Of a DNA stretch of 64,000 bases, positions 1 through 64,000 are shown one piece after another (the first letter of the stretch is position 1; the number at the start of each line of letters is the position of its first letter). This DNA is from Pseudomonas chlororaphis subsp. aurantiaca. Lineage in GTDB: Bacteria > Pseudomonadota > Gammaproteobacteria > Pseudomonadales > Pseudomonadaceae. Under the pieces are notes generated by a model, which made no database searches, was not told the DNA's origin, and saw only the letters and a program-made list of their open reading frames with translations. The translations under genes and the position numbers were made by a program. The DNA lies in assembly GCF_013466605.1 (NCBI RefSeq), contig NZ_CP059162.1, positions 2,728,001 to 2,792,000 on the forward strand. Direction: 5' to 3'.

Positions 1-1
1 G

Positions 2-1423
2 CGGGTGCGTCCCGGCACGGTGCTGGCGCTGATGGGGGAGAACGGCGCGGGCAAGTCGACCCTGATGAAAATCATCGCCGGGATCTACCAGCCGGACGCC
101 GGCGAGCTGCGGCTCAAGGGCCAGCGGGTGAATTTCGAGACGCCGCTGGCGGCCTTGCAGGCGGGGATCGCGATGATCCACCAGGAACTCAACCTGATGC
201 CGCACATGAGCATCGCCGAGAACATCTGGATCGGCCGCGAGCAGCTCAACGGCCTGCACATGATCGATCACCGCGAGATGCACCGCTGCACCGCGCTGTT
301 GCTGGAACGCCTGCGCATCAACCTCGACCCCGAGGAACAGGTGGGCAACCTGAGCATCGCCGAGCGGCAGATGGTGGAGATCGCCAAGGCGGTGTCCTAC
401 GACTCCGACATCCTGATCATGGACGAACCGACTTCGGCCATTACCGAGAAAGAGGTGGCGCACCTGTTCTCGATCATCGCCGACCTCAAGGCCCAGGGTA
501 AGGGCATCATCTATATCACTCACAAGATGAACGAAGTGTTCGCCATCGCCGATGAAGTGGCGGTGTTCCGCGACGGCGCCTACATCGGTCTGCAACGGGC
601 CGACAGCATGGACGGCGACAGCCTGATCTCGATGATGGTCGGCCGCGAACTCAGCCAGCTGTTCCCGGTGCGCGAGAAGCCCATAGGCAATCTGCTGATG
701 TCGGTGCGCGACCTGCGCCTGGACGGGGTGTTCGAGGGCGTGTCCTTCGACCTGCACGCCGGGGAGATTCTCGGCATCGCCGGGCTGATGGGTTCGGGCC
801 GCACCAACGTGGCCGAGACGATTTTCGGCATCACCCCCAGCGACGGCGGCGAGATCCGCCTCGACGGCCAGCCGGTGCGCATCAGCGACCCGCACATGGC
901 CATCGAGAAGGGCTTTGCCCTGCTGACCGAGGACCGCAAGCTCAGCGGCCTGTTTCCCTGCCTGTCGGTCCTGGAAAACATGGAGATGGCGGTGCTGCCG
1001 CACTATGCCGGCAACGGCTTCATCCAGCAGAAGGCCCTGCGCGCCCTGTGCGAGGACATGTGCAAGAAGCTGCGGGTCAAGACCCCGTCCCTGGAGCAGT
1101 GCATCGACACCCTGTCCGGCGGCAACCAGCAGAAGGCCTTGCTCGCCCGCTGGCTGATGACCAACCCGCGGCTGCTGATCCTCGACGAACCGACCCGTGG
1201 CATCGACGTCGGCGCCAAGGCCGAGATCTACCGGCTGATCGCCTACCTCGCCGGCGAAGGCATGGCGGTGATCATGATCTCTTCGGAGCTGCCGGAAGTG
1301 CTGGGCATGAGCGACCGGGTGATGGTCATGCACGAGGGCGAGCTGATGGGCACCCTCGACCACGGCGAAGCGACCCAGGAGAAGGTCATGCAACTGGCTT
1401 CCGGGATGTCCCTGGTCCACTAG
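2..1423 (+). CDS. Sugar ABC transporter ATP-binding protein, 5' partial (probably myo-inositol)
   Basis: Double-ATPase subunit of a carbohydrate (CUT2/RbsA-MglA type) importer that powers sugar uptake at the inner membrane. The reading frame is open to the window edge, so the true start lies outside. The first ATPase half has a Walker A (GENGAGKST) within 20 residues of the edge, a degenerate signature (LSIAERQM) and Walker B (ILIMDEPTS). The second half has the usual CUT2 degenerate P-loop (GSGRTNVAE), a canonical LSGGNQQK signature and [14 protein letters not shown]. The permease gene follows after about 70 bp, so the two are an operon with an unseen upstream binding protein. The permease resembles inositol permeases I remember (IatP), so inositol is the likely substrate, but this is inference. 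Confidence 0.9.
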
Positions 1424-1493
1424 CCGGCAAACGTATCAAGGCCATCGGCGAGCTGTGTTCGCCGCCGGCCATACAAGAAGAAGGTGAAGGCTT

Positions 1494-2516
1494 ATGAACG
1501 CGATACTGGAAAACAAACCCGCGGCGGCGCCAGCCAGAACGCGCCGGCGCCTGCCCACCGAACTGAGCATCTTCCTGGTGCTGATCGGCATCGGCCTGGT
1601 GTTCGAACTGTTCGGCTGGATAGTGCGCGACCAGAGCTTCCTGATGAACTCCCAGCGCCTGGTGCTGATGATTCTGCAGGTGTCGATCATCGGCCTGCTG
1701 GCCATCGGCGTGACCCAGGTGATCATCACCACCGGCATCGACCTGTCGTCCGGCTCGGTGCTGGCGCTGTCGGCGATGATCGCCGCCAGCCTGGCGCAGA
1801 CCTCGGATTTCACCCGCGCGGTGTTCCCGTCGCTGACCGACCTGCCGGTGTGGATACCGGTGGTAGCCGGGCTGGGGGTAGGGCTGCTGGCGGGGGCGAT
1901 CAACGGAAGTATCATCGCGATGACCGGCATCCCGCCCTTTATCGCCACCCTCGGCATGATGGTCTCGGCGCGCGGCCTGGCGCGTTACTACACCGAAGGC
2001 CAGCCGATCAGCATGCTCTCGGATTCCTACACGGCCATCGGCCACGGTGCGATGCCGGTGATCATCTTCCTGGTGGTGGCGGTGATCTTCCATATCGCCC
2101 TGCGCTACACCAAGTACGGCAAGTACACCTACGCCATCGGCGGCAACATGCAGGCGGCGCGGACCTCGGGGATCAACGTCAAGCGCCACCTGGTGATCGT
2201 CTACAGCATCGCCGGGCTGCTGGCGGGGCTGGCCGGGGTGGTGGCCTCGGCGCGGGCGGCGACCGGGCAGGCGGGCATGGGCATGTCCTATGAGCTGGAC
2301 GCGATCGCCGCGGCGGTGATCGGCGGCACCAGCCTGGCCGGCGGCGTGGGGCGCATCACCGGCACCGTGATCGGCGCGCTGATCCTCGGGGTGATGGCCA
2401 GCGGTTTCACCTTCGTCGGTGTCGATGCCTACATCCAGGACATCATCAAGGGCCTGATCATCGTGGTGGCGGTGGTCATCGACCAGTACCGCAACAAGCG
2501 CAAGCTCAAGCGCTGA
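1494..2516 (+). CDS. Sugar ABC transporter permease (probably myo-inositol, IatP-like)
   Basis: Inner-membrane permease of the BPD_transp_2 (RbsC/XylH) family, 340 residues, the usual length. A cytoplasmic basic N-terminus (about residues 1-22) is followed by about 8-10 hydrophobic segments, and the family motif GIDLSSGSVLALSAM lies near residue 84, with AVIGGTSLAGGVGRITGTVIGA near 265. It ends in a lysine/arginine-rich cytoplasmic tail. The ATG has AAGGTGAAGG upstream. It is the second gene of a unit with the preceding ATPase. The stretch around residues 48-60 (SFLMNSQRLVLMILQ) is typical of inositol-transport permeases in my memory. Other CUT2 sugars remain possible. Confidence 0.88.
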   Translation: MNAILENKPAAAPARTRRRLPTELSIFLVLIGIGLVFELFGWIVRDQSFLMNSQRLVLMILQVSIIGLLAIGVTQVIITTGIDLSSGSVLALSAMIAASLAQTSDFTRAVFPSLTDLPVWIPVVAGLGVGLLAGAINGSIIAMTGIPPFIATLGMMVSARGLARYYTEGQPISMLSDSYTAIGHGAMPVIIFLVVAVIFHIALRYTKYGKYTYAIGGNMQAARTSGINVKRHLVIVYSIAGLLAGLAGVVASARAATGQAGMGMSYELDAIAAAVIGGTSLAGGVGRITGTVIGALILGVMASGFTFVGVDAYIQDIIKGLIIVVAVVIDQYRNKRKLKR

Positions 2517-2520
2517 TTTT

Positions 2521-2617
2521 TCTTCTGTAGGAGCGAGCGGGCGGCGATCCGACTTGCCCGCGATGGCGTACTGACTGATACACCGCTATCGCGAGCAAGC
2601 TTCGCTCCTACAGAAGC
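2521..2617. repeat. Inverted REP pair
   Basis: Two REP units face each other: CTTCTGTAGGAGCGA at the left and TCGCTCCTACAGAAG at the right. Each unit is a self-complementary REP hairpin. The left one is of the GGGCGGCGATCC variety and the right one of the GCGAGCAAGC variety. It starts 5 bp after the permease stop codon and could end or stabilise that transcript. Confidence 0.9.
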
Positions 2618-2951
2618 GTCAGGCGCGCCATACTCCACGGCAGCGTCAGGCCTTTTTCGGGCCTGCCGCTGCCGTTTGTCTTCTAAAAGACCCCGGTCGA
2701 TGGAATTTCTTGTTATAAACGCACTCCGATAACCGCCGCCAAAGCCAGCCCTGGCGGGCTTTCAGGGCTTGTCGGACAAATTCGATGTCATTTCAGTTGC
2801 TGAGGCCTCAAACGGGCCTTAGACTGCCGCCCCTCGTAAATTGAGTGCCGGGTGGCGCTTGGAATGTACGGCGCCTTTCCGATGCCCCGAAAGGGGGCAC
2901 GGAAAACAGCTTTAATTCGCCTTAATGCACGTATTTTTTATAGAGAAATCA
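2618..2951. other. Intergenic region upstream of the DksA-like gene
   Basis: No gene is supported here. A CAGGCC/GGCCTG hairpin with a T-rich loop sits at 2647-2665. A TGCCCC-gaaag-GGGGCA hairpin sits at 2883-2899, in what is probably the 5' leader of the next gene. A GTTAT...ATAAC pair at 2712-2733 has the wrong spacing for a Zur operator. Confidence 0.5.
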
Positions 2952-3356
2952 ATGACAAAGGAAAAGTTGCTGGCCATGCCGGCGGATGACTACATGAACG
3001 CCGAGCAGCTGGCTTTTTTCACTGAGCTGTTGCAGGCCATGAAGGTCGAAACCCACGAGCGCATCGAACAGAACCGAATCGCCATTGAGAGCCTGGACAC
3101 CCCGGCCGACCCTGCCGACGCGGCTTCCGTAGAGGAAGAGCGGACCTGGCTGGTCAACGCTATCGACCGCGACCAGCGCATGCTGCCGCAGCTGGAGCAG
3201 GCCCTGGGCCGTATCGGCGACGACAGCTTCGGCTGGTGCGACGACAGCGGCGAGCCGATCGGCCTGAAACGCCTGCTGATCAGCCCGACCACCAAGTACT
3301 GCATCGAAGCTCAGGAACGTCACGAGCAGATCGACAAGCACCAGCGTCAGGCCTGA
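2952..3356 (+). CDS. DksA/TraR-family RNA polymerase-binding protein lacking the Cys4 zinc finger (DksA2-like)
   Basis: 134-residue DksA homologue that would bind the RNA polymerase secondary channel and work with ppGpp. Residues about 10-75 give the coiled coil, with acidic residues near its tip. The globular part aligns with the DksA zinc finger, but the first pair reads W-C-D-D-S and the second reads Y-C-I-E-A, so two of the four zinc cysteines are replaced. This is the pattern of the zinc-independent paralogue DksA2 (PA5536 in PAO1), which stands in for DksA under zinc limitation. I chose the internal ATG (MTKEKLLAMP) because the family starts there; an in-frame ATG at 2925 would add 9 residues. 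Neither has a strong ribosome site. No convincing Zur box is visible. Confidence 0.8.
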   Translation: MTKEKLLAMPADDYMNAEQLAFFTELLQAMKVETHERIEQNRIAIESLDTPADPADAASVEEERTWLVNAIDRDQRMLPQLEQALGRIGDDSFGWCDDSGEPIGLKRLLISPTTKYCIEAQERHEQIDKHQRQA

Positions 3357-3371
3357 TCGCCAAGACTTCTC

Positions 3372-3436
3372 CCCTCGCGGGCAAGCCCCATCCCAAGGTC
3401 GCCACTGCACCTGGGATGGCGGGCTTGCCCGCGAGT
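3372..3436. repeat. REP palindrome pair
   Basis: CTCGCGGGCAAGCCCCATCC and GGATGGCGGGCTTGCCCGCGAG face each other around a short spacer. It lies 16 bp after the DksA-like gene and may act as its transcript end. Confidence 0.85.
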
Positions 3437-3572
3437 CGTTTATGGGCGCCCTGAAAGCCCCCGCGCATTTCTATTGATCTGCTGCAAACCTGCGACTAAT
3501 GGACCATGGATAATGGCTTTTTAGTGGCGTTCAATGCAGAGCAAATAATTAGAAAAACGTGGGGTAATCCAG

Positions 3573-5198
3573 ATGACGCAAGACGGATCTTTGTCGGCTG
3601 CCACTGCGCAACCGCTGCCAACAGCCCAAGCCACCCGGCGCTGGCGGGGGCCAGCCCTGCAAAGCAGCGCCTTGCTGCTGGTGTTGTATGCCCTGTCCCA
3701 GGGGCTGCTTTCCTTCTACCTTGCCGTGCCGCTGATGCTGCTGATCGTCTGGCTGCCGCGCCTGGTCGCGACCAAGGCCGTGACGCCGGCCAGCAATGTC
3801 GACAACGGCGAGATCGCCGCGCTGACTCGCGACCTGTCCTACAGCACCAGCCATAACGCGCTGTCGGCCGCCGGCGTGGCCTATTCGGTCCGGCAACTGG
3901 CCGGGCGGGTGCAGTCGCAACTGGACTCGGCGGCGCGCATCGTCAGCAGCGCCGAGGCGATGATCCACACCGAGCAACTGGCCGCGCAGCTCAGCCAGCA
4001 GGCCCTGAGCGCCGCCAGCGAAGCCCATCGCAGCAGCGCCGAAGGCAGCGCGGTGCTGGGCGAATCCATCACCCGCATGCACCGCCTCAGCCAAAGCGCC
4101 AACGACAGCCGTGAACTGATCGAAGCCTTGAGCCAGCGCAGCGAAGACATCCAGCGGGTGGCGCTGGTGATCCAGTCGATCGCCAGCCAGACCAACCTGC
4201 TGGCGCTGAATGCCGCCATCGAGGCGGCGCGGGCCGGGGAGCATGGGCGCGGGTTCGCCGTGGTGGCCGATGAGGTGCGCGGCCTGGCCGGGCGCACGGC
4301 CACCGCCACCGACGAGGTCGGGGTAATGGTCGGCGATATCCAGCAGCGCACGGCCCAGGTGGTGGAGCAGATCCGCCAGCTGTCCAGCGACCTGAACACC
4401 GGGGTGGAGCAGGTCGAGTCCACCGGCCAGCACTTGCAGAACATCGCCCGGCTGGCGGCCGGGGTGGAAAGCCAGGTCGGCGAGATCGCCCGCGGCGCCG
4501 AGACCAATCGCCAGCAACTGGACAGCCTGTTCCATGCCGTGGAGCAGGTGCGCGGCGACCTGGCGGTGAGCGACCAGCAGACCCGCAGCCTGGCCGAGGC
4601 GGCGGTGCAGATGGAAGGGCAGACGGAAATTATCAGCGAGCGCCTGGCGGCGGTCGGCCTGGATGACTATCACCAGCGCATCTACGACCTGGCCCAGGAA
4701 GGCGCCCGACGCATCGCCGAGCAGTTCGAGGCGGACCTGGACGCCAGCCGCATCAGCTTCGACGACCTGTTCGACCGCAGCTACCAGCCAATCGCCAATA
4801 CCCAGCCGGTGAAATACCAGACCCGCTTCGACCGTTACGCCGATCAGGTGCTGCCAGCGATCCAGGAACCGTTGCTGGCGCGGCACGAAGGCCTGGTGTT
4901 CGCCATCGCCTGCACGCCCCAGGGCTATGTGCCGACCCACAACAAGGTGTTCTCGCAGCCGCTGACCGGCGACCCGCAGGTAGATACCCTGCACAACCGC
5001 ACCAAGCGCAAGTTCGAGGACCGCACCGGCATCCGCTGCGGCAGCCACCAGCAGCCACTGTTGCTGCAAACCTACACCCGCGATACCGGCGAGCTGATGC
5101 ACGATTTGTCGGTGCCAATCAGGGTCAAGGGCCGGCATTGGGGCGGCCTGCGCCTGGGCTACAAACCGGAGCAGGCCGTCGAGGCCGCGCGCGGCTGA
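3573..5198 (+). CDS. Methyl-accepting chemotaxis protein with C-terminal extra domain
   Basis: Chemoreceptor of 541 residues. After about 24 cytoplasmic residues there is one hydrophobic hairpin (about residues 27-64) with almost no periplasmic loop, so no conventional ligand domain is present. The signalling coiled coil follows, with the hairpin tip QTNLLALNAAIEAARAG at about residues 206-222 and the ADEVRGLAGRTA continuation. After the coiled coil there is a globular region (about residues 370-541) with the run RTKRKFEDRTGIRCGSH near residue 478 and a C-terminal strand set (LSVPIRVKGRHWGGLRLGY). That shape resembles a PAS/Cache sensor placed after, not before, the signalling domain. ATG 3573 is preceded by GTGGGG. 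Monocistronic, followed by a hairpin. Confidence 0.88.
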   Translation: MTQDGSLSAATAQPLPTAQATRRWRGPALQSSALLLVLYALSQGLLSFYLAVPLMLLIVWLPRLVATKAVTPASNVDNGEIAALTRDLSYSTSHNALSAAGVAYSVRQLAGRVQSQLDSAARIVSSAEAMIHTEQLAAQLSQQALSAASEAHRSSAEGSAVLGESITRMHRLSQSANDSRELIEALSQRSEDIQRVALVIQSIASQTNLLALNAAIEAARAGEHGRGFAVVADEVRGLAGRTATATDEVGVMVGDIQQRTAQVVEQIRQLSSDLNTGVEQVESTGQHLQNIARLAAGVESQVGEIARGAETNRQQLDSLFHAVEQVRGDLAVSDQQTRSLAEAAVQMEGQTEIISERLAAVGLDDYHQRIYDLAQEGARRIAEQFEADLDASRISFDDLFDRSYQPIANTQPVKYQTRFDRYADQVLPAIQEPLLARHEGLVFAIACTPQGYVPTHNKVFSQPLTGDPQVDTLHNRTKRKFEDRTGIRCGSHQQPLLLQTYTRDTGELMHDLSVPIRVKGRHWGGLRLGYKPEQAVEAARG

Positions 5199-5206
5199 GC
5201 CCGAAC

Positions 5207-5229
5207 GGGCCGGTCATTGTTACCGGCCC
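5207..5229 (+). terminator. Hairpin after the chemoreceptor gene
   Basis: GGGCCGGT pairs with ACCGGCCC across a 7-nt loop, 8 bp after the stop. No T-run follows, so termination would be weak or Rho-assisted. Confidence 0.5.
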
Positions 5230-5294
5230 TGCAACGAAGCTGTGCAAGAGATGGCTTTTTCCCAGCATGGGAACTCATTAGCATGAGCGACATT

Positions 5295-5308
5295 GTTAGC
5301 TGGCTAAC
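5295..5308. promoter_or_regulatory. Palindrome upstream of the 72-residue gene
   Basis: GTTAGC-TG-GCTAAC is a perfect 6-bp inverted repeat 22 bp before the next start codon. Its shape is like operators of small dimeric regulators (for example MarR type). No regulator gene is adjacent, so its use is unknown. Confidence 0.35.
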
Positions 5309-5329
5309 TAGTTACCAGGAGAAGTCCTC

Positions 5330-5548
5330 ATGCAAAGCAAAGTCGATGTCGCAGTGATGATTGGTAGCGGTGTACCGGCCACCTTTCGCGCGGTCGGGCT
5401 GAATGTGTGCTGGGTCGTGCTGGTCAATGGCGAGCGCCGCGGCGCGCCGTTCGCCAGCCGGGAGGAGGCCGTGGAATGCCAGGCGTCCTGGCTGGCCCAG
5501 CTGGCGCGGGACAAGGCCGGACACCCAGTGTTCAGCCGTTCGGCCTAA
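5330..5548 (+). CDS. Small conserved unknown protein
   Basis: 72-residue soluble protein; function not recognised. It has a good ribosome site (CCAGGAGAAG) 6 bp before the ATG and high third-position GC, so it is very likely real. The C-terminal half (GAPFASREEAVECQASWLAQ) looks like a short beta-alpha unit as found in small DUF proteins. It converges with the DUF2789 gene, and the two stop codons overlap within 4 bp. Confidence 0.7.
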   Translation: MQSKVDVAVMIGSGVPATFRAVGLNVCWVVLVNGERRGAPFASREEAVECQASWLAQLARDKAGHPVFSRSA

Positions 5549-5784
5549 CGGCGCTGATGCAGGCGCAGGTTGAGCTCGTCGACTACCCGCGCCCAATCGG
5601 CGTCCTCGCGTAATTCTTCCTTGAGAAAGGCCGCCTGCTGGGGCGTCCAGAAGTCGGCATCGATCATCCGCACGTCCGCGGGCAGCGGCGAATGTCGGGC
5701 GATGAAGGCGTCGATGGCGCCTGGGCTGGAGTCCAGGCCGAGTTGGTCGAACAGCCCTTTGAGGTCGTGGGTCGGTGAGTCCAT
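5545..5784 (-). CDS. DUF2789 family protein
   Basis: 79-residue protein of the DUF2789 family: MDSPTHDLKGLFDQLG at the N-terminus, then a helical core with FWTPQQAAFLKEELRED. The family is common in Pseudomonas and related gamma-proteobacteria and its role is not known to me. The start was set at the ATG with AAGGAGAT upstream on the minus strand; a longer frame to 5841 has no ribosome site. It overlaps the end of the convergent 72-residue gene. Confidence 0.8.
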   Translation of the reverse strand: MDSPTHDLKGLFDQLGLDSSPGAIDAFIARHSPLPADVRMIDADFWTPQQAAFLKEELREDADWARVVDELNLRLHQRR

Positions 5785-5869
5785 GTTGATCTCCTTCGCT
5801 TGGCAATCCGGGCGTTGTCTTGTATCTGAGGCGCCGGGCAACCAGGCGTTCGATCGGCTTGGCGGGCGC

Positions 5870-6265
5870 TCAGACCTCGCTGCCGATCACCGCGCTTTCG
5901 GCCTGGAACAGCGCCACCTGGGCCATCGACAAGGCGCTGCTGGCGGCCTGCGCCTGGGCCCGGGCGGCGGACAATGCCTGCATGTGCGCATCGGTGGCGC
6001 GATGCCGGGCGGCGCTTTGCACCATCGCCAGGCGCTCGTTGGCCTTGCGCAGCCGTTGCTGCAATTGCTCGATCTGTTTGCGCAGCAGCCTGATGCGCTT
6101 CTTTTTCGCTTCGAGCACGCCGTCGGGAGCGGCATTGCTCGCCCGGGTGATCGCGGTGCGCAGGTCCAACGGATCGCTCGCCGGGCTTTCGCTGCCCGCC
6201 GCGCCTGGCAGGGCGAACTCGGCCAGGGACGGGAGGCGGGCAGGTGGGGTGAGGTCGATCATCAT
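5870..6265 (-). CDS. Coiled-coil conserved unknown protein
   Basis: 131-residue protein, not recognised. Residues 1-50 are proline/alanine rich and probably disordered. Residues about 53-110 are a strongly charged heptad-type helix (KKKRIRLLRKQIEQLQQRL), which predicts a coiled coil, and the last 25 residues are an alanine-rich helix. Start placed at the double ATG preceded by AAAGAG on the minus strand. It lies in a run of three small minus-strand genes (5545-6558) that may be cotranscribed. Confidence 0.65.
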   Translation of the reverse strand: MMIDLTPPARLPSLAEFALPGAAGSESPASDPLDLRTAITRASNAAPDGVLEAKKKRIRLLRKQIEQLQQRLRKANERLAMVQSAARHRATDAHMQALSAARAQAQAASSALSMAQVALFQAESAVIGSEV

Positions 6266-6327
6266 GGCGCTCTTTATCGGAAGGCTCGCCAATATGTCGG
6301 TCGGGCGCGGCAATCCTTTATCGCCGT

Positions 6328-6558
6328 TCAGAGGTTCAGGGCGCCCTGGTCGACGGCCTGCTTGAGTGCGCGGGCGGCTTCCTTGGCGGCAGCTTCGGCC
6401 AGTTCCGCGGTCTTGAACCAGCGGTCCTTCTCCACCTGGTGGCAGCGCACGGTGCGCAGCGGTGGCTTGGCGCGCATCACGATCACGGCCTGGAACTCAC
6501 CCTCGACATCCCGGGCCTCGCCATGAATGAAAAACTCGCCTATATCGAATTCCGTCAC
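6328..6558 (-). CDS. Small conserved unknown protein
   Basis: 76-residue protein with a beta-strand N-terminal half (EFFIHGEARDVEGEFQAVIV) and a long C-terminal helix (TAELAEAAAKEAARALKQAV). Function not recognised. High third-position GC supports real coding. First of three minus-strand small genes; 62 bp separate it from the coiled-coil gene. Confidence 0.6.
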   Translation of the reverse strand: MTEFDIGEFFIHGEARDVEGEFQAVIVMRAKPPLRTVRCHQVEKDRWFKTAELAEAAAKEAARALKQAVDQGALNL

Positions 6559-7102
6559 GTCCGACTTTCCCCTGGAAAATATGCTGGTGAAGCTGGCCGG
6601 TGGCTGGCTTCAAGGTCGCGGCAGTATGGCAGTTGTTGCCCGTCGATGGCTGAGTTAAGTCATGCAAGTGGCTGGCCGGCACGGTGAAAGAGATTTTTTC
6701 AGCGATTTGCTAACGCATGGGTTGCTCTGAATACATAAAGTTGCTCTAGAATTGCCCCGGCAGTCAGAGATTGATGTTTACCTGCAGCACTCCCGTCCCA
6801 TTAAGGGTGACGAAAGGATCGTGAGGTTTTCCGATCGACAGTGAGGGCGCAGCTTTCTCGGCGGGTCGGAACCACTTCTTCTGCGCTTGATGCGGGCCAA
6901 ACGGTCCGGTAGTCCTTCCGGTTGTCCTGGGGAGGGGCGCACCGGTGTTTGCGTCTATGCGTTGGCGGGTGGTGCTTTTTCGGATTGTTTTCATGTGGAG
7001 TCACGGCGCCGGTTCGGCCGCCTTTTTCTGCTGTCCGTCGTTTACGCGGGCAGAGTCATTTTCAGTTTCGGGGATCTTTCCTTGGCAGTCAGTAATCTTG
7101 AT
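6559..7102. other. Intergenic, AT-richer stretch with no well-supported gene
   Basis: This 540-bp stretch has lower G+C than its surroundings. An open frame of 76 codons on the minus strand (6764-6994) has no Shine-Dalgarno site and codon use unlike Pseudomonas genes; I do not call it. The plus strand is open into the gene at 7103, but that upstream part looks non-coding. It probably holds the promoters of the flanking, divergent genes. Confidence 0.5.
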
Positions 7103-7552
7103 ATGCACGCGTTGTTCGTCCTGGGCGACTTGCGCGCAAAGTTGGTCAAACAGTTCCAGTCACGTTTCGTCTACATCACCGAACAGACGCCGGAAGGCAT
7201 TTACGTCGCCGAAATCGACACCGAGACGGCGCTGGTCGTGGACGACAAGCCACGCCTGGAACTCAAGGTCGGCGATCATTTCCGCGCGGCGGTCCTGCCC
7301 AGCCGTGAAGGCGGCAAGTTCGAAATCCGTTTTCGCGAAATCAAGCTGACCGTCTACGGCCTGGGCGAATACGCCTTTGTCAGCACCGCCGACGGCCACG
7401 CCATCCTGTTCAAGGAAGGCCACAGCGTAGTGACGGTATTTGCCGCCAACCAGCAGTTGCAGGAAGGCCTGACCAAGACCCTGAAAGCCGTGACCGGCAA
7501 GGCCGCCAAATGGCGCAAGGGTGAACTGGTGAGCTTCAAGGCCAGCGAGTGA
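7103..7552 (+). CDS. Conserved unknown protein, beta-rich
   Basis: 149-residue protein, not recognised. It begins MHALFVLGDLRAKLVKQFQ and is then rich in alternating beta strands (FVYITEQTPEGIYVAEID, LRVGDHF-like and KFEIRFREIKLTVY segments), with a basic C-terminal tail. The open frame extends much further upstream, but coding character begins near here. A TTG at 7082 preceded by GGGGAT is an alternative start adding 7 residues. Translationally coupled to the next gene. Confidence 0.65.
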   Translation: MHALFVLGDLRAKLVKQFQSRFVYITEQTPEGIYVAEIDTETALVVDDKPRLELKVGDHFRAAVLPSREGGKFEIRFREIKLTVYGLGEYAFVSTADGHAILFKEGHSVVTVFAANQQLQEGLTKTLKAVTGKAAKWRKGELVSFKASE

Positions 7553-7746
7553 GCCGCACCGAATTCCACCAGCAGCATCTTGCGCGCGCCCGCGCCGAGG
7601 CCCAGCGCCTGTTCGAACGCAAGGCCGTGCTGCAAGGCGCCTGGCTGGCCTGGGTGGCCTCGCAGCTGTATGTCCTGAAGCCTGCGGCATACGCCAGCAT
7701 GGTGCGCCGCGAGTTGCAGCGCCTGCAGGAGCAGGGCGAAAACTGA
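7549..7746 (+). CDS. Small helical unknown protein, GTG start
   Basis: 65-residue, alanine/arginine-rich, largely helical protein (ARAEAQRLFERKAVLQGAWLA). Not recognised. It starts with GTG overlapping the TGA of the preceding gene (GTGA), a typical coupling overlap, so both are expressed together. It may assist the upstream protein. Confidence 0.6.
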   Translation: MSRTEFHQQHLARARAEAQRLFERKAVLQGAWLAWVASQLYVLKPAAYASMVRRELQRLQEQGEN

Positions 7747-7863
7747 AGTCCCCTTGAAAGCAGGAACCTCTACTACAGTCAGATGACTCAATTAGTCAGA
7801 GGCTTGCGGTCCCAAACCGCGAGACCATCCTGCAACGCTGTGAACGGCAAAAGGGGCACAGGC

Positions 7864-8880
7864 ATGAAACGACTGCGGACACTGCTGGGCGGCGCGCTGC
7901 TCGGCCTGGGTATTTTGCTGGCGCCCGCCGGCGCTTGGGCGGCACCGGCGCCGATCCACTTCGCCGACCTGAACTGGGAAAGCGGCAGCCTGATCACCGA
8001 TATCCTGCGCACCATCGTCGAGAAGGGCTACGACCTGCCGACCGATACCTTGCCGGGCACCACCATCACCCTGGAAACCGCACTGGCCAACAACGATATC
8101 CAGGTCATCGGCGAAGAATGGGCCGGACGCAGCCCGGTGTGGGTCAAGGCCGAGGCCGAGGGCAAGGTGGCGGCCCTGGGCGACACGGTGAAGGGCGCGA
8201 CCGAAGGCTGGTGGGTGCCGGAGTACGTGGTCAAGGGCGACCCGGCCAAGGGCATCAAGCCGCTGGCGCCGGGCCTGCGCAGCGTCACCGACCTTGCGCG
8301 CTACAAGGATGTGTTCAAGGATCCGGAAAGCCCGGGCAAGGGACGTTTTCTCAACAGCCCCATCGGCTGGACCTCGGAAGTGGTGAACAAGCAGAAGCTC
8401 AAGGCCTATGGCCTGACCGACAGCTATGTGAATTTCCGCAGCGGTTCCGGCGCGGCGCTGGACGCCGAGATCACTTCATCGATCCGTCGCGGCCAGCCGG
8501 TCCTGTTCTACTACTGGTCGCCGACCCCGTTGCTCGGCCGCTTCAAGCTGATCCAGCTGGAAGAGCCGCCGTTCGACGCCGAGGCCTGGAAAACCCTGAC
8601 CGATCCCGAGCACCCCAACCCACGTCCCACGCGTTCGCTGGCCTCGAAGCTGTCGATTGGCGTGTCCACGCCGTTCCAGAAGCAGTACCCGCAGATCGCC
8701 GAGTTCTTCAGCAAGGTCGATTTGCCGATCGAACCGCTGAACAAGGCCCTGGCGGAGATGAGCGAGAAGCACACGCCACCCCGGGAAGCTGCGCAGGCCT
8801 TTCTCAAGGCGCATCCGCAGGTATGGCGGGCGTGGCTGCCCGAGGATGTGGCGGACAAGGTCAGCGCCAGTCTCGACTGA
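7864..8880 (+). CDS. OpuAC-family substrate-binding protein (glycine betaine/choline type), orphan
   Basis: Periplasmic binding protein of 338 residues. It has a clear signal peptide (MKRLRTLLGGALLGLGILL...AWAAP, cleavage near residue 24) followed by an OpuAC domain (HFADLNWESGSLITDILRTI; GWWVPEYVV; PVLFYYWSPTPLL). Aromatic residues for a quaternary-amine cage (several W and Y) are present in the usual places. The start was set at ATG 7864 with AAAAGGGG upstream; a longer frame to 7783 would spoil the signal peptide. No permease or ATPase gene is next to it, so it would serve a transporter encoded elsewhere. Confidence 0.85.
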   Translation: MKRLRTLLGGALLGLGILLAPAGAWAAPAPIHFADLNWESGSLITDILRTIVEKGYDLPTDTLPGTTITLETALANNDIQVIGEEWAGRSPVWVKAEAEGKVAALGDTVKGATEGWWVPEYVVKGDPAKGIKPLAPGLRSVTDLARYKDVFKDPESPGKGRFLNSPIGWTSEVVNKQKLKAYGLTDSYVNFRSGSGAALDAEITSSIRRGQPVLFYYWSPTPLLGRFKLIQLEEPPFDAEAWKTLTDPEHPNPRPTRSLASKLSIGVSTPFQKQYPQIAEFFSKVDLPIEPLNKALAEMSEKHTPPREAAQAFLKAHPQVWRAWLPEDVADKVSASLD

Positions 8881-8905
8881 GACGCTGTGGTGAGGATGAG
8901 ATCGC

Positions 8906-8987
8906 TATCGCGGGCAAGCTCCGCTCCTACAGCAGCATGCAGTCTTCTGTAGGAGCGAGCGGGCGGCGATCCGTCTTGCCCGCGATG
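8906..8987. repeat. REP pair between convergent genes
   Basis: ATCGCGGGCAAGCTCCGCTCCTACAG and its partner TGTAGGAGCGAGCGGGCGG face each other. The right end stops 3 bp from the stop codon of the TonB receptor gene, so it sits exactly between two converging transcripts. Confidence 0.9.
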
Positions 8988-8990
8988 CTT

Positions 8991-11126
8991 CTAGAAGCGG
9001 CTCTGCACCGCCAGTTCGAAGGTCCGCGGCGTGCCCAGGTAGTAAGCCGGCGAGACATGGGCGAACTCGGCGTAGACCTCGTTGGTCAGGTTGCGCACCC
9101 GCCCGGTGATCGAAGTGTGGCTGTCGAGCTTGTAGGTGAGGAAGGTGCCGTACAGGGTGTAGGACGGCACGGTCAGGGTGTTGGCCGTGTCGGCGTACAC
9201 CGACGCCACATAACGCGCGTCGACCCCGGTCTGCCACTGCGGCGCCAGGTCATAGGTCAGCCACAGGTTGCCGACCCGGTCCGGCACGTTGGTCGGGGTA
9301 TTGCCCTTGCGTGACACCACCACGCCCGCGGCGTTCTTCTCGGTGAACTCGTCGTACTGCGCATCGACCCAGGCGAAGTTGCCCTCGAGCAGCAGCTTCG
9401 GGGTGACCCGCAGCGAGCTGGCCAGCTCGATGCCCTTGGAGGTCTGCTGGCCCACCGGGATGCTCAAGATCGGGTCCAGCGGGTCGGTCACCGCGAAGTC
9501 CTTGCGCTCGATACGGTAGGCCGCCAGGGTCGCCGAGCCGCGGCCGTCCAGGTAATCGAACTTGCTGCCCACTTCCCATTGCTTGCCCGTGGAGACATCG
9601 AAGTCCTGGGTGCTGTTGTTGGGCTGCTCGGCGGCGGTGCTGTACTGCAAGTAGACGTTGGCGCTGGGCAGGAACTGGTAGGTCAGGCCGACTCGGCCGG
9701 TGACCGGTTCCCAACGGCGCTTGAGGTGCCGGGGATTGCTCGCCGTCACCTGGCGATGGTTGGTCACGTCCAGGTCGATGTCGTCGTAGCGCAGGCCGGT
9801 GAGCAGCGCCAGCTGGTCGGTCAGGGCCAGGCGATTCTCGACGAACAGCGCCTTGGTGGTGACCTCGTTGGTCTTATCGCTGACAAAGCCCTGGCGAGTG
9901 CCCGGCAGGTCGTAGAAATGCCCCGGCTGGTAGTCGTTCGGGTCGACGCTGTTGGCCGCCTTGACGTTCAGCGGCGAGTTGGTGGTGCGGTTGACCTTGT
10001 ACTCGAAGCCACCGGACCAGGTGCTGTCCAGGCCGAAGATCGAGGTATCGTGGCGCAGCTCGAACTGGTTGCCGTTCTGCTCGCCCTGGTGCCGCACCTG
10101 ATAGGCCGTGGAGCGGTTCACCGCGCTGTTGTCGGCGTTGTACTGGTAGGTCTCCAGGTTGCGGTAGTCGCGCTGGCTGTCCAGGTGATAGAGGGTGTTG
10201 CGCAGGCTGGTGCTGTCGTTGATCCGGTAGTCGACGATCGAGCGCACCCAGATCGTGCGCTGCTCGTAGCGGCCGTCCTCGACGTTGTAGTTGTTGAAGC
10301 GGTTGTGCTTGTCGATCTTCAGCTCGCCGGCCTTGGGGTTGAGCACCGGGGTGCCCCAGTACGGGCTGTCCTCGTGTTCGTCCTGGTATTCCACGGCCAG
10401 GGTGTGGGACAGGTTCGGCGTCAGGTCGCTGAGCAGGGAAAACGCCAGGCTCCAGGCATCGCGCTCCTGGCGGTCGATGTAGCCGTTGCTGGTGTTGTGG
10501 CTGACGTCGAGGCGGGCGTAGTGCTGCACCTCGTCGCCGGCTTCACTGAGGGCGTGGTTGAGGCCGAAGGCGGTTTCCGTGGTGTCGTAGCTGCCGTAGC
10601 TGACCCGGCCCTCGATGGCCCGTTCCTGGCGGTCGGCCAGCTTGGTCACGTAGTTCAGCGAACCGCCCACGGAGCCGGCGCCGTTGACCTGCGAGGACGG
10701 GCCGCCGAGCAGCTCGACCCGGTCATAGATCCACGCGTCCACCGGCCGTGCCAGGCCGCTGGACACGTTGATGCCGTTGAACATCTGGGTGATCTGGCTG
10801 TTGGTGAAACCACGGTAGGAGACGAAGCCGCCGAACCCCGGCGGGGCGCTGGCATTGACCCCGGGCAGGCTGTTGGCGGCGTCCTGGAAGTTCTGCGCAC
10901 CGCGCCGCTCGATGTCGTTGCGGTTGGCCACCGCCACCGAGGCCGGGGTTTCGCGCAGGCTCAGGCCCAGGCGCGAGGCCATGCCGCTGGACTGATCGAG
11001 GGCCAGACCGGGTTCGACGGGCTGCTCGCCGTCGATGGTGATCGGTGCCAGGTCGACGCTGGATTGCGCCCAGGCGCTGACGGACAGGCAGCCGCACAGG
11101 CTGGCCAGCAGGGGAATGTGTTTCAT
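8991..11126 (-). CDS. TonB-dependent outer-membrane receptor
   Basis: 711-residue outer-membrane receptor. Signal peptide MKHIPLLASLCGCLSVSAWA, then a plug domain (about residues 50-165: LRETPASVAVANRNDIERRG, SYRGFTNSQITQMFNGI, RVELLGGPSSQVNGAG) and a 22-strand barrel ending in the expected terminal Phe (ELAVQSRF). The annotation-type would be siderophore receptor, but the adjacent upstream DUF2946 gene on the same strand is the arrangement known for copper-linked receptors such as OprC. Substrate is therefore open: a siderophore or a copper/metal complex. The Shine-Dalgarno is modest. The gap to DUF2946 holds a hairpin at 11159-11179. Confidence 0.9.
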   Translation of the reverse strand: MKHIPLLASLCGCLSVSAWAQSSVDLAPITIDGEQPVEPGLALDQSSGMASRLGLSLRETPASVAVANRNDIERRGAQNFQDAANSLPGVNASAPPGFGGFVSYRGFTNSQITQMFNGINVSSGLARPVDAWIYDRVELLGGPSSQVNGAGSVGGSLNYVTKLADRQERAIEGRVSYGSYDTTETAFGLNHALSEAGDEVQHYARLDVSHNTSNGYIDRQERDAWSLAFSLLSDLTPNLSHTLAVEYQDEHEDSPYWGTPVLNPKAGELKIDKHNRFNNYNVEDGRYEQRTIWVRSIVDYRINDSTSLRNTLYHLDSQRDYRNLETYQYNADNSAVNRSTAYQVRHQGEQNGNQFELRHDTSIFGLDSTWSGGFEYKVNRTTNSPLNVKAANSVDPNDYQPGHFYDLPGTRQGFVSDKTNEVTTKALFVENRLALTDQLALLTGLRYDDIDLDVTNHRQVTASNPRHLKRRWEPVTGRVGLTYQFLPSANVYLQYSTAAEQPNNSTQDFDVSTGKQWEVGSKFDYLDGRGSATLAAYRIERKDFAVTDPLDPILSIPVGQQTSKGIELASSLRVTPKLLLEGNFAWVDAQYDEFTEKNAAGVVVSRKGNTPTNVPDRVGNLWLTYDLAPQWQTGVDARYVASVYADTANTLTVPSYTLYGTFLTYKLDSHTSITGRVRNLTNEVYAEFAHVSPAYYLGTPRTFELAVQSRF

Positions 11127-11158
11127 CGGTAGATCCTGAATTCTTGGCTAGGAAGCAG

Positions 11159-11179
11159 CCCACGGACAAACACCGTGGG
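11159..11179 (-). promoter_or_regulatory. Leader hairpin before the TonB receptor
   Basis: CCCACGG pairs with CCGTGGG over a 7-nt loop, 33 bp upstream of the receptor start and after the DUF2946 stop. It may lower read-through between the two genes or shape the leader. No T-run follows. Confidence 0.4.
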
Positions 11180-11217
11180 TCAGGGCACGGGGCGGGCTGA
11201 TGACAGGGGCAGAAGAC

Positions 11218-11607
11218 TCAGGCGAAGGCGGGCGGCGCGCGCGGGTGGGCCGCGGGCCAGGTGAAGCGGGTGGGGATGTCAGCGGTGGCGCGGGGCGCCA
11301 GCGGCGGGCTGTGGTGCTGCGGCAGGATCGCCAGGGTCAGGCTGGAGTTGAACGCCGGGCCCATGCCGCCGGTGGAGCACAGCGGGCAACCGAAGGCCTT
11401 GGACAGGGTCGGTAGCGATTCGTCGGCAGGGTTGGAGGAGGCCGGCGCCTGGGTACGCGGGTCCACCGTACAGAACTGGCCGCCGATTCCGTTGAGCTGC
11501 TGGCCGACCATTTGCCCGTGGCCGATGCTGCAGGCGAACACGTTGAACAGGACACAGCAATAGAGCATCCAGGCAACGAGCGAGCGATCGGTTCGGGCGA
11601 GTTTCAT
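11218..11607 (-). CDS. DUF2946 family protein
   Basis: 129-residue DUF2946 protein. It has an N-terminal hydrophobic segment with cysteines (WMLYCCVLFNVFACSIGHGQ, about residues 10-29), a CPLC motif near residue 77, and a C-terminal hydrophobic helix, so it is a small membrane or secreted protein with potential metal-binding Cys/His/Met groups. The family often neighbours copper-linked TonB receptors. It precedes the receptor gene by 91 bp on the same strand, so an operon is likely. Start chosen at the inner ATG (MKLARTDRS); a GTAAAG-preceded ATG at 11625 adds six residues. Confidence 0.75.
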   Translation of the reverse strand: MKLARTDRSLVAWMLYCCVLFNVFACSIGHGQMVGQQLNGIGGQFCTVDPRTQAPASSNPADESLPTLSKAFGCPLCSTGGMGPAFNSSLTLAILPQHHSPPLAPRATADIPTRFTWPAAHPRAPPAFA

Positions 11608-11704
11608 GGGGCGGCACTTTACCATCGCAGGCGACGAACGTACTTACAAAAACGCGCGAGCGGGTCCATTCTTCAGCAACATTTTTTGCCATGGATGTTT
11701 GCAT

Positions 11705-12142
11705 ATGAATGTTTTGATCGCGCAATGGATGGCGGGAGCCTTCCTGCTGATCAGCCTGATCCACCTGTACTGGGCCGCCGGTGGCAAGCGCGGCAGCGAC
11801 GTGGCGATTCCCCAGGTGCCGGGCAGGAGGCCGGGCGAGCTGGAGCCGGCGTTCAAGCCCTCGGGGTTCGCCACCTTGCTGGTGGCGGTGGGCTTGCTGC
11901 TGATTGCGATGCTGGTGTGCCTGCGGGTGGGCCTGTACCTGCCGACGGTGAGCCACCCGGCGCTGCAATGGGTGATCAGCGCGATGGCCTTGCTGATGTT
12001 CGCCCGGGCCATCGGCGACTCGAACCTGGTGGGGTTCTTCAAGGAAGTCAGCGAGTCCAGGTTCGCCCGGCTGGACACCTTGTTCTATTCACCGCTGTGC
12101 GTGGTGCTGGGGGCGGGGTTGCTGGTGGTGGCCTGGAGCTGA
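11705..12142 (+). CDS. DUF3995 family membrane protein
   Basis: 145-residue inner-membrane protein with four hydrophobic segments (about 5-25, 50-72, 80-100 and 122-143). The opening MNVLIAQWMAGAFLLISLIH and HLYWAAGG motif are typical of DUF3995. Function unknown. Start at ATG 11705; the open frame reaches back to 11606 but without a ribosome site. Divergent from DUF2946, with 97 bp between them. Confidence 0.8.
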   Translation: MNVLIAQWMAGAFLLISLIHLYWAAGGKRGSDVAIPQVPGRRPGELEPAFKPSGFATLLVAVGLLLIAMLVCLRVGLYLPTVSHPALQWVISAMALLMFARAIGDSNLVGFFKEVSESRFARLDTLFYSPLCVVLGAGLLVVAWS

Positions 12143-12148
12143 GCAAAA

Positions 12149-12234
12149 GCATCGCGGGCAAGTCGGATCGCCGCCCGCTTCTACAGAAGCACACAAATCT
12201 TCTTCTGTAGGAGCGAGGCTTGCCCGCGATAGCG
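12149..12234. repeat. REP pair between convergent genes
   Basis: ATCGCGGGCAAGTCGGATCG and CTTCTGTAGGAGCGAGGCTT face each other between the DUF3995 gene and the end of the Mrp operon. Both REP varieties are present, one per arm. Confidence 0.9.
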
Positions 12235-12255
12235 TTGGTCCAGGCGCTGAAGAAC

Positions 12256-12624
12256 TCAGCCGCCGCTTTCGCGACGCCGGCTACTGACCTCCGCCGGCAC
12301 ATCGTCGCCGGCCATGCGCTTGCGGAACAGCGCCGCCCGCGCCAGCAGCAGGGTGGTCACCGGCACGGTGATCGACAGCAGGATCGGAATCAGCCAGGCG
12401 TGCAGCACCGGCGCGGATTTCATCCCCGAGAAATACAGGATCGACGCCAGGGCCACGCACCAGGCGCCCAGGGTCGAGGCCAGGGCCGGTGGGTGCATGC
12501 GCTGGAAGTAGCCCTTCATGCGCAGCATGCCGATAGCGCCGATCAGGGCGAAGGCGCTGCTGAGCACCAGCAGGATCGCCACCGGTATCTCGATCCACCA
12601 CGACAGTTCACTGACGGCATTCAT
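12256..12624 (-). CDS. shaG: Na+/H+ antiporter subunit G
   Basis: 122-residue MrpG/PhaG/MnhG family subunit with three transmembrane helices (about 9-30, 40-62, 68-90) and the family motif GAIGMLRMKGYFQRMHPPALASTLG at about residues 29-53. It is part of the hetero-oligomeric Mrp antiporter that expels Na+ (or K+) in exchange for H+ at the inner membrane. It is the last gene of the operon, and its ATG overlaps the stop of subunit F by 4 bp (ATGA). The Arg/Glu-rich tail is cytoplasmic. Confidence 0.92.
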   Translation of the reverse strand: MNAVSELSWWIEIPVAILLVLSSAFALIGAIGMLRMKGYFQRMHPPALASTLGAWCVALASILYFSGMKSAPVLHAWLIPILLSITVPVTTLLLARAALFRKRMAGDDVPAEVSSRRRESGG

Positions 12625-12899
12625 TCGATCACCTCGCCACGCAGGAGGAATTTGGCCAGGGCGAAGGAGCCGACGAAGCCGAACAGGGCGATCAGCAGCG
12701 CCGCCTCGAAGTAGGTGTCGCTGGCATAACGGATGCCCAGCACCAGCATCATCAGCATCGCCAGGATGTACAGGTAATCCAGGGCCAGGACCCGGTCCTG
12801 GGCCGAGGGGCCCTTGAACAGCCGGACCAGGGTCAGGACCATGGCCACGGAGAACAGGAACAGGCTGAACAGGATCGCGTTCGTGAGCAGGGCACTCAT
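12621..12899 (-). CDS. shaF: Na+/H+ antiporter subunit F
   Basis: 92-residue MrpF/PhaF subunit with three hydrophobic helices and the family motif FKGPSAQDRVLALDYL at about residues 29-44. Start set at MSALLTNAIL, where ATG overlaps the stop of subunit E (4-bp overlap). The open frame continues upstream through the E gene in another frame and is not coding there. Confidence 0.9.
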   Translation of the reverse strand: MSALLTNAILFSLFLFSVAMVLTLVRLFKGPSAQDRVLALDYLYILAMLMMLVLGIRYASDTYFEAALLIALFGFVGSFALAKFLLRGEVIE

Positions 12900-13384
12900 T
12901 CGAAGATCTCCATCAACGGACGCTCGTAGGTCGTCTTGAAGTGCTGGATGAAAGCCGCTTCGTCGTCCAGGTCGAACACATGCAGCAGCAGGACGCTGCG
13001 GTCCAGGGACAGCTCGGACCACACCGTGCCCGGCACCACCGTGGTGATGGTCGAGAGCGCGGCCAGGCCGTTGGCGTCGCGCAGGTCCAGGGGGATCTTG
13101 ACGAAGCGCGAGCGCGGCGGGCGGCGCCCGGCGTTGAGCACGCCCCAGGCCACGGCCAGGTTCGACAGCAGCACATCGCGGCCGACCAGCAGGAACAGGC
13201 GCAGGATGGTCGCGGGGCGGCGGATGCGGATCGGCAGCGGGCGCAACGGCCGCATCATCAACGGCGCGCAGAAGCCCAGGAGCGCGCCGAGCAGCAGGTT
13301 GCCGGGGCTGACGGACAGGTTCAGCACCAGCCACAGCAACCACAGCGCCAGCGACAACCAGGGCGCGGGGAACAGGCGCTTCAT
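12896..13384 (-). CDS. shaE: Na+/H+ antiporter subunit E
   Basis: 162-residue MrpE/PhaE subunit. Two N-terminal helices (about residues 8-45) are followed by a cytoplasmic domain with the family motif STITTVVPGTVWSEL (about residues 111-125) and LLLHVFDLDDE. Start at ATG 13384, overlapping the stop of subunit D by 4 bp. MrpE is needed for assembly of the complex rather than transport itself. Confidence 0.92.
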   Translation of the reverse strand: MKRLFPAPWLSLALWLLWLVLNLSVSPGNLLLGALLGFCAPLMMRPLRPLPIRIRRPATILRLFLLVGRDVLLSNLAVAWGVLNAGRRPPRSRFVKIPLDLRDANGLAALSTITTVVPGTVWSELSLDRSVLLLHVFDLDDEAAFIQHFKTTYERPLMEIFE

Positions 13385-15066
13385 GGCTGCACCTCCGGCA
13401 ACGCCGCCTGGGCCTCGGGGCTGGGGATCGCCCGGGTGCCGAGCACGGCCATCACATATTGCTGCGGGTCGTTGAGGCTGTCGGCGGCGGCCTGGGTAAA
13501 GCGCAGCAGCGGCTCGGCCTTGACGGTCAGCAGCATGCACAACCCGAGCAGGGCAATGATCGGCACGCACTCGAAGCGCCGCAACAATGGCGACGGCCGT
13601 TCTTCCGGGGTCCAGAAGCGCTGGATGCCCAGGCGTGAAAAGGCGATCAGCGACGCCAGGCCGGAGAGGATCAGCAAGGCCAGCAGGCCCCAGGCGGCGC
13701 CGGACAGCGGCGTATCGCTGGCCTGGCCCAGCCCGGCCGGGTTGAGCAGGGCGCCGATCAGGCTCAGCTTGCCGATGAAACCCGACAGCGGCGGCATGCC
13801 GATGATCAGCAGCGCGCAGGCGATGAAGCTCAGGCCGAGGAAGGCCATGGTCCAGGGAATCACCTGGCCGACCACGGCTTTGCGCTCGTCGTCGAGGTTG
13901 GTGCCCGGTGGCGGTTGCAGCGACTCCAGGGGCCGGGGCAGGGTTTCGGCCTCGTCGTCCAGGGGGATTTCGTTGGCCGAGCGCGAGCGTTCGATCAGCT
14001 CCGCCAGGAGGAACAGCGCGCTCAGGGCCAGGGTCGAGCTGACCAGGTAGAACAGCGCGCCGGCGATCAGCCTGGGCTGGGCGAAGCCGATCGCCGCCAG
14101 GAGGATCCCGGCCGAGACCAGGATGCTCAGGCTGGCCATGCGTTCCAGGCGCTGCGCGGCGAGGATCGCCAGGGCCGCGCAGACGATGGTCGCCATGCCG
14201 CCGTAGATCAGCCAGTCGCCGCCGAAGTAGGCCGAGGCCCCGGCCTGGCCGGAGAACAGCAGGGTCCACAGGCGCAGCAGGGTGTAGACGCCGACCTTGG
14301 TCATGATCGCGAACATCGCCGCCACCGGCGCGCTGGCCGCGGAGTAGGCCGGCACCAGCCAGAAGTTCAGCGGCCAGATGCCGGCCTTGGCCAGGAACGC
14401 GGTGGCGAGGATCGCCGCGCCGGCGTGCAGCAGGCCGCGGTCGGCTTCCGGCACCAGCGGGATCTTCAGCGCCAGGTCGGCCATGTTCAGGGTGCCGGTG
14501 ACGCCGTAGATCAGCGCCGCGCCGATCAGGAACAGCGACGAGGCCAGCAGGTTGATCGCCACGTAGTGCAGGCCGGCGGACACCCGCGCGCGGCCCGAAC
14601 CGTGGAGCATCAGGCCGTAGGAGGCGGCCAGCAGCACTTCGAAGAACACGAACAGGTTGAACAGGTCGGCGGTCAGGAAGGCGCCGTACAGGCCCATCAA
14701 CTGGATCTGGAACAGCGCGTGGAAGCTGGCTCCGGCGCGGTCCCAGCGGGCCATGGCGAACAGCAGGGCGCTGACGCCGATGATCCCGGTGAGCACCAGC
14801 ATCAGCGCCGACAGGCGATCGACCACCAGTACGATGCCGAACGGCACCTGCCAGTTGCCCGGCAGGTACACGCCGACGGAGCCGGGCACGCCGGTCTGCT
14901 GGGTCCAGTACAGCAACAGCACGGAGATGCCCAGGCCGAGCATGCTGGAGAACAGGTTGATCCTGGCTTTGAGCGGGCGATGTTTCTCGCCGAGCATCAG
15001 CATCACCGCGGCGGTCAGCAGCGGCAGCAGGATAGGCGCGACGATCAGGTGCGGCATCAGGCTCAT
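13381..15066 (-). CDS. shaD: Na+/H+ antiporter subunit D
   Basis: 561-residue MrpD subunit, related to NuoN/NuoM of complex I, with about 14 transmembrane helices and conserved charged residues in the membrane. It has the Proton_antipo_M domain (FAMARWDRAG, LTADLFNLFVFFEVLLAASYGL near residue 115, AKAGIWPLNFWLVPAYSAA near 230). A hydrophilic loop of about 40 residues (near 390-430) is longer than usual. Start at MSLMPHL, overlapping the stop of subunit C by 4 bp; a frame extending to 15432 overlaps subunit C and is not used. Confidence 0.93.
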   Translation of the reverse strand: MSLMPHLIVAPILLPLLTAAVMLMLGEKHRPLKARINLFSSMLGLGISVLLLYWTQQTGVPGSVGVYLPGNWQVPFGIVLVVDRLSALMLVLTGIIGVSALLFAMARWDRAGASFHALFQIQLMGLYGAFLTADLFNLFVFFEVLLAASYGLMLHGSGRARVSAGLHYVAINLLASSLFLIGAALIYGVTGTLNMADLALKIPLVPEADRGLLHAGAAILATAFLAKAGIWPLNFWLVPAYSAASAPVAAMFAIMTKVGVYTLLRLWTLLFSGQAGASAYFGGDWLIYGGMATIVCAALAILAAQRLERMASLSILVSAGILLAAIGFAQPRLIAGALFYLVSSTLALSALFLLAELIERSRSANEIPLDDEAETLPRPLESLQPPPGTNLDDERKAVVGQVIPWTMAFLGLSFIACALLIIGMPPLSGFIGKLSLIGALLNPAGLGQASDTPLSGAAWGLLALLILSGLASLIAFSRLGIQRFWTPEERPSPLLRRFECVPIIALLGLCMLLTVKAEPLLRFTQAAADSLNDPQQYVMAVLGTRAIPSPEAQAALPEVQP

Positions 15067-15406
15067 TCCTTGGGCTCCCGGCCATCCACATGGTCGGTGC
15101 CGGTCAGGCCCCTGGACGCCAGCAGCACCACCAGGAACAGCGCGGTCATGGCGAAGCTGATGACGATCGCCGTGAGCACCAGCGCCTGGGGCAGCGGGTC
15201 GGTGTAGTGCAGCAGGTCCTGGGGCACGCCGTCCTTGATGATCGGCTCCTTGCCGATGAACAGGCTGCCCATGCTGAAGATGAACAGGTTGACCCCGTAG
15301 GACAGCAGGCACAGGCCCATCACCACCTGGAAGGTCCGTGGCCGCAGCACCAGCCAGACGCCGGAGGCCGCCAGCACACCAATGGCGATTGCAATGACTT
15401 CTTCCA

Positions 15407-15407
<1 letters not shown>
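15063..15407 (-). CDS. shaC: Na+/H+ antiporter subunit C
   Basis: 114-residue MrpC subunit, NuoK-like, with three transmembrane helices and the motif YGVNLFIFSMG at about residues 38-48. It would sit at the A-D junction of the antiporter. The start codon abuts the stop of the AB subunit gene, sharing one base, so translation is coupled. Confidence 0.92.
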
Positions 15408-18325
<2,918 letters not shown>

Positions 18326-18570
18326 AGGCTTCTAATCTGCGGGAAATTGTGATGCATCATACGTGCCGACTCTGTGATCACCAACCTTGAAGCTGTGGCA
18401 GGATCCTACAAAACCCCTTCGGCCAGCATTCAAGACCGGGGACAAAAAGCCGGCTGGCGCCAAAGTCATGGCAGTTTGCCCGGCGTGAATGACAGCAAAG
18501 CGCTGCGCGCGGTGTTAGGGTCGCGCCCCTCGGCAACGGACCCGCTTGAAAGGAAGCAGACAGGCCCCTT

Positions 18571-19014
18571 ATGACCCTCGGAACCTTTACCCGCAAAGCC
18601 CTAACCGGCCTGCTGCTGATGGCCTTCGGCGGCTGGATCGTCTGGCTGTGGCTGACCCTGGCTGGGCCCACTGCCGGCATGAGCCGCTTCAAGACCCTGG
18701 AACCCTTGTCGATCGAGGGGCAAGCGGCGGCGGCCTTGCCCGCCGGCACGGTGCTCTATTACGACACCGGCTTTGCCGAGGGCCATAGCCGCTACCTGGC
18801 GTACTTCTATCACAAGGGCGTTATCGCCCAGGAAGCCCTGCCCAAGGCCTTCTGGCCGGGGCAGGCGCAGATCAGCCCCCTGTGGTTATGGAATGTCGAT
18901 GTCGAGCAGGTCCCGGATAAAACCATGACGCGAGAAGACATTGTCGCCGCGCTGCAGGCTGGCCAGCTCTCCCGGCAGGAGCTGGCGGCCATTGTCGAGT
19001 CGTTGCCGCGCTAA
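18571..19014 (+). CDS. Small membrane-anchored unknown protein
   Basis: 147-residue protein with a single N-terminal transmembrane helix (about residues 11-32, LLLMAFGGWIVWLWLTLAG) and a periplasmic domain not recognised. The middle (PAGTVLYYDTGFAEGHSRYL) suggests a beta-rich fold. The end has a short helical tail. A purine-rich AAAGGAAG lies about 15 bp before the ATG, longer than ideal. Divergent from the Mrp operon and convergent, 1 bp apart, with the DMT transporter gene. Confidence 0.65.
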   Translation: MTLGTFTRKALTGLLLMAFGGWIVWLWLTLAGPTAGMSRFKTLEPLSIEGQAAAALPAGTVLYYDTGFAEGHSRYLAYFYHKGVIAQEALPKAFWPGQAQISPLWLWNVDVEQVPDKTMTREDIVAALQAGQLSRQELAAIVESLPR

Positions 19015-19015
19015 C

Positions 19016-19963
19016 TCAGTGTTGCGAATCCGCGGTCTCGTCCAGCCGATCCGCCTCGAGCATCTCGCCACTCTTACCCTTGGTCTTCAACTCGCTGACG
19101 ATCACCGCCGCGACGATCAGCGCGCCGCCCAGCAGGGCCAGGGCCGGCAGGCGCTCGCCGGCGATGCGTCCGACCAGCCCGGCCCACACCGGTTCGCCGG
19201 CGTAGATCAGGGTGGCGCGGGTCGGCGAGACGCTTTTCTGCGCCCAGTTCATCGCCACCTGGATCGCCGCGCTGGCGGCGCCCAGGCCCAGGGCGCTGGC
19301 CAGCAGCAGCCAGGAAAAGTCCGGGATGGTTTCCTGGGTCGGCACCACCATCAGGAACGACAGCACCGAGGTCGCGGCCAGTTGTACTACTGTGACCCGG
19401 CGCACATCGACCTGGCCGGCGTAGGTGCTGATCAGGATGATTTCCGCGGCGATGGCCACGGTGCTGATCAAGGTGGCGATTTCGCCCGGGCTGAAGTCCA
19501 GCGCGGCGCCGCTCGGCCCGGAGAGCAGCATCAGGCCGGTGAAGGCGAGCATGATGCCGATGCTCGGCATCAGCCCCGGGCGCTTGCCCATGAACAGCCA
19601 TTGCAGCAGCGGCACGAAGGGCACGTACAGCGCGGTGATAAAGGCCGACTGGCTGCTGGGAATGCTTTGCAGGCCAACCGTCTGTAAGCCGTAGCCGAGC
19701 ATGATGGCGGTGCCGATGAAGACCCCGGCCTTGAGTTCGAACAGGGTCAGCCCGCGCAGGCTGCGCAGGGAGAACAGCCCGACGATGCAGGCCGCCGCGG
19801 CAAAGCGCAGGCCGACGAAGAACATCGGGCCGCTGACGGTCATGGCGTGCTGCACGGTGAGAAAGGTCCCGCCCCAGACCATGGTGATCAGCACCAGCAC
19901 GCACTCGGCTTTGCTCAGTTTGAGGAAGAAGGAGGAAGGTTTGGAGGAGTTCACCGACGTCAT
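19016..19963 (-). CDS. EamA/DMT-family transporter
   Basis: 315-residue drug/metabolite transporter with ten hydrophobic helices in two EamA repeats (first from about residue 20 to 145, second from 160 to 290). Probable exporter of an amino acid or similar metabolite at the inner membrane. Start set at MTSVNSSKPS, with AAGGGC upstream; the frame extends to 20056 into the operator region but that part is not coding. It is divergent from the XRE-cupin regulator gene, which suggests direct control by that regulator. Confidence 0.85.
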   Translation of the reverse strand: MTSVNSSKPSSFFLKLSKAECVLVLITMVWGGTFLTVQHAMTVSGPMFFVGLRFAAAACIVGLFSLRSLRGLTLFELKAGVFIGTAIMLGYGLQTVGLQSIPSSQSAFITALYVPFVPLLQWLFMGKRPGLMPSIGIMLAFTGLMLLSGPSGAALDFSPGEIATLISTVAIAAEIILISTYAGQVDVRRVTVVQLAATSVLSFLMVVPTQETIPDFSWLLLASALGLGAASAAIQVAMNWAQKSVSPTRATLIYAGEPVWAGLVGRIAGERLPALALLGGALIVAAVIVSELKTKGKSGEMLEADRLDETADSQH

Positions 19964-20011
19964 GCCCTTGCGCGCTACCCGGGGCGGCCGCACAATGCGC
20001 CGCGAAGTTGG

Positions 20012-20052
20012 GCAGTATACTGCGCAAATCCATACAGTGAGCAATATAGTGC
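20012..20052. promoter_or_regulatory. Twin operator in the divergent DMT / XRE-cupin promoter
   Basis: GCAGTATACTGC at 20012-20023 is a perfect 12-bp palindrome. A second copy, GCAATATAGTGC, is at 20041-20052. Taken as direct repeats of 18 bp (starting GCAGTATACTGCGCAAAT and GCAATATAGTGCACAAAG) they match at 14 positions, with starts 29 bp apart. The second copy covers the regulator's GTG start codon. This is the expected layout for autoregulation and control of the exporter. Confidence 0.6.
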
Positions 20053-20612
20053 ACAAAGATCCCGGGCAGCGCGCATCCGTGCTGCAGCATGTCAGTCATA
20101 ACGTCCGGCGCTTGCGCCACGCCGCCGAGCTGAGCCAGAGCGCCCTGGCGGAAAAGTCCGGGGTCAGCCGGCGCATGCTGGTGGCCATCGAGGCCGGTGA
20201 GAAGAATGTCAGCCTCAGCACCCTGGACCGGGTGGCCGAGGCCCTGGACGTGGCCTTCAGCGACCTGATCCAGGCCCCCGATGCCCGCGACCCGAGCCGC
20301 ATCAACGAACTGGCCTGGGCCGGGCTGATTCCCGGGAGCAAGGCGGTGCTGCTGGCCAAGGCCAACGCCTGCCGCGAAGTGGAGCTGTGGGAGTGGCGCC
20401 TGGAGCCGGGCGAGCAATACCTGTCCGAGCCGGACGCCGAAGGCTGGAGCGAGCAGCTGTATGTCTGCGAGGGCTGCCTGACCCTGGTCCTGGGCGAGCA
20501 GGAGCGGCGCCTGGACAGCGGCGAGTTCTTCATGTTCGCCAGCAACCTGCCGCATGCCTATCGCAACGATGGGACGGTGGCGGTGCGTTTCGTGCGCAAC
20601 GTGGTGATCTGA
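20049..20612 (+). CDS. XRE-family regulator with C-terminal cupin domain
   Basis: 187-residue transcription factor. The N-terminal HTH_3 domain (about residues 12-66) has the motif LSQSALAEKSGVSRRMLVAIE, and the C-terminal cupin (about residues 110-187) has the strand pattern GEQYLSEPDAEGWSEQLYVCEG. This class often senses amino acids or osmolytes and controls a neighbouring exporter. The start was taken as GTG 20049 (VHKDPGQRAS); a second GTG at 20037 is in frame. Its start codon lies inside the second operator copy. Divergent from the EamA gene. Confidence 0.85.
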   Translation: MHKDPGQRASVLQHVSHNVRRLRHAAELSQSALAEKSGVSRRMLVAIEAGEKNVSLSTLDRVAEALDVAFSDLIQAPDARDPSRINELAWAGLIPGSKAVLLAKANACREVELWEWRLEPGEQYLSEPDAEGWSEQLYVCEGCLTLVLGEQERRLDSGEFFMFASNLPHAYRNDGTVAVRFVRNVVI

Positions 20613-20636
20613 GCACTGTTGCCTGAGCAACAGTGC
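20613..20636 (+). terminator. Hairpin after the XRE-cupin gene
   Basis: GCACTGTTGC-CTGA-GCAACAGTGC is a perfect 10-bp stem with a tetraloop, directly after the stop codon. The T-content downstream is modest (TTGAACATTTT), so it is a probable intrinsic terminator. Confidence 0.65.
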
Positions 20637-20655
20637 TTGAACATTTTGCCTGTTT

Positions 20656-20693
20656 TAAGTTGATTCCATTTCTTATGAATTCGATTCAACTTA
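20656..20693. promoter_or_regulatory. Inverted repeat upstream of the sigma-54 promoter (possible enhancer site)
   Basis: TAAGTTGA at 20656-20663 and TCAACTTA at 20686-20693 form a perfect 8-bp inverted repeat with a 22-bp spacer. It lies 26-63 bp upstream of the -24 element, an allowed though short distance for an activator of SfnR type. No such activator gene is in the window. Confidence 0.5.
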
Positions 20694-20718
20694 CTGATTC
20701 ACAAGCTTTACAGGCTTC

Positions 20719-20732
20719 GGCACGACTCCTGC
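20719..20732 (+). promoter_or_regulatory. Sigma-54 (-24/-12) promoter of the sulfur-acquisition cluster
   Basis: CGGCACGACTCCTGCAA matches the -24/-12 consensus TGGCACG-N4-TTGCA at almost all positions, and the GG and GC doublets are exactly 12 bp apart. It lies about 55 bp upstream of the sfnB-like start codon. Sigma-54 control fits the sfn genes of Pseudomonas, which use the enhancer-binding protein SfnR. Confidence 0.75.
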
Positions 20733-20784
20733 AATCTCCCGGTCAGAACGGATCTTCCGCATTCGACAGGACCTGGAGTCGGCC

Positions 20785-21987
20785 ATGACAGCCACTGCTC
20801 AACCCACCCGAACCGCCCACCTCATCCGCTCCGATGCCGAGGCAATCGCCGTCGCCCGGACCCTGGCCGAACGTTTCGCCGTCGAGGCCAGCGTGCGCGA
20901 TCGCGAGCGGCGCCTGCCGTTCGCCGAGCTCGACGAGTTCTCCGCCAGCGGCCTGTGGGGCATCACCATTCCCAAGGCCTACGGGGGCGCCGGGGTGTCC
21001 TACGTGACGGTGGCGGAGGTGATCAAGATCATTTCCGCCGCCGACTCGTCCCTCGGCCAACTGCCGCAGAACCACCTGGGCGTGCTCGACATCCTGCTGC
21101 AGACCGCCAGAGAAGAGCAGAAGCGCTACTACTTCGCCAAGGTGCTGCAGGGTTATCGCTTCGGCAACGCGTTCTCCGAAGCCGGCAGCAAGCATGCCGG
21201 CGCCTTCGAGACCCGAATCCGTTTCAATGCCGACGGCGCGCGGATCGACGGCGAGAAGTTCTACTGCACCGGCGCCTTGTTCGCCCATATCGTGCCGGCG
21301 GTGGCGGTCGACGAAGAGAACAAGGCGTTCATCGCCTTTATCGAACGGGATAACCCCGGCCTGACGGTGATCGACAGCTGGGACGGTTTCGGCCAGCGCA
21401 CCACCGCCAGCGGCGGCGTCACCCTCGAGGCGGTGCAGGTGCCGCTGAGCGCGGTGATCCCGGCCCATCGCGCGTTCGACGAGCCCACCGCCGACGGGCC
21501 GATTTCGCAGATCATCCAGGCAGCGGTGGACACCGGCCTGGCGCTCGGCGCCCTGGAAGAAGCCAAGCGCCACGCCCGCCAGTCGCGGCCCTGGATCGAC
21601 AGCGGCCAGGACCATGGCTGGCAGGACCCGTTCACCCTCGCTGCCATCGGCGACCTGGAATGGCGGGTGCACGGCAGCGAAGCGATCCTGGAAAAGGCCG
21701 GCCTGGCCATCGACCAGGCATTGCGCGAACCCAACGAAGACACCGTGGCCCACGCCTCGGTGGTGGTGGCGCAAGCCAAGGTGCTGTCGACGGAAAGCGC
21801 CTTGCTCGCCAGCAGTAAGCTGTTCGAGCTGGCCGGCACCCGCTCGGTGCTCGGCAAGTACAACCTCGACCGCTACTGGCGCAACGCGCGGACCCACACC
21901 CTGCATGATCCCGCGCGCTGGAAATACCACCTGATCGGCAACTTCCTGCTCAACGGCGTCAAGCCGGCCCGCCACGCCTGGAACTGA
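20785..21987 (+). CDS. sfnB: SfnB-family acyl-CoA dehydrogenase-like flavoprotein (sulfur acquisition)
   Basis: 400-residue protein of the acyl-CoA dehydrogenase fold, in the branch containing DszC and SfnB. Dszc-type members are FMNH2-dependent oxygenases of organosulfur compounds. The N-terminal helical domain (about 20-130), central beta domain (about 135-230, GNAFSEAGSKHAGAFETRI) and C-terminal helical domain with RYWRNARTHTLHDPARWKYHLIG near residue 365 are all intact. Ribosome site CTGGAG precedes the ATG. It is the first gene after the sigma-54 promoter and the only acyl-CoA dehydrogenase-like member of the cluster still complete. Family assignment is good; the exact substrate is unknown. 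Confidence 0.85.
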   Translation: MTATAQPTRTAHLIRSDAEAIAVARTLAERFAVEASVRDRERRLPFAELDEFSASGLWGITIPKAYGGAGVSYVTVAEVIKIISAADSSLGQLPQNHLGVLDILLQTAREEQKRYYFAKVLQGYRFGNAFSEAGSKHAGAFETRIRFNADGARIDGEKFYCTGALFAHIVPAVAVDEENKAFIAFIERDNPGLTVIDSWDGFGQRTTASGGVTLEAVQVPLSAVIPAHRAFDEPTADGPISQIIQAAVDTGLALGALEEAKRHARQSRPWIDSGQDHGWQDPFTLAAIGDLEWRVHGSEAILEKAGLAIDQALREPNEDTVAHASVVVAQAKVLSTESALLASSKLFELAGTRSVLGKYNLDRYWRNARTHTLHDPARWKYHLIGNFLLNGVKPARHAWN

Positions 21988-21997
21988 GGAACCGCCC

Positions 21998-22474
21998 ATG
22001 AATGCATTGAGCCAAGCCAGCGCCCAGCAAAAGCACTCCGATGTACAGTCCGAATCAAGCCACGACGACCTGAGCCGCGCCCGCGAACTGCTGCAGTCGA
22101 CCCTCACCTTTGTCCGCGAACAGGCCAAGCCCTGGCCCGGCAGCGGCCTGGCCAGGGCCAGCGACGACCCTTATGTGATCAGCCGCTTTGGCGACCTGCT
22201 GATCCGGATCGAAGTTGCCGCCGCCTTGCAGGAGCGGGCGCAGGCCTTGCTCGCCAGGGAACAGGATGTCGCCGAGGTCGGCGTGGCCCAGGCCGAGGCG
22301 GCCATCGCCAGCCGCGAGGCCTTGCTCGCGGTGAGCAACGCCGAGTTCGAGCTGACCGGCCAGCGCAGCCCGCTGCCCGCCGCGCAGGATGAGCCGTTGC
22401 GCTGGAAATAGCCGTTGATCGGCAACTACCGCCTCAACGGCGTGGTGCCGCCCAGTTTCAGGAGTGCGGTTTGA
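21998..22474 (+). pseudogene. Remnant of a second SfnB/DszC-like flavoprotein
   Basis: A start codon and 137 codons are open (to a TAG at 22409-22411), but the product lacks about the first 230 residues of the family. The remaining part matches the C-terminal helical domain of the neighbour: ASDDPYVISRFGDLLIRIEV corresponds to the domain around the neighbour's residue 285. A further block with the catalytic-region signature (RYWRNARTHTLH) is deleted. After the TAG, the same frame continues PLIGNYRLNGVVP, matching the neighbour's end YHLIGNFLLNGVKP, to a final TGA that overlaps the next gene. So it carries two internal deletions and a Tyr-to-stop change. Confidence 0.85.
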
Positions 22475-23892
22475 TGCCCCGTGAAATCCGTCTCAATGCC
22501 TTCGACATGAACTGTGTCGGCCACCAGTCGCCGGGCCTGTGGGCCCATCCCCGGGACCGTTCCTGGCAGTACAAGGACCTCGAATACTGGACCGACCTGG
22601 CGCGGATCCTCGAACGCGGCAAGTTCGATGGCCTGTTCATTGCCGATGTGCTGGGCATCTATGACGTCTATCAGGGCAATGGCGAGGCAGCGATCCGCCA
22701 GGCAGCCCAGGTGCCGGTGAACGACCCGCTGCAACTGATCCCGCCCATGGCCCTGGTCACTGAGCATCTGGGCTTCGGCCTGACCGCGTCGCTGTCGTTT
22801 GAGCATCCCTATCCCTTCGCCCGGCGTCTTTCGACCCTCGATCACCTGACCAAGGGCCGGGCCGGCTGGAACATCGTCACCTCCTACCTGGAAAGCGGGG
22901 CGAAGAACCTCGGGCAGAAAGCCCTGACCGAGCACGACGCCCGCTACGACTACGCCGAGGAATACCTGCAGGTTTGCTACAAGCTCTGGGAAGGCAGCTG
23001 GGAAGAGGGCGCGGTGCTGCGCGACCGGGAACGGCGGATTTTCAGCGACCCGAGCAAGATCCATGAAATCCGCCACTTCGGCCAACACTTCCAGGTACCG
23101 GGCATCCACCTCTGCGAGCCTTCGCCGCAACGCACCCCGGTGCTCTACCAGGCCGGCGCATCGAGCCGCGGCAAGCAGTTCGCCGCCGAGCAGGCCGAGT
23201 GCGTGTTTGTCGCCGCGCCGTCCAAGGTGCTGCTGAAGAAGACCGTGGCCGATATCCGTCACCGCGCCGCCGAGGCCGGGCGCGATCCGGCGAAGATCCT
23301 GATCTTCAACCTGCAGACGGTGATCCTCGGCGAGACCGACGCCAAGGCCAGGGCCAAGTTCGAGGAGTACAAGTCCTGGGTCAGCTACGAGGGCGCCATG
23401 GCGCTGATTTCCGGCTGGACCGGCATCGACTTCAGCCAGTTCAAGCCCGATGAGCCGCTCAAGCATGTGCACACCAACGCCATCCAGTCGGCGGTGGAGG
23501 CCTTCTCCACGGCCGACCCGAACAAGGTCTGGACGCCCCATGAGCTGGCGGACTGGGTCGGCATCGGCGGCTTCGGCCCGCTGTTCGTCGGCAGCCCGGA
23601 AACCGTGGCCGACCTGCTCCAGGAGTGGGTCGAGGACACCGATGTGGACGGTTTCAACCTGGCCTATGCGTTGGCCCACGAGACCTTTGTCGACGCCGTC
23701 GAACTGCTGGTCCCCGAGTTGCAGAAGCGCGGCGCGTACAAGACCGAATACGCCCCCGGCACCTTGCGCGAGAAGCTGTTCGGCGCCGGGCCGTGCTTGC
23801 CGGAGCGTCATCCGGGCAGTGCTTATCGCGATCTGGCGGCCTGGCATCGCCAGGAGCAGCAGGAGGCCTCCATCCGGATACCTTCTCTGTAG
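22474..23892 (+). CDS. FMN-dependent monooxygenase, NtaA/SnaA/DmoA subfamily
   Basis: 472-residue bacterial luciferase-like (LLM) flavin monooxygenase of the NtaA/SnaA/DmoA/SoxA group, which oxidises organosulfur or aminopolycarboxylate compounds with FMNH2 from a separate reductase. Landmarks are the TIM-barrel opening (REIRLNAFDMNCVGHQSPGLW), the GKFDGLFIADVLG strand, and the RAGWNIVTSYLESGAKNLG segment near residue 130. Length fits the family. Start ATG overlaps the pseudogene's TGA; a TTG one codon earlier is possible. Within a sulfur cluster it would release sulfite or a sulfonate fragment. Intact, but the genes that would have fed it substrate appear lost. Confidence 0.88.
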   Translation: MPREIRLNAFDMNCVGHQSPGLWAHPRDRSWQYKDLEYWTDLARILERGKFDGLFIADVLGIYDVYQGNGEAAIRQAAQVPVNDPLQLIPPMALVTEHLGFGLTASLSFEHPYPFARRLSTLDHLTKGRAGWNIVTSYLESGAKNLGQKALTEHDARYDYAEEYLQVCYKLWEGSWEEGAVLRDRERRIFSDPSKIHEIRHFGQHFQVPGIHLCEPSPQRTPVLYQAGASSRGKQFAAEQAECVFVAAPSKVLLKKTVADIRHRAAEAGRDPAKILIFNLQTVILGETDAKARAKFEEYKSWVSYEGAMALISGWTGIDFSQFKPDEPLKHVHTNAIQSAVEAFSTADPNKVWTPHELADWVGIGGFGPLFVGSPETVADLLQEWVEDTDVDGFNLAYALAHETFVDAVELLVPELQKRGAYKTEYAPGTLREKLFGAGPCLPERHPGSAYRDLAAWHRQEQQEASIRIPSL

Positions 23893-24302
23893 CCGCTGCA
23901 GCAGGCTATGGTCCATGTGCTGGAGGGGCGCCATGTGTTCCCGCAGTTGACGGTGGAGGACAATCTGCGCAGCGGCGGTTTTGTCCGTGGCTTGAGTCGC
24001 CGGCAACTGTCCGCCGACCTGGAGCGCATCTACGCCTGGTTCCCGCGCCTGAAGACCAAGCGCGGCACCCGCGCCGGGCTGACCTCGGGCGGCGAATCGT
24101 CCAGGAGATTTTCGAAATCGTCGCGCAACTCAATCGCGAGGCGCGGGTGAGCTTCCTGATCGCCGAACAAAACATTAATGTGGCGCTCAAGTACGCCTCC
24201 AGGGCCTACCTGCTCGACACCGGGCGTGTGGCCTGGTCCGGCACGGCCGATGAACTGCTGGCCCGGGGCGATCTGCAGGACTTCTACCTAGGCAGGCACT
24301 GA
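23893..24302 (+). pseudogene. Remnant of a branched-chain-type ABC transporter ATPase (LivF-like)
   Basis: The piece from 23896 reads LQQAMVHVLEGRHVFPQLTVEDNLRSGG, the middle of a LivF/UrtE-type ATPase; the Walker A part is missing. The frame reaches SGGE of the ABC signature, then jumps: the following block with the rest of the signature, Walker B and the switch region is deleted, and the end (IVQEIFEIVAQLNREARVSFLIAEQ ... DFYLGRH) is in a different frame. It starts directly at the monooxygenase stop codon. This is the deleted tail of an ABC transporter operon that often accompanies such monooxygenases. Confidence 0.85.
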
Positions 24303-24316
24303 TCCGTGAGAACCCC

Positions 24317-25750
24317 ATGAGCCAAACACCCAACGGACAGGCGACTGGCGCCACCCGTGATGCCGATGTACTGATTGTCGGCGGCGGCCTGAGTGGCGCC
24401 TTGCTCGCCGCCCAACTGCTGCGCCTGCCGGGCCGGCGCCAGGTGCGGGTGATCGAGCCGCGCAGCGAGCTGGGGCGCGGCGAGGCCTACAGCGCCGTCG
24501 AGCTGGGCCACACCCTGAACGGCAACGCCGCGCGCATGAGCGTCGACCCGGACAACGCCGACGACCTGACCCAGTGGCTGAGCGACTACATCGCCGGCGG
24601 CGGCTGGCCCGAGTCGGAGCAGCAGCCCGTGCCGGTCAGCGAGCTGTTTCCGCCTCGCGGGATCTTCGGCCTGTATGTCCAGCAGCGGCTGGCCGAAGCC
24701 CAGGCGATCGGCGCCTTGCAGGGCTCGACGGTGGCGCATGTGCGCGCCGAGGCGGTGGACTTGCAGGCCGACGCCGAGGGTGCCTGGCTGACCCTCAACG
24801 ACGGCCAGCAACTACGCGGCGCCTTTGCCGTGCTGGCCACCGGCATGTTCCCGGCGGCGCGTACGCCGCAGACCGAATCCAGCGGCCTCAACGCTGCCGC
24901 CCTCGACCCCTGGGATGTCTCGGCCATGAGCCGGCTCGACCCGCAGGCAACGGTGCTGATCATCGGCTCCGGGCTGACCATGGTCGACGCCGTGGTGTCC
25001 CTGGAGCAGGCCGGGCATCGCGGGCCGATCGAGGTGTTCTCGCGCCACGGCCTGTTGCCCCATGTGCGGCGCCAGCCACCGGCCTGGGTCGATTTCCTCG
25101 CCGAGGATCCTGGCATCCGCACTCCGCGCCAGCTGGTGCACGAGCTGCGTCGCCAGTGCCGCCAGGCGCTGGCGGACGGCGTGGACTGGCAGGCGCCGCT
25201 GGATACGGTGCGCGCCCATATCGGGCGTTTGTGGAGCCAGGCCACGGATGGGCAGCGCCGGCAGTTCGTGCGGCATGTGCGGCCCTGGTGGGAAAGCCAT
25301 CACCACCGTTCTCCGCCCCTGAGCGCCGAGCTGGTGGCGCGTTTGCACGGGGAAGGGCGGCTGCGCATCCATGCCGCCTCGTTCAAGGGCCTGGAGCCTT
25401 CGGCGGATGGGCGCCTGGCGATTCGCCTTCGCCGCCGCGGCGAGACGCAAACCAGCTGGGTCGCGGGCGATGCGCTGATCAACTCCAGCGGCATCGAATA
25501 CGACTGGCGCCGGGTGGCCCGACCGTTGCCGCAGCAACTGCTGGCCCGTGGCCTGATCCAGCCGGGACCGCTGGCCCTGGGGATCCGGGCCGACGCCGGT
25601 GGCGCGGTGGTGGACGCCCAGGGGCAGGTGGCCAGCCGGCTGTTCGCCATGGGCCCGCCGTTGCGTGGCATGTGGTGGGAAAGCACCGCGGTGACCGATG
25701 TGGCCAGCCAGGCCAAGGCATTGGCGGCGCGGTTGGTGGCGCTGGCGTAA
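24317..25750 (+). CDS. FAD/NAD(P)-binding oxidoreductase
   Basis: 477-residue flavoprotein. The N-terminal GxGxxG motif (DVLIVGGGLSGALLAAQLL, about residues 15-33) is the FAD-binding Rossmann fold, and a second one (VLIIGSGLTMVDAVVSLEQAG, about residue 214) is for NAD(P). It is of the HI0933-unrelated FAD_NAD(P)-binding type found beside sulfonate and siderophore genes. In this position it would be the last member of the damaged sulfur cluster, possibly reducing or oxidising a sulfur intermediate. Start ATG 24317 is preceded only by GTGAGAAC; translation may be coupled to the lost gene. Confidence 0.8.
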   Translation: MSQTPNGQATGATRDADVLIVGGGLSGALLAAQLLRLPGRRQVRVIEPRSELGRGEAYSAVELGHTLNGNAARMSVDPDNADDLTQWLSDYIAGGGWPESEQQPVPVSELFPPRGIFGLYVQQRLAEAQAIGALQGSTVAHVRAEAVDLQADAEGAWLTLNDGQQLRGAFAVLATGMFPAARTPQTESSGLNAAALDPWDVSAMSRLDPQATVLIIGSGLTMVDAVVSLEQAGHRGPIEVFSRHGLLPHVRRQPPAWVDFLAEDPGIRTPRQLVHELRRQCRQALADGVDWQAPLDTVRAHIGRLWSQATDGQRRQFVRHVRPWWESHHHRSPPLSAELVARLHGEGRLRIHAASFKGLEPSADGRLAIRLRRRGETQTSWVAGDALINSSGIEYDWRRVARPLPQQLLARGLIQPGPLALGIRADAGGAVVDAQGQVASRLFAMGPPLRGMWWESTAVTDVASQAKALAARLVALA

Positions 25751-25762
25751 CAACGCCACCCC

Positions 25763-25838
25763 CCGTAGGAACGAGCTTGCTCGCGATAGAAACAACGCGG
25801 TGTGTCTGATACAACGCTTCGCGAGCGAGCTCCTACAG
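25763..25838. repeat. REP pair
   Basis: CCGTAGGAACGAGCTTGCTCGCGATAG and CGCTTCGCGAGCGAGCTCCTACAGG face each other between two convergent genes. Both arms are of the classic GAGCTTGCTCGCGA variety. Confidence 0.9.
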
Positions 25839-25853
25839 GTATGGCGATGGGCT

Positions 25854-26969
25854 TTAAAGGGAGTCGACCCTCACCCAACGTTGCTCCCGCGCCGCAACCC
25901 GGATCGCCGCCGCCAGCCGCTCCACCTGCCAGGCCTGCGCGAAATCCGTCCCGCCGTGCCCCTGGCCGCCGAGGGCCATGATCAGTTCATGCACCTCCAG
26001 GGTCTTCAGCTCGTTGTAGCCCAGTTGATGCCCCGGGGCCGGGCTGAAGGCGGCGTAGCCGGGCAGGGCGGGCCCGGCCTGCAGGCGCTGGAAGCCGCTA
26101 TCGCCGGCACGGTACAGGCGCAGTTCGTTGAGGCGTTCCTGGTCGAAGGCCAGGGTGCCGCGGGTGCCGCTGATCTCGAAACTCAAGTGGTTCTTGTAGC
26201 CGTGCTTGAGCCAGCTGCTGCTGAAGGTCCCGCGGGCGCCGCTGGCGAAACGCAGCAGGGCGTGGGCCTGGTCGTCCACGGCGATCGGGCGCTGTTCCTG
26301 GCTGCCGGCGCTGGCCGGGCGCTGGTGGTGCACGGTCTGGCTGTCGGCGCAGACCGCCTCGACCTCGCCCAGCAGATAACGCGCCATGGCCAGCAGATGG
26401 CTGCCCAGGTCGGCCAGGGCGCCACCGGCGTGCTGTGGGTCGCAGCGCCAGGAGAAAGGCGAGGCCGGGTCGGCCATGAAGTCTTCGCTGAACTCGCCCT
26501 GGAAGCTGACGATCTGCCCCAGTTCGCCGCTGTCGACCAGCGCCTTGGCCTGCACGACCATCGGGTTGTGCTGATAGTTGTAGCCGACCCGGGTGACCAC
26601 CCCGGCGGCCTGGGCCGCGTGTTGCATCTGTTGCGCCTGCTCGACGCTGACCGCCAGGGGCTTCTCGCAATACACCGCCTTGCCGGCTTTCAGGGCGGCC
26701 ATGGCCATGGGGAAGTGCAGGTGATTGGGCGTGGTGATCGCCACCAGGTCGACCCTGGGGTCGTCGATCAGCCGTTGCCAGTCGTTGTGGGCCCGGGCAA
26801 AACCCCAGGCCGCGGCGCAGTGCTCGGCGCGCTGGCGGTCGGCATCGGCCAGCGCCGCCAGGTGCAGGCGCACCGGCAACTCGAACACCGCGCTGACATT
26901 GCGGAACGCCAGCGCATGGGCCCGGCCCATGAAGCCGGTGCCGATCAAGCCTATTCCCAGTTCACCCAT
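25854..26969 (-). CDS. Gfo/Idh/MocA-family oxidoreductase
   Basis: 371-residue NAD(P)-dependent oxidoreductase. The N-terminal Rossmann domain (GIGLIGTGFMGRAHALAFRN, residues 5-24) is followed by the family motif EKPLAVS (about 100) and the alpha/beta C-terminal domain with GALADLGSHLL (about 179). The neighbouring EKP lysine and the D-x3-H are the usual catalytic residues. Typical substrates are sugars or inositols, which fits the sugar transporter genes at the window start, but they are 24 kb away. Single gene, with an unusual operator array upstream (27013-27055). Confidence 0.88.
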   Translation of the reverse strand: MGELGIGLIGTGFMGRAHALAFRNVSAVFELPVRLHLAALADADRQRAEHCAAAWGFARAHNDWQRLIDDPRVDLVAITTPNHLHFPMAMAALKAGKAVYCEKPLAVSVEQAQQMQHAAQAAGVVTRVGYNYQHNPMVVQAKALVDSGELGQIVSFQGEFSEDFMADPASPFSWRCDPQHAGGALADLGSHLLAMARYLLGEVEAVCADSQTVHHQRPASAGSQEQRPIAVDDQAHALLRFASGARGTFSSSWLKHGYKNHLSFEISGTRGTLAFDQERLNELRLYRAGDSGFQRLQAGPALPGYAAFSPAPGHQLGYNELKTLEVHELIMALGGQGHGGTDFAQAWQVERLAAAIRVAAREQRWVRVDSL

Positions 26970-27012
26970 AACCGACCCCTTGCAGAATTGTTGTTTTAAG
27001 GAAGGTTATTTA

Positions 27013-27055
27013 TGGAATAAATATTCTCTAATTGCAATTAGTGGAAAAAATATTC
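27013..27055 (-). promoter_or_regulatory. Operator array upstream of the Gfo/Idh gene
   Basis: TGGAATAAATATTC (27013-27026) and TGGAAAAAATATTC (27042-27055) are direct repeats differing at one base, starts 29 bp apart. A perfect 12-bp palindrome, TAATTGCAATTA, fills the gap between them (27029-27040). The block lies 44-86 bp upstream of the start codon. The AT-rich repeats could be a regulator's binding sites; no regulator gene is adjacent. Confidence 0.6.
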
Positions 27056-27072
27056 ATTTTTGCTCCCCAGAG

Positions 27073-27190
27073 CTTCTGTAGGAGCGAAGCTTGCTCGCGA
27101 TGGTCGTCAACGGTAACGCGTATTGCCTGAATGAACGCGTTGTCCTTGCGTTTATCGCGAGCAATCGAGCGTCGACCGGCTGCTCCTACA
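27073..27190. repeat. REP pair with one divergent arm
   Basis: The left arm is the classic CTTCTGTAGGAGCGAAGCTTGCTCGCGA. The right arm, read on the minus strand, is TGTAGGAGCAGCCGGTCGAC continuing GCTCGATTGCTCGCGA, a different REP variety carrying a GGTCGACG core. It lies between the Gfo/Idh operator and the SDR terminator. Confidence 0.85.
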
Positions 27191-27207
27191 CGTCCGTGCC
27201 AGAAATG

Positions 27208-27236
27208 AAAAAAGGCAGCCCGCAGGCTGCCTTTGT
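27208..27236 (-). terminator. Intrinsic terminator of the SDR gene
   Basis: On the minus strand, GGCAGCC-TGCG-GGCTGCC is a 7-bp GC stem extended by A/T pairs and followed by a run of T. It lies 18 bp after the SDR stop codon. Confidence 0.9.
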
Positions 27237-27253
27237 TGTACGGCGAGAATCGA

Positions 27254-28021
27254 TCAGGACAGGAAACCGCCATCCACGTTCAGCGACACGCCCGTGGTGT
27301 AGCTCGAGGCATCGCTGGCCAGGTAGAGCACGGCGCCGGCCATTTCGCTCGGGTCGGCCACGCGCTTGAGGGGGATCTGCGCCAGGGCGGTCTTGAGGAT
27401 GGCGTCGTTCTTCACCAGCGCCGAGGCGAACTTGGTGTCGGTCAGGCCCGGCAGCAGGGCGTTGCAGCGGATGCCGAACTGCGCGCATTCCTTGGCGAAG
27501 ACCTTGGTCATGTTGATCACCGCCGCCTTGGTCACCGAGTAGATGCCCTGGAAGATGCCGGGGGACACGCCGTTGATCGAGGCCACGTTGATGATGCTGC
27601 CGCCGCCGTTGTCGCGCATCAGCTTGCCGGCTTCCACCGACATGAAGAAGTAGCCGCGGATGTTCACGTCGACGGTTTTCTGGAAGGCGCCGAGGTCAGT
27701 GTCCAGCACATTGCAGAACTGCGGGTTGGTGGCGGCGTTGTTGACCAGGATGTCCAGGCGCCCGAACTGTTCGCGGATGCCGGCGAACACCTGGCTGATC
27801 TGCTCCATCTCGCCGATATGGCAGGCGATGGCGGTGGCCTTGCCGCCAGCGGCAACGATCGCGTCGGCCACATGCTGGCAGCCTTCGAGCTTGCGGCTCG
27901 AGACGATCACATGGGCGCCTTGCTGGGCCAGCAGCTTGGCGATGGCTTCACCGATGCCGCGGCTGGCGCCGGAGACGAAAGCGATCTTGCCATCGAGGTC
28001 GAACAACTGAGTCTTGGACAT
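27254..28021 (-). CDS. SDR-family oxidoreductase
   Basis: 255-residue short-chain dehydrogenase, FabG-like. It has the cofactor motif TGxxxGIG (VSGASRGIGEAIA, residues 17-29), the NNAA motif (LVNNAATN, about residue 90), and the catalytic Ser (NVASINGVSPG, about 142), Tyr and Lys (YSVTKAAV, YxxxK, about 157). Likely a cytoplasmic 3-hydroxyacyl or ketone reductase. The gene follows the phosphotransferase gene by about 36 bp on the same strand, matching a pair I remember in P. aeruginosa (PA1828/PA1829). It is followed by a strong terminator. Confidence 0.9.
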   Translation of the reverse strand: MSKTQLFDLDGKIAFVSGASRGIGEAIAKLLAQQGAHVIVSSRKLEGCQHVADAIVAAGGKATAIACHIGEMEQISQVFAGIREQFGRLDILVNNAATNPQFCNVLDTDLGAFQKTVDVNIRGYFFMSVEAGKLMRDNGGGSIINVASINGVSPGIFQGIYSVTKAAVINMTKVFAKECAQFGIRCNALLPGLTDTKFASALVKNDAILKTALAQIPLKRVADPSEMAGAVLYLASDASSYTTGVSLNVDGGFLS

Positions 28022-28056
28022 GGTTTTTCCTTATTGTGTGCCTGGCGCCGGGACGA

Positions 28057-29124
28057 TCAGAGGCTGGATTTGTGGATGACCTGCAGGCTCATCTGCTCCA
28101 GCAGCTTGTTCATGTGGATGAACTGCGCGAAGCGTTTGTCCTGGGTCTGGCCATGGAAGAAGCGGTAGTAGATCTGCTGCACGATGCCGGCCAGGCGGAA
28201 CAGGCCGTAGGTGTAGTAGAAGTCGAAATTGCCGATCTGGATGCCGGCGCGTTCGGCGTAGTAGTCGACGAACTGCTGGCGGGTCAGCATGCCCGGGGCG
28301 TTGCTCGGCTGGCGGCGCATCAGTTGTACCGGCGCCGGGTCGCTGGCTTCGATCCAGTAGGCCAGGGTGTTGCCCAGGTCCATCAGCGGGTCGCCCAGGG
28401 TGGTCAGTTCCCAGTCCAGCACGCCGATGATCTGCATCGGGTTGGCCGGGTCGAGGATCACGTTGTCGAAGCGGTAGTCGTTGTGCACGATGCTGGAGGT
28501 CGGGTGATCGGCCGGCATCTTGTCGTTGAGCCAGGCCTTGACCGCTTCCCACTTGGGCGCGTCGGGGGTCAGGGCTTTCTCGTAGCGGTCGCTCCAGCCC
28601 TTGATCTGGCGTTGCACATAACCTTCGGGCTTGCCCAGGTCGCTCAGGCCGCAGGCTTTGTAGTCGACGCGGTGCAGCTCGACGAACTTGTCGATGAAGC
28701 TCTTGCACAGGGCTTCGGTCCTGGCCGCGTCGAAACCCAGCTCCGGCGGCAGGTCGGAGCGCAGGATGATGCCCTTGACCCGCTCCATCACATAGAACTC
28801 GGCGCCGATCACCGATTCGTCGGTGCAGTGCACATAGGCTTTCGGGCAATACGGAAAGCCGTCCTTGAGCTGGTTGAGGATGCGGTACTCGCGGCCCATG
28901 TCGTGGGCCGACTTGGCCTTGTGGCCAAAGGGCGGGCGGCGCAGGACGAATTCCTGTTCCGGGTATTCCAGCAGGTAGGTCAGGTTCGAAGCGCCGCCCG
29001 GAAACTGGCTGATCTGCGGGGTGCCGGTCAGGCCCGGAATATGTGCCTTGAGGTACGGATCGATCAGGCTGGCATCGAGTTCCTCGCCGGAGCGAGTACG
29101 GGTGGACTGGTCAGTAAGCGCCAT
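28057..29124 (-). CDS. Phosphotransferase, APH/ACAD10-like kinase fold
   Basis: 355-residue protein of the APH (aminoglycoside/choline phosphotransferase) superfamily, in the branch related to the N-terminal domain of ACAD10/11, which phosphorylates 4-hydroxyacyl-CoA. Motifs: FPGGASNLTYLL (residues about 42-53, nucleotide loop), FVLRRPP (Lys-equivalent strand), HNDYRFDNVIL (about 224, HxDxxxxN catalytic loop) and IGVLDWELTTLGDPLMDLG (about 243, metal-binding D). First gene of an operon with the SDR gene; together they could act on hydroxy-fatty acyl-CoAs. This role is inference. Confidence 0.85.
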   Translation of the reverse strand: MALTDQSTRTRSGEELDASLIDPYLKAHIPGLTGTPQISQFPGGASNLTYLLEYPEQEFVLRRPPFGHKAKSAHDMGREYRILNQLKDGFPYCPKAYVHCTDESVIGAEFYVMERVKGIILRSDLPPELGFDAARTEALCKSFIDKFVELHRVDYKACGLSDLGKPEGYVQRQIKGWSDRYEKALTPDAPKWEAVKAWLNDKMPADHPTSSIVHNDYRFDNVILDPANPMQIIGVLDWELTTLGDPLMDLGNTLAYWIEASDPAPVQLMRRQPSNAPGMLTRQQFVDYYAERAGIQIGNFDFYYTYGLFRLAGIVQQIYYRFFHGQTQDKRFAQFIHMNKLLEQMSLQVIHKSSL

Positions 29125-29379
29125 GCTTATCCCTTCTGCTTATTCTGGAGGCCAGAGATTATTGACTAATCTAATGCGCCCACCTGAGCGCCACAATCGC
29201 CGAAGGGCTTTATAGGTGAGCGTGTTGCCGGACAATCATTGCTTTTGATACAAGCGTTTGAATGTGCCCGGCTTCACTCTAGTCCAGATCGCGGGGCCTG
29301 AATGAGCATTCCGACCGGGCTCGCGCATCGGCAGCCGGTTTCTACGCAGCGTGGCGGGCGCCTTCGTACCGCGCCTGGT

Positions 29380-30330
29380 TCAGTTCGGCGCAGGCAGGGC
29401 GATAGGCGTCAACAGCGGCTGGCCGCTGAAATGGGCGACGAGGTTCTTGCCCACCAGATCCACCGTGGCCTGGGTCGCTTCCGGCGACAGCCCGGCGACG
29501 TGCGGCGTCAGCACCACATTGTTCAGGGTCTTCAAGGCATCCGGCACCCGCGGCTCGTCGTCGAACACGTCCAGGGCCGCGCCGGCGATGCTGCGTTGCT
29601 CCAGGGCTTGCAGCAGGTCGGCGGTATTCACCACGCTGGCGCGGGCGATGTTCACCAGGAACCCCTCCGGGCCCAGGGCCTGGAGCACGGCTTTGTCGAT
29701 CAGCTGGCGAGTGCCCAGGCCGCCGGGCGTGGCGACTATCAGGAAGTCCGAATGCCGTGCCAGCTCGCTCGGGGTCGAACAGAAGCTATAGGGCACGTCG
29801 CTGCGGATCTGCCGGTTGTGGTAGCTGACGCTCATGTCGAAGCCATTGGCGCAGCGTTTGGCGATGGCCAGGCCGACGGCGCCAAGGCCGAGGACACCCA
29901 GGCGCTTGCCGGCCAGGGAAGGGCGCATGACTTTCGGCCATTCGCCACGCCGCACGGCGGCATCGACGCGGGGAATGTCACGGACCAGGGACAGCAACAG
30001 GGCCATGGCGTGGTCGGCCACCGACGAGGCGTTGACCCCGGCGCCGTTCGTTACTGCGACCCCGCGGTTGCTCGCCGCTTGCAGGTCGACCTGCTCGTAG
30101 CCGGCGCCGATCACACAGATGATTTCCAGGTGCGGCAGGGCGGCGATTTCTTCGGCGGTCAGGCCCAGCGGGCCCCGGGTGAGCACCGCGTTGATCTGCC
30201 CGGCATGGGCCTTGATGGCGGCCGCCCGTTCGCTGGGCGTCGGCGCGAGGATCAGGTGGAAGCCCTGGTTTTCCAGGATCCACAGGTAGTCATTGATGGT
30301 TTCGACGAGGACCAGAACGGTGGCGGGCAT
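29380..30330 (-). CDS. D-isomer 2-hydroxyacid dehydrogenase (glyoxylate/hydroxypyruvate reductase type)
   Basis: 316-residue NAD(P)-dependent 2-hydroxyacid dehydrogenase. The Rossmann motif GLGAVGLAIA lies near residue 147, and the catalytic trio is visible: Arg (NIARASVVNT, near 226), Glu (FDDEPRVP, near 255) and His (LTPHVAGLS, near 274). Start at MPATVLVLVE, with AGGAGACAC upstream; a longer frame has no support. The likely role is reduction of glyoxylate, hydroxypyruvate or 2-ketogluconate. The 255 bp between it and the phosphotransferase gene hold no gene. Monocistronic. Confidence 0.88.
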   Translation of the reverse strand: MPATVLVLVETINDYLWILENQGFHLILAPTPSERAAAIKAHAGQINAVLTRGPLGLTAEEIAALPHLEIICVIGAGYEQVDLQAASNRGVAVTNGAGVNASSVADHAMALLLSLVRDIPRVDAAVRRGEWPKVMRPSLAGKRLGVLGLGAVGLAIAKRCANGFDMSVSYHNRQIRSDVPYSFCSTPSELARHSDFLIVATPGGLGTRQLIDKAVLQALGPEGFLVNIARASVVNTADLLQALEQRSIAGAALDVFDDEPRVPDALKTLNNVVLTPHVAGLSPEATQATVDLVGKNLVAHFSGQPLLTPIALPAPN

Positions 30331-30470
30331 GCGTGTCTCCTGAAGGACTGAAGAGGGAGGGACGGCGTACGGCACATCGACGACAACCGGCGTACAGCTC
30401 ATGGAACTGCTGTACCGTGATAAACCACTCAAGCGCTCAAGATTGCGGATTGCAGGGCACTTTGGCAAGG

Positions 30471-30557
30471 CGCTGTCGCGGGTTTTCCCCGCGACAGCGG
30501 CCTGGAAAGCGTCGCCGTCCGCGAGGGCCTGATCGCCGGCAAGCCGGCTCCTGCAGA
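30471..30557. repeat. Perfect hairpin and REP-like unit
   Basis: CGCTGTCGCGGG-TTTTC-CCCGCGACAGCG (30471-30499) is a perfect 12-bp stem. A second, REP-like unit follows (ATCGCCGGCAAGCCGGCTCCTGCAG, about 30532-30557). They lie between the stop of the cysteine hydrolase gene and the start of the dehydrogenase gene, both on the minus strand. Confidence 0.75.
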
Positions 30558-30565
30558 GAGGGCAT

Positions 30566-31105
30566 TCAGAAGCGGATATCGGCGGTTTTCACTCGCCGGA
30601 CAAAGGCGCCATCCAGGGTCGCGTTGTGGTGCTCGATGATCGCCCGGGCCGGCAGCGCCGGGGTGTCCATGCAGGTATGGGCATCCTCCACCAGCACGGC
30701 GGCGAACCCCAGGTCCAGGGCGGCGCGGCAGGTGGCGTCGATGCAGTACTGGGTCTTCATGCCGACGATCACCAGTTCATCGATCTGCTCGGCCCGCAGC
30801 TGTTCGGCCAGCCCGGTGCCGACAAAACAATTGGGGCGGGTTTTGTCCAGCCGCTGGTCGCTGGCCTCGAGCTGCAATTGCGGCAGCAGTTGCCACGGCG
30901 CGCTGCCGGCGGCGATGGGCGAACCTTGCGGGCCGGTATGGCGCACGGCGATCACCGGCGTGCCGGCCTGCCGGGCGCGGTGGATCAGTTGGTTGATGTT
31001 GTCGAGCACGCGCTGCCCCTCGAAGGGCTGCTCTGGTCCGTGAAACAGGCCGACCTGCATGTCGACGATCAGCAGGGCGGGGCGCTGGGCCTGGGGTGAC
31101 GGCAT
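30566..31105 (-). CDS. Cysteine hydrolase of the isochorismatase family
   Basis: 179-residue isochorismatase-like hydrolase (nicotinamidase fold). It has the catalytic Asp (LLIVDMQVG, residues 10-18), a Lys (RLDKTRPNCFVGTGL, about 86) and the nucleophile Cys in GMKTQYCIDATCR (about 117). Substrate unknown. Start at MPSPQAQRP, preceded by AAGGAGAAAC. The open frame runs far upstream, but that part contains a leader with a terminator and a small threonine-rich frame (see separate entries), which suggests conditional expression. Confidence 0.85.
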   Translation of the reverse strand: MPSPQAQRPALLIVDMQVGLFHGPEQPFEGQRVLDNINQLIHRARQAGTPVIAVRHTGPQGSPIAAGSAPWQLLPQLQLEASDQRLDKTRPNCFVGTGLAEQLRAEQIDELVIVGMKTQYCIDATCRAALDLGFAAVLVEDAHTCMDTPALPARAIIEHHNATLDGAFVRRVKTADIRF

Positions 31106-31143
31106 GGTGTTTCTCCTTGTGAGCCAGCTGGACGGAGAAACAA

Positions 31144-31172
31144 AAGGCCCCGTCCATTGCTGGCGGGGCCTT
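31144..31172 (-). terminator. Leader terminator directly upstream of the cysteine hydrolase gene
   Basis: On the minus strand, AAGGCCCCG pairs with CGGGGCCTT over an 11-nt loop and is followed by TTTTGTTT. It is a canonical intrinsic terminator, placed only about 38 bp upstream of the hydrolase start codon and after a short threonine-rich frame. This layout is that of an attenuator. Confidence 0.85.
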
Positions 31173-31191
31173 GGGTTCGACTGCGCTGTTG

Positions 31192-31272
31192 TCAGCTCAT
31201 GCAGCGACCACACGACCCGCCGGAAGCGGTCGTGGTGGTAGTGCGGGTGAGGTGGCGCGGGAAAGGATTCAT
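31192..31272 (-). CDS. Putative threonine-rich leader peptide
   Basis: A 26-codon frame with product MNPFPRHLTRTTTTTASGGS... ending CGRCMS. Six of seven consecutive codons (residues 9-15) are Thr apart from one Arg, and the stop lies 20 bp before a strong terminator hairpin. An RNA hairpin (ACCACGACC with GGTCGTGTGGT) overlaps the Thr codons, as expected for a pausing structure in an attenuator. No Shine-Dalgarno is seen, and the best promoter would start transcription within a few bases of the ATG, so it may be leaderless. A further in-frame ATG lies 12 bp upstream. Functional status is inference. Confidence 0.5.
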   Translation of the reverse strand: MNPFPRHLTRTTTTTASGGSCGRCMS

Positions 31273-31279
31273 GGCGCCG

Positions 31280-31309
31280 ATCATGGGGCCAGGGTTTGCG
31301 CACTGTCAA
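31280..31309 (-). promoter_or_regulatory. Sigma-70-type promoter for the leader/cysteine hydrolase gene
   Basis: On the minus strand, a perfect -35 TTGACA (31309-31304) and a -10-like CATGAT (31285-31280) are 18 bp apart. Transcription would begin near 31273, almost at the leader ATG. The -10 match is poor. Confidence 0.45.
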
Positions 31310-31603
31310 TCCGAGGGGGATGCTGGTTTGAGTGTCCGGGCCTTGGCGGTTTCCAGCCGTCGGGCGAAGGCGCCGAAGGATTGTTGCCGCTTTTTGCAGC
31401 GCTGGATCAGCGAGCCGGGTGGGTAATCGATGGGGCCTGTGAACTACGCTGAGCTTGCTTGAGTGTCTTGAGCGGGTGCGGGTCAGTGCTCCTGACCAGC
31501 AGGTCGCTTTCAGGACACGATGGGTCGCCTGGGTGCAATCGCCGGGCTATGGTGATGGGCAAGCTTCCAGGATGCCCCGGACCCGGTGCGCCAAGACACT
31601 TGG

Positions 31604-31676
31604 CCGGAGAGCAAGAATGGTGACCGAGGATCCACGCCTCCGTGACGTGGTCGGGCGCTGCAGCCGAAGACTCCGG
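31604..31676 (+). promoter_or_regulatory. Structured 5' leader of the formate dehydrogenase operon, molybdenum-cofactor riboswitch candidate
   Basis: CCGGAG at 31604-31609 pairs with CTCCGG at 31671-31676. Inside, CCACG (31632-31636) pairs with CGTGG (31646-31650) around CCTCCGTGA, and a GACC/GGTC pair competes with that stem. The element ends 50 bp before the fdsG start. It sits before an operon whose enzyme needs molybdenum cofactor, and the loop sequence CACGCCTCCG recalls the conserved part of Moco riboswitch elements as I remember them. A covariance-model search is the proper test. Confidence 0.4.
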
Positions 31677-31725
31677 ACGGGCTGCCGCTATGCGGCGGTG
31701 GCGTTCGAGATGCCGAGGTACGTTT

Positions 31726-32208
31726 ATGTCTGATGACACGCTTCACCTGCCTCTGATTCACAGCGTGTTGGAGCGCGAAAAGGACACCCCCGGTGCCTTG
31801 CTGCCGATTCTCCACGCCATTCAGGACGGTTGTGGGTACATCCCCGACGCCGCCATCCCCGAGATCGCCCATGCCCTCAACCTCAGCCTGGCTGAAGTGC
31901 ACGGCGTGATCAGCTTCTACCACGATTTCCGTACCACGCCGCCCGCGCGCCATACCCTGCGCCTGTGCCGGGCCGAGTCCTGCCAGAGCCGGGGCGCCGA
32001 ACACCTGGCTGCGCAACTGCGCGAACAACTGTTGCTGGACGACCATGGCACCACGGCCGACGGCAGTATCAACCTGCGACCGGTCTATTGCCTGGGGGCC
32101 TGCGCCTGTTCGCCGGCCCTGGAACTGGACGGCGAGCTGCACGCCCGGATCACCCCCGAGCGCCTGCGCCAGCTGGTCAGTGGCTGCCTGGAGGATGGCG
32201 CATGCTGA
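31726..32208 (+). CDS. fdsG: Formate dehydrogenase gamma subunit (NuoE-like)
   Basis: 160-residue NuoE-type electron-transfer subunit of the soluble, NAD-linked formate dehydrogenase. It carries the [2Fe-2S] ligands in the usual C-x4-C ... C-x3-C arrangement: CRAESC near residue 83 and CLGACAC near 124. It passes electrons between the FMN site of FdsB and the molybdenum subunit. Start at ATG 31726, with CGAGGT upstream; the 28 residues before it in the same frame lie in the leader region. Its last codons overlap the FdsB start. Confidence 0.92.
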   Translation: MSDDTLHLPLIHSVLEREKDTPGALLPILHAIQDGCGYIPDAAIPEIAHALNLSLAEVHGVISFYHDFRTTPPARHTLRLCRAESCQSRGAEHLAAQLREQLLLDDHGTTADGSINLRPVYCLGACACSPALELDGELHARITPERLRQLVSGCLEDGAC

Positions 32209-33761
32209 AGCTCTATATCCCCCGCGATTCGGTGGCCCGTGCCGTGGGCGCGGACAAGGTGGCCGTTGCGCTGGTGCGTGAGGCCGAACGTCGACAACTG
32301 CCGTTGGAGCTGTGCCGCACCAGCTCCCGTGGCCTCTATTGGTTGGAGCCGCTGCTGGAAGTGGACAGCGCCGACGGCCGCCTGGGTTTCGGCCCCCTGA
32401 CCCCGGAGGACGTGCCGAGCCTGCTCGACGCCCTGGCGGCAGACCCAAACAGCCACCCATTGGCCCTGGGGCCGGTGGAAGAGATCCCCTATCTGAAGAG
32501 CCAGCAGCGCCTGCTGTTCGCTCGGGCCGGCATCACCCAGCCGCTGTCCCTGGACGATTACCGCGCCCAGGGCGGTTTCCGGGGCCTGGCCCGGGCCATC
32601 CAGATGGAGGGCGCGCAGGTGGTGGCCAGCGTGCTCGACTCCGGCCTGCGCGGCCGGGGTGGCGCGGCCTTTCCGGCGGGTATCAAGTGGCGCACCGTGC
32701 GCGAAGCCGCGGGTGCCCAGAAGTACGTGGTCTGCAACGCCGATGAAGGCGACTCCGGCACCTTCGCCGACCGCATGCTGATGGAGGGCGACCCCTTCCT
32801 GCTGATCGAAGGCATGATCATCGCCGGCCTCGCCGTGGGCGCCAGCAAGGGCTATATCTACGTGCGCTCGGAATACCCGGACGCCATCGGCACCCTGAAC
32901 GAGGCCCTGCGCATCGCCCGCGAGGCCGGTTACCTGGGGGCGAACGTGGGCGGTAGCGGCCGCCCCTTCGAGCTGGACGTGCGGGTGGGGGCCGGCGCCT
33001 ACATCTGCGGTGAGGAGACGGCGCTGCTGGAGTCCCTCGAGGGCAAGCGCGGCACGGTTCGCGCCAAGCCGCCGCTGCCGGCCCTGCAGGGCCTGTTCGG
33101 CTTGCCGACGCTGGTGCACAACGTGCTGACCCTGGCCTCGGTACCGATCATCCTGGAGAAGGGCGCGCAGTTCTATCGCGACTTCGGCATGGGACGTTCC
33201 CTGGGCACCATGCCGTTCCAGCTGGCCGGCAACGTCCGCCAGGCGGGCCTGGTCGAACGTGCCTTCGGCCTGAGCCTGCGCGAACTGGTGGAAGGTTATG
33301 GCGGCGGTACCGCCAGCGGTCGACCATTGAAGGCGGCGCAAGTGGGTGGGCCGCTGGGAGCCTGGGTGCCCCCCGCGCAATTCGATACGCCGCTGGATTA
33401 CGAGGCGTTCGCCGCCATGGGCGCGATGCTCGGCCACGGTGGCGTGGTGGTCGCCGACGACAGCCTGGACATGGCCCAGATGGCCCGTTTCGCCTTGCAG
33501 TTCTGCGCCGAGGAATCCTGCGGCAAGTGCACGCCGTGCCGGATCGGTTCGACCCGCGGGGTGGAGGTGGTGGACCGCTTGATCGCCAGCACCGACGCCG
33601 CAGCCCGTGAGGAACAGGCGCTGCTGCTGCAAGACCTCTGCGACACCCTGCAATACGGCTCGCTCTGTGCCTTGGGCGGGATGACTTCCTACCCCGTCGC
33701 CAGCGCCCTCAAGCACTTTCCCGCCGACTTCGGTCTGGCGACCACGGAGGCCGACCAATGA
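32202..33761 (+). CDS. fdsB: Formate dehydrogenase beta subunit (NuoF-like diaphorase)
   Basis: 519-residue NAD-binding, FMN-containing diaphorase. An N-terminal NuoE-like thioredoxin-fold part (about 1-100) precedes the NuoF region: GLRGRGGAAFPAGIKW (FMN loop, about residue 149), VVCNADEGDSGTFADR (about 177), GAYICGEETALLESLEG (NAD site, about 265), and [4Fe-4S] ligands ESCGKCTPCRIG with a downstream SLCALGG cysteine (about 438-487). It reduces NAD+ with electrons from formate. Its ATG overlaps the FdsG stop and its own stop overlaps FdsA, so the genes are coupled. Confidence 0.93.
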   Translation: MLKLYIPRDSVARAVGADKVAVALVREAERRQLPLELCRTSSRGLYWLEPLLEVDSADGRLGFGPLTPEDVPSLLDALAADPNSHPLALGPVEEIPYLKSQQRLLFARAGITQPLSLDDYRAQGGFRGLARAIQMEGAQVVASVLDSGLRGRGGAAFPAGIKWRTVREAAGAQKYVVCNADEGDSGTFADRMLMEGDPFLLIEGMIIAGLAVGASKGYIYVRSEYPDAIGTLNEALRIAREAGYLGANVGGSGRPFELDVRVGAGAYICGEETALLESLEGKRGTVRAKPPLPALQGLFGLPTLVHNVLTLASVPIILEKGAQFYRDFGMGRSLGTMPFQLAGNVRQAGLVERAFGLSLRELVEGYGGGTASGRPLKAAQVGGPLGAWVPPAQFDTPLDYEAFAAMGAMLGHGGVVVADDSLDMAQMARFALQFCAEESCGKCTPCRIGSTRGVEVVDRLIASTDAAAREEQALLLQDLCDTLQYGSLCALGGMTSYPVASALKHFPADFGLATTEADQ

Positions 33762-36634
33762 TCAATATCTTCGACCCTACCAGTGATATCGACCTCGGCA
33801 CCCCGGCCCGCGAAAGCGCGGTGCAGGTCAGCCTGACCATCGACGGCCGCGAAATCAGCGTGGCCTCCGGCACTTCGGTGATGCGCGCCGCGGCGTTGCT
33901 CGGCACCAGCATCCCCAAACTCTGCGCCACCGACAGCCTGGAAGCCTTCGGCTCCTGCCGCATGTGCCTGGTGGAGATCGAGGGCATGCGCGGCTATCCG
34001 GCCTCCTGCACCACGCCGGTGACCGAGGGCATGGTCGTCCACACCCAGACCTCCAGGCTCGCCAGCCTGCGGCGCAACGTGATGGAGCTGTACATCTCCG
34101 ACCACCCGCTGGACTGCCTGACCTGCTCGGCCAACGGCAACTGCGAGTTGCAGACGGTGGCGGGGCAGGTGGGCCTGCGGGAAGTGCGCTACGGCTACGA
34201 GGGCGCCAACCACCTGGACGAACGGAAGGACGTCTCCAACCCCTATTTCGACTACGACCCGAGCAAGTGCATCGTCTGCAACCGCTGCGTGCGCGCCTGC
34301 GAGGAAACCCAGGGCACCTTCGCCCTGACGATCAGCGGGCGCGGCTTCGACTCCCGAGTGGCGGCGGCCGGCGGCGACAATTTCCTCGACTCCGAGTGCG
34401 TGTCCTGCGGCGCCTGCGTACAGGCCTGCCCGACCGCCACGCTGATGGAAAAGAGCGTGGTGGAGATCGGCCAGCCCGAGCGCAGCGTCATCACCACCTG
34501 CGCCTACTGTGGCGTGGGCTGCTCCTTCCGCGCCGAAATGAAAGGCGAGCAACTGGTGAGCATGGTCCCGGACAAGAACGGCCAGGCCAACCACGGCCAC
34601 TCCTGCGTCAAGGGGCGCTTTGCCTGGGGCTACGCCACTCACCCGGACCGCATCACCAAGCCGATGATCCGCAAGCACATCAGCGATCCGTGGCAAGAGG
34701 TCAGCTGGGAAGAGGCGGTCACCTACGCGGCCAGCGAGTTGCGCCGCATCCAGCTGAAATACGGACGCGACTCCATCGGCGGCATCACCTCCAGCCGTTG
34801 CACCAACGAAGAGACGTACCTGGTGCAGAAGCTGGTGCGTACCGCCTTCGGCAACAACAACGTCGACACCTGCGCACGGGTCTGCCATTCGCCCACCGGC
34901 TACGGGCTCAAGCAGACGCTGGGCGAGTCCGCCGGCACCCAGAGTTTCGACTCGGTGATGCAGGCCGACGTCATCCTGGTGATGGGCGCCAACCCTACCG
35001 ACGCGCACCCGGTATTCGGCTCCCAGCTCAAGCGCCGCCTGCGCCAGGGCGCGCGGCTGATCGTCATCGACCCGCGGCGCATCGACCTGGTGGATTCGCC
35101 CCATGCCCGTGCCGACCTGCATTTGCAGCTGCGTCCGGGCACCAACGTGGCCATGCTCAATGCATTGGCCCATGTGATCGTCACCGAGGGCCTGGTCAAC
35201 CAGCCTTTCGTCGATCGGCGCTGCGAGGCGGCGGACTTCGCCCGCTGGCGCGATTTCGTCAGCCTGGCGGAGAATTCCCCCGAGGTCCTGGGGCCGATTT
35301 GCGGGGTACCGGCCAAACAGATCCGCGACGCCGCGCGGCTGTACGCCACCGGTGGCAACGCGGCCATCTACTACGGCCTGGGCGTCACCGAGCACAGCCA
35401 GGGCAGTACCTCGGTGATGGGCATCGCCAACCTGGCGATGGTCACCGGCAACATCGGCCGCGAGGGTGTCGGGGTCAACCCGCTGCGCGGGCAGAACAAC
35501 GTCCAGGGCTCCTGCGACATGGGCTCCTTCCCCCACGAGCTGCCTGGCTATCGGCATATTTCCAACGAGGCGGTGCGCGCCCAGTTCGAACAGGCCTGGA
35601 ACGTGACCCTGCAACCCGACCCGGGCCTGCGCATTCCCAACATGTTCGAGGCGGCCCTGGACGGCACCTTCAAGGCGCTCTACTGCCAGGGCGAGGACAT
35701 CGCCCAGAGCGACCCCAACACCCAGCACGTGACCGCCGCCCTGACGGCCATGGAGTGCGTGGTGGTGCAGGACATCTTCCTCAACGAGACGGCCAAGTTC
35801 GCCCATGTGTTCCTGCCGGGCAGCTCCTTCCTCGAGAAGGACGGCACCTTTACCAACGCCGAGCGCCGCATCTCGCGGGTGCGCAAGGTCATGGAACCGC
35901 TGGCCGGCAAGGCCGACTGGGAGGCCACCATCGCCCTGGCCGACGCCCTGGGCTACAAGATGCAGTACAGCCATCCATCGGAGATCATGGATGAGATCGC
36001 GCGCCTGACGCCGACCTTCCACCGCGTCAGCTACGCCGAGCTGGACCGTCACGGCAGCCTGCAATGGCCATGCAACGATGCCGCGCCGGACGGCACGCCG
36101 ACCATGCACATCGATGAGTTCGTGCGCGGCAAGGGCCGCTTCATGCTCACCGGCTACGTGCCCACCGAGGAGAAGGTCAACAGCCGCTACCCGTTGCTGC
36201 TGACCACCGGGCGCATCCTCAGCCAGTACAACGTCGGCGCCCAGACCCGGCGCACCGACAACGTGGCCTGGCACGAGGAGGACCGCCTGGAAATCCACCC
36301 GGCCGACGCCGAGAACCGCGGCATCGTCGATGGCGACTGGGTCGGCATCGGCAGCCGCGCCGGGCAAACGGTGCTGCGGGCCAAGGTCAGCGAGCGGGTG
36401 GCGCCGGGGGTGGTCTACACCACCTTCCACTTCCCGGAATCGGGCGCCAACGTGATCACCACCGACAACTCCGACTGGGCCACCAACTGCCCGGAATACA
36501 AGGTGACGGCGGTGGAGGTGGTGCGGGTCAACCAGCCTTCCGAATGGCAGAAACGCTATCAGGCGTTCAGCGATGAACAGGGGCGCCTGCTGCGGGAACG
36601 TCGTCACGCCGAGAAAGCCGAGGTGCGCCGATGA
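33758..36634 (+). CDS. fdsA: Formate dehydrogenase alpha subunit (molybdopterin catalytic subunit)
   Basis: 958-residue catalytic subunit. From the N-terminus: a [2Fe-2S] ferredoxin domain (FGSCRMCLVEIEG), a His/Cys [4Fe-4S] site (DHPLDCLTCSANGNCELQ), two further [4Fe-4S] motifs (CIVCNRCVRACEE, CVSCGACVQACPT) and the molybdopterin-domain [4Fe-4S] motif CAYCGVGC. The catalytic residue is Cys376 followed by His377 (ARVCHSPT), so this is the cysteine, not the selenocysteine, form. It binds bis-MGD and oxidises formate to CO2. ATG overlaps the FdsB stop. No FdhD/FdsC-type accessory gene is inside the operon here; it must be elsewhere. Confidence 0.95.
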   Translation: MINIFDPTSDIDLGTPARESAVQVSLTIDGREISVASGTSVMRAAALLGTSIPKLCATDSLEAFGSCRMCLVEIEGMRGYPASCTTPVTEGMVVHTQTSRLASLRRNVMELYISDHPLDCLTCSANGNCELQTVAGQVGLREVRYGYEGANHLDERKDVSNPYFDYDPSKCIVCNRCVRACEETQGTFALTISGRGFDSRVAAAGGDNFLDSECVSCGACVQACPTATLMEKSVVEIGQPERSVITTCAYCGVGCSFRAEMKGEQLVSMVPDKNGQANHGHSCVKGRFAWGYATHPDRITKPMIRKHISDPWQEVSWEEAVTYAASELRRIQLKYGRDSIGGITSSRCTNEETYLVQKLVRTAFGNNNVDTCARVCHSPTGYGLKQTLGESAGTQSFDSVMQADVILVMGANPTDAHPVFGSQLKRRLRQGARLIVIDPRRIDLVDSPHARADLHLQLRPGTNVAMLNALAHVIVTEGLVNQPFVDRRCEAADFARWRDFVSLAENSPEVLGPICGVPAKQIRDAARLYATGGNAAIYYGLGVTEHSQGSTSVMGIANLAMVTGNIGREGVGVNPLRGQNNVQGSCDMGSFPHELPGYRHISNEAVRAQFEQAWNVTLQPDPGLRIPNMFEAALDGTFKALYCQGEDIAQSDPNTQHVTAALTAMECVVVQDIFLNETAKFAHVFLPGSSFLEKDGTFTNAERRISRVRKVMEPLAGKADWEATIALADALGYKMQYSHPSEIMDEIARLTPTFHRVSYAELDRHGSLQWPCNDAAPDGTPTMHIDEFVRGKGRFMLTGYVPTEEKVNSRYPLLLTTGRILSQYNVGAQTRRTDNVAWHEEDRLEIHPADAENRGIVDGDWVGIGSRAGQTVLRAKVSERVAPGVVYTTFHFPESGANVITTDNSDWATNCPEYKVTAVEVVRVNQPSEWQKRYQAFSDEQGRLLRERRHAEKAEVRR

Positions 36635-36858
36635 GCAGCGAAAGCCTGATCAAGATGGCCAACCAGATTGCCCAGTTCTTCGCCAGCGAACCAGACAAGG
36701 CCCAGGCAGTGCGCAGCGTGCGCCAGCACCTGAAAAGCTTCTGGACGCCGGCCATGCGCAGAGAGTTGACCGCCTGGGAGGTGACACACCCTGGCGCGGC
36801 GCTGCACCCCCTGGTGCAGGCGGCGTTGAAGGAAGAGGAAACGCAAGGGCAGACCTAG
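36631..36858 (+). CDS. fdsD: Formate dehydrogenase delta subunit
   Basis: 75-residue FdsD-family protein, helical, with the usual opening LIKMANQIAQFFAS and WTPAMRRELTAW. It belongs to the FdsGBACD complex of soluble formate dehydrogenases, where it aids assembly or stability. ATG overlaps the FdsA stop by 4 bp, so it is the last gene of the coupled operon. A strong hairpin follows at 36912-36938. Confidence 0.9.
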   Translation: MSSESLIKMANQIAQFFASEPDKAQAVRSVRQHLKSFWTPAMRRELTAWEVTHPGAALHPLVQAALKEEETQGQT

Positions 36859-37194
36859 CGTCTGCCGTTGGCGGGCAAACCTTGAACCGGACCGCCTCGT
36901 TGCAACCAACCAGAAGCCAGGGCCTTGCCCTGGCTTCTGCGTTACATCTCCAGCACGAAGGCCAGGCCTGAACCCGAGCCCAGCACTTGCCGCAGATCAA
37001 TGAAAGGCGGTGCCTGACCCCGCAAAACCGCGCTCCAGACATCTGCACCGGCAAACCGTTCCTCAGCTAAGTCTTTGCTTCTGCCGAGTAATCCCGGACA
37101 ATCGCGCCCCTGTTTCGGCGAGGGCTCTGTCTGTCGGGTATTCCGACGCGTCCTGGCCGAGTGGCAAATGACCGGAATGTGGAGATCCCACCGG
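36859..37194. other. Intergenic region after the formate dehydrogenase operon
   Basis: Apart from the hairpin at 36912-36938 no feature is supported. The open frame that leads into the transporter gene from 37075 has no ribosome site and no coding character. The promoter of the transporter must lie here. Confidence 0.6.
36912..36938 (+). terminator. Hairpin after fdsD
   Basis: AGAAGCCAGGG-CCTTG-CCCTGGCTTCT is a perfect 11-bp stem, about 50 bp after the stop. Only GCGTT follows, so the T-tract is weak; it is most likely the operon end. Confidence 0.65.
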
Positions 37195-38475
37195 ATGAAT
37201 GATCAGGCCAACAGCGTTGATCAACGCTTTGAAGCGGCAGCCCCAGCGACCCTCGCGAGCTGGAATCGCCAAGACACTACCTGGATGCTGGGCCTGTTCG
37301 GCACCGCCATCGGCGCAGGGACCCTGTTCTTACCGATCAACGCCGGCCTGGGCGGCTTCTGGCCGTTGTTGATCCTGGCGCTGCTGGCGTTCCCGATGAC
37401 CTTCTTCGCCCACCGTGGCCTGACCCGCTTCGTGCTCTCCGGGCGTGACGGCGCGGACATCACCGAAGTGGTGGAAGAGCATTTCGGGATCAAGGCCGGC
37501 GCCCTGATCACCTTGCTCTACTTCTTCGCCATCTTCCCGATCCTGCTGATCTACAGCGTGGCCCTGACCAACACCGTGGGCAGCTTCATGGAGCACCAGC
37601 TGCACATCATGCCGCCGCCGCGCGCCGTGCTGTCGCTGGTGCTGATCCTCGGCCTGCTGGCCGTGGTGCGCTGCGGCGAGCAGGCGATCGTCAAGGCCAT
37701 GAGTCTGATGGTCTACCCGTTCATCGTCGCCTTGCTGTTCCTCGCGGTGTTCCTGATTCCGCACTGGAACGGCGGCATCCTCAGCACCGCCAGCACCCTG
37801 CCTGAACCTTCGGCGTTCCTGCACACCCTGTGGCTGGCGATCCCGGTCATGGTGTTCTCGTTCAACCATTCGCCGATCATCTCGGCCTTTGCCGTGGACC
37901 AGAAGCGTCGTTATGGCGCACACGCCGAAGAGCGCAGCTCGCAGATCCTCTCCCGCGCGCACTTGCTGATGGTGGCGATGGTGCTGTTCTTCGTCTTCAG
38001 TTGCGTGCTGACCCTGTCGCCGGCCCAACTGGCCGAAGCCAAGGCGCAGAACCTGTCGATCCTGTCGTACCTGGCCAACCACTTCAGCAACCCGACCATC
38101 GCTTTCGCTGCGCCGTTGATCGCGTTCGTGGCCATCGCCAAGTCGTTCCTGGGTCACTACATCGGCGCCAGCGAAGGCCTCAAGGGGCTGATCGTGAAGA
38201 GCGGCCGCCGTCCGGGCGCCAAGGCCCTGGACCGCATGACCGCGGCCTTCATGCTGGTGGTGTGCTGGATAGTCGCCACGCTCAATCCGAGCATCCTCGG
38301 GATGATCGAAACCCTGGGCGGCCCGATCATCGCGGCCATCCTGTTCCTGATGCCGATGTATGCCATCCGCAAGGTGCCGGCCATGGCCCGCTACCGCGGC
38401 CAGGCTTCCAACGTGTTCGTCACCCTGGTCGGCCTGGTGGCGATCACCGCGCTGGTCTACTCCCTGAGCGCCTGA
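37195..38475 (+). CDS. Serine/threonine-type amino acid transporter (SdaC/HAAAP family)
   Basis: 426-residue HAAAP (hydroxy/aromatic amino acid permease) family protein with about 11 transmembrane helices. The N-terminal motif (WMLGLFGTAIGAGTLFLPI, about residues 29-47) is characteristic, as is FNHSPIISAFAVDQKRRYG near 222. It would import serine with H+. Start at MNDQANSVDQ, preceded by GGAG at a longer spacing than ideal. Its end overlaps the convergent rhlI gene by 19 bp, which is unusual and marks the edge of the rhl island. Confidence 0.85.
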   Translation: MNDQANSVDQRFEAAAPATLASWNRQDTTWMLGLFGTAIGAGTLFLPINAGLGGFWPLLILALLAFPMTFFAHRGLTRFVLSGRDGADITEVVEEHFGIKAGALITLLYFFAIFPILLIYSVALTNTVGSFMEHQLHIMPPPRAVLSLVLILGLLAVVRCGEQAIVKAMSLMVYPFIVALLFLAVFLIPHWNGGILSTASTLPEPSAFLHTLWLAIPVMVFSFNHSPIISAFAVDQKRRYGAHAEERSSQILSRAHLLMVAMVLFFVFSCVLTLSPAQLAEAKAQNLSILSYLANHFSNPTIAFAAPLIAFVAIAKSFLGHYIGASEGLKGLIVKSGRRPGAKALDRMTAAFMLVVCWIVATLNPSILGMIETLGGPIIAAILFLMPMYAIRKVPAMARYRGQASNVFVTLVGLVAITALVYSLSA

Positions 38476-39116
38476 CCCGCCGGCGGCCCACCGCGCGTTG
38501 GCGGTGGGTTGCCGCGCAGAAATGCCTGATTCAGCGAAGCCACGGCCGCTGACTGCGTATAAAGCGCGGCGCGGCCGTTTTTTTGGTAAGCCGGAAAGTC
38601 CAGGGCCAGCAAGCAGTCGCGGTTGACCCGCTGCGGCTGGCCGAGCCGGCTCAGTGCCACGCCATGGCGCAGGAAATAGCGCTCCAGGGCTGGCGTGGTC
38701 ACCGCCACCACCGAGTTCGCCCCCAGGGTCCAGGCGGTGTGCAGGGTGTGCCAGAACACCCGCATCGGCAGCTTGCCGTTTTCCAGGGCCGAGGCGGCGA
38801 AACGCGAGATTTCCCAGGTGTCGTGCTGCCGCGGCGCGGGCCGGTCGCAGAGAAAACCGAACACGTCCGCCAGCAGATAGGGCTGGGTGGTCGGCAGCAA
38901 GCGGGCGCAGCCATGGACCTTTTCCTCGCTGTCCAGCGCCAGTGTGTAGCGGGTGTCGGCATGGTCGAACTGATCGACCTCGTGCCCGCACTGGCGGGTG
39001 CCGGCGGGCAGTCGCCAACCCAGTTGCTTGATGAAGACCGCATGGCGATAGCGACCGAGGTCGTCGCGCAGTGTCGGTGAAAGCTGGCTTTCATGCCGTG
39101 ATATCACAGTGATCAT
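38457..39116 (-). CDS. rhlI: RhlI-type acyl-homoserine-lactone synthase
   Basis: 219-residue LuxI-family synthase that joins an acyl chain (C4 in P. aeruginosa RhlI) to S-adenosylmethionine. The conserved residues are present: Arg24 and Phe28 (RYRHAVFIKQLGW, Trp34), Asp48 and Asp51 (DQFD), Arg72 (CARLLPTT), Glu102, Ser104 and Arg105 (WEISRFA). Long identical stretches to PAO1 RhlI, as I remember it, include SSVVAVTT-type GANSVVAVTT and ERYF. It is about 18 residues longer than RhlI: a proline-rich tail (FLRGNPPPTRGGPP) reads into the neighbouring gene's 3' end. rhlR lies 30 bp upstream on the same strand. Confidence 0.9.
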   Translation of the reverse strand: MITVISRHESQLSPTLRDDLGRYRHAVFIKQLGWRLPAGTRQCGHEVDQFDHADTRYTLALDSEEKVHGCARLLPTTQPYLLADVFGFLCDRPAPRQHDTWEISRFAASALENGKLPMRVFWHTLHTAWTLGANSVVAVTTPALERYFLRHGVALSRLGQPQRVNRDCLLALDFPAYQKNGRAALYTQSAAVASLNQAFLRGNPPPTRGGPPAGQALRE

Positions 39117-39146
39117 GGGTCGATATCCTTATCGTCGGGTGAAGCG

Positions 39147-39872
39147 TCAGATCAGCCCCAGGACGGCGGCATAGGCGGCGGCCAGGGTCTTGTTGGCCGC
39201 GCCGAATTTCTTCTGGATGACCTTGAGGTGGAAGTTCACGGTATTCACCGAGATGCCCAGGATCAGGGCTATCTCCCCGGAACTCTTGCCGTCGGCCGTC
39301 CATTGCAGGATTTCCCGCTCGCGCGCGCTCAGCTCCAGCTGTTCGACCTGGCTGCTGGGGTGCCCGAGTTCGCCGAGGCGCGTGGTTGCCAGTTCGATGA
39401 TGCAGCGCAGGCGCAGGCGGATTTCTCCCAGTTCCACGGCGCTGATCGCCGTGCATTCCCGGGCCACCGACAACACGCTCAGGGCGCTGTCGGGCGTGTG
39501 GATGGGCAAGGTGGCGCCCACCCGCAAACCCCATTCCCGAGCCTCGCCCCACAGCACCGAGCCTTTGCCGAACAAGGCGTCGCTCCAGATCACCATTTCC
39601 GTGGAGCGCAGGCCGTTGAGGATCGTCGGGTCGATCGCGGCGTAGTTCTGTTGCTGGTAACGCTCTATCCAGGCTTGCGGATAAGAACCATAGATATCGA
39701 TTTTCGGGCGGGTAAAAGGTATCGAATGCCTGACTCCGTAAGCGTAGAAATCAAACCCCAGGGACCGGACTTCCCGTTCCAGCAGCGCGAATACCTGTGC
39801 GCTTTCCTGTTGCTTGAGCATCTCCATGCGCAGGTCGTTCCACCAGTGCATGAAATCCTGTCGTTTCTCCAT
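39147..39872 (-). CDS. rhlR: RhlR-type quorum-sensing regulator
   Basis: 241-residue LuxR-family regulator, exactly the PAO1 RhlR length. The autoinducer domain (about residues 15-160) has the ligand Trp/Tyr/Asp set (FYAYGVRHSIPFTRPK; AIDPTILNGLRSTE; VIWSDALF), and the GerE HTH (about 175-235) has SAREREILQWTADGKSSGEIA. The whole protein aligns closely with RhlR from memory. Start at the ATG giving MEKRQDFMHWWNDLR with AAGGC upstream; in-frame ATGs up to 40 residues earlier exist. It binds acyl-homoserine lactone and activates rhlA and rhlI. Confidence 0.92.
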   Translation of the reverse strand: MEKRQDFMHWWNDLRMEMLKQQESAQVFALLEREVRSLGFDFYAYGVRHSIPFTRPKIDIYGSYPQAWIERYQQQNYAAIDPTILNGLRSTEMVIWSDALFGKGSVLWGEAREWGLRVGATLPIHTPDSALSVLSVARECTAISAVELGEIRLRLRCIIELATTRLGELGHPSSQVEQLELSAREREILQWTADGKSSGEIALILGISVNTVNFHLKVIQKKFGAANKTLAAAYAAVLGLI

Positions 39873-40210
39873 GGCGTTTGCCTTGATTCCTTGCACGTCA
39901 GGGAATCTAGTCCAGGGCAATACGCTGTCAATATTCATGAAGTTCATAGAAAATCCCACAACTGCCCTGATCCTGCGTCCTTCACCTGGCCGCCCGGGCG
40001 CGGGGCCGGCAATTCGGAAGGTGGCACTCTGCAAGGGGGGTCATGGCCAAGGCTGGGTTGCGTCAATACGTCGCGCTGTGGCCGTGTGCCGTAAAGGTGC
40101 TGGCCAGGCCAGTAAGGGGAAAAGACGTCCCCGGCAAAACCGCTGGCGATCATGCACATAACTCTTTTCCTTGAGTGTTCTGGCTGTCTCCGGCCAGGGG
40201 ATGGGCAGTT
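39873..40210. other. Gap between rhlA and rhlR where rhlB would lie
   Basis: 338 bp without a gene. In P. aeruginosa the order is rhlA-rhlB-rhlR-rhlI, with rhlB (rhamnosyltransferase) here. No rhlB remnant is recognisable in either strand. The region must hold the rhlR promoter; no convincing lux box is seen in it. Confidence 0.7.
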
Positions 40211-41092
40211 TCAGGCAAAACGCAGGCGGGTGATGGGTTCCACAGCGGTGGCCGGCTCGCGGGCGCTCGGCAGCAACTGGGCGAGTAGCGCGCGATGCAC
40301 GCCGTCGGCGGCGGTTCTCGATTCCAGGTCGAGAAAATGCCCGCTGCCCTCGACCACCGCGAAGCTGCAATCGCGGACATAACGGCGGAACTGCTGGGCA
40401 TCCTGCGCCGGGGTGTATTCGTCCCACGCGCCATTGATGAAATGCACATGGCTGTCGATCGCTGCCAGGCGCTGGACGAAGGTGCCCTGGTTGAGCCTGA
40501 GCGCCTGTTCGATATGAAAGCACACCTGGTGCCGCTCGGCGTCCACCAGGGTGGCCATGTGCAGCTGGTTGGCGACCTTCAGGCGCGGTGGCAGGTGCTT
40601 GCCCAGGGTGCCGTTGAGCAGGTGGCCGATCCCGCCGCTGTCCTGCCGCTCCAGCAAGGCCTGGGCGCCGCTTATGTAATCGAGCATCGGCGGGTTGAGG
40701 GTCGGGGTGAAGGACATCACCACCGAGCTTTCCACCGTATCCGGGTTGTGGGTCAGGGCCAGCAGGGTCGACAGGCCGCCCCAGGAGGTGGACACCACAT
40801 GGTTGACCTTGAAGCGCTCGATCAGCGCCAGCAGGATCGCCACTTCGTCGTCCTTGGTCACCAGGCGCTGGTCCGGGTTGTGCGGCCGCGAGTTGCCGGA
40901 GAACGGCAGGTCGAACATCACCACATTGAAATGTTCGGCCAGGCAGCGGCTGGTGCGGGCGAAGGCGGTGGTGGTGGCCATGGCGCCGTTGACCAGCAAC
41001 ACCGTCTTGCGTTGCGGGTCGTTGCCCAATTGTTCGACATGCACACAGTAGTCGTTGAACGCTTTTTCGATCACACAATGGTTACGCCACAT
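40211..41092 (-). CDS. rhlA: RhlA, 3-(3-hydroxyalkanoyloxy)alkanoic acid synthase
   Basis: 293-residue alpha/beta hydrolase-fold acyltransferase that joins two 3-hydroxyacyl-ACP units into the lipid part of rhamnolipid. Highly similar to PAO1 RhlA as I remember it: [33 protein letters not shown]-like [18 protein letters not shown], and the nucleophile Ser103 in STSWGGLS. The acid and His are in INGAWDEYT and [10 protein letters not shown] near the C-terminus. Start has a near-perfect GGAGG ribosome site; the frame to 41239 is not used. A lux box lies about 230 bp upstream (41323-41338), giving a long 5' leader. With no rhlB nearby, the local product is HAA. Confidence 0.93.
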
Positions 41093-41293
41093 AGCACACC
41101 TCCATTTGTTGCTTTTGACGGGGCGAAAGAGTCCGCGGCAGCTGAGATCCAGCTGTCGTGCGCGGGATGTTTTTATAGTCGTGTGAGCGCTTTGAGCGAT
41201 CGGCGCGGGTTGACAGCTGTCATCCCAAGGCCGTGGCAAGCGGGCAGCGTTCGACGTTCGGACGAGCGTCGGGTGCCGTTGGCAGTGGCGTGA

Positions 41294-41338
41294 TTTTTAG
41301 CAAGGGCGGGGAGGGCTAACAACTACCAGATCTGGTAG
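41294..41338 (-). promoter_or_regulatory. lux box and promoter of rhlA
   Basis: CTACCAGATCTGGTAG at 41323-41338 is a perfect 16-bp palindrome with the CT-N12-AG shape of lux/las/rhl boxes, one base from the PhzR box I remember (CTACAAGATCTGGTAG). Toward rhlA, a -10-like TAAAAA (41299-41294) is 34 bp from the box centre, the class II spacing. Transcription would start near 41287, leaving a leader of about 195 bases before rhlA. Confidence 0.85.
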
Positions 41339-41393
41339 GCAAAGACGCCTGGCGTTCTGCTGCCAGAGCGACTAGCGAGGTGATCGCCGGGAT

Positions 41394-41431
41394 AAAAAAA
41401 ACGCCGCGTATCGTCGTGGGATACGCGGCGT
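41394..41431 (-). terminator. Terminator of acnB
   Basis: ACGCCGCGTATC pairs with GATACGCGGCGT over a 7-nt loop, and on the minus strand it is followed by eight T residues. It lies 20 bp after the acnB stop and separates it from the rhlA promoter. Confidence 0.92.
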
Positions 41432-41450
41432 TCTTCATTGCCTTGCAACC

Positions 41451-44051
41451 TTAGGCTTGAACCACCGGAATCTTGGCGTTCGCAGCAGCCTCACGGAACT
41501 CGGCGATCTGGTCGAAGCTCAGGTAGCGGTACACGTCCGCTGCCATGCTGTCGATCTTGCCGGCGTATTCCATGTACTCCTCGACGGTCGGCAGGCGACC
41601 CAGGATGGACGCAACGGACGCCAGCTCGGCCGAAGCCAGGTAGACGTTCGCGCCGTCACCCAGACGGTTCGGGAAGTTACGGGTCGAAGTCGAAACCACG
41701 GTGGAGTTCGGCTCGACGCGGGCCTGGTTACCCATGCACAGCGAGCAGCCCGGCATTTCCATGCGCGCGCCAGCCTTGCCGTAGATGCCGTAGTAGCCTT
41801 CCTCGGTCAGCTGGTGAGCGTCCATCTTGGTCGGCGGCGACAGCCACAGGCGGGTTGGCAGCTGGCCCTTGACCTGATCCAGCAGCTTGCCGGCAGCACG
41901 GAAGTGGCCGATGTTGGTCATGCAGGAACCGATGAACACTTCGTCGATCTTCTCGCCAGCCACGCTGGAGAGCAGGCGAGCGTCGTCCGGGTCGTTCGGC
42001 GCGCAGAGCACAGGCTCCTTGACGTCGGCCAGGTCGATCTCGATGACTTCGGCGTATTCGGCGTCCTTGTCGGCTTCCAGCAGCTCAGGGTTGGCCAGCC
42101 AGGCTTCCATGGCTTGAGCGCGACGCTCCAGGGTACGGGCATCGCCGTAGCCTTCGCCGATCATCCAGCGCAGCAGGGTGATGTTCGACTGCAGGTATTC
42201 GGCGATCGACTCTTTGGACAGCTTGATGGTGCAACCGGCAGCCGAACGCTCGGCCGAGGCATCGGACAGTTCGAAGGCTTGCTCGACGGTCAGGGTTTCC
42301 AGACCTTCGATCTCCAGGATGCGGCCGGAGAAGGCGTTCTTCTTGCCTTTCTTCTCGACGGTCAGCAGGCCTTTCTGGATCGCGTAGTAAGGGATGGCGT
42401 GGACCAGGTCACGCAGGGTGACGCCAGGCTGCAGCTTGCCCTTGAAGCGGACCAGGATCGATTCCGGCATGTCCAGCGGCATGACGCCAGTGGCGGCGGC
42501 GAAGGCCACCAGGCCGGAACCGGCAGGGAACGAGATGCCGATCGGGAAACGGGTGTGGGAGTCGCCACCGGTGCCGACGGTATCCGGCAGCAGCATGCGG
42601 TTCAGCCAGCTGTGGATGATGCCGTCGCCCGGACGCAGGGATACGCCGCCACGGGTCATGATGAAGTCAGGCAGGGTGTGGTGGGTGGTGACGTCGATCG
42701 GCTTCGGATAGGCCGCGGTGTGGCAGAACGACTGCATCACCAGATCGGTAGAGAAGCCCAGGCAAGCCAGGTCCTTCAGTTCGTCACGGGTCATCGGGCC
42801 AGTGGTGTCCTGGGAGCCGACGGTGGTCATCTTCGGTTCGCAGTAGGTGCCTGGACGCACGCCTTTGACGCCGCACGCCTTGCCGACCATTTTCTGCGCC
42901 AGGGTGAAGCCCTTGGTGCTTTCGGCCGGAGCTTCCGGCTTCTTGAACAGGTCCGAAGGTGGCAGGCCCAGTTCGGCGCGTGCCTTCTCGGTCAGGCCAC
43001 GGCCGATGATCAGCGGGATACGGCCGCCGGCACGGACTTCGTCGAGCAGGACCGGGGTCTTCATTTCGAAGGTGGCCAGGACTTCGTCGCTGTTGTGCTT
43101 GGTGACTTTACCGGCGTGCGGGTACAGGTCGATCACGTCGCCCATGTTCATCTTCGACACATCGAATTCGATCGGCAGGGCGCCGGCGTCTTCCATGGTG
43201 TTGTAGAAGATCGGTGCGATCTTGCTGCCGAAGCAGAAGCCGCCCGCGCGCTTGTTCGGCACGTAAGGAACGTCGTCGCCGAAGAACCACAGTACGGAGT
43301 TGGTCGCCGATTTACGGGACGAACCGGTACCGACCACGTCGCCGACGTAGGCGATCGGGAAGCCGTCGTTGCGCATCTGCTCGATCTGTTTCATCGGGCC
43401 GATGGCGCCTTGCTGGTCCGGAACGATGCCGTCACGGGCCATTTTCAGCATGGCCAGGGCGTGCAGCGGGATGTCAGGACGGGACCAGGCATCCGGGGCA
43501 GGGGACAGGTCGTCGGTGTTGGTTTCGCCAGGCACCTTGAACACACGCAGGCTGATCTTGTCGGCCAGTACCGGGCGGTTCTTGAACCACTCGCCGTCGG
43601 CCCAGGATTGCAGTACGGCTTGGGCGTGAACGTTGCCGTTCTTGGCTTTTTCCGCGACGTCGTGGAAGGCATCGAACATCAGCAGGGTGTGCTTGAGCTG
43701 TGCGGCCGCGACCGGAGCCAGCTCGGCGTCGTCCAGCAGCTCGACCAGGGTCACGATGTTGTAGCCGCCCTGCATGGTGCCCAGCAGTTCAACGGCGCGC
43801 TTCTTGTCCAGCAGAGGGGATTGGGCTTCGCCTTTGGCCAGCGCGGAGAGGAAACCGGCCTTTACATAGGCGGCTTCGTCGACTCCTGGCGGAACGCGAT
43901 GGGTGATCAGGTCAACGAGGAAGGCTTCTTCGCCAGCGGGGGGATTCTTCAGCAGCTCGACCAGGCCTGCAGTTTGTTCGGCGTTTAGCGGCTGGGGAAC
44001 GATACCCAGGGCTGCACGCTCTTCGATATGTTTGCGGTAGGCTTCAAGCAC
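41451..44051 (-). CDS. acnB: Aconitate hydratase B
   Basis: 866-residue AcnB, citrate to isocitrate in the TCA cycle. It starts with the AcnB HEAT-like domain ([21 protein letters not shown]) and contains the [4Fe-4S] ligands: one Cys in [14 protein letters not shown] and two in [16 protein letters not shown], with the substrate residues in [12 protein letters not shown]. Full length. It begins with GTG rather than ATG, preceded by GAGGGTAAT, which is a good ribosome site. The 3' end is followed by a strong terminator. Monocistronic. AcnB can also bind RNA when iron is low; not visible here. Confidence 0.95.
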
Positions 44052-44371
44052 AGTATTACCCTCATCAGTGGTCCCAAATGGGTGTCCGGGACGCTCATCC
44101 CGAAATTGCCGTACTCATGCGCTGCGTGACGTTGTGGGTCGCTTAGCCAGAATTGCCGACAATTCCTTACAGAAGCTGCTTTCAAAGTTTTACGCCTGCA
44201 GAACGGGAGCTGATGAGGGTTGGCGCTGGGCTTTCCCCGCTGGAAAGACCCATCGCCAACACCGCTCTGAAGGAACGACTGTGCTCGTGACGCTTTGAAA
44301 ACAGCTTCTAACGGACATTGGCGCCTAAAAAGGCTGGCTGATTCTACGGCAAAAAAAAATTAAAGGTAAGA

Positions 44372-44605
44372 CAGGGTCTATTGGACTTTGGTGGCGGCCG
44401 CGACGGATGCCCGCTTGGTGCAGGGCAAGGCGCGAGCAACGCAGCCCTGCACCAAGCGGGCCCCGTCCCTTCGGGTTGCGTGCCAACGTGCGCGAGGCTG
44501 CGGCGCGGGATTTGCCAAGGGAACGACCATTGGCGGCATCCCGTGCCTTGCCTCGCACACGTTGGCCCAGCAACGCGGCTCGCCACCAAAGTCCAATAGA
44601 CCCTG
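44372..44605. mobile_element. 234-bp palindromic miniature element (MITE-like)
   Basis: Terminal inverted repeats of 25 bp match perfectly: 44372-44396 (starting CAGGGTCTATTGGACTTTGG) and 44581-44605, ending in CCAATAGACCCTG. Inside are two more hairpins: an 18-bp perfect one (GCCCGCTTGGTGCAGGGC, 44409-44426, with 44444-44461) and a 15-bp one with a single mismatch (44483-44497 with 44551-44565). The element folds as a three-way junction and encodes nothing; the open frames seen on several phases and both strands are by-products of the palindrome. No transposase and no clear target duplication. It sits upstream of the DUF1289 gene, 88 bp from the start I chose. Confidence 0.85.
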
Positions 44606-44692
44606 AGGCCCCTGAAGCTTGAGGGGTGATCAATGTCAGACAAAGGGCTAACATGCGGGCCTGTTTCGCTTTTTTCCGCCAATTGCCTACTT

Positions 44693-45163
44693 ATGCCCAA
44701 TCAGACGATCAAGACCCCCTGCGTCGGCCTCTGCTCCACTGTCTACGGTGACCTGGTGTGCCGTGGCTGCAAGCGTTTCCACCATGAAGTGATCCACTGG
44801 AACGGCTACAACGAGGAAGAAAAGCGCGCGGTGTGGCTGCGTCTCGAGCAATTGCTGGTGCAGGTGATGGCGGCCAAGCTGGAAGTCTTCGATCCCCAGC
44901 GGCTGCGCGAGCAACTGGAGCAGCGCAAGATCCGCTTCGTGCCGCACCAGTCGGAATATTGCTGGGCCTATCAGCTGATCGCCCGCGGGGCGCGGGTGAT
45001 CAACCAGCTGGAAGCCTATGGGATGGTGTTGCTGCCGGAGTTTCGCGACTGGGAACTGCCGGAATTGCGCGATGCCATCGATCGGGAGTTTTTCCTCCTG
45101 TCGGAGGCCCACTACCAGCGTTATATCGCCCCGGGGTTTCTCAAGGACGCCTTTGGCGCCTGA
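44693..45163 (+). CDS. DUF1289-domain protein
   Basis: 156-residue protein. The N-terminal DUF1289 cysteine motif CVGLCSTVYGDLVCRGCKR (residues about 9-27) suggests a metal or [Fe-S] site; the rest is helical with conserved tryptophans. Function unknown; it corresponds by position to PA1788 next to acnB in PAO1, as I remember. Start at MPNQTIKTPC because the family starts there; an ATG at 44633 with a good GAGGGG site, formed just beyond the miniature element, would add 20 residues and could be the start now used. Confidence 0.85.
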   Translation: MPNQTIKTPCVGLCSTVYGDLVCRGCKRFHHEVIHWNGYNEEEKRAVWLRLEQLLVQVMAAKLEVFDPQRLREQLEQRKIRFVPHQSEYCWAYQLIARGARVINQLEAYGMVLLPEFRDWELPELRDAIDREFFLLSEAHYQRYIAPGFLKDAFGA

Positions 45164-45171
45164 CCATTAAA

Positions 45172-45213
45172 AGCATCGCGGGCAGGCGGCGATCCGACTT
45201 GCCCGCGATAGCG
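45172..45213. repeat. REP unit
   Basis: ATCGCGGGCAGGCGGCGATC and ACTTGCCCGCGATAG form a REP hairpin of the GGCGGCGATCC variety between convergent genes, starting 9 bp after the DUF1289 stop. Confidence 0.85.
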
Positions 45214-45234
45214 TTCTCTCTGCTAACCCATCAT

Positions 45235-46098
45235 TCAATGCTTGCTGGCCACCTCTTCCAGGTGGTCCATGATCACCTCCGGCTTGAGCACCAGCACGTC
45301 GCTTTCCAGGGCATCGAGCACCACTTCCGCGGTGTTGCCGATCAGCGCCCCGGAAATCCCGGTGCGCGCCACGGTGCCGATGATGGTCAGCGCTGCCTGC
45401 AATTCATGGGCGGTGTGCGGGATCAGCACGTCCGCCGGGCCTTCTTCTATATGCAGGTGGGTATCGTCGATGTCGAATTCGGCCTGGAACGCCTTGCACT
45501 GCTCGCGGTAGCGCGCCTCGATGGTTTCCTTGAGCTGGAACACCGGGTCGGACGCCGACAGCATGGGCGACGGATGGGCGCTGATCACATGCAGCTGCGC
45601 CTTGGCCAGGCTGGCGATGTCGAAACCATGGTCGATGATGCTGGCATGCAGGGTGCGGTGCTCGCCATCCGTATTGCCGACGTCGATGGCCGCCAGGATT
45701 ACGCCGCCGGTCCAGGGCTTGGCGGTTTTCACCAGCAGCACCGGGCTTGGGCAGTAGCGCAGCAGTTTCCAGTCGGCGGGGGTGAGCAGGGCCTTTTTCA
45801 GCGGGTTGTCGGCAAAGTGCTGCTTGATCACCAGGCCACAGCCTTCGGCCTGCTGCACGTCGATGATGGTGCCGTGCAGGCTGTCGTTCCAGGCCTGCTC
45901 GGTGGTCACGCTGTAGCCCTCGCTGAGCAGGCTGCTCTTGAGCACGCTCAACAGCGCCGAATGCTCGTGCTTCTTGTCGCACACCAGCAGGTGCAGATGG
46001 GCCTGGGTCACCCCGGCGATCAGCTTGGCGCGCTTGAGCGCGAGGCTTTCGGAATGCTCGGGCTCGATGACCACCAGGATGCTGCGGATGGCTTGCAT
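45235..46098 (-). CDS. Universal stress protein, tandem Usp domains
   Basis: 287-residue protein of two Usp domains (about residues 1-140 and 150-287). The second contains LTIIGTVARTGISGALIGNTAEVVLDAL near residue 240, with the G-2x-G-9x-G(S/T) pattern replaced by GTVARTGISGALIGNTAE, a UspE-like form. Start at MQAIRSILVV, with GGAGATCC upstream. The promoter has an ANR/FNR box (46168-46181) at class II spacing, so it is expected to be induced by low oxygen. It corresponds in position to PA1789 of PAO1. Confidence 0.88.
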   Translation of the reverse strand: MQAIRSILVVIEPEHSESLALKRAKLIAGVTQAHLHLLVCDKKHEHSALLSVLKSSLLSEGYSVTTEQAWNDSLHGTIIDVQQAEGCGLVIKQHFADNPLKKALLTPADWKLLRYCPSPVLLVKTAKPWTGGVILAAIDVGNTDGEHRTLHASIIDHGFDIASLAKAQLHVISAHPSPMLSASDPVFQLKETIEARYREQCKAFQAEFDIDDTHLHIEEGPADVLIPHTAHELQAALTIIGTVARTGISGALIGNTAEVVLDALESDVLVLKPEVIMDHLEEVASKH

Positions 46099-46138
46099 GG
46101 TCGGGATCTCCAGAGAGGGATGAAGGCTACGTTGCACA

Positions 46139-46181
46139 ACTATAGTTGCTGCGCGTCGCCGTGGCTGTTGACGCACATCAA
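46139..46181 (-). promoter_or_regulatory. ANR-box promoter of the universal stress protein gene
   Basis: TTGACGCACATCAA at 46168-46181 matches the ANR/FNR consensus TTGAT-N4-ATCAA with one mismatch. On the minus strand the -10 TATAGT (46144-46139) lies 33 bp from its centre, the class II activator spacing. It is about 70 bp upstream of the start codon. Anaerobic induction by ANR is expected. Confidence 0.75.
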
Positions 46182-46325
46182 GCGCCGCGGCTGGTGGTCT
46201 GCGACGCGGCCGGTATAATCGGCGCCCTTCGCCGTGAACCCTTATGCCGTGAGCCCCATGTTATCTATCCCTGAAGTCGCCACCGTCCTGCCTTGCGAGC
46301 ACCTTCTCCAAAAGGACAAACGGCC

Positions 46326-46931
46326 ATGAACCTGCCGGAAATCCATGAGTTCCTCGGCTGCCGCACGCCGGATGCCTGGGTCCGAGCGGCCCTGGCGGAT
46401 CAGGAAACCCTGCTGATCGACCACAAGAACTGCGAATTCAAGGCGGCCAGCACGGCCCTGAGCCTGATCGCCAAGTACCACTCCCATGTCGACCTGATCA
46501 ACATGATGTCGCGCCTGGCCCGGGAAGAGCTGGTGCACCACGAACAGGTCATGCGCCTGATGAAGCGGCGCAAGATCGAACTGCGCCAGCTGTCGGCCGG
46601 GCGTTATGCCTCGGGCCTGCGCAAGGTGGTGCGCAGCCACGAACCGGTGAAGCTGGTGGATACCCTGGTGGTCGGCGCCTTTATCGAGGCCCGCAGCTGC
46701 GAGCGTTTCGAGGCGCTGGTGCCGCACCTGGACGAAGAACTGGGCAAGTTCTACTTCGGCCTGCTGAAAAGCGAGGCCCGGCACTTCCAGGGTTACCTGA
46801 AGCTGGCCTATCAGTACGGCGACGCCAAGGATATCGCCCAGGTGATCGAGAAGGTGCGCGCCGCCGAGCGCGAACTGATCGAGTCGCCGGACGTCGAGTT
46901 CCGTTTCCACAGCGGCGTGCCTGCTCTGTAA
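46326..46931 (+). CDS. miaE: tRNA-(ms2io6A37)-hydroxylase
   Basis: 201-residue MiaE, a non-haem diiron monooxygenase that hydroxylates the isopentenyl group of ms2i6A37 in tRNAs reading UNN codons. The four-helix-bundle core has the diiron ligands in the EEL(V)HHEQV segment (ARE ELVHHEQVM, about residue 70) and EARSCERFEAL (about 122) plus SEARHFQGYL (about 156). Start at MNLPEIHEF with AAAAGGACA upstream. A plus-strand -10 TATAAT lies at 46214-46219, so it is transcribed on its own, divergent from the stress protein gene. Followed by a clear terminator. Confidence 0.93.
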   Translation: MNLPEIHEFLGCRTPDAWVRAALADQETLLIDHKNCEFKAASTALSLIAKYHSHVDLINMMSRLAREELVHHEQVMRLMKRRKIELRQLSAGRYASGLRKVVRSHEPVKLVDTLVVGAFIEARSCERFEALVPHLDEELGKFYFGLLKSEARHFQGYLKLAYQYGDAKDIAQVIEKVRAAERELIESPDVEFRFHSGVPAL

Positions 46932-47003
46932 AGGATGAAAATCCTAGGTGTTGGAAACTGCGGGCAAATTGTAAAAAACTCTTAAAAGCATGAAACATCA
47001 CTG

Positions 47004-47029
47004 AAAACCGGCCATCTTGGCCGGTTTTT
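47004..47029 (+). terminator. Terminator after miaE
   Basis: AAAACCGGCC-ATCTT-GGCCGGTTTTT is a bidirectional-looking stem with a five-T run, about 70 bp after the miaE stop and just before the next promoter. Confidence 0.92.
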
Positions 47030-47107
47030 GCTGTCTGCCCTGGTCTCAGATTTATCCGATGCCGCCTATAATGCGCGCCCCAATTGTGCGCACTCAGACT
47101 GGTATTT

Positions 47108-47815
47108 ATGGATAACCCGGGTCTTGGCAAAGTATTGCTGGTGGAAGATGACGAGAAGCTCGCCGGGCTGATCGCGCACTTCCTGTCCCAACACGGTTTC
47201 GAGGTCCTGACGGTACATCGTGGCGATGTGGCGCTGGCGGCCTTTCTCGAGTTCCAGCCGAAAATCGTCGTCCTCGACCTGATGCTGCCGGGCCAGAGCG
47301 GCCTGCATGTGTGCCGGGAAATCCGCAACGTGGCGGACACGCCCATCGTCATTCTCACCGCCAAGGAAGACGACCTGGACCATATCCTGGGCCTGGAGTC
47401 CGGCGCCGACGACTATGTGATCAAGCCAATCAAGCCGCCGGTGCTGCTGGCCCGCCTGCGCGCCCTGCAACGGCGCCAGTTGCCGGAGCCGACGGTGCGC
47501 GGCGCGCTGGAATTCGGCCGCCTGACCCTCGACCGCAGTTGCCGCGAAGTGCGCCTGGCCGGCGAGTCGATCGAGCTGACCACCATGGAGTTCGAGCTGC
47601 TGTGGCTGCTGGCCAGTTCGGCGGGCAAGATCCTCTCCCGCGACGACATCCTCAACCGCATGCGCGGCATCGCCTTCGACGGCCTCAACCGCAGCGTCGA
47701 TGTCTACATCAGCAAGCTGCGCGGCAAACTCCAGGACAACCCCCGCGAGCCGGTGTGCATCAAGACCATCTGGGGCAAGGGCTATCTGTTCAATCCGTTC
47801 GCGTGGGAGCTCTAG
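47108..47815 (+). CDS. OmpR-type response regulator (RstA/ParR-like)
   Basis: 235-residue response regulator. The receiver has acidic residues (VEDDEK, 12-17), phosphoacceptor Asp57 (VVLDLMLPGQSG), and the Thr and Lys (ILTAKEDD; VIKPIKPP) positions. A winged-helix DNA-binding domain fills about residues 140-230 (SIELTTMEFELLWLL; GIAFDGLNRSVDVYISKLR). Start at MDNPGLGKVLL; -10 TATAAT at 47067-47072. It is translated with the histidine kinase whose ATG directly follows its stop. The nearby MipA gene suggests ParR of P. aeruginosa as orthologue; RstA is the other option. Confidence 0.9.
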   Translation: MDNPGLGKVLLVEDDEKLAGLIAHFLSQHGFEVLTVHRGDVALAAFLEFQPKIVVLDLMLPGQSGLHVCREIRNVADTPIVILTAKEDDLDHILGLESGADDYVIKPIKPPVLLARLRALQRRQLPEPTVRGALEFGRLTLDRSCREVRLAGESIELTTMEFELLWLLASSAGKILSRDDILNRMRGIAFDGLNRSVDVYISKLRGKLQDNPREPVCIKTIWGKGYLFNPFAWEL

Positions 47816-49099
47816 ATGCTGCGGCTGTTCCTGGGGTTGTACATTGTTCTGGCCATAGGTTTTGCCGGGGCGATCACCGCGGTCGATCACATCTTCACGG
47901 CCATCCTCGAAGACCCGCTGGAAGCCTATAACCGCGATGCGGTGCGTGGGCCGGCCTATAGCCTGGTGGAACAGTTGCGGCCGTTCGATAGCGCCGAGCG
48001 CGAACGGCAATTGCAGGCGTTGCAGCCGCACTACGGCTTGCAGTTGCGCCTGGTGAACGCCGATGCGCTGGGCCTGAGTGCCCGGGAACAGGCCTTGCTG
48101 GCATCCAACCAGTTGGTGGTGCGGCAAGCGTTCACCGAGTTTATCGCCAGCATCGACCAAGGCCGGCAATTGCTCAGCATCAAGTTGCCGGAAGAGCCCT
48201 CGCTGACCCGCTTCTACACCACCGCCGCCTATTTTCTCCTCGCTACGCTGGTGGGCATTGTCCTGTATTTCTGGGTGCGCCCGCACTGGCGCGATCTGGA
48301 GCAACTGCGGCTGGCGGCCGAACGATTCGGCGACAACGACCTGAGTACGCGCCTGCACCTGTCGCGGCGCTCGAACATTCGCGAGCTGGCCGAGCACTTC
48401 AACCGCATGGCCAGCCGCATCGAAGGCCTGATCGCCAATCAGCGCGAGCTGACCAACGCGGTGTCCCATGAGCTGCGCACGCCCATCGCCCGCCTGTCGT
48501 TCGAGCTCGACCAGCTCAAGCAGTCCGATCCGAAACACAACCGCGAGCTGATCGCCGACATGTACGCCGACCTTGGCGAGCTGGAGGAAATGGTCTCCGA
48601 ACTACTGACCTATGCCAGCCTGGAACACGGCGCCACGGTGATCAACCGCGAGACTATCCAGGCCCACAGCTGGCTCGACAGCGTGGTCGGCAGTGTCGCC
48701 CTGGAGGCGGAAGCGGCGGGGGTGCAGATCCTGATCCGCGCCTGCGAGGTCGAGTGCATCAGTATCGAGCCGCGGTTCATGGCGCGGGCGGTGATCAACC
48801 TGCTGCGTAATGCCATTCGCTACGCCGAGCGGCGCGTCGAGGTGTCCCTGGTGCGGGTCGGGCAGGGTTATGAAGTCCAGGTCAACGACGACGGCCCGGG
48901 CGTGCCGGTGGAAGGACGCAAGAAAATCTTCGAGCCGTTCTCCCGGCTCGACGCCAGCCGCGACCGCCGCACCGGCGGTTTCGGCCTCGGCCTGGCGCTG
49001 GTACGGCGGGTGTCGCAGTCCCACGGCGGCCAGGTCGAGGTGACGGATTCGCAGTGGGGCGGCGCGTCGTTTCGCATGACCTGGGCTCAGGTCGAGTAA
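47816..49099 (+). CDS. Sensor histidine kinase (ParS/RstB-like)
   Basis: 427-residue membrane kinase. Two transmembrane segments (about residues 2-22 and 134-152) enclose a short periplasmic sensor of about 110 residues. A HAMP linker (about 155-205) follows, with His218 in the H-box SHELRTP. The catalytic domain has N (INLLRNAIRY), G1 (VNDDGPGVP) and G2 (GGFGLGLALV) boxes. ATG follows the regulator's stop with no gap (TAGATG). By synteny with the MipA gene it may be ParS, which detects cationic peptides such as polymyxins. RstB is the alternative. Confidence 0.9.
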   Translation: MLRLFLGLYIVLAIGFAGAITAVDHIFTAILEDPLEAYNRDAVRGPAYSLVEQLRPFDSAERERQLQALQPHYGLQLRLVNADALGLSAREQALLASNQLVVRQAFTEFIASIDQGRQLLSIKLPEEPSLTRFYTTAAYFLLATLVGIVLYFWVRPHWRDLEQLRLAAERFGDNDLSTRLHLSRRSNIRELAEHFNRMASRIEGLIANQRELTNAVSHELRTPIARLSFELDQLKQSDPKHNRELIADMYADLGELEEMVSELLTYASLEHGATVINRETIQAHSWLDSVVGSVALEAEAAGVQILIRACEVECISIEPRFMARAVINLLRNAIRYAERRVEVSLVRVGQGYEVQVNDDGPGVPVEGRKKIFEPFSRLDASRDRRTGGFGLGLALVRRVSQSHGGQVEVTDSQWGGASFRMTWAQVE

Positions 49100-49150
49100 C
49101 TCAGGCACCTCGGCGCGTGCCCGCGATAGCGTCAGGACGACCAACACCGC

Positions 49151-49966
49151 TTAAAAGTTGTACTCCAGCGTGGTCGCCAACGACGTCTGCAGCCGCCGCT
49201 CGACAATCGGGCTGTCCGCCGCTTCCCGGCCCAGGTACTGCAGCGCCAGCACCGTCGATACGTTCATCTGTTCACTGACCGGCACTGTCCAGGTCAGGTC
49301 GCCGCCACGGCTGAGAAAACCACCCTTGGGACGATAGGTGCCGAAGCGGGTCCTGCCAGCCTGGGCCGCGCTGACGCCATACCAGGTGCGCAGGTAGTCT
49401 CCATCGCCGAACTGGCTGTTGAGGCTGCCCTCGAGGCGGCCGTAGCGGCCTTCATACAGCGTGCTGCCAATGCTCAGTTGCAGGTGGTTGTAGGCCGAGC
49501 CGGTGTCCGGGTCGTCATTTTTCTTCAGCGCGTGCTGCAGCGTGGCCCCGAGCTCCACGGCGCCCAGGGTGTAGCCCAGGTGGGCGCCGAACTGCGCGCG
49601 GGACTTGATCGAGCCCATGTCGGCCAGATGGTCCGAGCCCTTGTAGCCGCTCTTGCGATCCTTGCGTGCCGCGCTGGGGCCGACCCAGGTACTGAACGCC
49701 AGGTCGCCCCATTCATTGCCCCAGCCAAGGCCCTGTTCGGTATTGAGGAACACCCCGTAGGGGCTGACGATTGCGCCGCCCAGGATCGGCGCGACGCTGC
49801 GTTCGTCGCTGCCGCTGTAGCGCGGCAGGCTGGCGGCGCCGGCTTGCAGTTGGTACTGCCAGTCCGCGGCGTAGAGCGGGCCGCTGGACGTCAGCAGGCA
49901 CAGCGAAGCCAGAGGCAGCGCAGCAAGGGACAGGCACAAGGTTTTCGGACGGATCGAGGTCTTCAT
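49151..49966 (-). CDS. MipA/OmpV-family outer-membrane protein
   Basis: 271-residue MipA/OmpV family barrel. Signal peptide of about 33 residues (SLAALPLASLCLLTSSGPLYAADW), then barrel strands with GSDERSVAPILGGAIVSPYG near residue 55 and a C-terminal Phe (TTLEYNF). In P. aeruginosa MipA helps sense polymyxins for the ParRS system, and here the gene is convergent with a ParRS-like pair, 51 bp apart. It is preceded on the same strand by a small lipoprotein-like gene (6 bp gap), so the two are an operon. Confidence 0.88.
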   Translation of the reverse strand: MKTSIRPKTLCLSLAALPLASLCLLTSSGPLYAADWQYQLQAGAASLPRYSGSDERSVAPILGGAIVSPYGVFLNTEQGLGWGNEWGDLAFSTWVGPSAARKDRKSGYKGSDHLADMGSIKSRAQFGAHLGYTLGAVELGATLQHALKKNDDPDTGSAYNHLQLSIGSTLYEGRYGRLEGSLNSQFGDGDYLRTWYGVSAAQAGRTRFGTYRPKGGFLSRGGDLTWTVPVSEQMNVSTVLALQYLGREAADSPIVERRLQTSLATTLEYNF

Positions 49967-49972
49967 CGGCGG

Positions 49973-50224
49973 CTAGAAACTCAGCAGGGTGTGGGAATGG
50001 TCGTTGGGAGTGGAATAGGAGCTGCCCAGGCCATCGCGCGCTCGCTTGGCAGCCTTGCTCGCCGGGGCGACAGGGGCCGGTTCGGCGCGCAGGGCGGTCT
50101 CGGGTGGCGTGGCGATTTCAGGCGGCGGTTCGACGCTGGGCGTCGGGGCCGTGGGCGGCGTGCCCTGGCAGCTGAGGCCACCGAGCAGCACACCGATGAA
50201 GAGCGTGAAGAACCGACCGTACAT
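49973..50224 (-). CDS. Small proline-rich secreted/lipoprotein-like protein
   Basis: 83-residue protein. A hydrophobic N-terminus (FFTLFIGVLLGGLSCQG) ends in a lipobox-like GLSC, then a Pro/Ala-rich linker (TPPTAPTPSVEPPPEIATPP) and a basic region (SKAAKRARDGLGSS). Function not recognised; it is upstream of and near the mipA gene (6 bp) and so likely cotranscribed with it. It may be the partner lipoprotein of MipA (called MipB in recent P. aeruginosa work), but similarity cannot be checked here. Confidence 0.55.
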   Translation of the reverse strand: MYGRFFTLFIGVLLGGLSCQGTPPTAPTPSVEPPPEIATPPETALRAEPAPVAPASKAAKRARDGLGSSYSTPNDHSHTLLSF

Positions 50225-50328
50225 GACGCACCCGTGGGGAAATGGATGCGTTCATGCTAGGGATGCGGGTGCGGGCAATCTTTGGCAGCTTTGTCGGAAA
50301 ACTGTCAAAGACTGTGAATGCCCGGCGC

Positions 50329-50814
50329 TTAGCGTTCCAGGTCCAGGCGCTCATGCCACTGAGCGATGGATTCCTCGGGGTAGTGGGCGAATTGCAGGTC
50401 GTGGGGATGCCAGTCGATTTCCACCCAGGGCGCCCTGGAGTCGAGCATCAGGTGGGTATGTTCCGGCGGTATTGGCAACGGCGTGTCGATGGCCGAGGCG
50501 AAGGGATGGATCAGCTCCGGCCATTGCGGGCTGAACAGCCACAACCCGGAGCCGCAGCGGGCGCAGAAATGCCGTTCTGCGCTGCTGCGCCGGGCGCGTT
50601 TGCCGGGTTCCCTGAGCAGCGCGTGGTAGATCGTGATGTGCTGGCGGCCGCGGACTTTCAGGCTGGCGGCATCGCCGCCGAGGTTGATCGCATACCCACC
50701 GCCGCCCTGGGTCTTGCGGCAGATCGAGCAGTAGCAACGTTGATAAGGGTAGGGATGGGCGCTGTTCAGGCTGAAGTGGACAGCGCCGCAATGGCAGGAA
50801 CCTTCGAGTTGCAT
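50329..50814 (-). CDS. GFA-family (CENP-V/glutathione-dependent formaldehyde-activating enzyme) protein
   Basis: 161-residue GFA-fold protein with zinc-binding cysteines: GSCHCGAV (residues 6-13), CYCSICRKTQG (27-37) and FCARCGSGLW (about 83-92). These are the two zinc sites of the family. The fold does not prove formaldehyde activation; most members are of unknown function. Monocistronic, divergent from the zinc-ribbon gene. Confidence 0.88.
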   Translation of the reverse strand: MQLEGSCHCGAVHFSLNSAHPYPYQRCYCSICRKTQGGGGYAINLGGDAASLKVRGRQHITIYHALLREPGKRARRSSAERHFCARCGSGLWLFSPQWPELIHPFASAIDTPLPIPPEHTHLMLDSRAPWVEIDWHPHDLQFAHYPEESIAQWHERLDLER

Positions 50815-50960
50815 GACGACCTCCGACGATCCATGGGCTATGACCGTCAGCCTAGTCGTTGTCGGCTGGAGCGTTCGCCATGGGCATTGGTCGCGCCGAG
50901 TTGACCCTGTAGCTGCTTCAGGCTTTTTACTGTCGACTCCCTATATCAGGAGTGATCGAC

Positions 50961-51251
50961 ATGAGCTTTTTCGAACGTTTGCTGGGCGGTCATCGGGGCC
51001 GTGGGCATGGCGGTTATCAGGGTGGGCATCACGGTGATGGGCATGGCAGCGGGCATGGCCGGCGCGCAGGTGGCGCAGCGCCGGCAGCGGGCGGCCCGCT
51101 GTGTCCGGACTGCGGGGCGAACAACGTGGCCAGGGCGCGTTTTTGCCAGCAATGCGGGACTTCGCTGCAACCCGCCGCGTGCCGCCAGTGCGGCAGCACG
51201 CTGGCCTCCGGCGCGCGGTTTTGCGCGCAGTGTGGCGGGGCGGCGGGCTGA
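50961..51251 (+). CDS. Small double zinc-ribbon protein
   Basis: 96-residue protein. A Gly/His-rich N-terminal segment (GGHRGRGHGGYQGGHHGDG, about residues 8-26) precedes two zinc ribbons: CPDCGANN...CQQCG (about 49-66) and CRQCGST...CAQCG (about 74-92), the DZR pattern. Start at MSFFERLLGG with AGGAGTGATC upstream. A role in nucleic-acid or protein binding is possible; the His-rich tract might bind metals. The gene is convergent with the GNAT gene. Confidence 0.75.
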   Translation: MSFFERLLGGHRGRGHGGYQGGHHGDGHGSGHGRRAGGAAPAAGGPLCPDCGANNVARARFCQQCGTSLQPAACRQCGSTLASGARFCAQCGGAAG

Positions 51252-51257
51252 GGCCGG

Positions 51258-51824
51258 TTACAGCGTCAGGTGGTAGCGGACCTGGGTCGCATCGTCCGGA
51301 TCGATGGCGCGACTGAAGCCCAGGGTCGCCGCCAGCTCGCGCATACGGTGATTGGCCGGGCAATCCAGGGAGTACATCTGCTTGAAGCCCTGGTCCTTGG
51401 CCCGGGCGATCAAATGGCGCATGAGCAAGGCGTCCAGGCCCTGGTGCTGCCACTCGTCAGCCACGGTGACGGCGAATTCGCAGGTGTCCGCGTCCGCGCC
51501 GATCGTGGCGTAGCGGCTGATGCCGATTTCCCGCAGCGAGCCGTTGTCGTGGACCAGCGCCACGTAAGCCGCGCGCTCGCAGCCATCGACGTCCATCAGC
51601 TGGCTGAGCAGGGCCTCGCCGACTTCCTTGACTTCCCCGAGGAACCGGTGGTGCCGGGTGGTCGGCGAGAGGTTCTCGATAAAGGCCTTTTCGCGGTCGC
51701 GGTCTTCGGCGCGCAACGGGCGGATCAGCACCGGGCTGCCGTCGTTGAGGGCGTCTATCCAGTGTTCGCCCTTCTGCTGAGCGAAGGCGGCCAGGGCTGG
51801 CGTGTGGATGGCGGTGCTGGTCAT
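51258..51824 (-). CDS. GNAT-family N-acetyltransferase
   Basis: 188-residue GNAT acetyltransferase with an N-terminal extension of about 25 residues. The acetyl-CoA loop appears as EFAVTVADEWQHQGLDALLMRHLIARAKDQG (about 117-147), where the usual R/Q-x-x-G-x-G/A is WQHQGLDA. Closest in style to the Pat/YfiQ-like or ribosomal-protein-type small GNATs found in stress regions. Start at MTSTAIHTPA with GGAGACTTG upstream; a TTG two codons earlier is in frame. Confidence 0.85.
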   Translation of the reverse strand: MTSTAIHTPALAAFAQQKGEHWIDALNDGSPVLIRPLRAEDRDREKAFIENLSPTTRHHRFLGEVKEVGEALLSQLMDVDGCERAAYVALVHDNGSLREIGISRYATIGADADTCEFAVTVADEWQHQGLDALLMRHLIARAKDQGFKQMYSLDCPANHRMRELAATLGFSRAIDPDDATQVRYHLTL

Positions 51825-51957
51825 GGGCAAGTCTCCGTGAAGGTGCAGAGGATTGCCTGAACATTCACATCTGTCAGGCGCCGGGCCCTTGATTCAGGTC
51901 AACGGGCGGCGGTGTCGCGGAGGGTTTTGCGCCAGGAGGCAGATTGGCCGCGAACCA

Positions 51958-52845
51958 TCAGGCCTTGGGCATCAAGGTGGCGATCAGCGCCCGCACGGTG
52001 CCGGGCAGGGCCTCCAGTTCGCGGACGATGATGCTGCGTTCGCGCACCGCCCAGGCCTCGTCGAGTTTCACCGTCACCAGCTGCATGGTGTGGCTGTGCC
52101 GGATGGCGGCCGACTCGGGAATGATGCCGATACCGACGCCGGCCTCGACCATGCGGCACACCGCTTCGAAGCTCGACACCTGGATCCGCAGCGACAGTTG
52201 CTTGCCGGTGCGCTCCACGTGTTCGCGCAAAAAACTCAGCAAGGTGCTGCCTTCGTGCAGGCCGATGTGCTGGTAGGCCAGGGTCTGCTCCAGGGTCACC
52301 GCCCGCTGCGTCGCCAGCGGGTGGTCGACCGGCAGGATCAGCACCAGGTGGTCGGTGCTGAAGTGCAGGACCTGCAGGCCGCTGGCTTCCACCGGGCCGG
52401 CGATGATGCCCATGTCGGCGGTGCCGTCGAGCACGCCACGCACGATGTCCCGGGACAGGCGCTCCTGCAGGTCCACCGTGACCCCCGGGCGTTTCGACAG
52501 AAAGCCGGCGAGGATCTCCGGCAGGAATTCGGTCACCGCCGTGGTGTTGGCGAAGATGCGCATATGCCCGGTGGAATCGCCGCCGTATTGGGTGAACTCG
52601 CTTTTCAAGTAGTCCACCTGGCGCATGATCAGCCGCGCATGCTGTAACAGGCGCTCGCCCGCCGGGGTGACTTCGACGCCGCGACTGTCGCGGTACAGCA
52701 GGCGGGTCTCGAGCTGGCTTTCCAGGGCCTTGATCCGCGCGCTGGCCGCCGCCGGCGACAGAAAGGCGCGCTTGGCGCCCTGGGTCAGGCTTGGCGATTC
52801 GGCGATATGGATAAACAGGCGCAGGTCGGCCAGATCGAAATGCAT
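51958..52845 (-). CDS. LysR-family regulator of the itaconate operon (RipR-like)
   Basis: 295-residue LysR-type regulator with N-terminal HTH (LRLFIHIAESPSLTQGAKRAFLSPAAASARIKALE, residues 8-42) and a substrate-binding C-terminal domain. It is divergent from ich, 136 bp away, in the place of PA0877 (RipR) of P. aeruginosa, as I remember it, so it should activate the itaconate genes. Start at MHFDLADLRL with CAGGAGCCGC upstream; the frame extending to 53406 overlaps ich and is not coding. Confidence 0.9.
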   Translation of the reverse strand: MHFDLADLRLFIHIAESPSLTQGAKRAFLSPAAASARIKALESQLETRLLYRDSRGVEVTPAGERLLQHARLIMRQVDYLKSEFTQYGGDSTGHMRIFANTTAVTEFLPEILAGFLSKRPGVTVDLQERLSRDIVRGVLDGTADMGIIAGPVEASGLQVLHFSTDHLVLILPVDHPLATQRAVTLEQTLAYQHIGLHEGSTLLSFLREHVERTGKQLSLRIQVSSFEAVCRMVEAGVGIGIIPESAAIRHSHTMQLVTVKLDEAWAVRERSIIVRELEALPGTVRALIATLMPKA

Positions 52846-52887
52846 GGGCGGCTCCTGGGGGGGATGAGGGGTAAAGCGGCGTTCAGC

Positions 52888-52931
52888 ATAACCGAACGCC
52901 GGTTTATTGAAATGCAAATTCTCAGAACGCA
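52888..52931. promoter_or_regulatory. Control region between the LysR gene and ich
   Basis: AACCG-aacgc-CGGTT (52890-52904) is an inverted repeat typical of a LysR binding site. Beyond it AAATTCTCAGAACGCA (52916-52931) matches 14 of 16 bases of a motif at 58750-58765 upstream of the TRAP genes, and both copies are about 50 bp before the start codon. Confidence 0.6.
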
Positions 52932-52981
52932 CAGCGGCTTGCATGATCGGGCTCACCACCACTGCAACAGGATCCGACCCG

Positions 52982-53824
52982 ATGAGCGTGACCGACCCCA
53001 GCGCCTGGATAGGCCGAAGCCAGCAAGCCCGAGACCTGCTCAGCGACAACCTGCTCAAGCGCATCGCCGCGACCTTTGGCGAACCCGTGCCGGCCCATGG
53101 CGAGGCCTTGCCGCCGCTGTGGCAATGGTGCTTTTTCCAGGAGCCGCTGGCCGAAAGCGCCCTGGGCGGCGACGGCCATCCGGCCCGTGGCGGCTTCCTG
53201 CCGCCGGCGGCCAATCGCAACCGCATGTGGGCCGGTGGCCGGCTGGAGTTCCTCGAGCCGTTGCGCGCCGGTTTCGCCGCGGACTGTGTGTCGACCATCA
53301 GCCATGTCGAGGAAAAGACCGGGCGCACCGGCGCGCTGCTGTTCGTCACGGTGCGCCATGAGTATTCCCAGGACGGGCGCCTGGCGATTCGCGAAGAGCA
53401 GGACATCGTCTACCGTGAGCCGACCCCGCCCAAGCAAGCCAGCGGCGAGCCACTGATCCAGGGCGACTGGCGCGAACCCGTCGAACCCAGCCCGACCTTG
53501 TTGTTCCGCTACAGCGCCGTGACCTTCAACGGCCATCGCATCCACTACGACTTTCCCTACGTCACCGAGACCGAAGGTTATCCGGGGCTGGTGGTGCACG
53601 GCCCGTTGATCGCCACCCTCAGCCTGCGGGCGTTCTGCCGTGCCCATCCCGGAGCCAGGTTGCGGCGCTTCGCCTATCGCGGCCTGCGGCCGTTGATTGC
53701 GCCGCAGCCGTTCGAGGTCGGCGGGCGCATCGTCCGCCCCGGCGTTGCCGAACTCTGGGCCGGCAACGACGCCGGCCTGGCCCAGCGCGGCGAAGTGCTG
53801 TTCGACCCGATCCCACAACAATAG
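52982..53824 (+). CDS. ich: Itaconyl-CoA hydratase (MaoC-like)
   Basis: 280-residue MaoC/mesaconyl-C4-CoA hydratase-type protein. The hydratase motif is near the C-terminal third (FRYSAVTFNGHRIHYDFPYV; YPGLVVHGPLIATLSLR), the same arrangement as the fungal HTD2-like hydratases. Hydrates itaconyl-CoA to citramalyl-CoA. The order LysR-ich-acyl-CoA dehydrogenase-MmgE/PrpD-ict-ccl follows PA0877-PA0883 of PAO1 as I remember it, without the small gene PA0880. Start at MSVTDPSAW; the open frame upstream to 52907 is not used. Confidence 0.88.
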   Translation: MSVTDPSAWIGRSQQARDLLSDNLLKRIAATFGEPVPAHGEALPPLWQWCFFQEPLAESALGGDGHPARGGFLPPAANRNRMWAGGRLEFLEPLRAGFAADCVSTISHVEEKTGRTGALLFVTVRHEYSQDGRLAIREEQDIVYREPTPPKQASGEPLIQGDWREPVEPSPTLLFRYSAVTFNGHRIHYDFPYVTETEGYPGLVVHGPLIATLSLRAFCRAHPGARLRRFAYRGLRPLIAPQPFEVGGRIVRPGVAELWAGNDAGLAQRGEVLFDPIPQQ

Positions 53825-53845
53825 CCACAGGCGGAGAGCCGTTCG

Positions 53846-55009
53846 ATGAACCCCAACAGCAATGAAGAATTGAATGCCATCCGTGAAGGCGTGCGGGCCC
53901 TGTGCGCGGACTTTCCCGCCGAATACTGGCGCCGGATCGACGAGAAAAAGGGCTTCCCGCAAGCCTTTGTCAAAGCCATGACAGAAGCCGGCTGGCTCTC
54001 GGCGATGATCCCCGAGCAGTACGGCGGTTCGGGCCTGGGCCTGGCCGAAGCCTCGGTGATCCTCGAAGAAGTGAACCGCTGCGGCGGCAACTCCGGCACC
54101 GTGCACGGGCAGATGTACAACATGTTCACCCTGCTGCGGCACGGCAGCGAGGCGCAAAAAAGCTACTACCTGCCCAAGCTCGCCAGCGGCGAACTGCGCC
54201 TGCAATCGATGGGCGTCACCGAGCCCACCACCGGCACCGACACCACCAAGATCAAGACCACCGCCGTACGCAAGGGTGACAAGTACGTGATCAACGGGCA
54301 GAAGGTGTGGATCTCGCGCATCCAGCATTCCGACCTGATGATCCTGCTGGCGCGCACCACGCCGCTGGCCGAGGTCAAGAAAAAATCCGAAGGCATGTCG
54401 ATCTTCCTGGTCGACCTGCGCGAGGCCATCGGCCACGGCCTGACCGTGCAGCCGATCGCCAACATGGTCAACCACGAGACCAACGAGCTGTTCTTCGACA
54501 ACCTGGAGATCCCCGCCGACAGCCTGATCGGTGAGGAAGGCAAGGGGTTCCGCTACATCCTCGACGGCCTCAACGCCGAACGCACCCTGATCGCCGCCGA
54601 GTGCATCGGCGATGGCCGCTGGTTTATCGAGAAGGCCAGCCAGTACGCCCGCGACCGCGTGGTGTTCGGCCGGCCGATCGGGCAGAACCAGGGCGTGCAG
54701 TTCCCCATCGCCGAAGCCCATATCGAGATCGAGGCCGCCGATCTGATGCGCTGGCGCGCCTGCGAGGAATATGACAGCGGCCTGAACGCCGGAGCCAGCG
54801 CCAACATGGCCAAGTACCTGGCGGCCAAGGCTTCGTGGGAGGCGGCCAACGCCTGCCTGCAGACCCACGGCGGTTTCGGCTTCGCCAATGAGTACGACGT
54901 CGAGCGCAAATTCCGCGAGACCCGCCTGTACCAGGTGGCGCCGATCTCCACCAACCTGATCCTGTCCTATGTGGCCGAGCACCTGCTCGAACTGCCGCGC
55001 AGTTTCTGA
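53846..55009 (+). CDS. Acyl-CoA dehydrogenase
   Basis: 387-residue acyl-CoA dehydrogenase. The FAD signature (SMGVTEPTTGTDTTKIKTTA, about residues 129-148) and the C-terminal CoA/FAD segment (CLQTHGGFGFANEYDVERKFRETRL, near 340) are intact. The catalytic base lies in the C-terminal helical domain as in the family. It corresponds to PA0879; its exact step in the itaconate pathway is not established to my knowledge. Start ATG 53846 with GGCGGAGAGC upstream. Spacing to ich is 21 bp, so same operon. Confidence 0.9.
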   Translation: MNPNSNEELNAIREGVRALCADFPAEYWRRIDEKKGFPQAFVKAMTEAGWLSAMIPEQYGGSGLGLAEASVILEEVNRCGGNSGTVHGQMYNMFTLLRHGSEAQKSYYLPKLASGELRLQSMGVTEPTTGTDTTKIKTTAVRKGDKYVINGQKVWISRIQHSDLMILLARTTPLAEVKKKSEGMSIFLVDLREAIGHGLTVQPIANMVNHETNELFFDNLEIPADSLIGEEGKGFRYILDGLNAERTLIAAECIGDGRWFIEKASQYARDRVVFGRPIGQNQGVQFPIAEAHIEIEAADLMRWRACEEYDSGLNAGASANMAKYLAAKASWEAANACLQTHGGFGFANEYDVERKFRETRLYQVAPISTNLILSYVAEHLLELPRSF

Positions 55010-55019
55010 GGAACCGAGC

Positions 55020-56369
55020 ATGAGCCATACCCAAGCCTTGGCCGGGTTCCTTGCCGGCCTGAGTTACCAGCAGCTACCCGACAGCGTGCTGGCGCGCACC
55101 GAGGAGCTGTTCCTCGACTGGCTCGGCTCCGCCCTGGCCAGCCAGGGCGCGCATCCGATTCCGTTGTTCGAGCGTTACGCCCGGCATATGGGGCCGGCCG
55201 ATGGCCCGGCGCGGATCCTGGTCAACGGTCGCGGCAGCTCGGCCTATTTCGCCGCCCTGGTGAACGCCGCGTCCTCCCATCTGGTGGAGCAGGACGACCT
55301 GCACAACAGCTCGGTGTTGCACCCGGCCACCGTGGTGTTCCCGGCGGCCCTGGCGGCGGCCCAGGACCTGGGCAAGTCCGGTCGCGAGCTGCTGTTGGCG
55401 GCGGTGGCCGGTTACGAGGCGGGGATTCGCATCGGCGAGTTCATGGGCCGTTCCCATTACCGGATCTTCCACACCACGGCCACCGTCGGCACCCTCGCCG
55501 CGGCGGTGGCGGTGGGCAAGCTGATGGACTTCGACCAGGCACAGTTCATCGACCTGCTGGGCAGCGCCGGAACCCAGGCCGCCGGGTTCTGGGAGTTTTT
55601 GCGCGACGCCGCGGACTCCAAGCAACTGCACACGGCCAAGGCCGCGGCCGACGGGCTGCTCGCCGCCTACCTGACCCGCGACGGGCTGACCGGCGCGCGC
55701 AATATTCTCGAAGGCGAGCAGGGCATGGCCGCGGGCATGTCCTGGGATGCCGAGCCGAGCAGGCTGTCCGATCGGCTCGGTTCGCGTTGGGCCTTGCTGG
55801 AAACCTCGTTCAAGCTCCACGCCGCCTGCCGCCATACCCACCCGGCCGCCGATGCCTTGCTGGCGCTGATGCAGCGCGAAGGCCTGAGCCACGGGCAGAT
55901 CGCCCGGGTGGAAACCCGCGTGCACCAGGGTGCCATCGATGTGCTGGGGCGGGTGAGCGTGCCGCAGACCGTGCACCAGGCTAAGTTTTCCATGGGCACC
56001 GTGCTCGGCCTGATCGCCGTGCATGGCAAGGCCGGGCTGCCGGAGTTCCATGAGCTGGCGCTGAACGATCCGGCGGTGGCGGCGTTTCGCGACAAGGTGT
56101 CGATGGTCCTCGACCCCGAGGTCGACCGCGCCTACCCGCAACGCTGGCTTGGCCGGGTGCTGGTCACCACTGTCGACGGCCGCACCCTGCATGGCGTCAT
56201 CGACGAGCCCAAGGGCGATCCGGGCAATGGCCTGTCGCGGGCGGAGCTTGCGGACAAGTTCCAGCGCCTGTTGCGCTTCTCCGGCGCCCGCACGGCGGAG
56301 CAGGGCGCGGCCCTGATCCGCCAGGCGTGGAACCTGCGCGACACCGCGCAACTGAACGAATTGCTCTGA
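55020..56369 (+). CDS. MmgE/PrpD-family protein
   Basis: 449-residue MmgE/PrpD-family (2-methylcitrate dehydratase-like) protein. It has the N-terminal helical domain (LFLDWLGSALASQGAHPI, near residue 27) and DDLHNSSVLHPATVVFPAALAAA (near 92) typical of the fold, and QTVHQAKFSMGTVLG near 315. In this operon it matches PA0881. Start at MSHTQALAGF; GAGGAACC upstream. Gap to the preceding gene is 10 bp, so it is in the same transcript. Role in itaconate use is unproven. Confidence 0.88.
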   Translation: MSHTQALAGFLAGLSYQQLPDSVLARTEELFLDWLGSALASQGAHPIPLFERYARHMGPADGPARILVNGRGSSAYFAALVNAASSHLVEQDDLHNSSVLHPATVVFPAALAAAQDLGKSGRELLLAAVAGYEAGIRIGEFMGRSHYRIFHTTATVGTLAAAVAVGKLMDFDQAQFIDLLGSAGTQAAGFWEFLRDAADSKQLHTAKAAADGLLAAYLTRDGLTGARNILEGEQGMAAGMSWDAEPSRLSDRLGSRWALLETSFKLHAACRHTHPAADALLALMQREGLSHGQIARVETRVHQGAIDVLGRVSVPQTVHQAKFSMGTVLGLIAVHGKAGLPEFHELALNDPAVAAFRDKVSMVLDPEVDRAYPQRWLGRVLVTTVDGRTLHGVIDEPKGDPGNGLSRAELADKFQRLLRFSGARTAEQGAALIRQAWNLRDTAQLNELL

Positions 56370-56388
56370 ACCAGCCCGAGGACGCCTT

Positions 56389-57594
56389 ATGACAAGCACT
56401 ACCGCACAACCCCGGCCGCTGGACGGCATCACCGTGGTCAGCCTGGAACACGCCATCGCCGCGCCGTTCTGTACCCGCCAACTGGCCGACCTGGGCGCCC
56501 GGGTGATCAAGGTCGAACGCCCTGGCAGCGGCGATTTTGCCCGTGGCTACGACGAGCGCGTGCGCGGCCTGGCCTCGCATTTCGTCTGGACCAACCGCTC
56601 CAAGGAAAGCCTGACCCTGGACCTCAAGCAGGACGCCGCCGGCGACATTCTTCAACGCCTGCTGGCCCAGGCCGACGTGCTGGTGCAGAACCTCGCGCCG
56701 GGCGCGGCGGCGCGCATGGGCCTGTCGTTCGAGGCGCTGCACGAACGTTTTCCGCGGCTGATCGTCTGCGACATTTCCGGTTATGGCGAGGGCGGCCCCT
56801 ATGAGAAGAAAAAGGCCTACGACCTGCTGATCCAGAGCGAGGGCGGGTTCCTGTCGGTGACCGGCGGCCCGGGCGAGGAGCAACTGGCCAAGGCCGGCTG
56901 CTCGATCGCCGACATCGCCGCCGGCATGTACGCCTACAGCGGCATCCTCTCGGCGCTGTTGCTACGCGGCAGGACCGGGCAGGGCAGCCGCATCGACGTG
57001 AGCATGCTGGAAAGCCTGGTGGAGTGGATGGGCTACCCGATGTACTACGCCTTCGACGGCGCACCGCCACCGCCACGGGCTGGCGCGGCGCACTCGACCA
57101 TCTACCCCTACGGGCCGTTTCCGGCGGGGGACGGCGGCACTGTGATGCTCGGCTTGCAGAACGAGCGCGAATGGGCGGCGTTCTGCGACAAGGTGCTGTT
57201 GCTACCGGAGCTGGCCGGCGACGAGCGCTTCTCGGCCAACTTCAAGCGTTCGGCCAATCGCGAGGCGCTGCGCCAGATCATTGTCGACAGCTTCGCCCGG
57301 CTGACGGTGGAGGAGGTGATCGAGCGGCTGGAGCAGGCGCAGATCGCCAGCGCCCGGGTCAACGACATGCAGGGCGTGTGGCAGCACCCGCAACTCAAGG
57401 CCCGCGACGGCTGGCGCGAGGTGGACAGCCCGGCCGGCAAGCTGCCGTCGTTGCTGCCGCCGGCGCGCAATGCCGCGTTCGAACCACGCATGGATGGCGT
57501 CCCGGCGCTGGGCCAGCACAGCGGCGCGATCCTCGCCGAACTGGGCCTGTCCACCGAGGCCATCGAACAGCTGCAGGCCAACGGCGTGATCTGA
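56389..57594 (+). CDS. ict: CoA transferase, itaconate type (CaiB/BaiF family)
   Basis: 401-residue CaiB/BaiF family III CoA transferase. The family landmarks are visible: RPLDGITVVSLEHAIAAPFC (start), CTRQLADLGARVIKVERPGSGDFARGYD (about residues 26-53), and RIDVSMLESLVEWMGYP (about 203). It attaches CoA from succinyl-CoA to itaconate. It corresponds to Ict (PA0882) and sits next to the ccl gene. Start ATG 56389 with GAGGACGCC upstream. The catalytic Asp position falls in the region after residue 165. Confidence 0.88.
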   Translation: MTSTTAQPRPLDGITVVSLEHAIAAPFCTRQLADLGARVIKVERPGSGDFARGYDERVRGLASHFVWTNRSKESLTLDLKQDAAGDILQRLLAQADVLVQNLAPGAAARMGLSFEALHERFPRLIVCDISGYGEGGPYEKKKAYDLLIQSEGGFLSVTGGPGEEQLAKAGCSIADIAAGMYAYSGILSALLLRGRTGQGSRIDVSMLESLVEWMGYPMYYAFDGAPPPPRAGAAHSTIYPYGPFPAGDGGTVMLGLQNEREWAAFCDKVLLLPELAGDERFSANFKRSANREALRQIIVDSFARLTVEEVIERLEQAQIASARVNDMQGVWQHPQLKARDGWREVDSPAGKLPSLLPPARNAAFEPRMDGVPALGQHSGAILAELGLSTEAIEQLQANGVI

Positions 57595-57612
57595 GATCCG
57601 CAGGCTTGCACG

Positions 57613-57676
57613 GCTTCTGTAGGAGCAGCCGGTCGACGCTCGATTGCTGGCGAAGAGGCCCTTGAGGTTTGCGTCG
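57613..57676. repeat. Solitary REP of the GGTCGACG variety inside the operon
   Basis: CTTCTGTAGGAGCAGCCGGTCGACGCTCG... with CGATTGCTGGCGA is a REP of the non-standard core, lying between ict and ccl. The next conserved stretch (GAGGCCCTTGAGGTTTGCGTC) is also found after the REP at 58596. An intra-operon REP may stabilise or shape the transcript. Confidence 0.8.
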
Positions 57677-57765
57677 AATTCGCGGGCCTGCCGCGGGCAA
57701 GCATGCGCGGCCAATACATAGATAACCCGGTCCACGGACCCCACATCACTTACAAGGAATTCAAC

Positions 57766-58581
57766 ATGTCCAACCCTATTGTCCGCTCTGCCTTGTTCGT
57801 GCCGGGCAGCCGTCCCGAGCGTTTCGGCAAGGCCCTGGCCAGCGGCGCCGATGCGGTGATCGTCGATTTCGAGGACGCCGTGGAGGAGCCGCTCAAGCGC
57901 CAGGCCCGGGACAACCTCGAGCAGTTCCTGAACACCCAGCCCCAGGTCAGGCTGTGGGTGCGGGTCAATGCCCCGGAACATGCCGAGCATGCCGCCGACC
58001 TGGCGTTCTGCAAGCGTCACGCCGGGGTCGTCGGCATCCTGCTGCCCAAGGTCGAAAGCGCCGCCCAGGTGGCGACCGTGGCGGCCACCGGCAAGCAGAT
58101 CTGGCCGATCATCGAAAGCGCGCGCGGGCTGTTGGCCCTGGCGGAGATCGCCCGGGCCGCGGCGGTGCAGCGCCTGTCTTTCGGCGGCCTGGACCTGGCG
58201 CTGGACCTCAACCTGTGCAGCGGTTCGGTGGCGGCGCAGTTCGCCCTGGACCAGGCGCGGCTGGCGCTGATCCTGCATTCGCGCGCCGCCGGGTTGGTCG
58301 CGCCGCTGGATGGCGTGCACCCGGCCATCGACGATCCGCAAGGTTTGCGCGGCTCCATCCGCCACGCCTACGAAATGGGCTTCGGCGGCGCCTTGTGCAT
58401 CCACCCGAAACAGGTGCCGGTGATCCACCAGGCCCTGGCCCCCAGCGCCGAGGACCTGGCCTGGGCGCAACGGGTGGTGGACGCCGGCAGCCACGGCGCC
58501 GGCGCCTACCAGATCGACGGCCAGATGGTCGACGCGCCGGTGCTGCTGCGGGCCCAGCGCCTGCTGGCGCTGGCCTCCTAG
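57766..58581 (+). CDS. ccl: Citramalyl-CoA lyase (HpcH/HpaI aldolase family)
   Basis: 271-residue HpcH/HpaI-type CitE-like lyase. The N-terminal RSALFVPGSRPERFGKAL (about 7-24), the acidic metal-binding DFEDAV (about 38), VRVNAP (about 69) and the RLSFGGLDLALDL segment near 138 all mark the CitE-like TIM barrel. It cleaves citramalyl-CoA to acetyl-CoA and pyruvate, the last itaconate step (Ccl, PA0883). Start at MSNPIVRSALF with AAGGAATTC upstream. The 171-bp gap to ict holds the REP. Confidence 0.9.
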   Translation: MSNPIVRSALFVPGSRPERFGKALASGADAVIVDFEDAVEEPLKRQARDNLEQFLNTQPQVRLWVRVNAPEHAEHAADLAFCKRHAGVVGILLPKVESAAQVATVAATGKQIWPIIESARGLLALAEIARAAAVQRLSFGGLDLALDLNLCSGSVAAQFALDQARLALILHSRAAGLVAPLDGVHPAIDDPQGLRGSIRHAYEMGFGGALCIHPKQVPVIHQALAPSAEDLAWAQRVVDAGSHGAGAYQIDGQMVDAPVLLRAQRLLALAS

Positions 58582-58590
58582 GCGGCCCTG

Positions 58591-58705
58591 GGCTGTAGGG
58601 GCGGCCGGTCGACGCTCGATTGCTGGCGATTAGGGCCTTGAGGTTTGCGTCGGCCTTGAGGGCCTATCGCGGGCAAGTCGGATCGCCGCCCGCTCCTACA
58701 GAAGA
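58591..58705. repeat. REP pair with arms of two varieties
   Basis: The left arm (GGCTGTAGGGGCGGCCGGTCGACG) is the GGTCGACG variety, and the right arm (ATCGCGGGCAAGTCGGATCGCCGCCCGCTCCTACAG) is the common variety. It separates ccl from the TRAP genes. This explains the long 233-bp gap. Confidence 0.85.
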
Positions 58706-58724
58706 CGCGGTGGCGTTCGGTTGA

Positions 58725-59804
<1,080 letters not shown>

Positions 59805-59817
59805 CGACCTGCATCCC

Positions 59818-59839
59818 GGCCGCTGCGCTCGCAGCGGCC
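59818..59839 (+). terminator. Intra-operon hairpin after the binding-protein gene
   Basis: GGCCGCTG-cgctcg-CAGCGGCC is a very stable stem, 14 bp after the binding-protein stop and 54 bp before dctQ. No T-run follows, so it probably stabilises the upstream mRNA and partly limits the membrane subunits, as often seen in transporter operons. Confidence 0.6.
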
Positions 59840-59893
59840 CATCGGCAGCCGTTATCGGGCTGCACTCCACTGGCACTTTCACGGAGAACCTCA

Positions 59894-60526
59894 ATGCACA
59901 GGCTGAGGCGGTTCTGGGAACATTTTGAAGAGGCGTTCATCGCCTTCCTGCTGGCGGCCATGACGCTGGTGACTTTCGTCTACGTGGTGCTCAACAACCT
60001 GTACCCGCTGTTCTATGCCATCGGCGATGCCTGGGAAGGGGGCGGCGCGCTGTTCCTGGGGATCGGCGACGTCCTCATGGAGCTGGCCCAGGAGATGGTC
60101 TGGAGCGTGGCGCTGACCAAGGTGCTGTTTGGCTGGCTGATTTTCTTCGGCATTTCCTACGGCGTGCGGACCGCCGGCCACCTGGGGGTGGACGCGCTGG
60201 TCAAGCTGGCCTCGCGTCCGGCCCAGCGCCTGCTGGCGGTCATCGCCTGCCTGTGCTGCATGGTCTACGCCGGGCTGTTCATGGTCGCCAGCTTCAAGTG
60301 GCTGATGGCGCTGATCCAGGCCGGCATCGAAGCCGAGGACCTGGACCAGTTCGGCATTCACCTGTCGCATATCGCGATGATCGTGCCCTTCGGTTTTGCC
60401 CTGGTGCTGATCCGCTACCTGGAAATCATGTGGCGCATCCTCATGCGCGGGCAGATCAACCTGGGCCTGGCCGATGAGGCGGCCGAGGCCAGCAAGCTTG
60501 CCAGTCACCACGAGGATCAGCACTGA
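59894..60526 (+). CDS. TRAP transporter small permease subunit (DctQ family)
   Basis: 210-residue four-helix DctQ subunit (hydrophobic segments about 15-40, 75-95, 115-138 and 160-182). Motif FFGISYGVRTAGHLGVDAL near residue 85 is typical. It links the binding protein and the DctM channel. Start at MHRLRRFWEHFE, with CGGAGAACC upstream; the open frame upstream to 59708 overlaps the binding-protein gene. Its TGA overlaps the ATG of dctM. Confidence 0.88.
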   Translation: MHRLRRFWEHFEEAFIAFLLAAMTLVTFVYVVLNNLYPLFYAIGDAWEGGGALFLGIGDVLMELAQEMVWSVALTKVLFGWLIFFGISYGVRTAGHLGVDALVKLASRPAQRLLAVIACLCCMVYAGLFMVASFKWLMALIQAGIEAEDLDQFGIHLSHIAMIVPFGFALVLIRYLEIMWRILMRGQINLGLADEAAEASKLASHHEDQH

Positions 60527-61809
60527 TGGCCATTCTCTGTCTGTTTCTGATGCTGTTCGTCTTCATGTTCCTCGGCGTGCCGATCGCCATTTCCCTGGGG
60601 CTGGCCGGCGCCACGTCGATCCTGCTGTTCAGCCCGGACTCCCTGAGTTCCCTGGCGATCAAGCTGTTCGAAACCTCCGAAGCCTATACCTTGCTGGCGA
60701 TCCCATTCTTCCTGCTGTCCGGGGCCTTCATGACCACCGGCGGCGTGGCGCAACGCCTGATCGATTTCGCCAACGCCTGCGTCGGGCACATTCGCGGCGG
60801 CCTGGCGATTGCCGCGGTGCTGGCGTGCATGCTGTTCGCCGCGCTGTCGGGTTCGTCGCCGGCAACGGTGGCGGCGGTGGGTTCGATTGCGGTGGCGGGC
60901 ATGGTGCGTTCCGGCTACCCACGGGAGTTCGGCGCCGGGATCATCTGCAACGCCGGGACCCTGGGCATCCTGATTCCGCCGTCGATCGTGATGGTGGTGT
61001 ACTCGGCGGCCACCGAAACCTCGGTGGGCAAGCTGTTCATGGCCGGGGTCGTTCCGGGGCTGCTGCTGGGCGTGATCCTGATGGTGGTGATCTACATCGT
61101 CGCGCGGATCAAGAAGCTCCCGGCGCAACCGCGGGTGTCGTTCCGCGAATGGCTGAGCACCGCGCGCCGGGCTTTCTGGGGCCTGCTGTTGCTGGTGATC
61201 ATCCTCGGCGGCATCTACAGCGGCCTGTTCACCCCGACCGAGGCGGCGGCGGTGGCGGCGGTGTATTCGGCCTTCGTCGCGCTGTTCGTCTACAAGGACA
61301 TGCGCCTGTGCGACTGTCCGAAAGTGCTGGTGGAGTCGGGCCGGCTGTCGATCATGCTGATGTTCATCATCGCCAACGCCATGCTCTTCGCCCATGTGCT
61401 GACCACCGAGCAGATCCCGCAGCAGATCACCACCTTCGTCATGGATGCCGGGCTGTCGCCCATTGGTTTCCTGCTGATGGTCAATGTGGTGCTGCTGGTG
61501 GCGGGCAGCTTCATGGAGCCCTCGGCCATCGTGCTGATCCTGGCGCCGATCTTCTTCCCGATTGCCATGGAGCTGGGCATCGACCCGATCCACCTGGGGA
61601 TCGTCATGGTGGTCAACATGGAAATCGGCCTGGTGCATCCGCCGGTGGGCCTGAACCTGTTCGTCACCTCGGCGGTGACCGGCCTGAGCCTCGGGCAGAC
61701 CATCCGCGCGGCGCTGCCGTGGCTGATGATCCTGCTGGCGTTCCTGATCCTGGTGACCTACGTGCCGTTCATTTCCCTGGCGCTGCCGAACTGGCTGGGG
61801 ATGAACTGA
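60526..61809 (+). CDS. TRAP transporter large permease subunit (DctM family)
   Basis: 427-residue DctM channel subunit with about 12 transmembrane helices. Family motifs: LGVPIAISLGLAGA (about residues 17-30), GSSPATVAAVGSIAV (about 108-122), NAGTLGILIPPSIVMVVYS (about 144-162) and MEIGLVHPPVGLNLFV (about 365-380). It moves the dicarboxylate with Na+. It starts by overlapping the dctQ stop (ATG/TGA overlap), so translation is coupled. Followed by a REP pair. Confidence 0.92.
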   Translation: MAILCLFLMLFVFMFLGVPIAISLGLAGATSILLFSPDSLSSLAIKLFETSEAYTLLAIPFFLLSGAFMTTGGVAQRLIDFANACVGHIRGGLAIAAVLACMLFAALSGSSPATVAAVGSIAVAGMVRSGYPREFGAGIICNAGTLGILIPPSIVMVVYSAATETSVGKLFMAGVVPGLLLGVILMVVIYIVARIKKLPAQPRVSFREWLSTARRAFWGLLLLVIILGGIYSGLFTPTEAAAVAAVYSAFVALFVYKDMRLCDCPKVLVESGRLSIMLMFIIANAMLFAHVLTTEQIPQQITTFVMDAGLSPIGFLLMVNVVLLVAGSFMEPSAIVLILAPIFFPIAMELGIDPIHLGIVMVVNMEIGLVHPPVGLNLFVTSAVTGLSLGQTIRAALPWLMILLAFLILVTYVPFISLALPNWLGMN

Positions 61810-61840
61810 AACGCTGATGCGCTGAGTGGGCGTACATGGT

Positions 61841-61947
61841 CTCTGTAGGAGCCAAGCTTGCTGGCGATGAGGCCCTTCAAGGCAATGCTGTTCTTGAGGT
61901 CGTCATCGCGGGCCAGCCGGGTCGCCGCCCGCTCGCTCCTACAGAGG
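61841..61947. repeat. REP pair after the TRAP operon
   Basis: TCTGTAGGAGCCAAGCTTGCTGGCGA faces CATCGCGGGCCAGCCGGGTCG...GCTCGCTCCTACAGA. It ends the itaconate region 32 bp after the dctM stop. Confidence 0.85.
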
Positions 61948-62051
61948 CGCGTATGGCATGGCCCAATGGTTTGCAGGAAGCCGCCTGACAAAGGCTTGTC
62001 GCCCGTCGCCCGGCGGCGCAGCATGGACGCCTTCATTTCGGGGGCTTGGAT

Positions 62052-62939
62052 ATGCGACGTCTGCCTTCCCTGGCGGCATTACGGACTTTCGAGTGCGCGG
62101 CGCGGCATGCGCATTTCGGCCGGGCGGCGGCCGAGCTGTGCGTCACCGACAGCGCGGTGAGCCATCAGATCCGCCAGCTCGAGGAGCAACTCGGTGTGTC
62201 GTTGTTCGTCCGCGAGGGCCGGCAGATCCGCCCGACCCTGGCGGCCGGGCGGTTGATGCAGAGCCTGCAGCAGGCCTTCGAGCTGATTGGCGAGGCCTGC
62301 GACGAGTTGCGCGACCCGTCCTCCCTGGCGGTACTGCGCCTGGCGGTGACCGCCGAGCTGGCGCAGAAATGGCTGATGAGCCGGCTGGCGGACTTTTCCG
62401 CGCGTTACCCGCATATCACCCTGCATCTCTATGAACAGCCGATCGACGCCAGCGTGCCGGGCGAAGACATCGACCTGGCGATTACCTACGGCAGCGGCCC
62501 GCAGGACAGCAGCGCCTACTTCGTGCGGCCGTTGCCGACCCTGCAATTCTTCCCCGTGTGCAGCCCCGGGCTGTTCAACCAGGGCAACCTGAAAAGCCCG
62601 CGGGACCTGGCTCGCCATTGCCTGCTGCACGACGATCAGGACGGCAAGACCTGGACCGCCTGGCTGACCAGCCATGCCGGCGACCTGCGGCCGGCGCGCC
62701 AGCTGTATTTTGCTCACGCCGGGCTGGCGCTGGAAGCGGCGGCGCAAGGGCAGGGCGTGGCCATGGGCGACAATCTCACGGCCCAGGAAGACCTGCTCAA
62801 TGGCCGGCTGGTTCGGCCCTTCAACGCCGCCAGCATGACCGCCCTGGGCCAATACGCCCTGGTCTGCGAGCGGGTGCGCCTGGAGCGGCCGGCGCTGCTG
62901 CAGTTGCTGGACTGGTTCAGCGATCAGTTGAGCGATTGA
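62052..62939 (+). CDS. LysR-family regulator (GcvA-like)
   Basis: 295-residue LysR-type regulator of the GcvA subgroup. HTH in residues about 5-42 (PSLAALRTFECAARHAHFGRAAAELCVTDSAVSHQI) and a C-terminal sensor domain with DLAITYGSGP near residue 141. In this group the regulator usually controls a neighbouring amino-acid or agmatine gene; here the neighbour on the same strand is an agmatine deiminase. Start at ATG 62052 with GGGGGC upstream; a TTG two codons earlier is in frame. Confidence 0.88.
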   Translation: MRRLPSLAALRTFECAARHAHFGRAAAELCVTDSAVSHQIRQLEEQLGVSLFVREGRQIRPTLAAGRLMQSLQQAFELIGEACDELRDPSSLAVLRLAVTAELAQKWLMSRLADFSARYPHITLHLYEQPIDASVPGEDIDLAITYGSGPQDSSAYFVRPLPTLQFFPVCSPGLFNQGNLKSPRDLARHCLLHDDQDGKTWTAWLTSHAGDLRPARQLYFAHAGLALEAAAQGQGVAMGDNLTAQEDLLNGRLVRPFNAASMTALGQYALVCERVRLERPALLQLLDWFSDQLSD

Positions 62940-62942
62940 TGA

Positions 62943-62954
62943 GTTGAATTCAAC
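62943..62954. promoter_or_regulatory. Palindrome between the LysR gene and aguA
   Basis: GTTGAATTCAAC is a perfect 12-bp palindrome right after the LysR stop and 87 bp before the agmatine deiminase start. A LysR-type site is possible; not tested. Confidence 0.4.
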
Positions 62955-63040
62955 AGTCGCGCAATATTCATCGTTGGTGCCTTGACCCGGCGCGGCGCTA
63001 GTTTGGTGGCCATTCCCTAGCGCTGACGAGGTTTGCCCCC

Positions 63041-64000
63041 ATGGCCCGATTGCTCGACACCACTCCCAAGCACGATGGTTTTCGCCTGCCCGGCGAATTC
63101 GAAGCCAAGGCCGGTTGTTGGCTCGGCTGGCCGGAGCGCACCGATGTCTGGCGCAACGGCGCCAAGCCGGCGCAGAAGGTCTGGGTGCAGGTCGTCACGG
63201 CGATTGCCCAGAGCGAACCGGTTACCGTCTGCGCTTCCGCCGCGCAGTTCGCCAATGCCCGCCGCCTGTTGCCGCCGCAGGTGCGGGTGGTGGAAATGAC
63301 CTGCAACGACACCTGGTTTCGCGACAGCGGCCCGTGTTTCGTGGTCAACGACCAGAGTGGCGAGGTGCGTGGCGTCGACTTCGAGTTCAACGCCTACGGC
63401 GGCCTCGACGGCGGCCTGTATTACCCCTGGGACAAGGACGATCAGATCGCCAGCAAGATCCTCGAGATCGAAAATGTCGACCGCTATCGTGCGCCGCTGA
63501 TCGCCGAGCTGGGCGGCATCCAGAGCGATGGCCAGGGCAGCATTCTCACCACCGAGCAGTGCCTGCTCAACCGCAATCGCAACCAGCACCTGGGCAAGGC
63601 CGAGGTCACCCGGCGCCTCACCGACTACCTGGGGGCGGAGCAGGTGATCTGGCTGCCACGGGGCTGCAAGTTCGACGAAACCGACGGCCATGTCGACGAC
63701 CTGGCGTGCTTCGTGCGCCCTGGTGAAGTGGTGTTGCAATGGACCGACAACCGCGACGACCCGCAGTGGGAAATCTACCAGGAGGCCTACGACATCCTGC
63801 GCAGCACCCGCGACAGCCGTGGCCGCGAATTGATCGTGCACAAGCTGCCGCAGCCGGACGTGCTGGAATGGACCGCCGCCGAAGCCGAAGGCCTGGATCA
63901 GCTCGACAGCACCCACGAGCGCAAGGCCGGTACGCGGATCTGTGCCTCGTACATCAACTACTACGCCGGCAACAGCTCGATCGTGGTGCCGCTGTTCGGC
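63041..64000 (+). CDS. aguA: Agmatine deiminase, 3' partial
   Basis: First 320 residues of an agmatine deiminase (agmatine to N-carbamoylputrescine), pentein fold; the end is outside the window. Family motifs: FRLPGEFEAKAGCWLGWPER (residues about 14-33), the CNDTWFRDSGPCFVV loop (about 87) and DETDGHVDDLACFVRPGEV (about 212), which carries the catalytic His and Asp. The catalytic Cys lies beyond the edge. The family's EGGSIHVDGEG segment reads ELGGIQSDGQGS here (about 164-175), so the His is Gln. Start ATG 63041 with GACGAGG upstream. Confidence 0.88.
   Translation, partial: MARLLDTTPKHDGFRLPGEFEAKAGCWLGWPERTDVWRNGAKPAQKVWVQVVTAIAQSEPVTVCASAAQFANARRLLPPQVRVVEMTCNDTWFRDSGPCFVVNDQSGEVRGVDFEFNAYGGLDGGLYYPWDKDDQIASKILEIENVDRYRAPLIAELGGIQSDGQGSILTTEQCLLNRNRNQHLGKAEVTRRLTDYLGAEQVIWLPRGCKFDETDGHVDDLACFVRPGEVVLQWTDNRDDPQWEIYQEAYDILRSTRDSRGRELIVHKLPQPDVLEWTAAEAEGLDQLDSTHERKAGTRICASYINYYAGNSSIVVPLFG

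Follow-up and report, generated by a model that had tools for sequence, protein, structure and literature searches.

Classical attenuators tune amino acid synthesis. At the locus considered here, on the minus strand of a 64,000-nucleotide stretch of Pseudomonas chlororaphis DNA (hereafter the window), what looks like the same kind of switch, with a run of threonine codons in its leader, stands ahead of a gene for a cysteine hydrolase, which raises the question of what is being sensed and for what purpose. An earlier note on this DNA had described a promoter pair, a 26-codon frame rich in Thr, a hairpin over the Thr codons, and a terminator, and all of these lie in the raw sequence where it had placed them. 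From the comparisons reported below, the element is a real, conserved, and probably functional Thr attenuator. Its mechanism is a variant on one known in kind, its cargo is new, and it also has a further RNA helix and a frame that is likely leaderless.

Parts of the threonine leader

The promoter consists of a −35 hexamer TTGACA (31304..31309, minus strand, as for all features of the element) and a −10 hexamer CATGAT (31280..31285), separated by an 18-nt spacer. This pair, visible in the raw sequence, was also the 1 site returned by a promoter scan of 2.5 kb, where shuffled sequences gave a mean of 0.3. The −10 hexamer ends 7 nt 5' of the leader ATG at 31272, from which a frame of 26 codons plus stop (MNPFPRHLTRTTTTTASGGSCGRCMS, 31192..31272, stop at 31194-31192) is predicted to be read as a leaderless frame, without a Shine-Dalgarno sequence. 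A second in-frame ATG upstream, at 31284, falls within the −10 hexamer, and 31272 is therefore the likely leader start. The sensing run comprises five consecutive Thr codons (ACT ACC ACC ACG ACC, 31228..31242), whose 3' part is also arm 1 of hairpin 1:2.

Four alternative pairings follow. In the folds, segment 2 (GGCGGGTCGTGTGGT, 31207..31221) pairs either with the Thr codons (1:2) or, through its GGCGGG, with the CCCGCC of the 5' arm of the terminator (the 2:3 antiterminator). The intrinsic terminator 3:4 with its T tract (AAGGCCCCGCCAGCAATGGACGGGGCCTTTTGTTT, 31138..31172), evident in both sequence and folds, has the stem AAGGCCCCG/CGGGGCCTT followed by TTTTGTTT (31172-31138). Beyond the T tract, segment 5 (CTCCGTCCAGCTGGC, 31123..31137) is complementary to the terminator loop and 3' arm (helix 4:5). 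The 141-nt leader folds at −57.3 kcal/mol, compared with a shuffled mean of −43.1 (z −4.2). A pattern scan for terminators over 2.5 kb listed none (shuffled mean 1.5), because the uninterrupted stem leaves a loop of 11 and the pattern allows at most 8. Rfam gave no match at gathering level in the window or in five related loci, and none at E ≤ 1 for 30900-31500; membership of a known RNA family was rejected, since its leader families (Thr_leader and others) remained below threshold.

The structural gene (30566..31105, ATG at 31105) is preceded by the Shine-Dalgarno sequence AAGGAG (31113..31118) and encodes a 179-aa cysteine hydrolase of the isochorismatase family (Pfam PF00857, 3.5e-39; 135.1 bits against a cut-off of 27). 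D15, K88, and C121, numbered by the window protein as the first in the alignment, are invariant in 74 of 74 hydrolases, and we take them to be the Asp-Lys-Cys triad of isochorismatase-like hydrolases. The closest named relatives include cysteine hydrolases of Pseudomonas chlororaphis. Four NCBIfam equivalogs were matched, all far below their cut-offs, and at these scores the protein falls in none of the curated enzyme families, among them nicotinamidase, RutB, biuret hydrolase, and the YecD-like PRK11440.

Conservation in Pseudomonas and a methionine counterpart

A BLAST search with the leader-terminator DNA (261 nt) found relatives in 80 of 199 Pseudomonas genomes, the window's own included, and some of these genomes have two or three matching places. 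The Thr run, the terminator, and the spacing of the promoter are kept among the relatives, and a chance origin was rejected. A covariance model built from 46 sequences (R1) matched 126 of the 199 genomes at E ≤ 0.01, of which the weak matches that were inspected (E about 6e-5 and worse) are not convincing members.

Both a leader and a gene could be assigned at 102 Pseudomonas loci, the window among them, and these comprise 75 Thr leaders and 27 Met leaders. Left out were L052, L063, L074, and L076, at which no leader was found, and L071 and L084, at which no gene was found; L091-L100 (weak or own) stood outside the analysis, and L113, L115, L118, L120, L123, and L124-L134 were left out of the leader alignment as duplicate, degenerate, or weak. 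Hydrolase genes follow 74 of the 75 Thr leaders and an MFS transporter gene follows the other one, and all 27 Met leaders precede a GNAT acetyltransferase gene.

Counted back from a conserved Ala, Thr occupies positions −4, −3, −2, and −1 in 68, 69, 74, and 74 of 74 leaders (L119 is absent from this codon table), and the longest Thr run ranges from 2 to 9 across all 75. All four Thr codons are used at −4; position −2 is mostly ACG (66) and −1 mostly ACC (71), a dominance of one codon that is expected there because the same bases also pair. At the level of sequence, then, the Thr codons vary synonymously and behave as sensors. Alignment with other Pseudomonas bears out the earlier reading of a Thr-type attenuator before a non-biosynthetic hydrolase, since Thr is kept through synonymous codon change and the hairpins and terminator persist in the relatives.

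The suggestion that cysteine supply might be a further signal, drawn from the CGRCMS end of the window peptide, did not survive this comparison. That end is not kept, Cys being found at +5 in 27 of 65 leaders and at +8 in 27 of 62, and control by cysteine was rejected on the lack of conserved Cys codons and on the 24 of 75 Thr leaders that contain no Cys at all. Beyond the Thr run the peptides differ in sequence, length, and stop position, and together with the leaders devoid of Cys this speaks against a role for Cys or for the peptide itself.

The Met leaders share a consensus of two paired Met codons followed by a spacer and then Met-Thr-Ala-x-Gly-Gly, with Met at −7, −6, and −2 in 25, 25, and 27 of 27. 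Thr-Ala (ACC GCY in most) is kept before GGCGGG in both the Thr and the Met class, and this shared ACC GCY can be explained by base pairing with segment 2.

A probably leaderless sensing frame

At 65 of 75 Thr loci and all 27 Met loci of Pseudomonas, the end of the best −10-like hexamer lies 6 or 7 nt 5' of the leader ATG, and TTGACA is present at 32 of 75 and 17 of 27, with close variants in most of the others. Under a strict definition (at least 4 of 6 bases, ending 5-8 nt 5' of the ATG), a −10 hexamer is found at 38 of 75 Thr loci (shuffled mean 2.1, maximum 7) and at 7 of 27 Met loci (shuffled mean 1.7, maximum 5), and the Met promoters are therefore weak by consensus. A Shine-Dalgarno-like word before the leader ATG occurs at only 4 of 75 Thr and 1 of 27 Met loci; before the structural genes of the 102 Pseudomonas loci a Shine-Dalgarno sequence is true by construction, as the locus script required it. 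The picture is the same in Burkholderiaceae: of 65 distinct upstream stretches, 63 have TTGA[CT], which in 46 lies 35-37 nt 5' of the leader ATG, and none has a Shine-Dalgarno-like word before that ATG. Judged by the spacing from promoter to ATG across loci, a transcription start adjoining the leader ATG, which had been predicted for the window, is probably a conserved property, and the leader frame is probably leaderless, with an mRNA that begins at or next to its ATG.

Alternative structures and a helix beyond the terminator

The states of a ribosome stalled on the codon run or arrived at the stop codon were modeled by masking the RNA as far as the ribosome's leading edge before folding. In the stalled state, segment 3 pairs with segment 2 at 62 of 75 Thr and 25 of 27 Met loci, this pairing being absent at 13 of the Thr loci. 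In the stop state, for which the mask covers all upstream RNA, 2:3 pairing is seen at 0 of 75 Thr and 0 of 27 Met loci, and the terminator forms at 73 of 75 and 27 of 27. In these models, antiterminator and terminator exclude each other and are placed relative to the sensing codons. The mask of the stop state also covers the GGCGGG, although in the window this starts about 27 nt 5' of the stop codon and would have to be held by hairpin 1:2. With the ribosome stalled and segment 4 not yet made, the window RNA folds at −29.8 kcal/mol, with segment 3 held by segment 2. The fold of lowest energy has the terminator both in the leader free of ribosomes and, once segment 4 has been made, in the stalled window, and antitermination must therefore be kinetic, decided during transcription.

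Judged by complementarity, helix 4:5 is an additional element beyond the 1:2/2:3/3:4 scheme; to our knowledge, such a post-terminator helix is not usually part of attenuation models. At the Thr loci the 4:5 duplex has a mean of −20.7 kcal/mol with its own partners; partners taken from other Thr loci give −17.6 (own better in 61 of 75) and shuffled partners −12.0 (own better in 74 of 75), and at the Met loci the corresponding values are −16.6, −15.3, and −9.2 kcal/mol (own better in 19 of 27 and 27 of 27), in a comparison whose loci are related, hence not independent trials, and include one wrongly cut locus (L027).

Genes behind the leader in Burkholderiaceae and other groups

Among 274 genomes of Gammaproteobacteria, the best R1 match outside the window's own genome was at 1.4e-4, a miss due to a thin sample of the class or to the first filter; a sequence pattern and a later R1 search found the element in Burkholderiaceae and some other groups. 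Of 299 Burkholderiaceae genomes, 72 had an R1 match at E ≤ 1e-4, and 70 of roughly 100 places were taken for a count of cargo. Thr leaders stand before 25 hydrolase, 21 short second ThrRS, and 2 MFS genes (3 of the hydrolases, at L282, L284, and L317, and 2 of the ThrRS, at L319 and L324, being assigned by short-stretch matches only), and 3 more have no recognised gene behind them. Met leaders stand before 8 GNAT genes. No leader was found at 5 loci (1 with a ThrRS, 2 with hydrolase fragments, and 2 with nothing), and at 6 loci another leader precedes a different protein.

Across the 102 Pseudomonas and 70 Burkholderiaceae loci there is no crossover between codon type and gene type, that is, no Thr leader before a GNAT gene and no Met leader before any other gene. 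No threonine synthesis gene lies behind the element among the classified loci, and control of such genes was rejected.

A pattern scan of named genomes returned at least 119 stretches, at least 60 of them with leader and terminator; most of the remaining stretches have no leader frame. Among the matches listed, hydrolase N-termini follow the element in Pseudomonas, Paraburkholderia, Cupriavidus, Rugamonas, Silvimonas, and Andreprevotia, a ThrRS follows it in Burkholderia seminalis, B. arboris, a Rhodospirillales MAG, and a Myxococcales MAG (where it is cut at the locus end and corresponds to a 424-aa open frame in the genome), and an MFS transporter follows it in B. puraquae and Burkholderia sp. 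D-99. The ThrRS of B. seminalis, B. arboris, and the Rhodospirillales MAG score 441.8, 431.9, and 455 bits against TIGR00418 (cut-off 383.65) and consist of the catalytic and anticodon domains only, PDB relatives having been used for the domain content of the B. arboris protein. Both Burkholderia genomes also carry a full-length ThrRS, 55% identical to the short one.

In the three MFS genes compared, the first ~20 codons are a remnant of that ThrRS gene, with 38-47 of 60 nt identical where no control window exceeded 37, so that the transporter has come to stand where the synthetase stood, behind one and the same switch. In NCBIfam, the transporters come nearest to the efflux families MdtH and YdeE, far below cut-offs. 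Relatives of the MFS proteins were not matched on plasmids at 1e-40. Relatives of the hydrolase occur on 55 plasmid records, and of six that were examined, five have a Thr-rich frame and the one from Aeromonas has none.

ThrRS is inhibited by both obafluorin and borrelidin, and the producer of obafluorin has a second ThrRS, ObaO, according to PMC10619133 and PMC11252418; the latter attributes obafluorin resistance to a Gly463Ser change in ObaO. All 22 short ThrRS proteins have the motif AFYGPK, with Gly next to the reactive Tyr, so they do not have this change, the position having been assigned by motif with the E. coli sequence outside the alignment. A resistance change of the ObaO type was rejected for these 22 on this basis. 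A second full-length ThrRS, with an open frame of 642-725 aa, is present in 5 of 398 Pseudomonas genomes (L379-L383). No Thr run was found in up to 450 nt upstream of these five genes, some of whose starts are uncertain, and an attenuator before them was rejected; these genes may be part of some other gene group, for instance a biosynthetic cluster.

Proposed mechanism and purpose

Comparison of the sequences shows the parts of the switch, that they are conserved, that the Thr codons change synonymously, and that the kind of gene goes with the kind of sensing codon. With these in hand we are largely confident that the element works by ribosome-mediated transcription attenuation and measures charged tRNA-Thr ahead of the hydrolase. 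The regulatory dynamics that we infer would begin with transcription at or next to the leader AUG and the loading of a ribosome on the leaderless frame. When Thr-tRNA is plentiful, the ribosome would get to the stop codon, hairpin 1:2 could re-form behind it, and segment 3 would be left free, so that terminator 3:4 would form and transcription would end near 31140. When charging of tRNA-Thr fails, the ribosome would halt on the Thr run and the GGCGGG of segment 2 would capture the CCCGCC of segment 3; no terminator would then form, segment 4 could pair with segment 5, and the hydrolase would be made.

The physiological purpose that we infer as most likely is defence against ThrRS inhibitors or threonine antimetabolites. 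A hydrolase, an MFS transporter, and a spare ThrRS all stand behind the same switch, whose Met twin precedes a GNAT acetyltransferase gene, and the cell would thus probably be responding to inhibition of the cognate synthetase or to an amino acid antimetabolite, not to simple hunger; the MFS genes with their ThrRS remnant and the many genomic neighborhoods support defence as well. The known inhibitors of ThrRS, the second ThrRS of the obafluorin producer, and the streptothricin hydrolase SttH agree with this purpose, and the AFYGPK motif of the short ThrRS proteins counts against it. In a broader and more tentative version, which we would not yet favor over its negation, the element would be a mobile alarm module, in which leaderless codon-run attenuators sense one blocked tRNA-charging reaction and switch on a counter-gene, sensor codons and cargo being interchangeable. 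The cargo would then be a detoxifying, effluxing, or target-replacing gene directed against the natural product that causes the block. Plain threonine shortage could serve as the signal instead, with a cargo that serves threonine economy, the hydrolase freeing a source of threonine or redirecting metabolism and the ThrRS scavenging. The mechanism cannot tell starvation from inhibition, a ThrRS under Thr control would be a plausible feedback loop comparable to E. coli pheST, and the short ThrRS is without the known resistance change. Yet threonine synthesis genes are missing from the classified loci, the transporters resemble, at a distance, efflux families, and a GNAT under Met control is unfit for methionine supply. 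We regard the shortage explanation as possible but rather unlikely.

Two further explanations would move the signal or the product away from tRNA charging in cis. The leader might sense ribosome-targeting antibiotics that stall translation at Thr/Ala contexts, in the manner of erm-type leaders and toiL, and sequence-specific stalling on uORFs is indeed known (PMC12121999). The Thr-Ala common to both leader classes would suit such stalling, but the pairing of ACC GCY with GGCGGG can account for its conservation at the RNA level, where Met codons take the place of the Thr run the gene behind the leader changes as well, and the peptide around the run is variable, all of which makes antibiotic-induced stalling improbable. 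The terminated transcript (~135 nt) could also be a regulatory RNA, or the source of a peptide, that acts elsewhere, as do rnTrpL and peTrpL; the leaderless attenuator transcript of Sinorhizobium meliloti has such roles (PMC7298713). Here, however, the peptide beyond the Thr run is not conserved and differs in length and stop position, and segments 2, 3, and 4 hold their register ahead of the gene, and we give a role in trans very little credence. Sensing of tRNA-Thr charging in cis, with defence as its most likely purpose, is the interpretation that we retain.

Relation to known attenuators and resistance proteins

The leader of the E. coli thr operon, thrL, has a Thr-rich peptide, alternative 1:2/2:3/3:4 pairings, and an intrinsic terminator, and the window element likewise places a Thr-rich leader, these alternatives, and a terminator before a structural gene. 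It differs from thrL in its cargo, which is a hydrolase, a short ThrRS, an MFS transporter, or, in the Met version, a GNAT acetyltransferase and not biosynthesis, and in a leader that seldom has a Shine-Dalgarno sequence, is predicted to adjoin the transcription start, and has the extra 4:5 helix. In E. coli pheST, a leader peptide puts a synthetase under the control of its own amino acid; the ThrRS loci are alike in this, except that the synthetase is a second, short ThrRS beside a full-length one and that the switch is common to non-synthetase genes. A leaderless attenuator leader is described for S. meliloti trpL, whose transcript, according to PMC7298713, starts at the ATG of the sensing frame with codon-specific attenuation as predicted here, and the mycobacterial polycysteine leaderless ORFs are reported to work by the same leaderless, codon-specific attenuation; both concern other amino acids and other genes.

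Resistance proteins offer looser parallels. ObaO is a second ThrRS that provides immunity, and the short ThrRS of the element is without its resistance change. SttH is an isochorismatase-like hydrolase that inactivates streptothricin, with a native role that is doubted (PMC11702664), and its likeness to the window hydrolase is by family name alone. The accessible parts of PMC10619133, PMC11252418, and PMC11702664 do not mention an attenuator for ObaO or SttH. In the full-text literature searched by title or start of abstract, which leaves most subscription journals uncovered, no published description of the element was found, and PMC2965389 does not name it in the part available.

The physics of the classical attenuators thus seems to be reused as a specific stress detector ahead of orphan enzymes. 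The codon run names the blocked amino acid and in this way hints at what the orphan hydrolase and acetyltransferase likely respond to, and their function becomes testable with synthetase inhibitors. The leader is also a handle for mining genomes for responses to inhibitors of aminoacyl-tRNA synthetases; if the element is an alarm module, the compounds that induce each leader would reveal such inhibitors.

Genomic setting and related leaders

The 75 Thr units of Pseudomonas lie among 49 upstream and 41 downstream neighbor families. The largest downstream family accounts for 23 of the 75 loci, the window among them, and part of the set is therefore syntenic. In the window, a formate dehydrogenase-like gene set, recognized by eye from translations, occupies 31642-36634 on the plus strand, divergent from the switch, with ~400 nt free of any assigned feature between its first gene and the switch promoter. 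Possibly degenerate copies of the element were seen at L071, L084, L131, L287, L313, L314, L318, L325, L328, and L332; in these the leader or terminator is present and the gene is missing, broken, or unrecognised, consistent with gain and loss.

In Erwiniaceae (Duffyella and Pantoea), a Thr-rich leader before the hydrolase is kept. A T tract was not seen in the four Erwiniaceae hairpins at L384, L386, L387, and L388, and control in this family may act at translation or through another kind of termination.

In Burkholderiaceae, R1 also matches leaders of about 28 codons (e.g., MLTHTSIAVAINHPKRAITGWPLGVCAR), with a TTGACA promoter and a terminator, before a small protein (L323, L336, L340, L341, L342, and L343). 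These leaders have no obvious run of a single residue, so another signal may be read by them, and the small protein behind them presumably resembles DUF2917.
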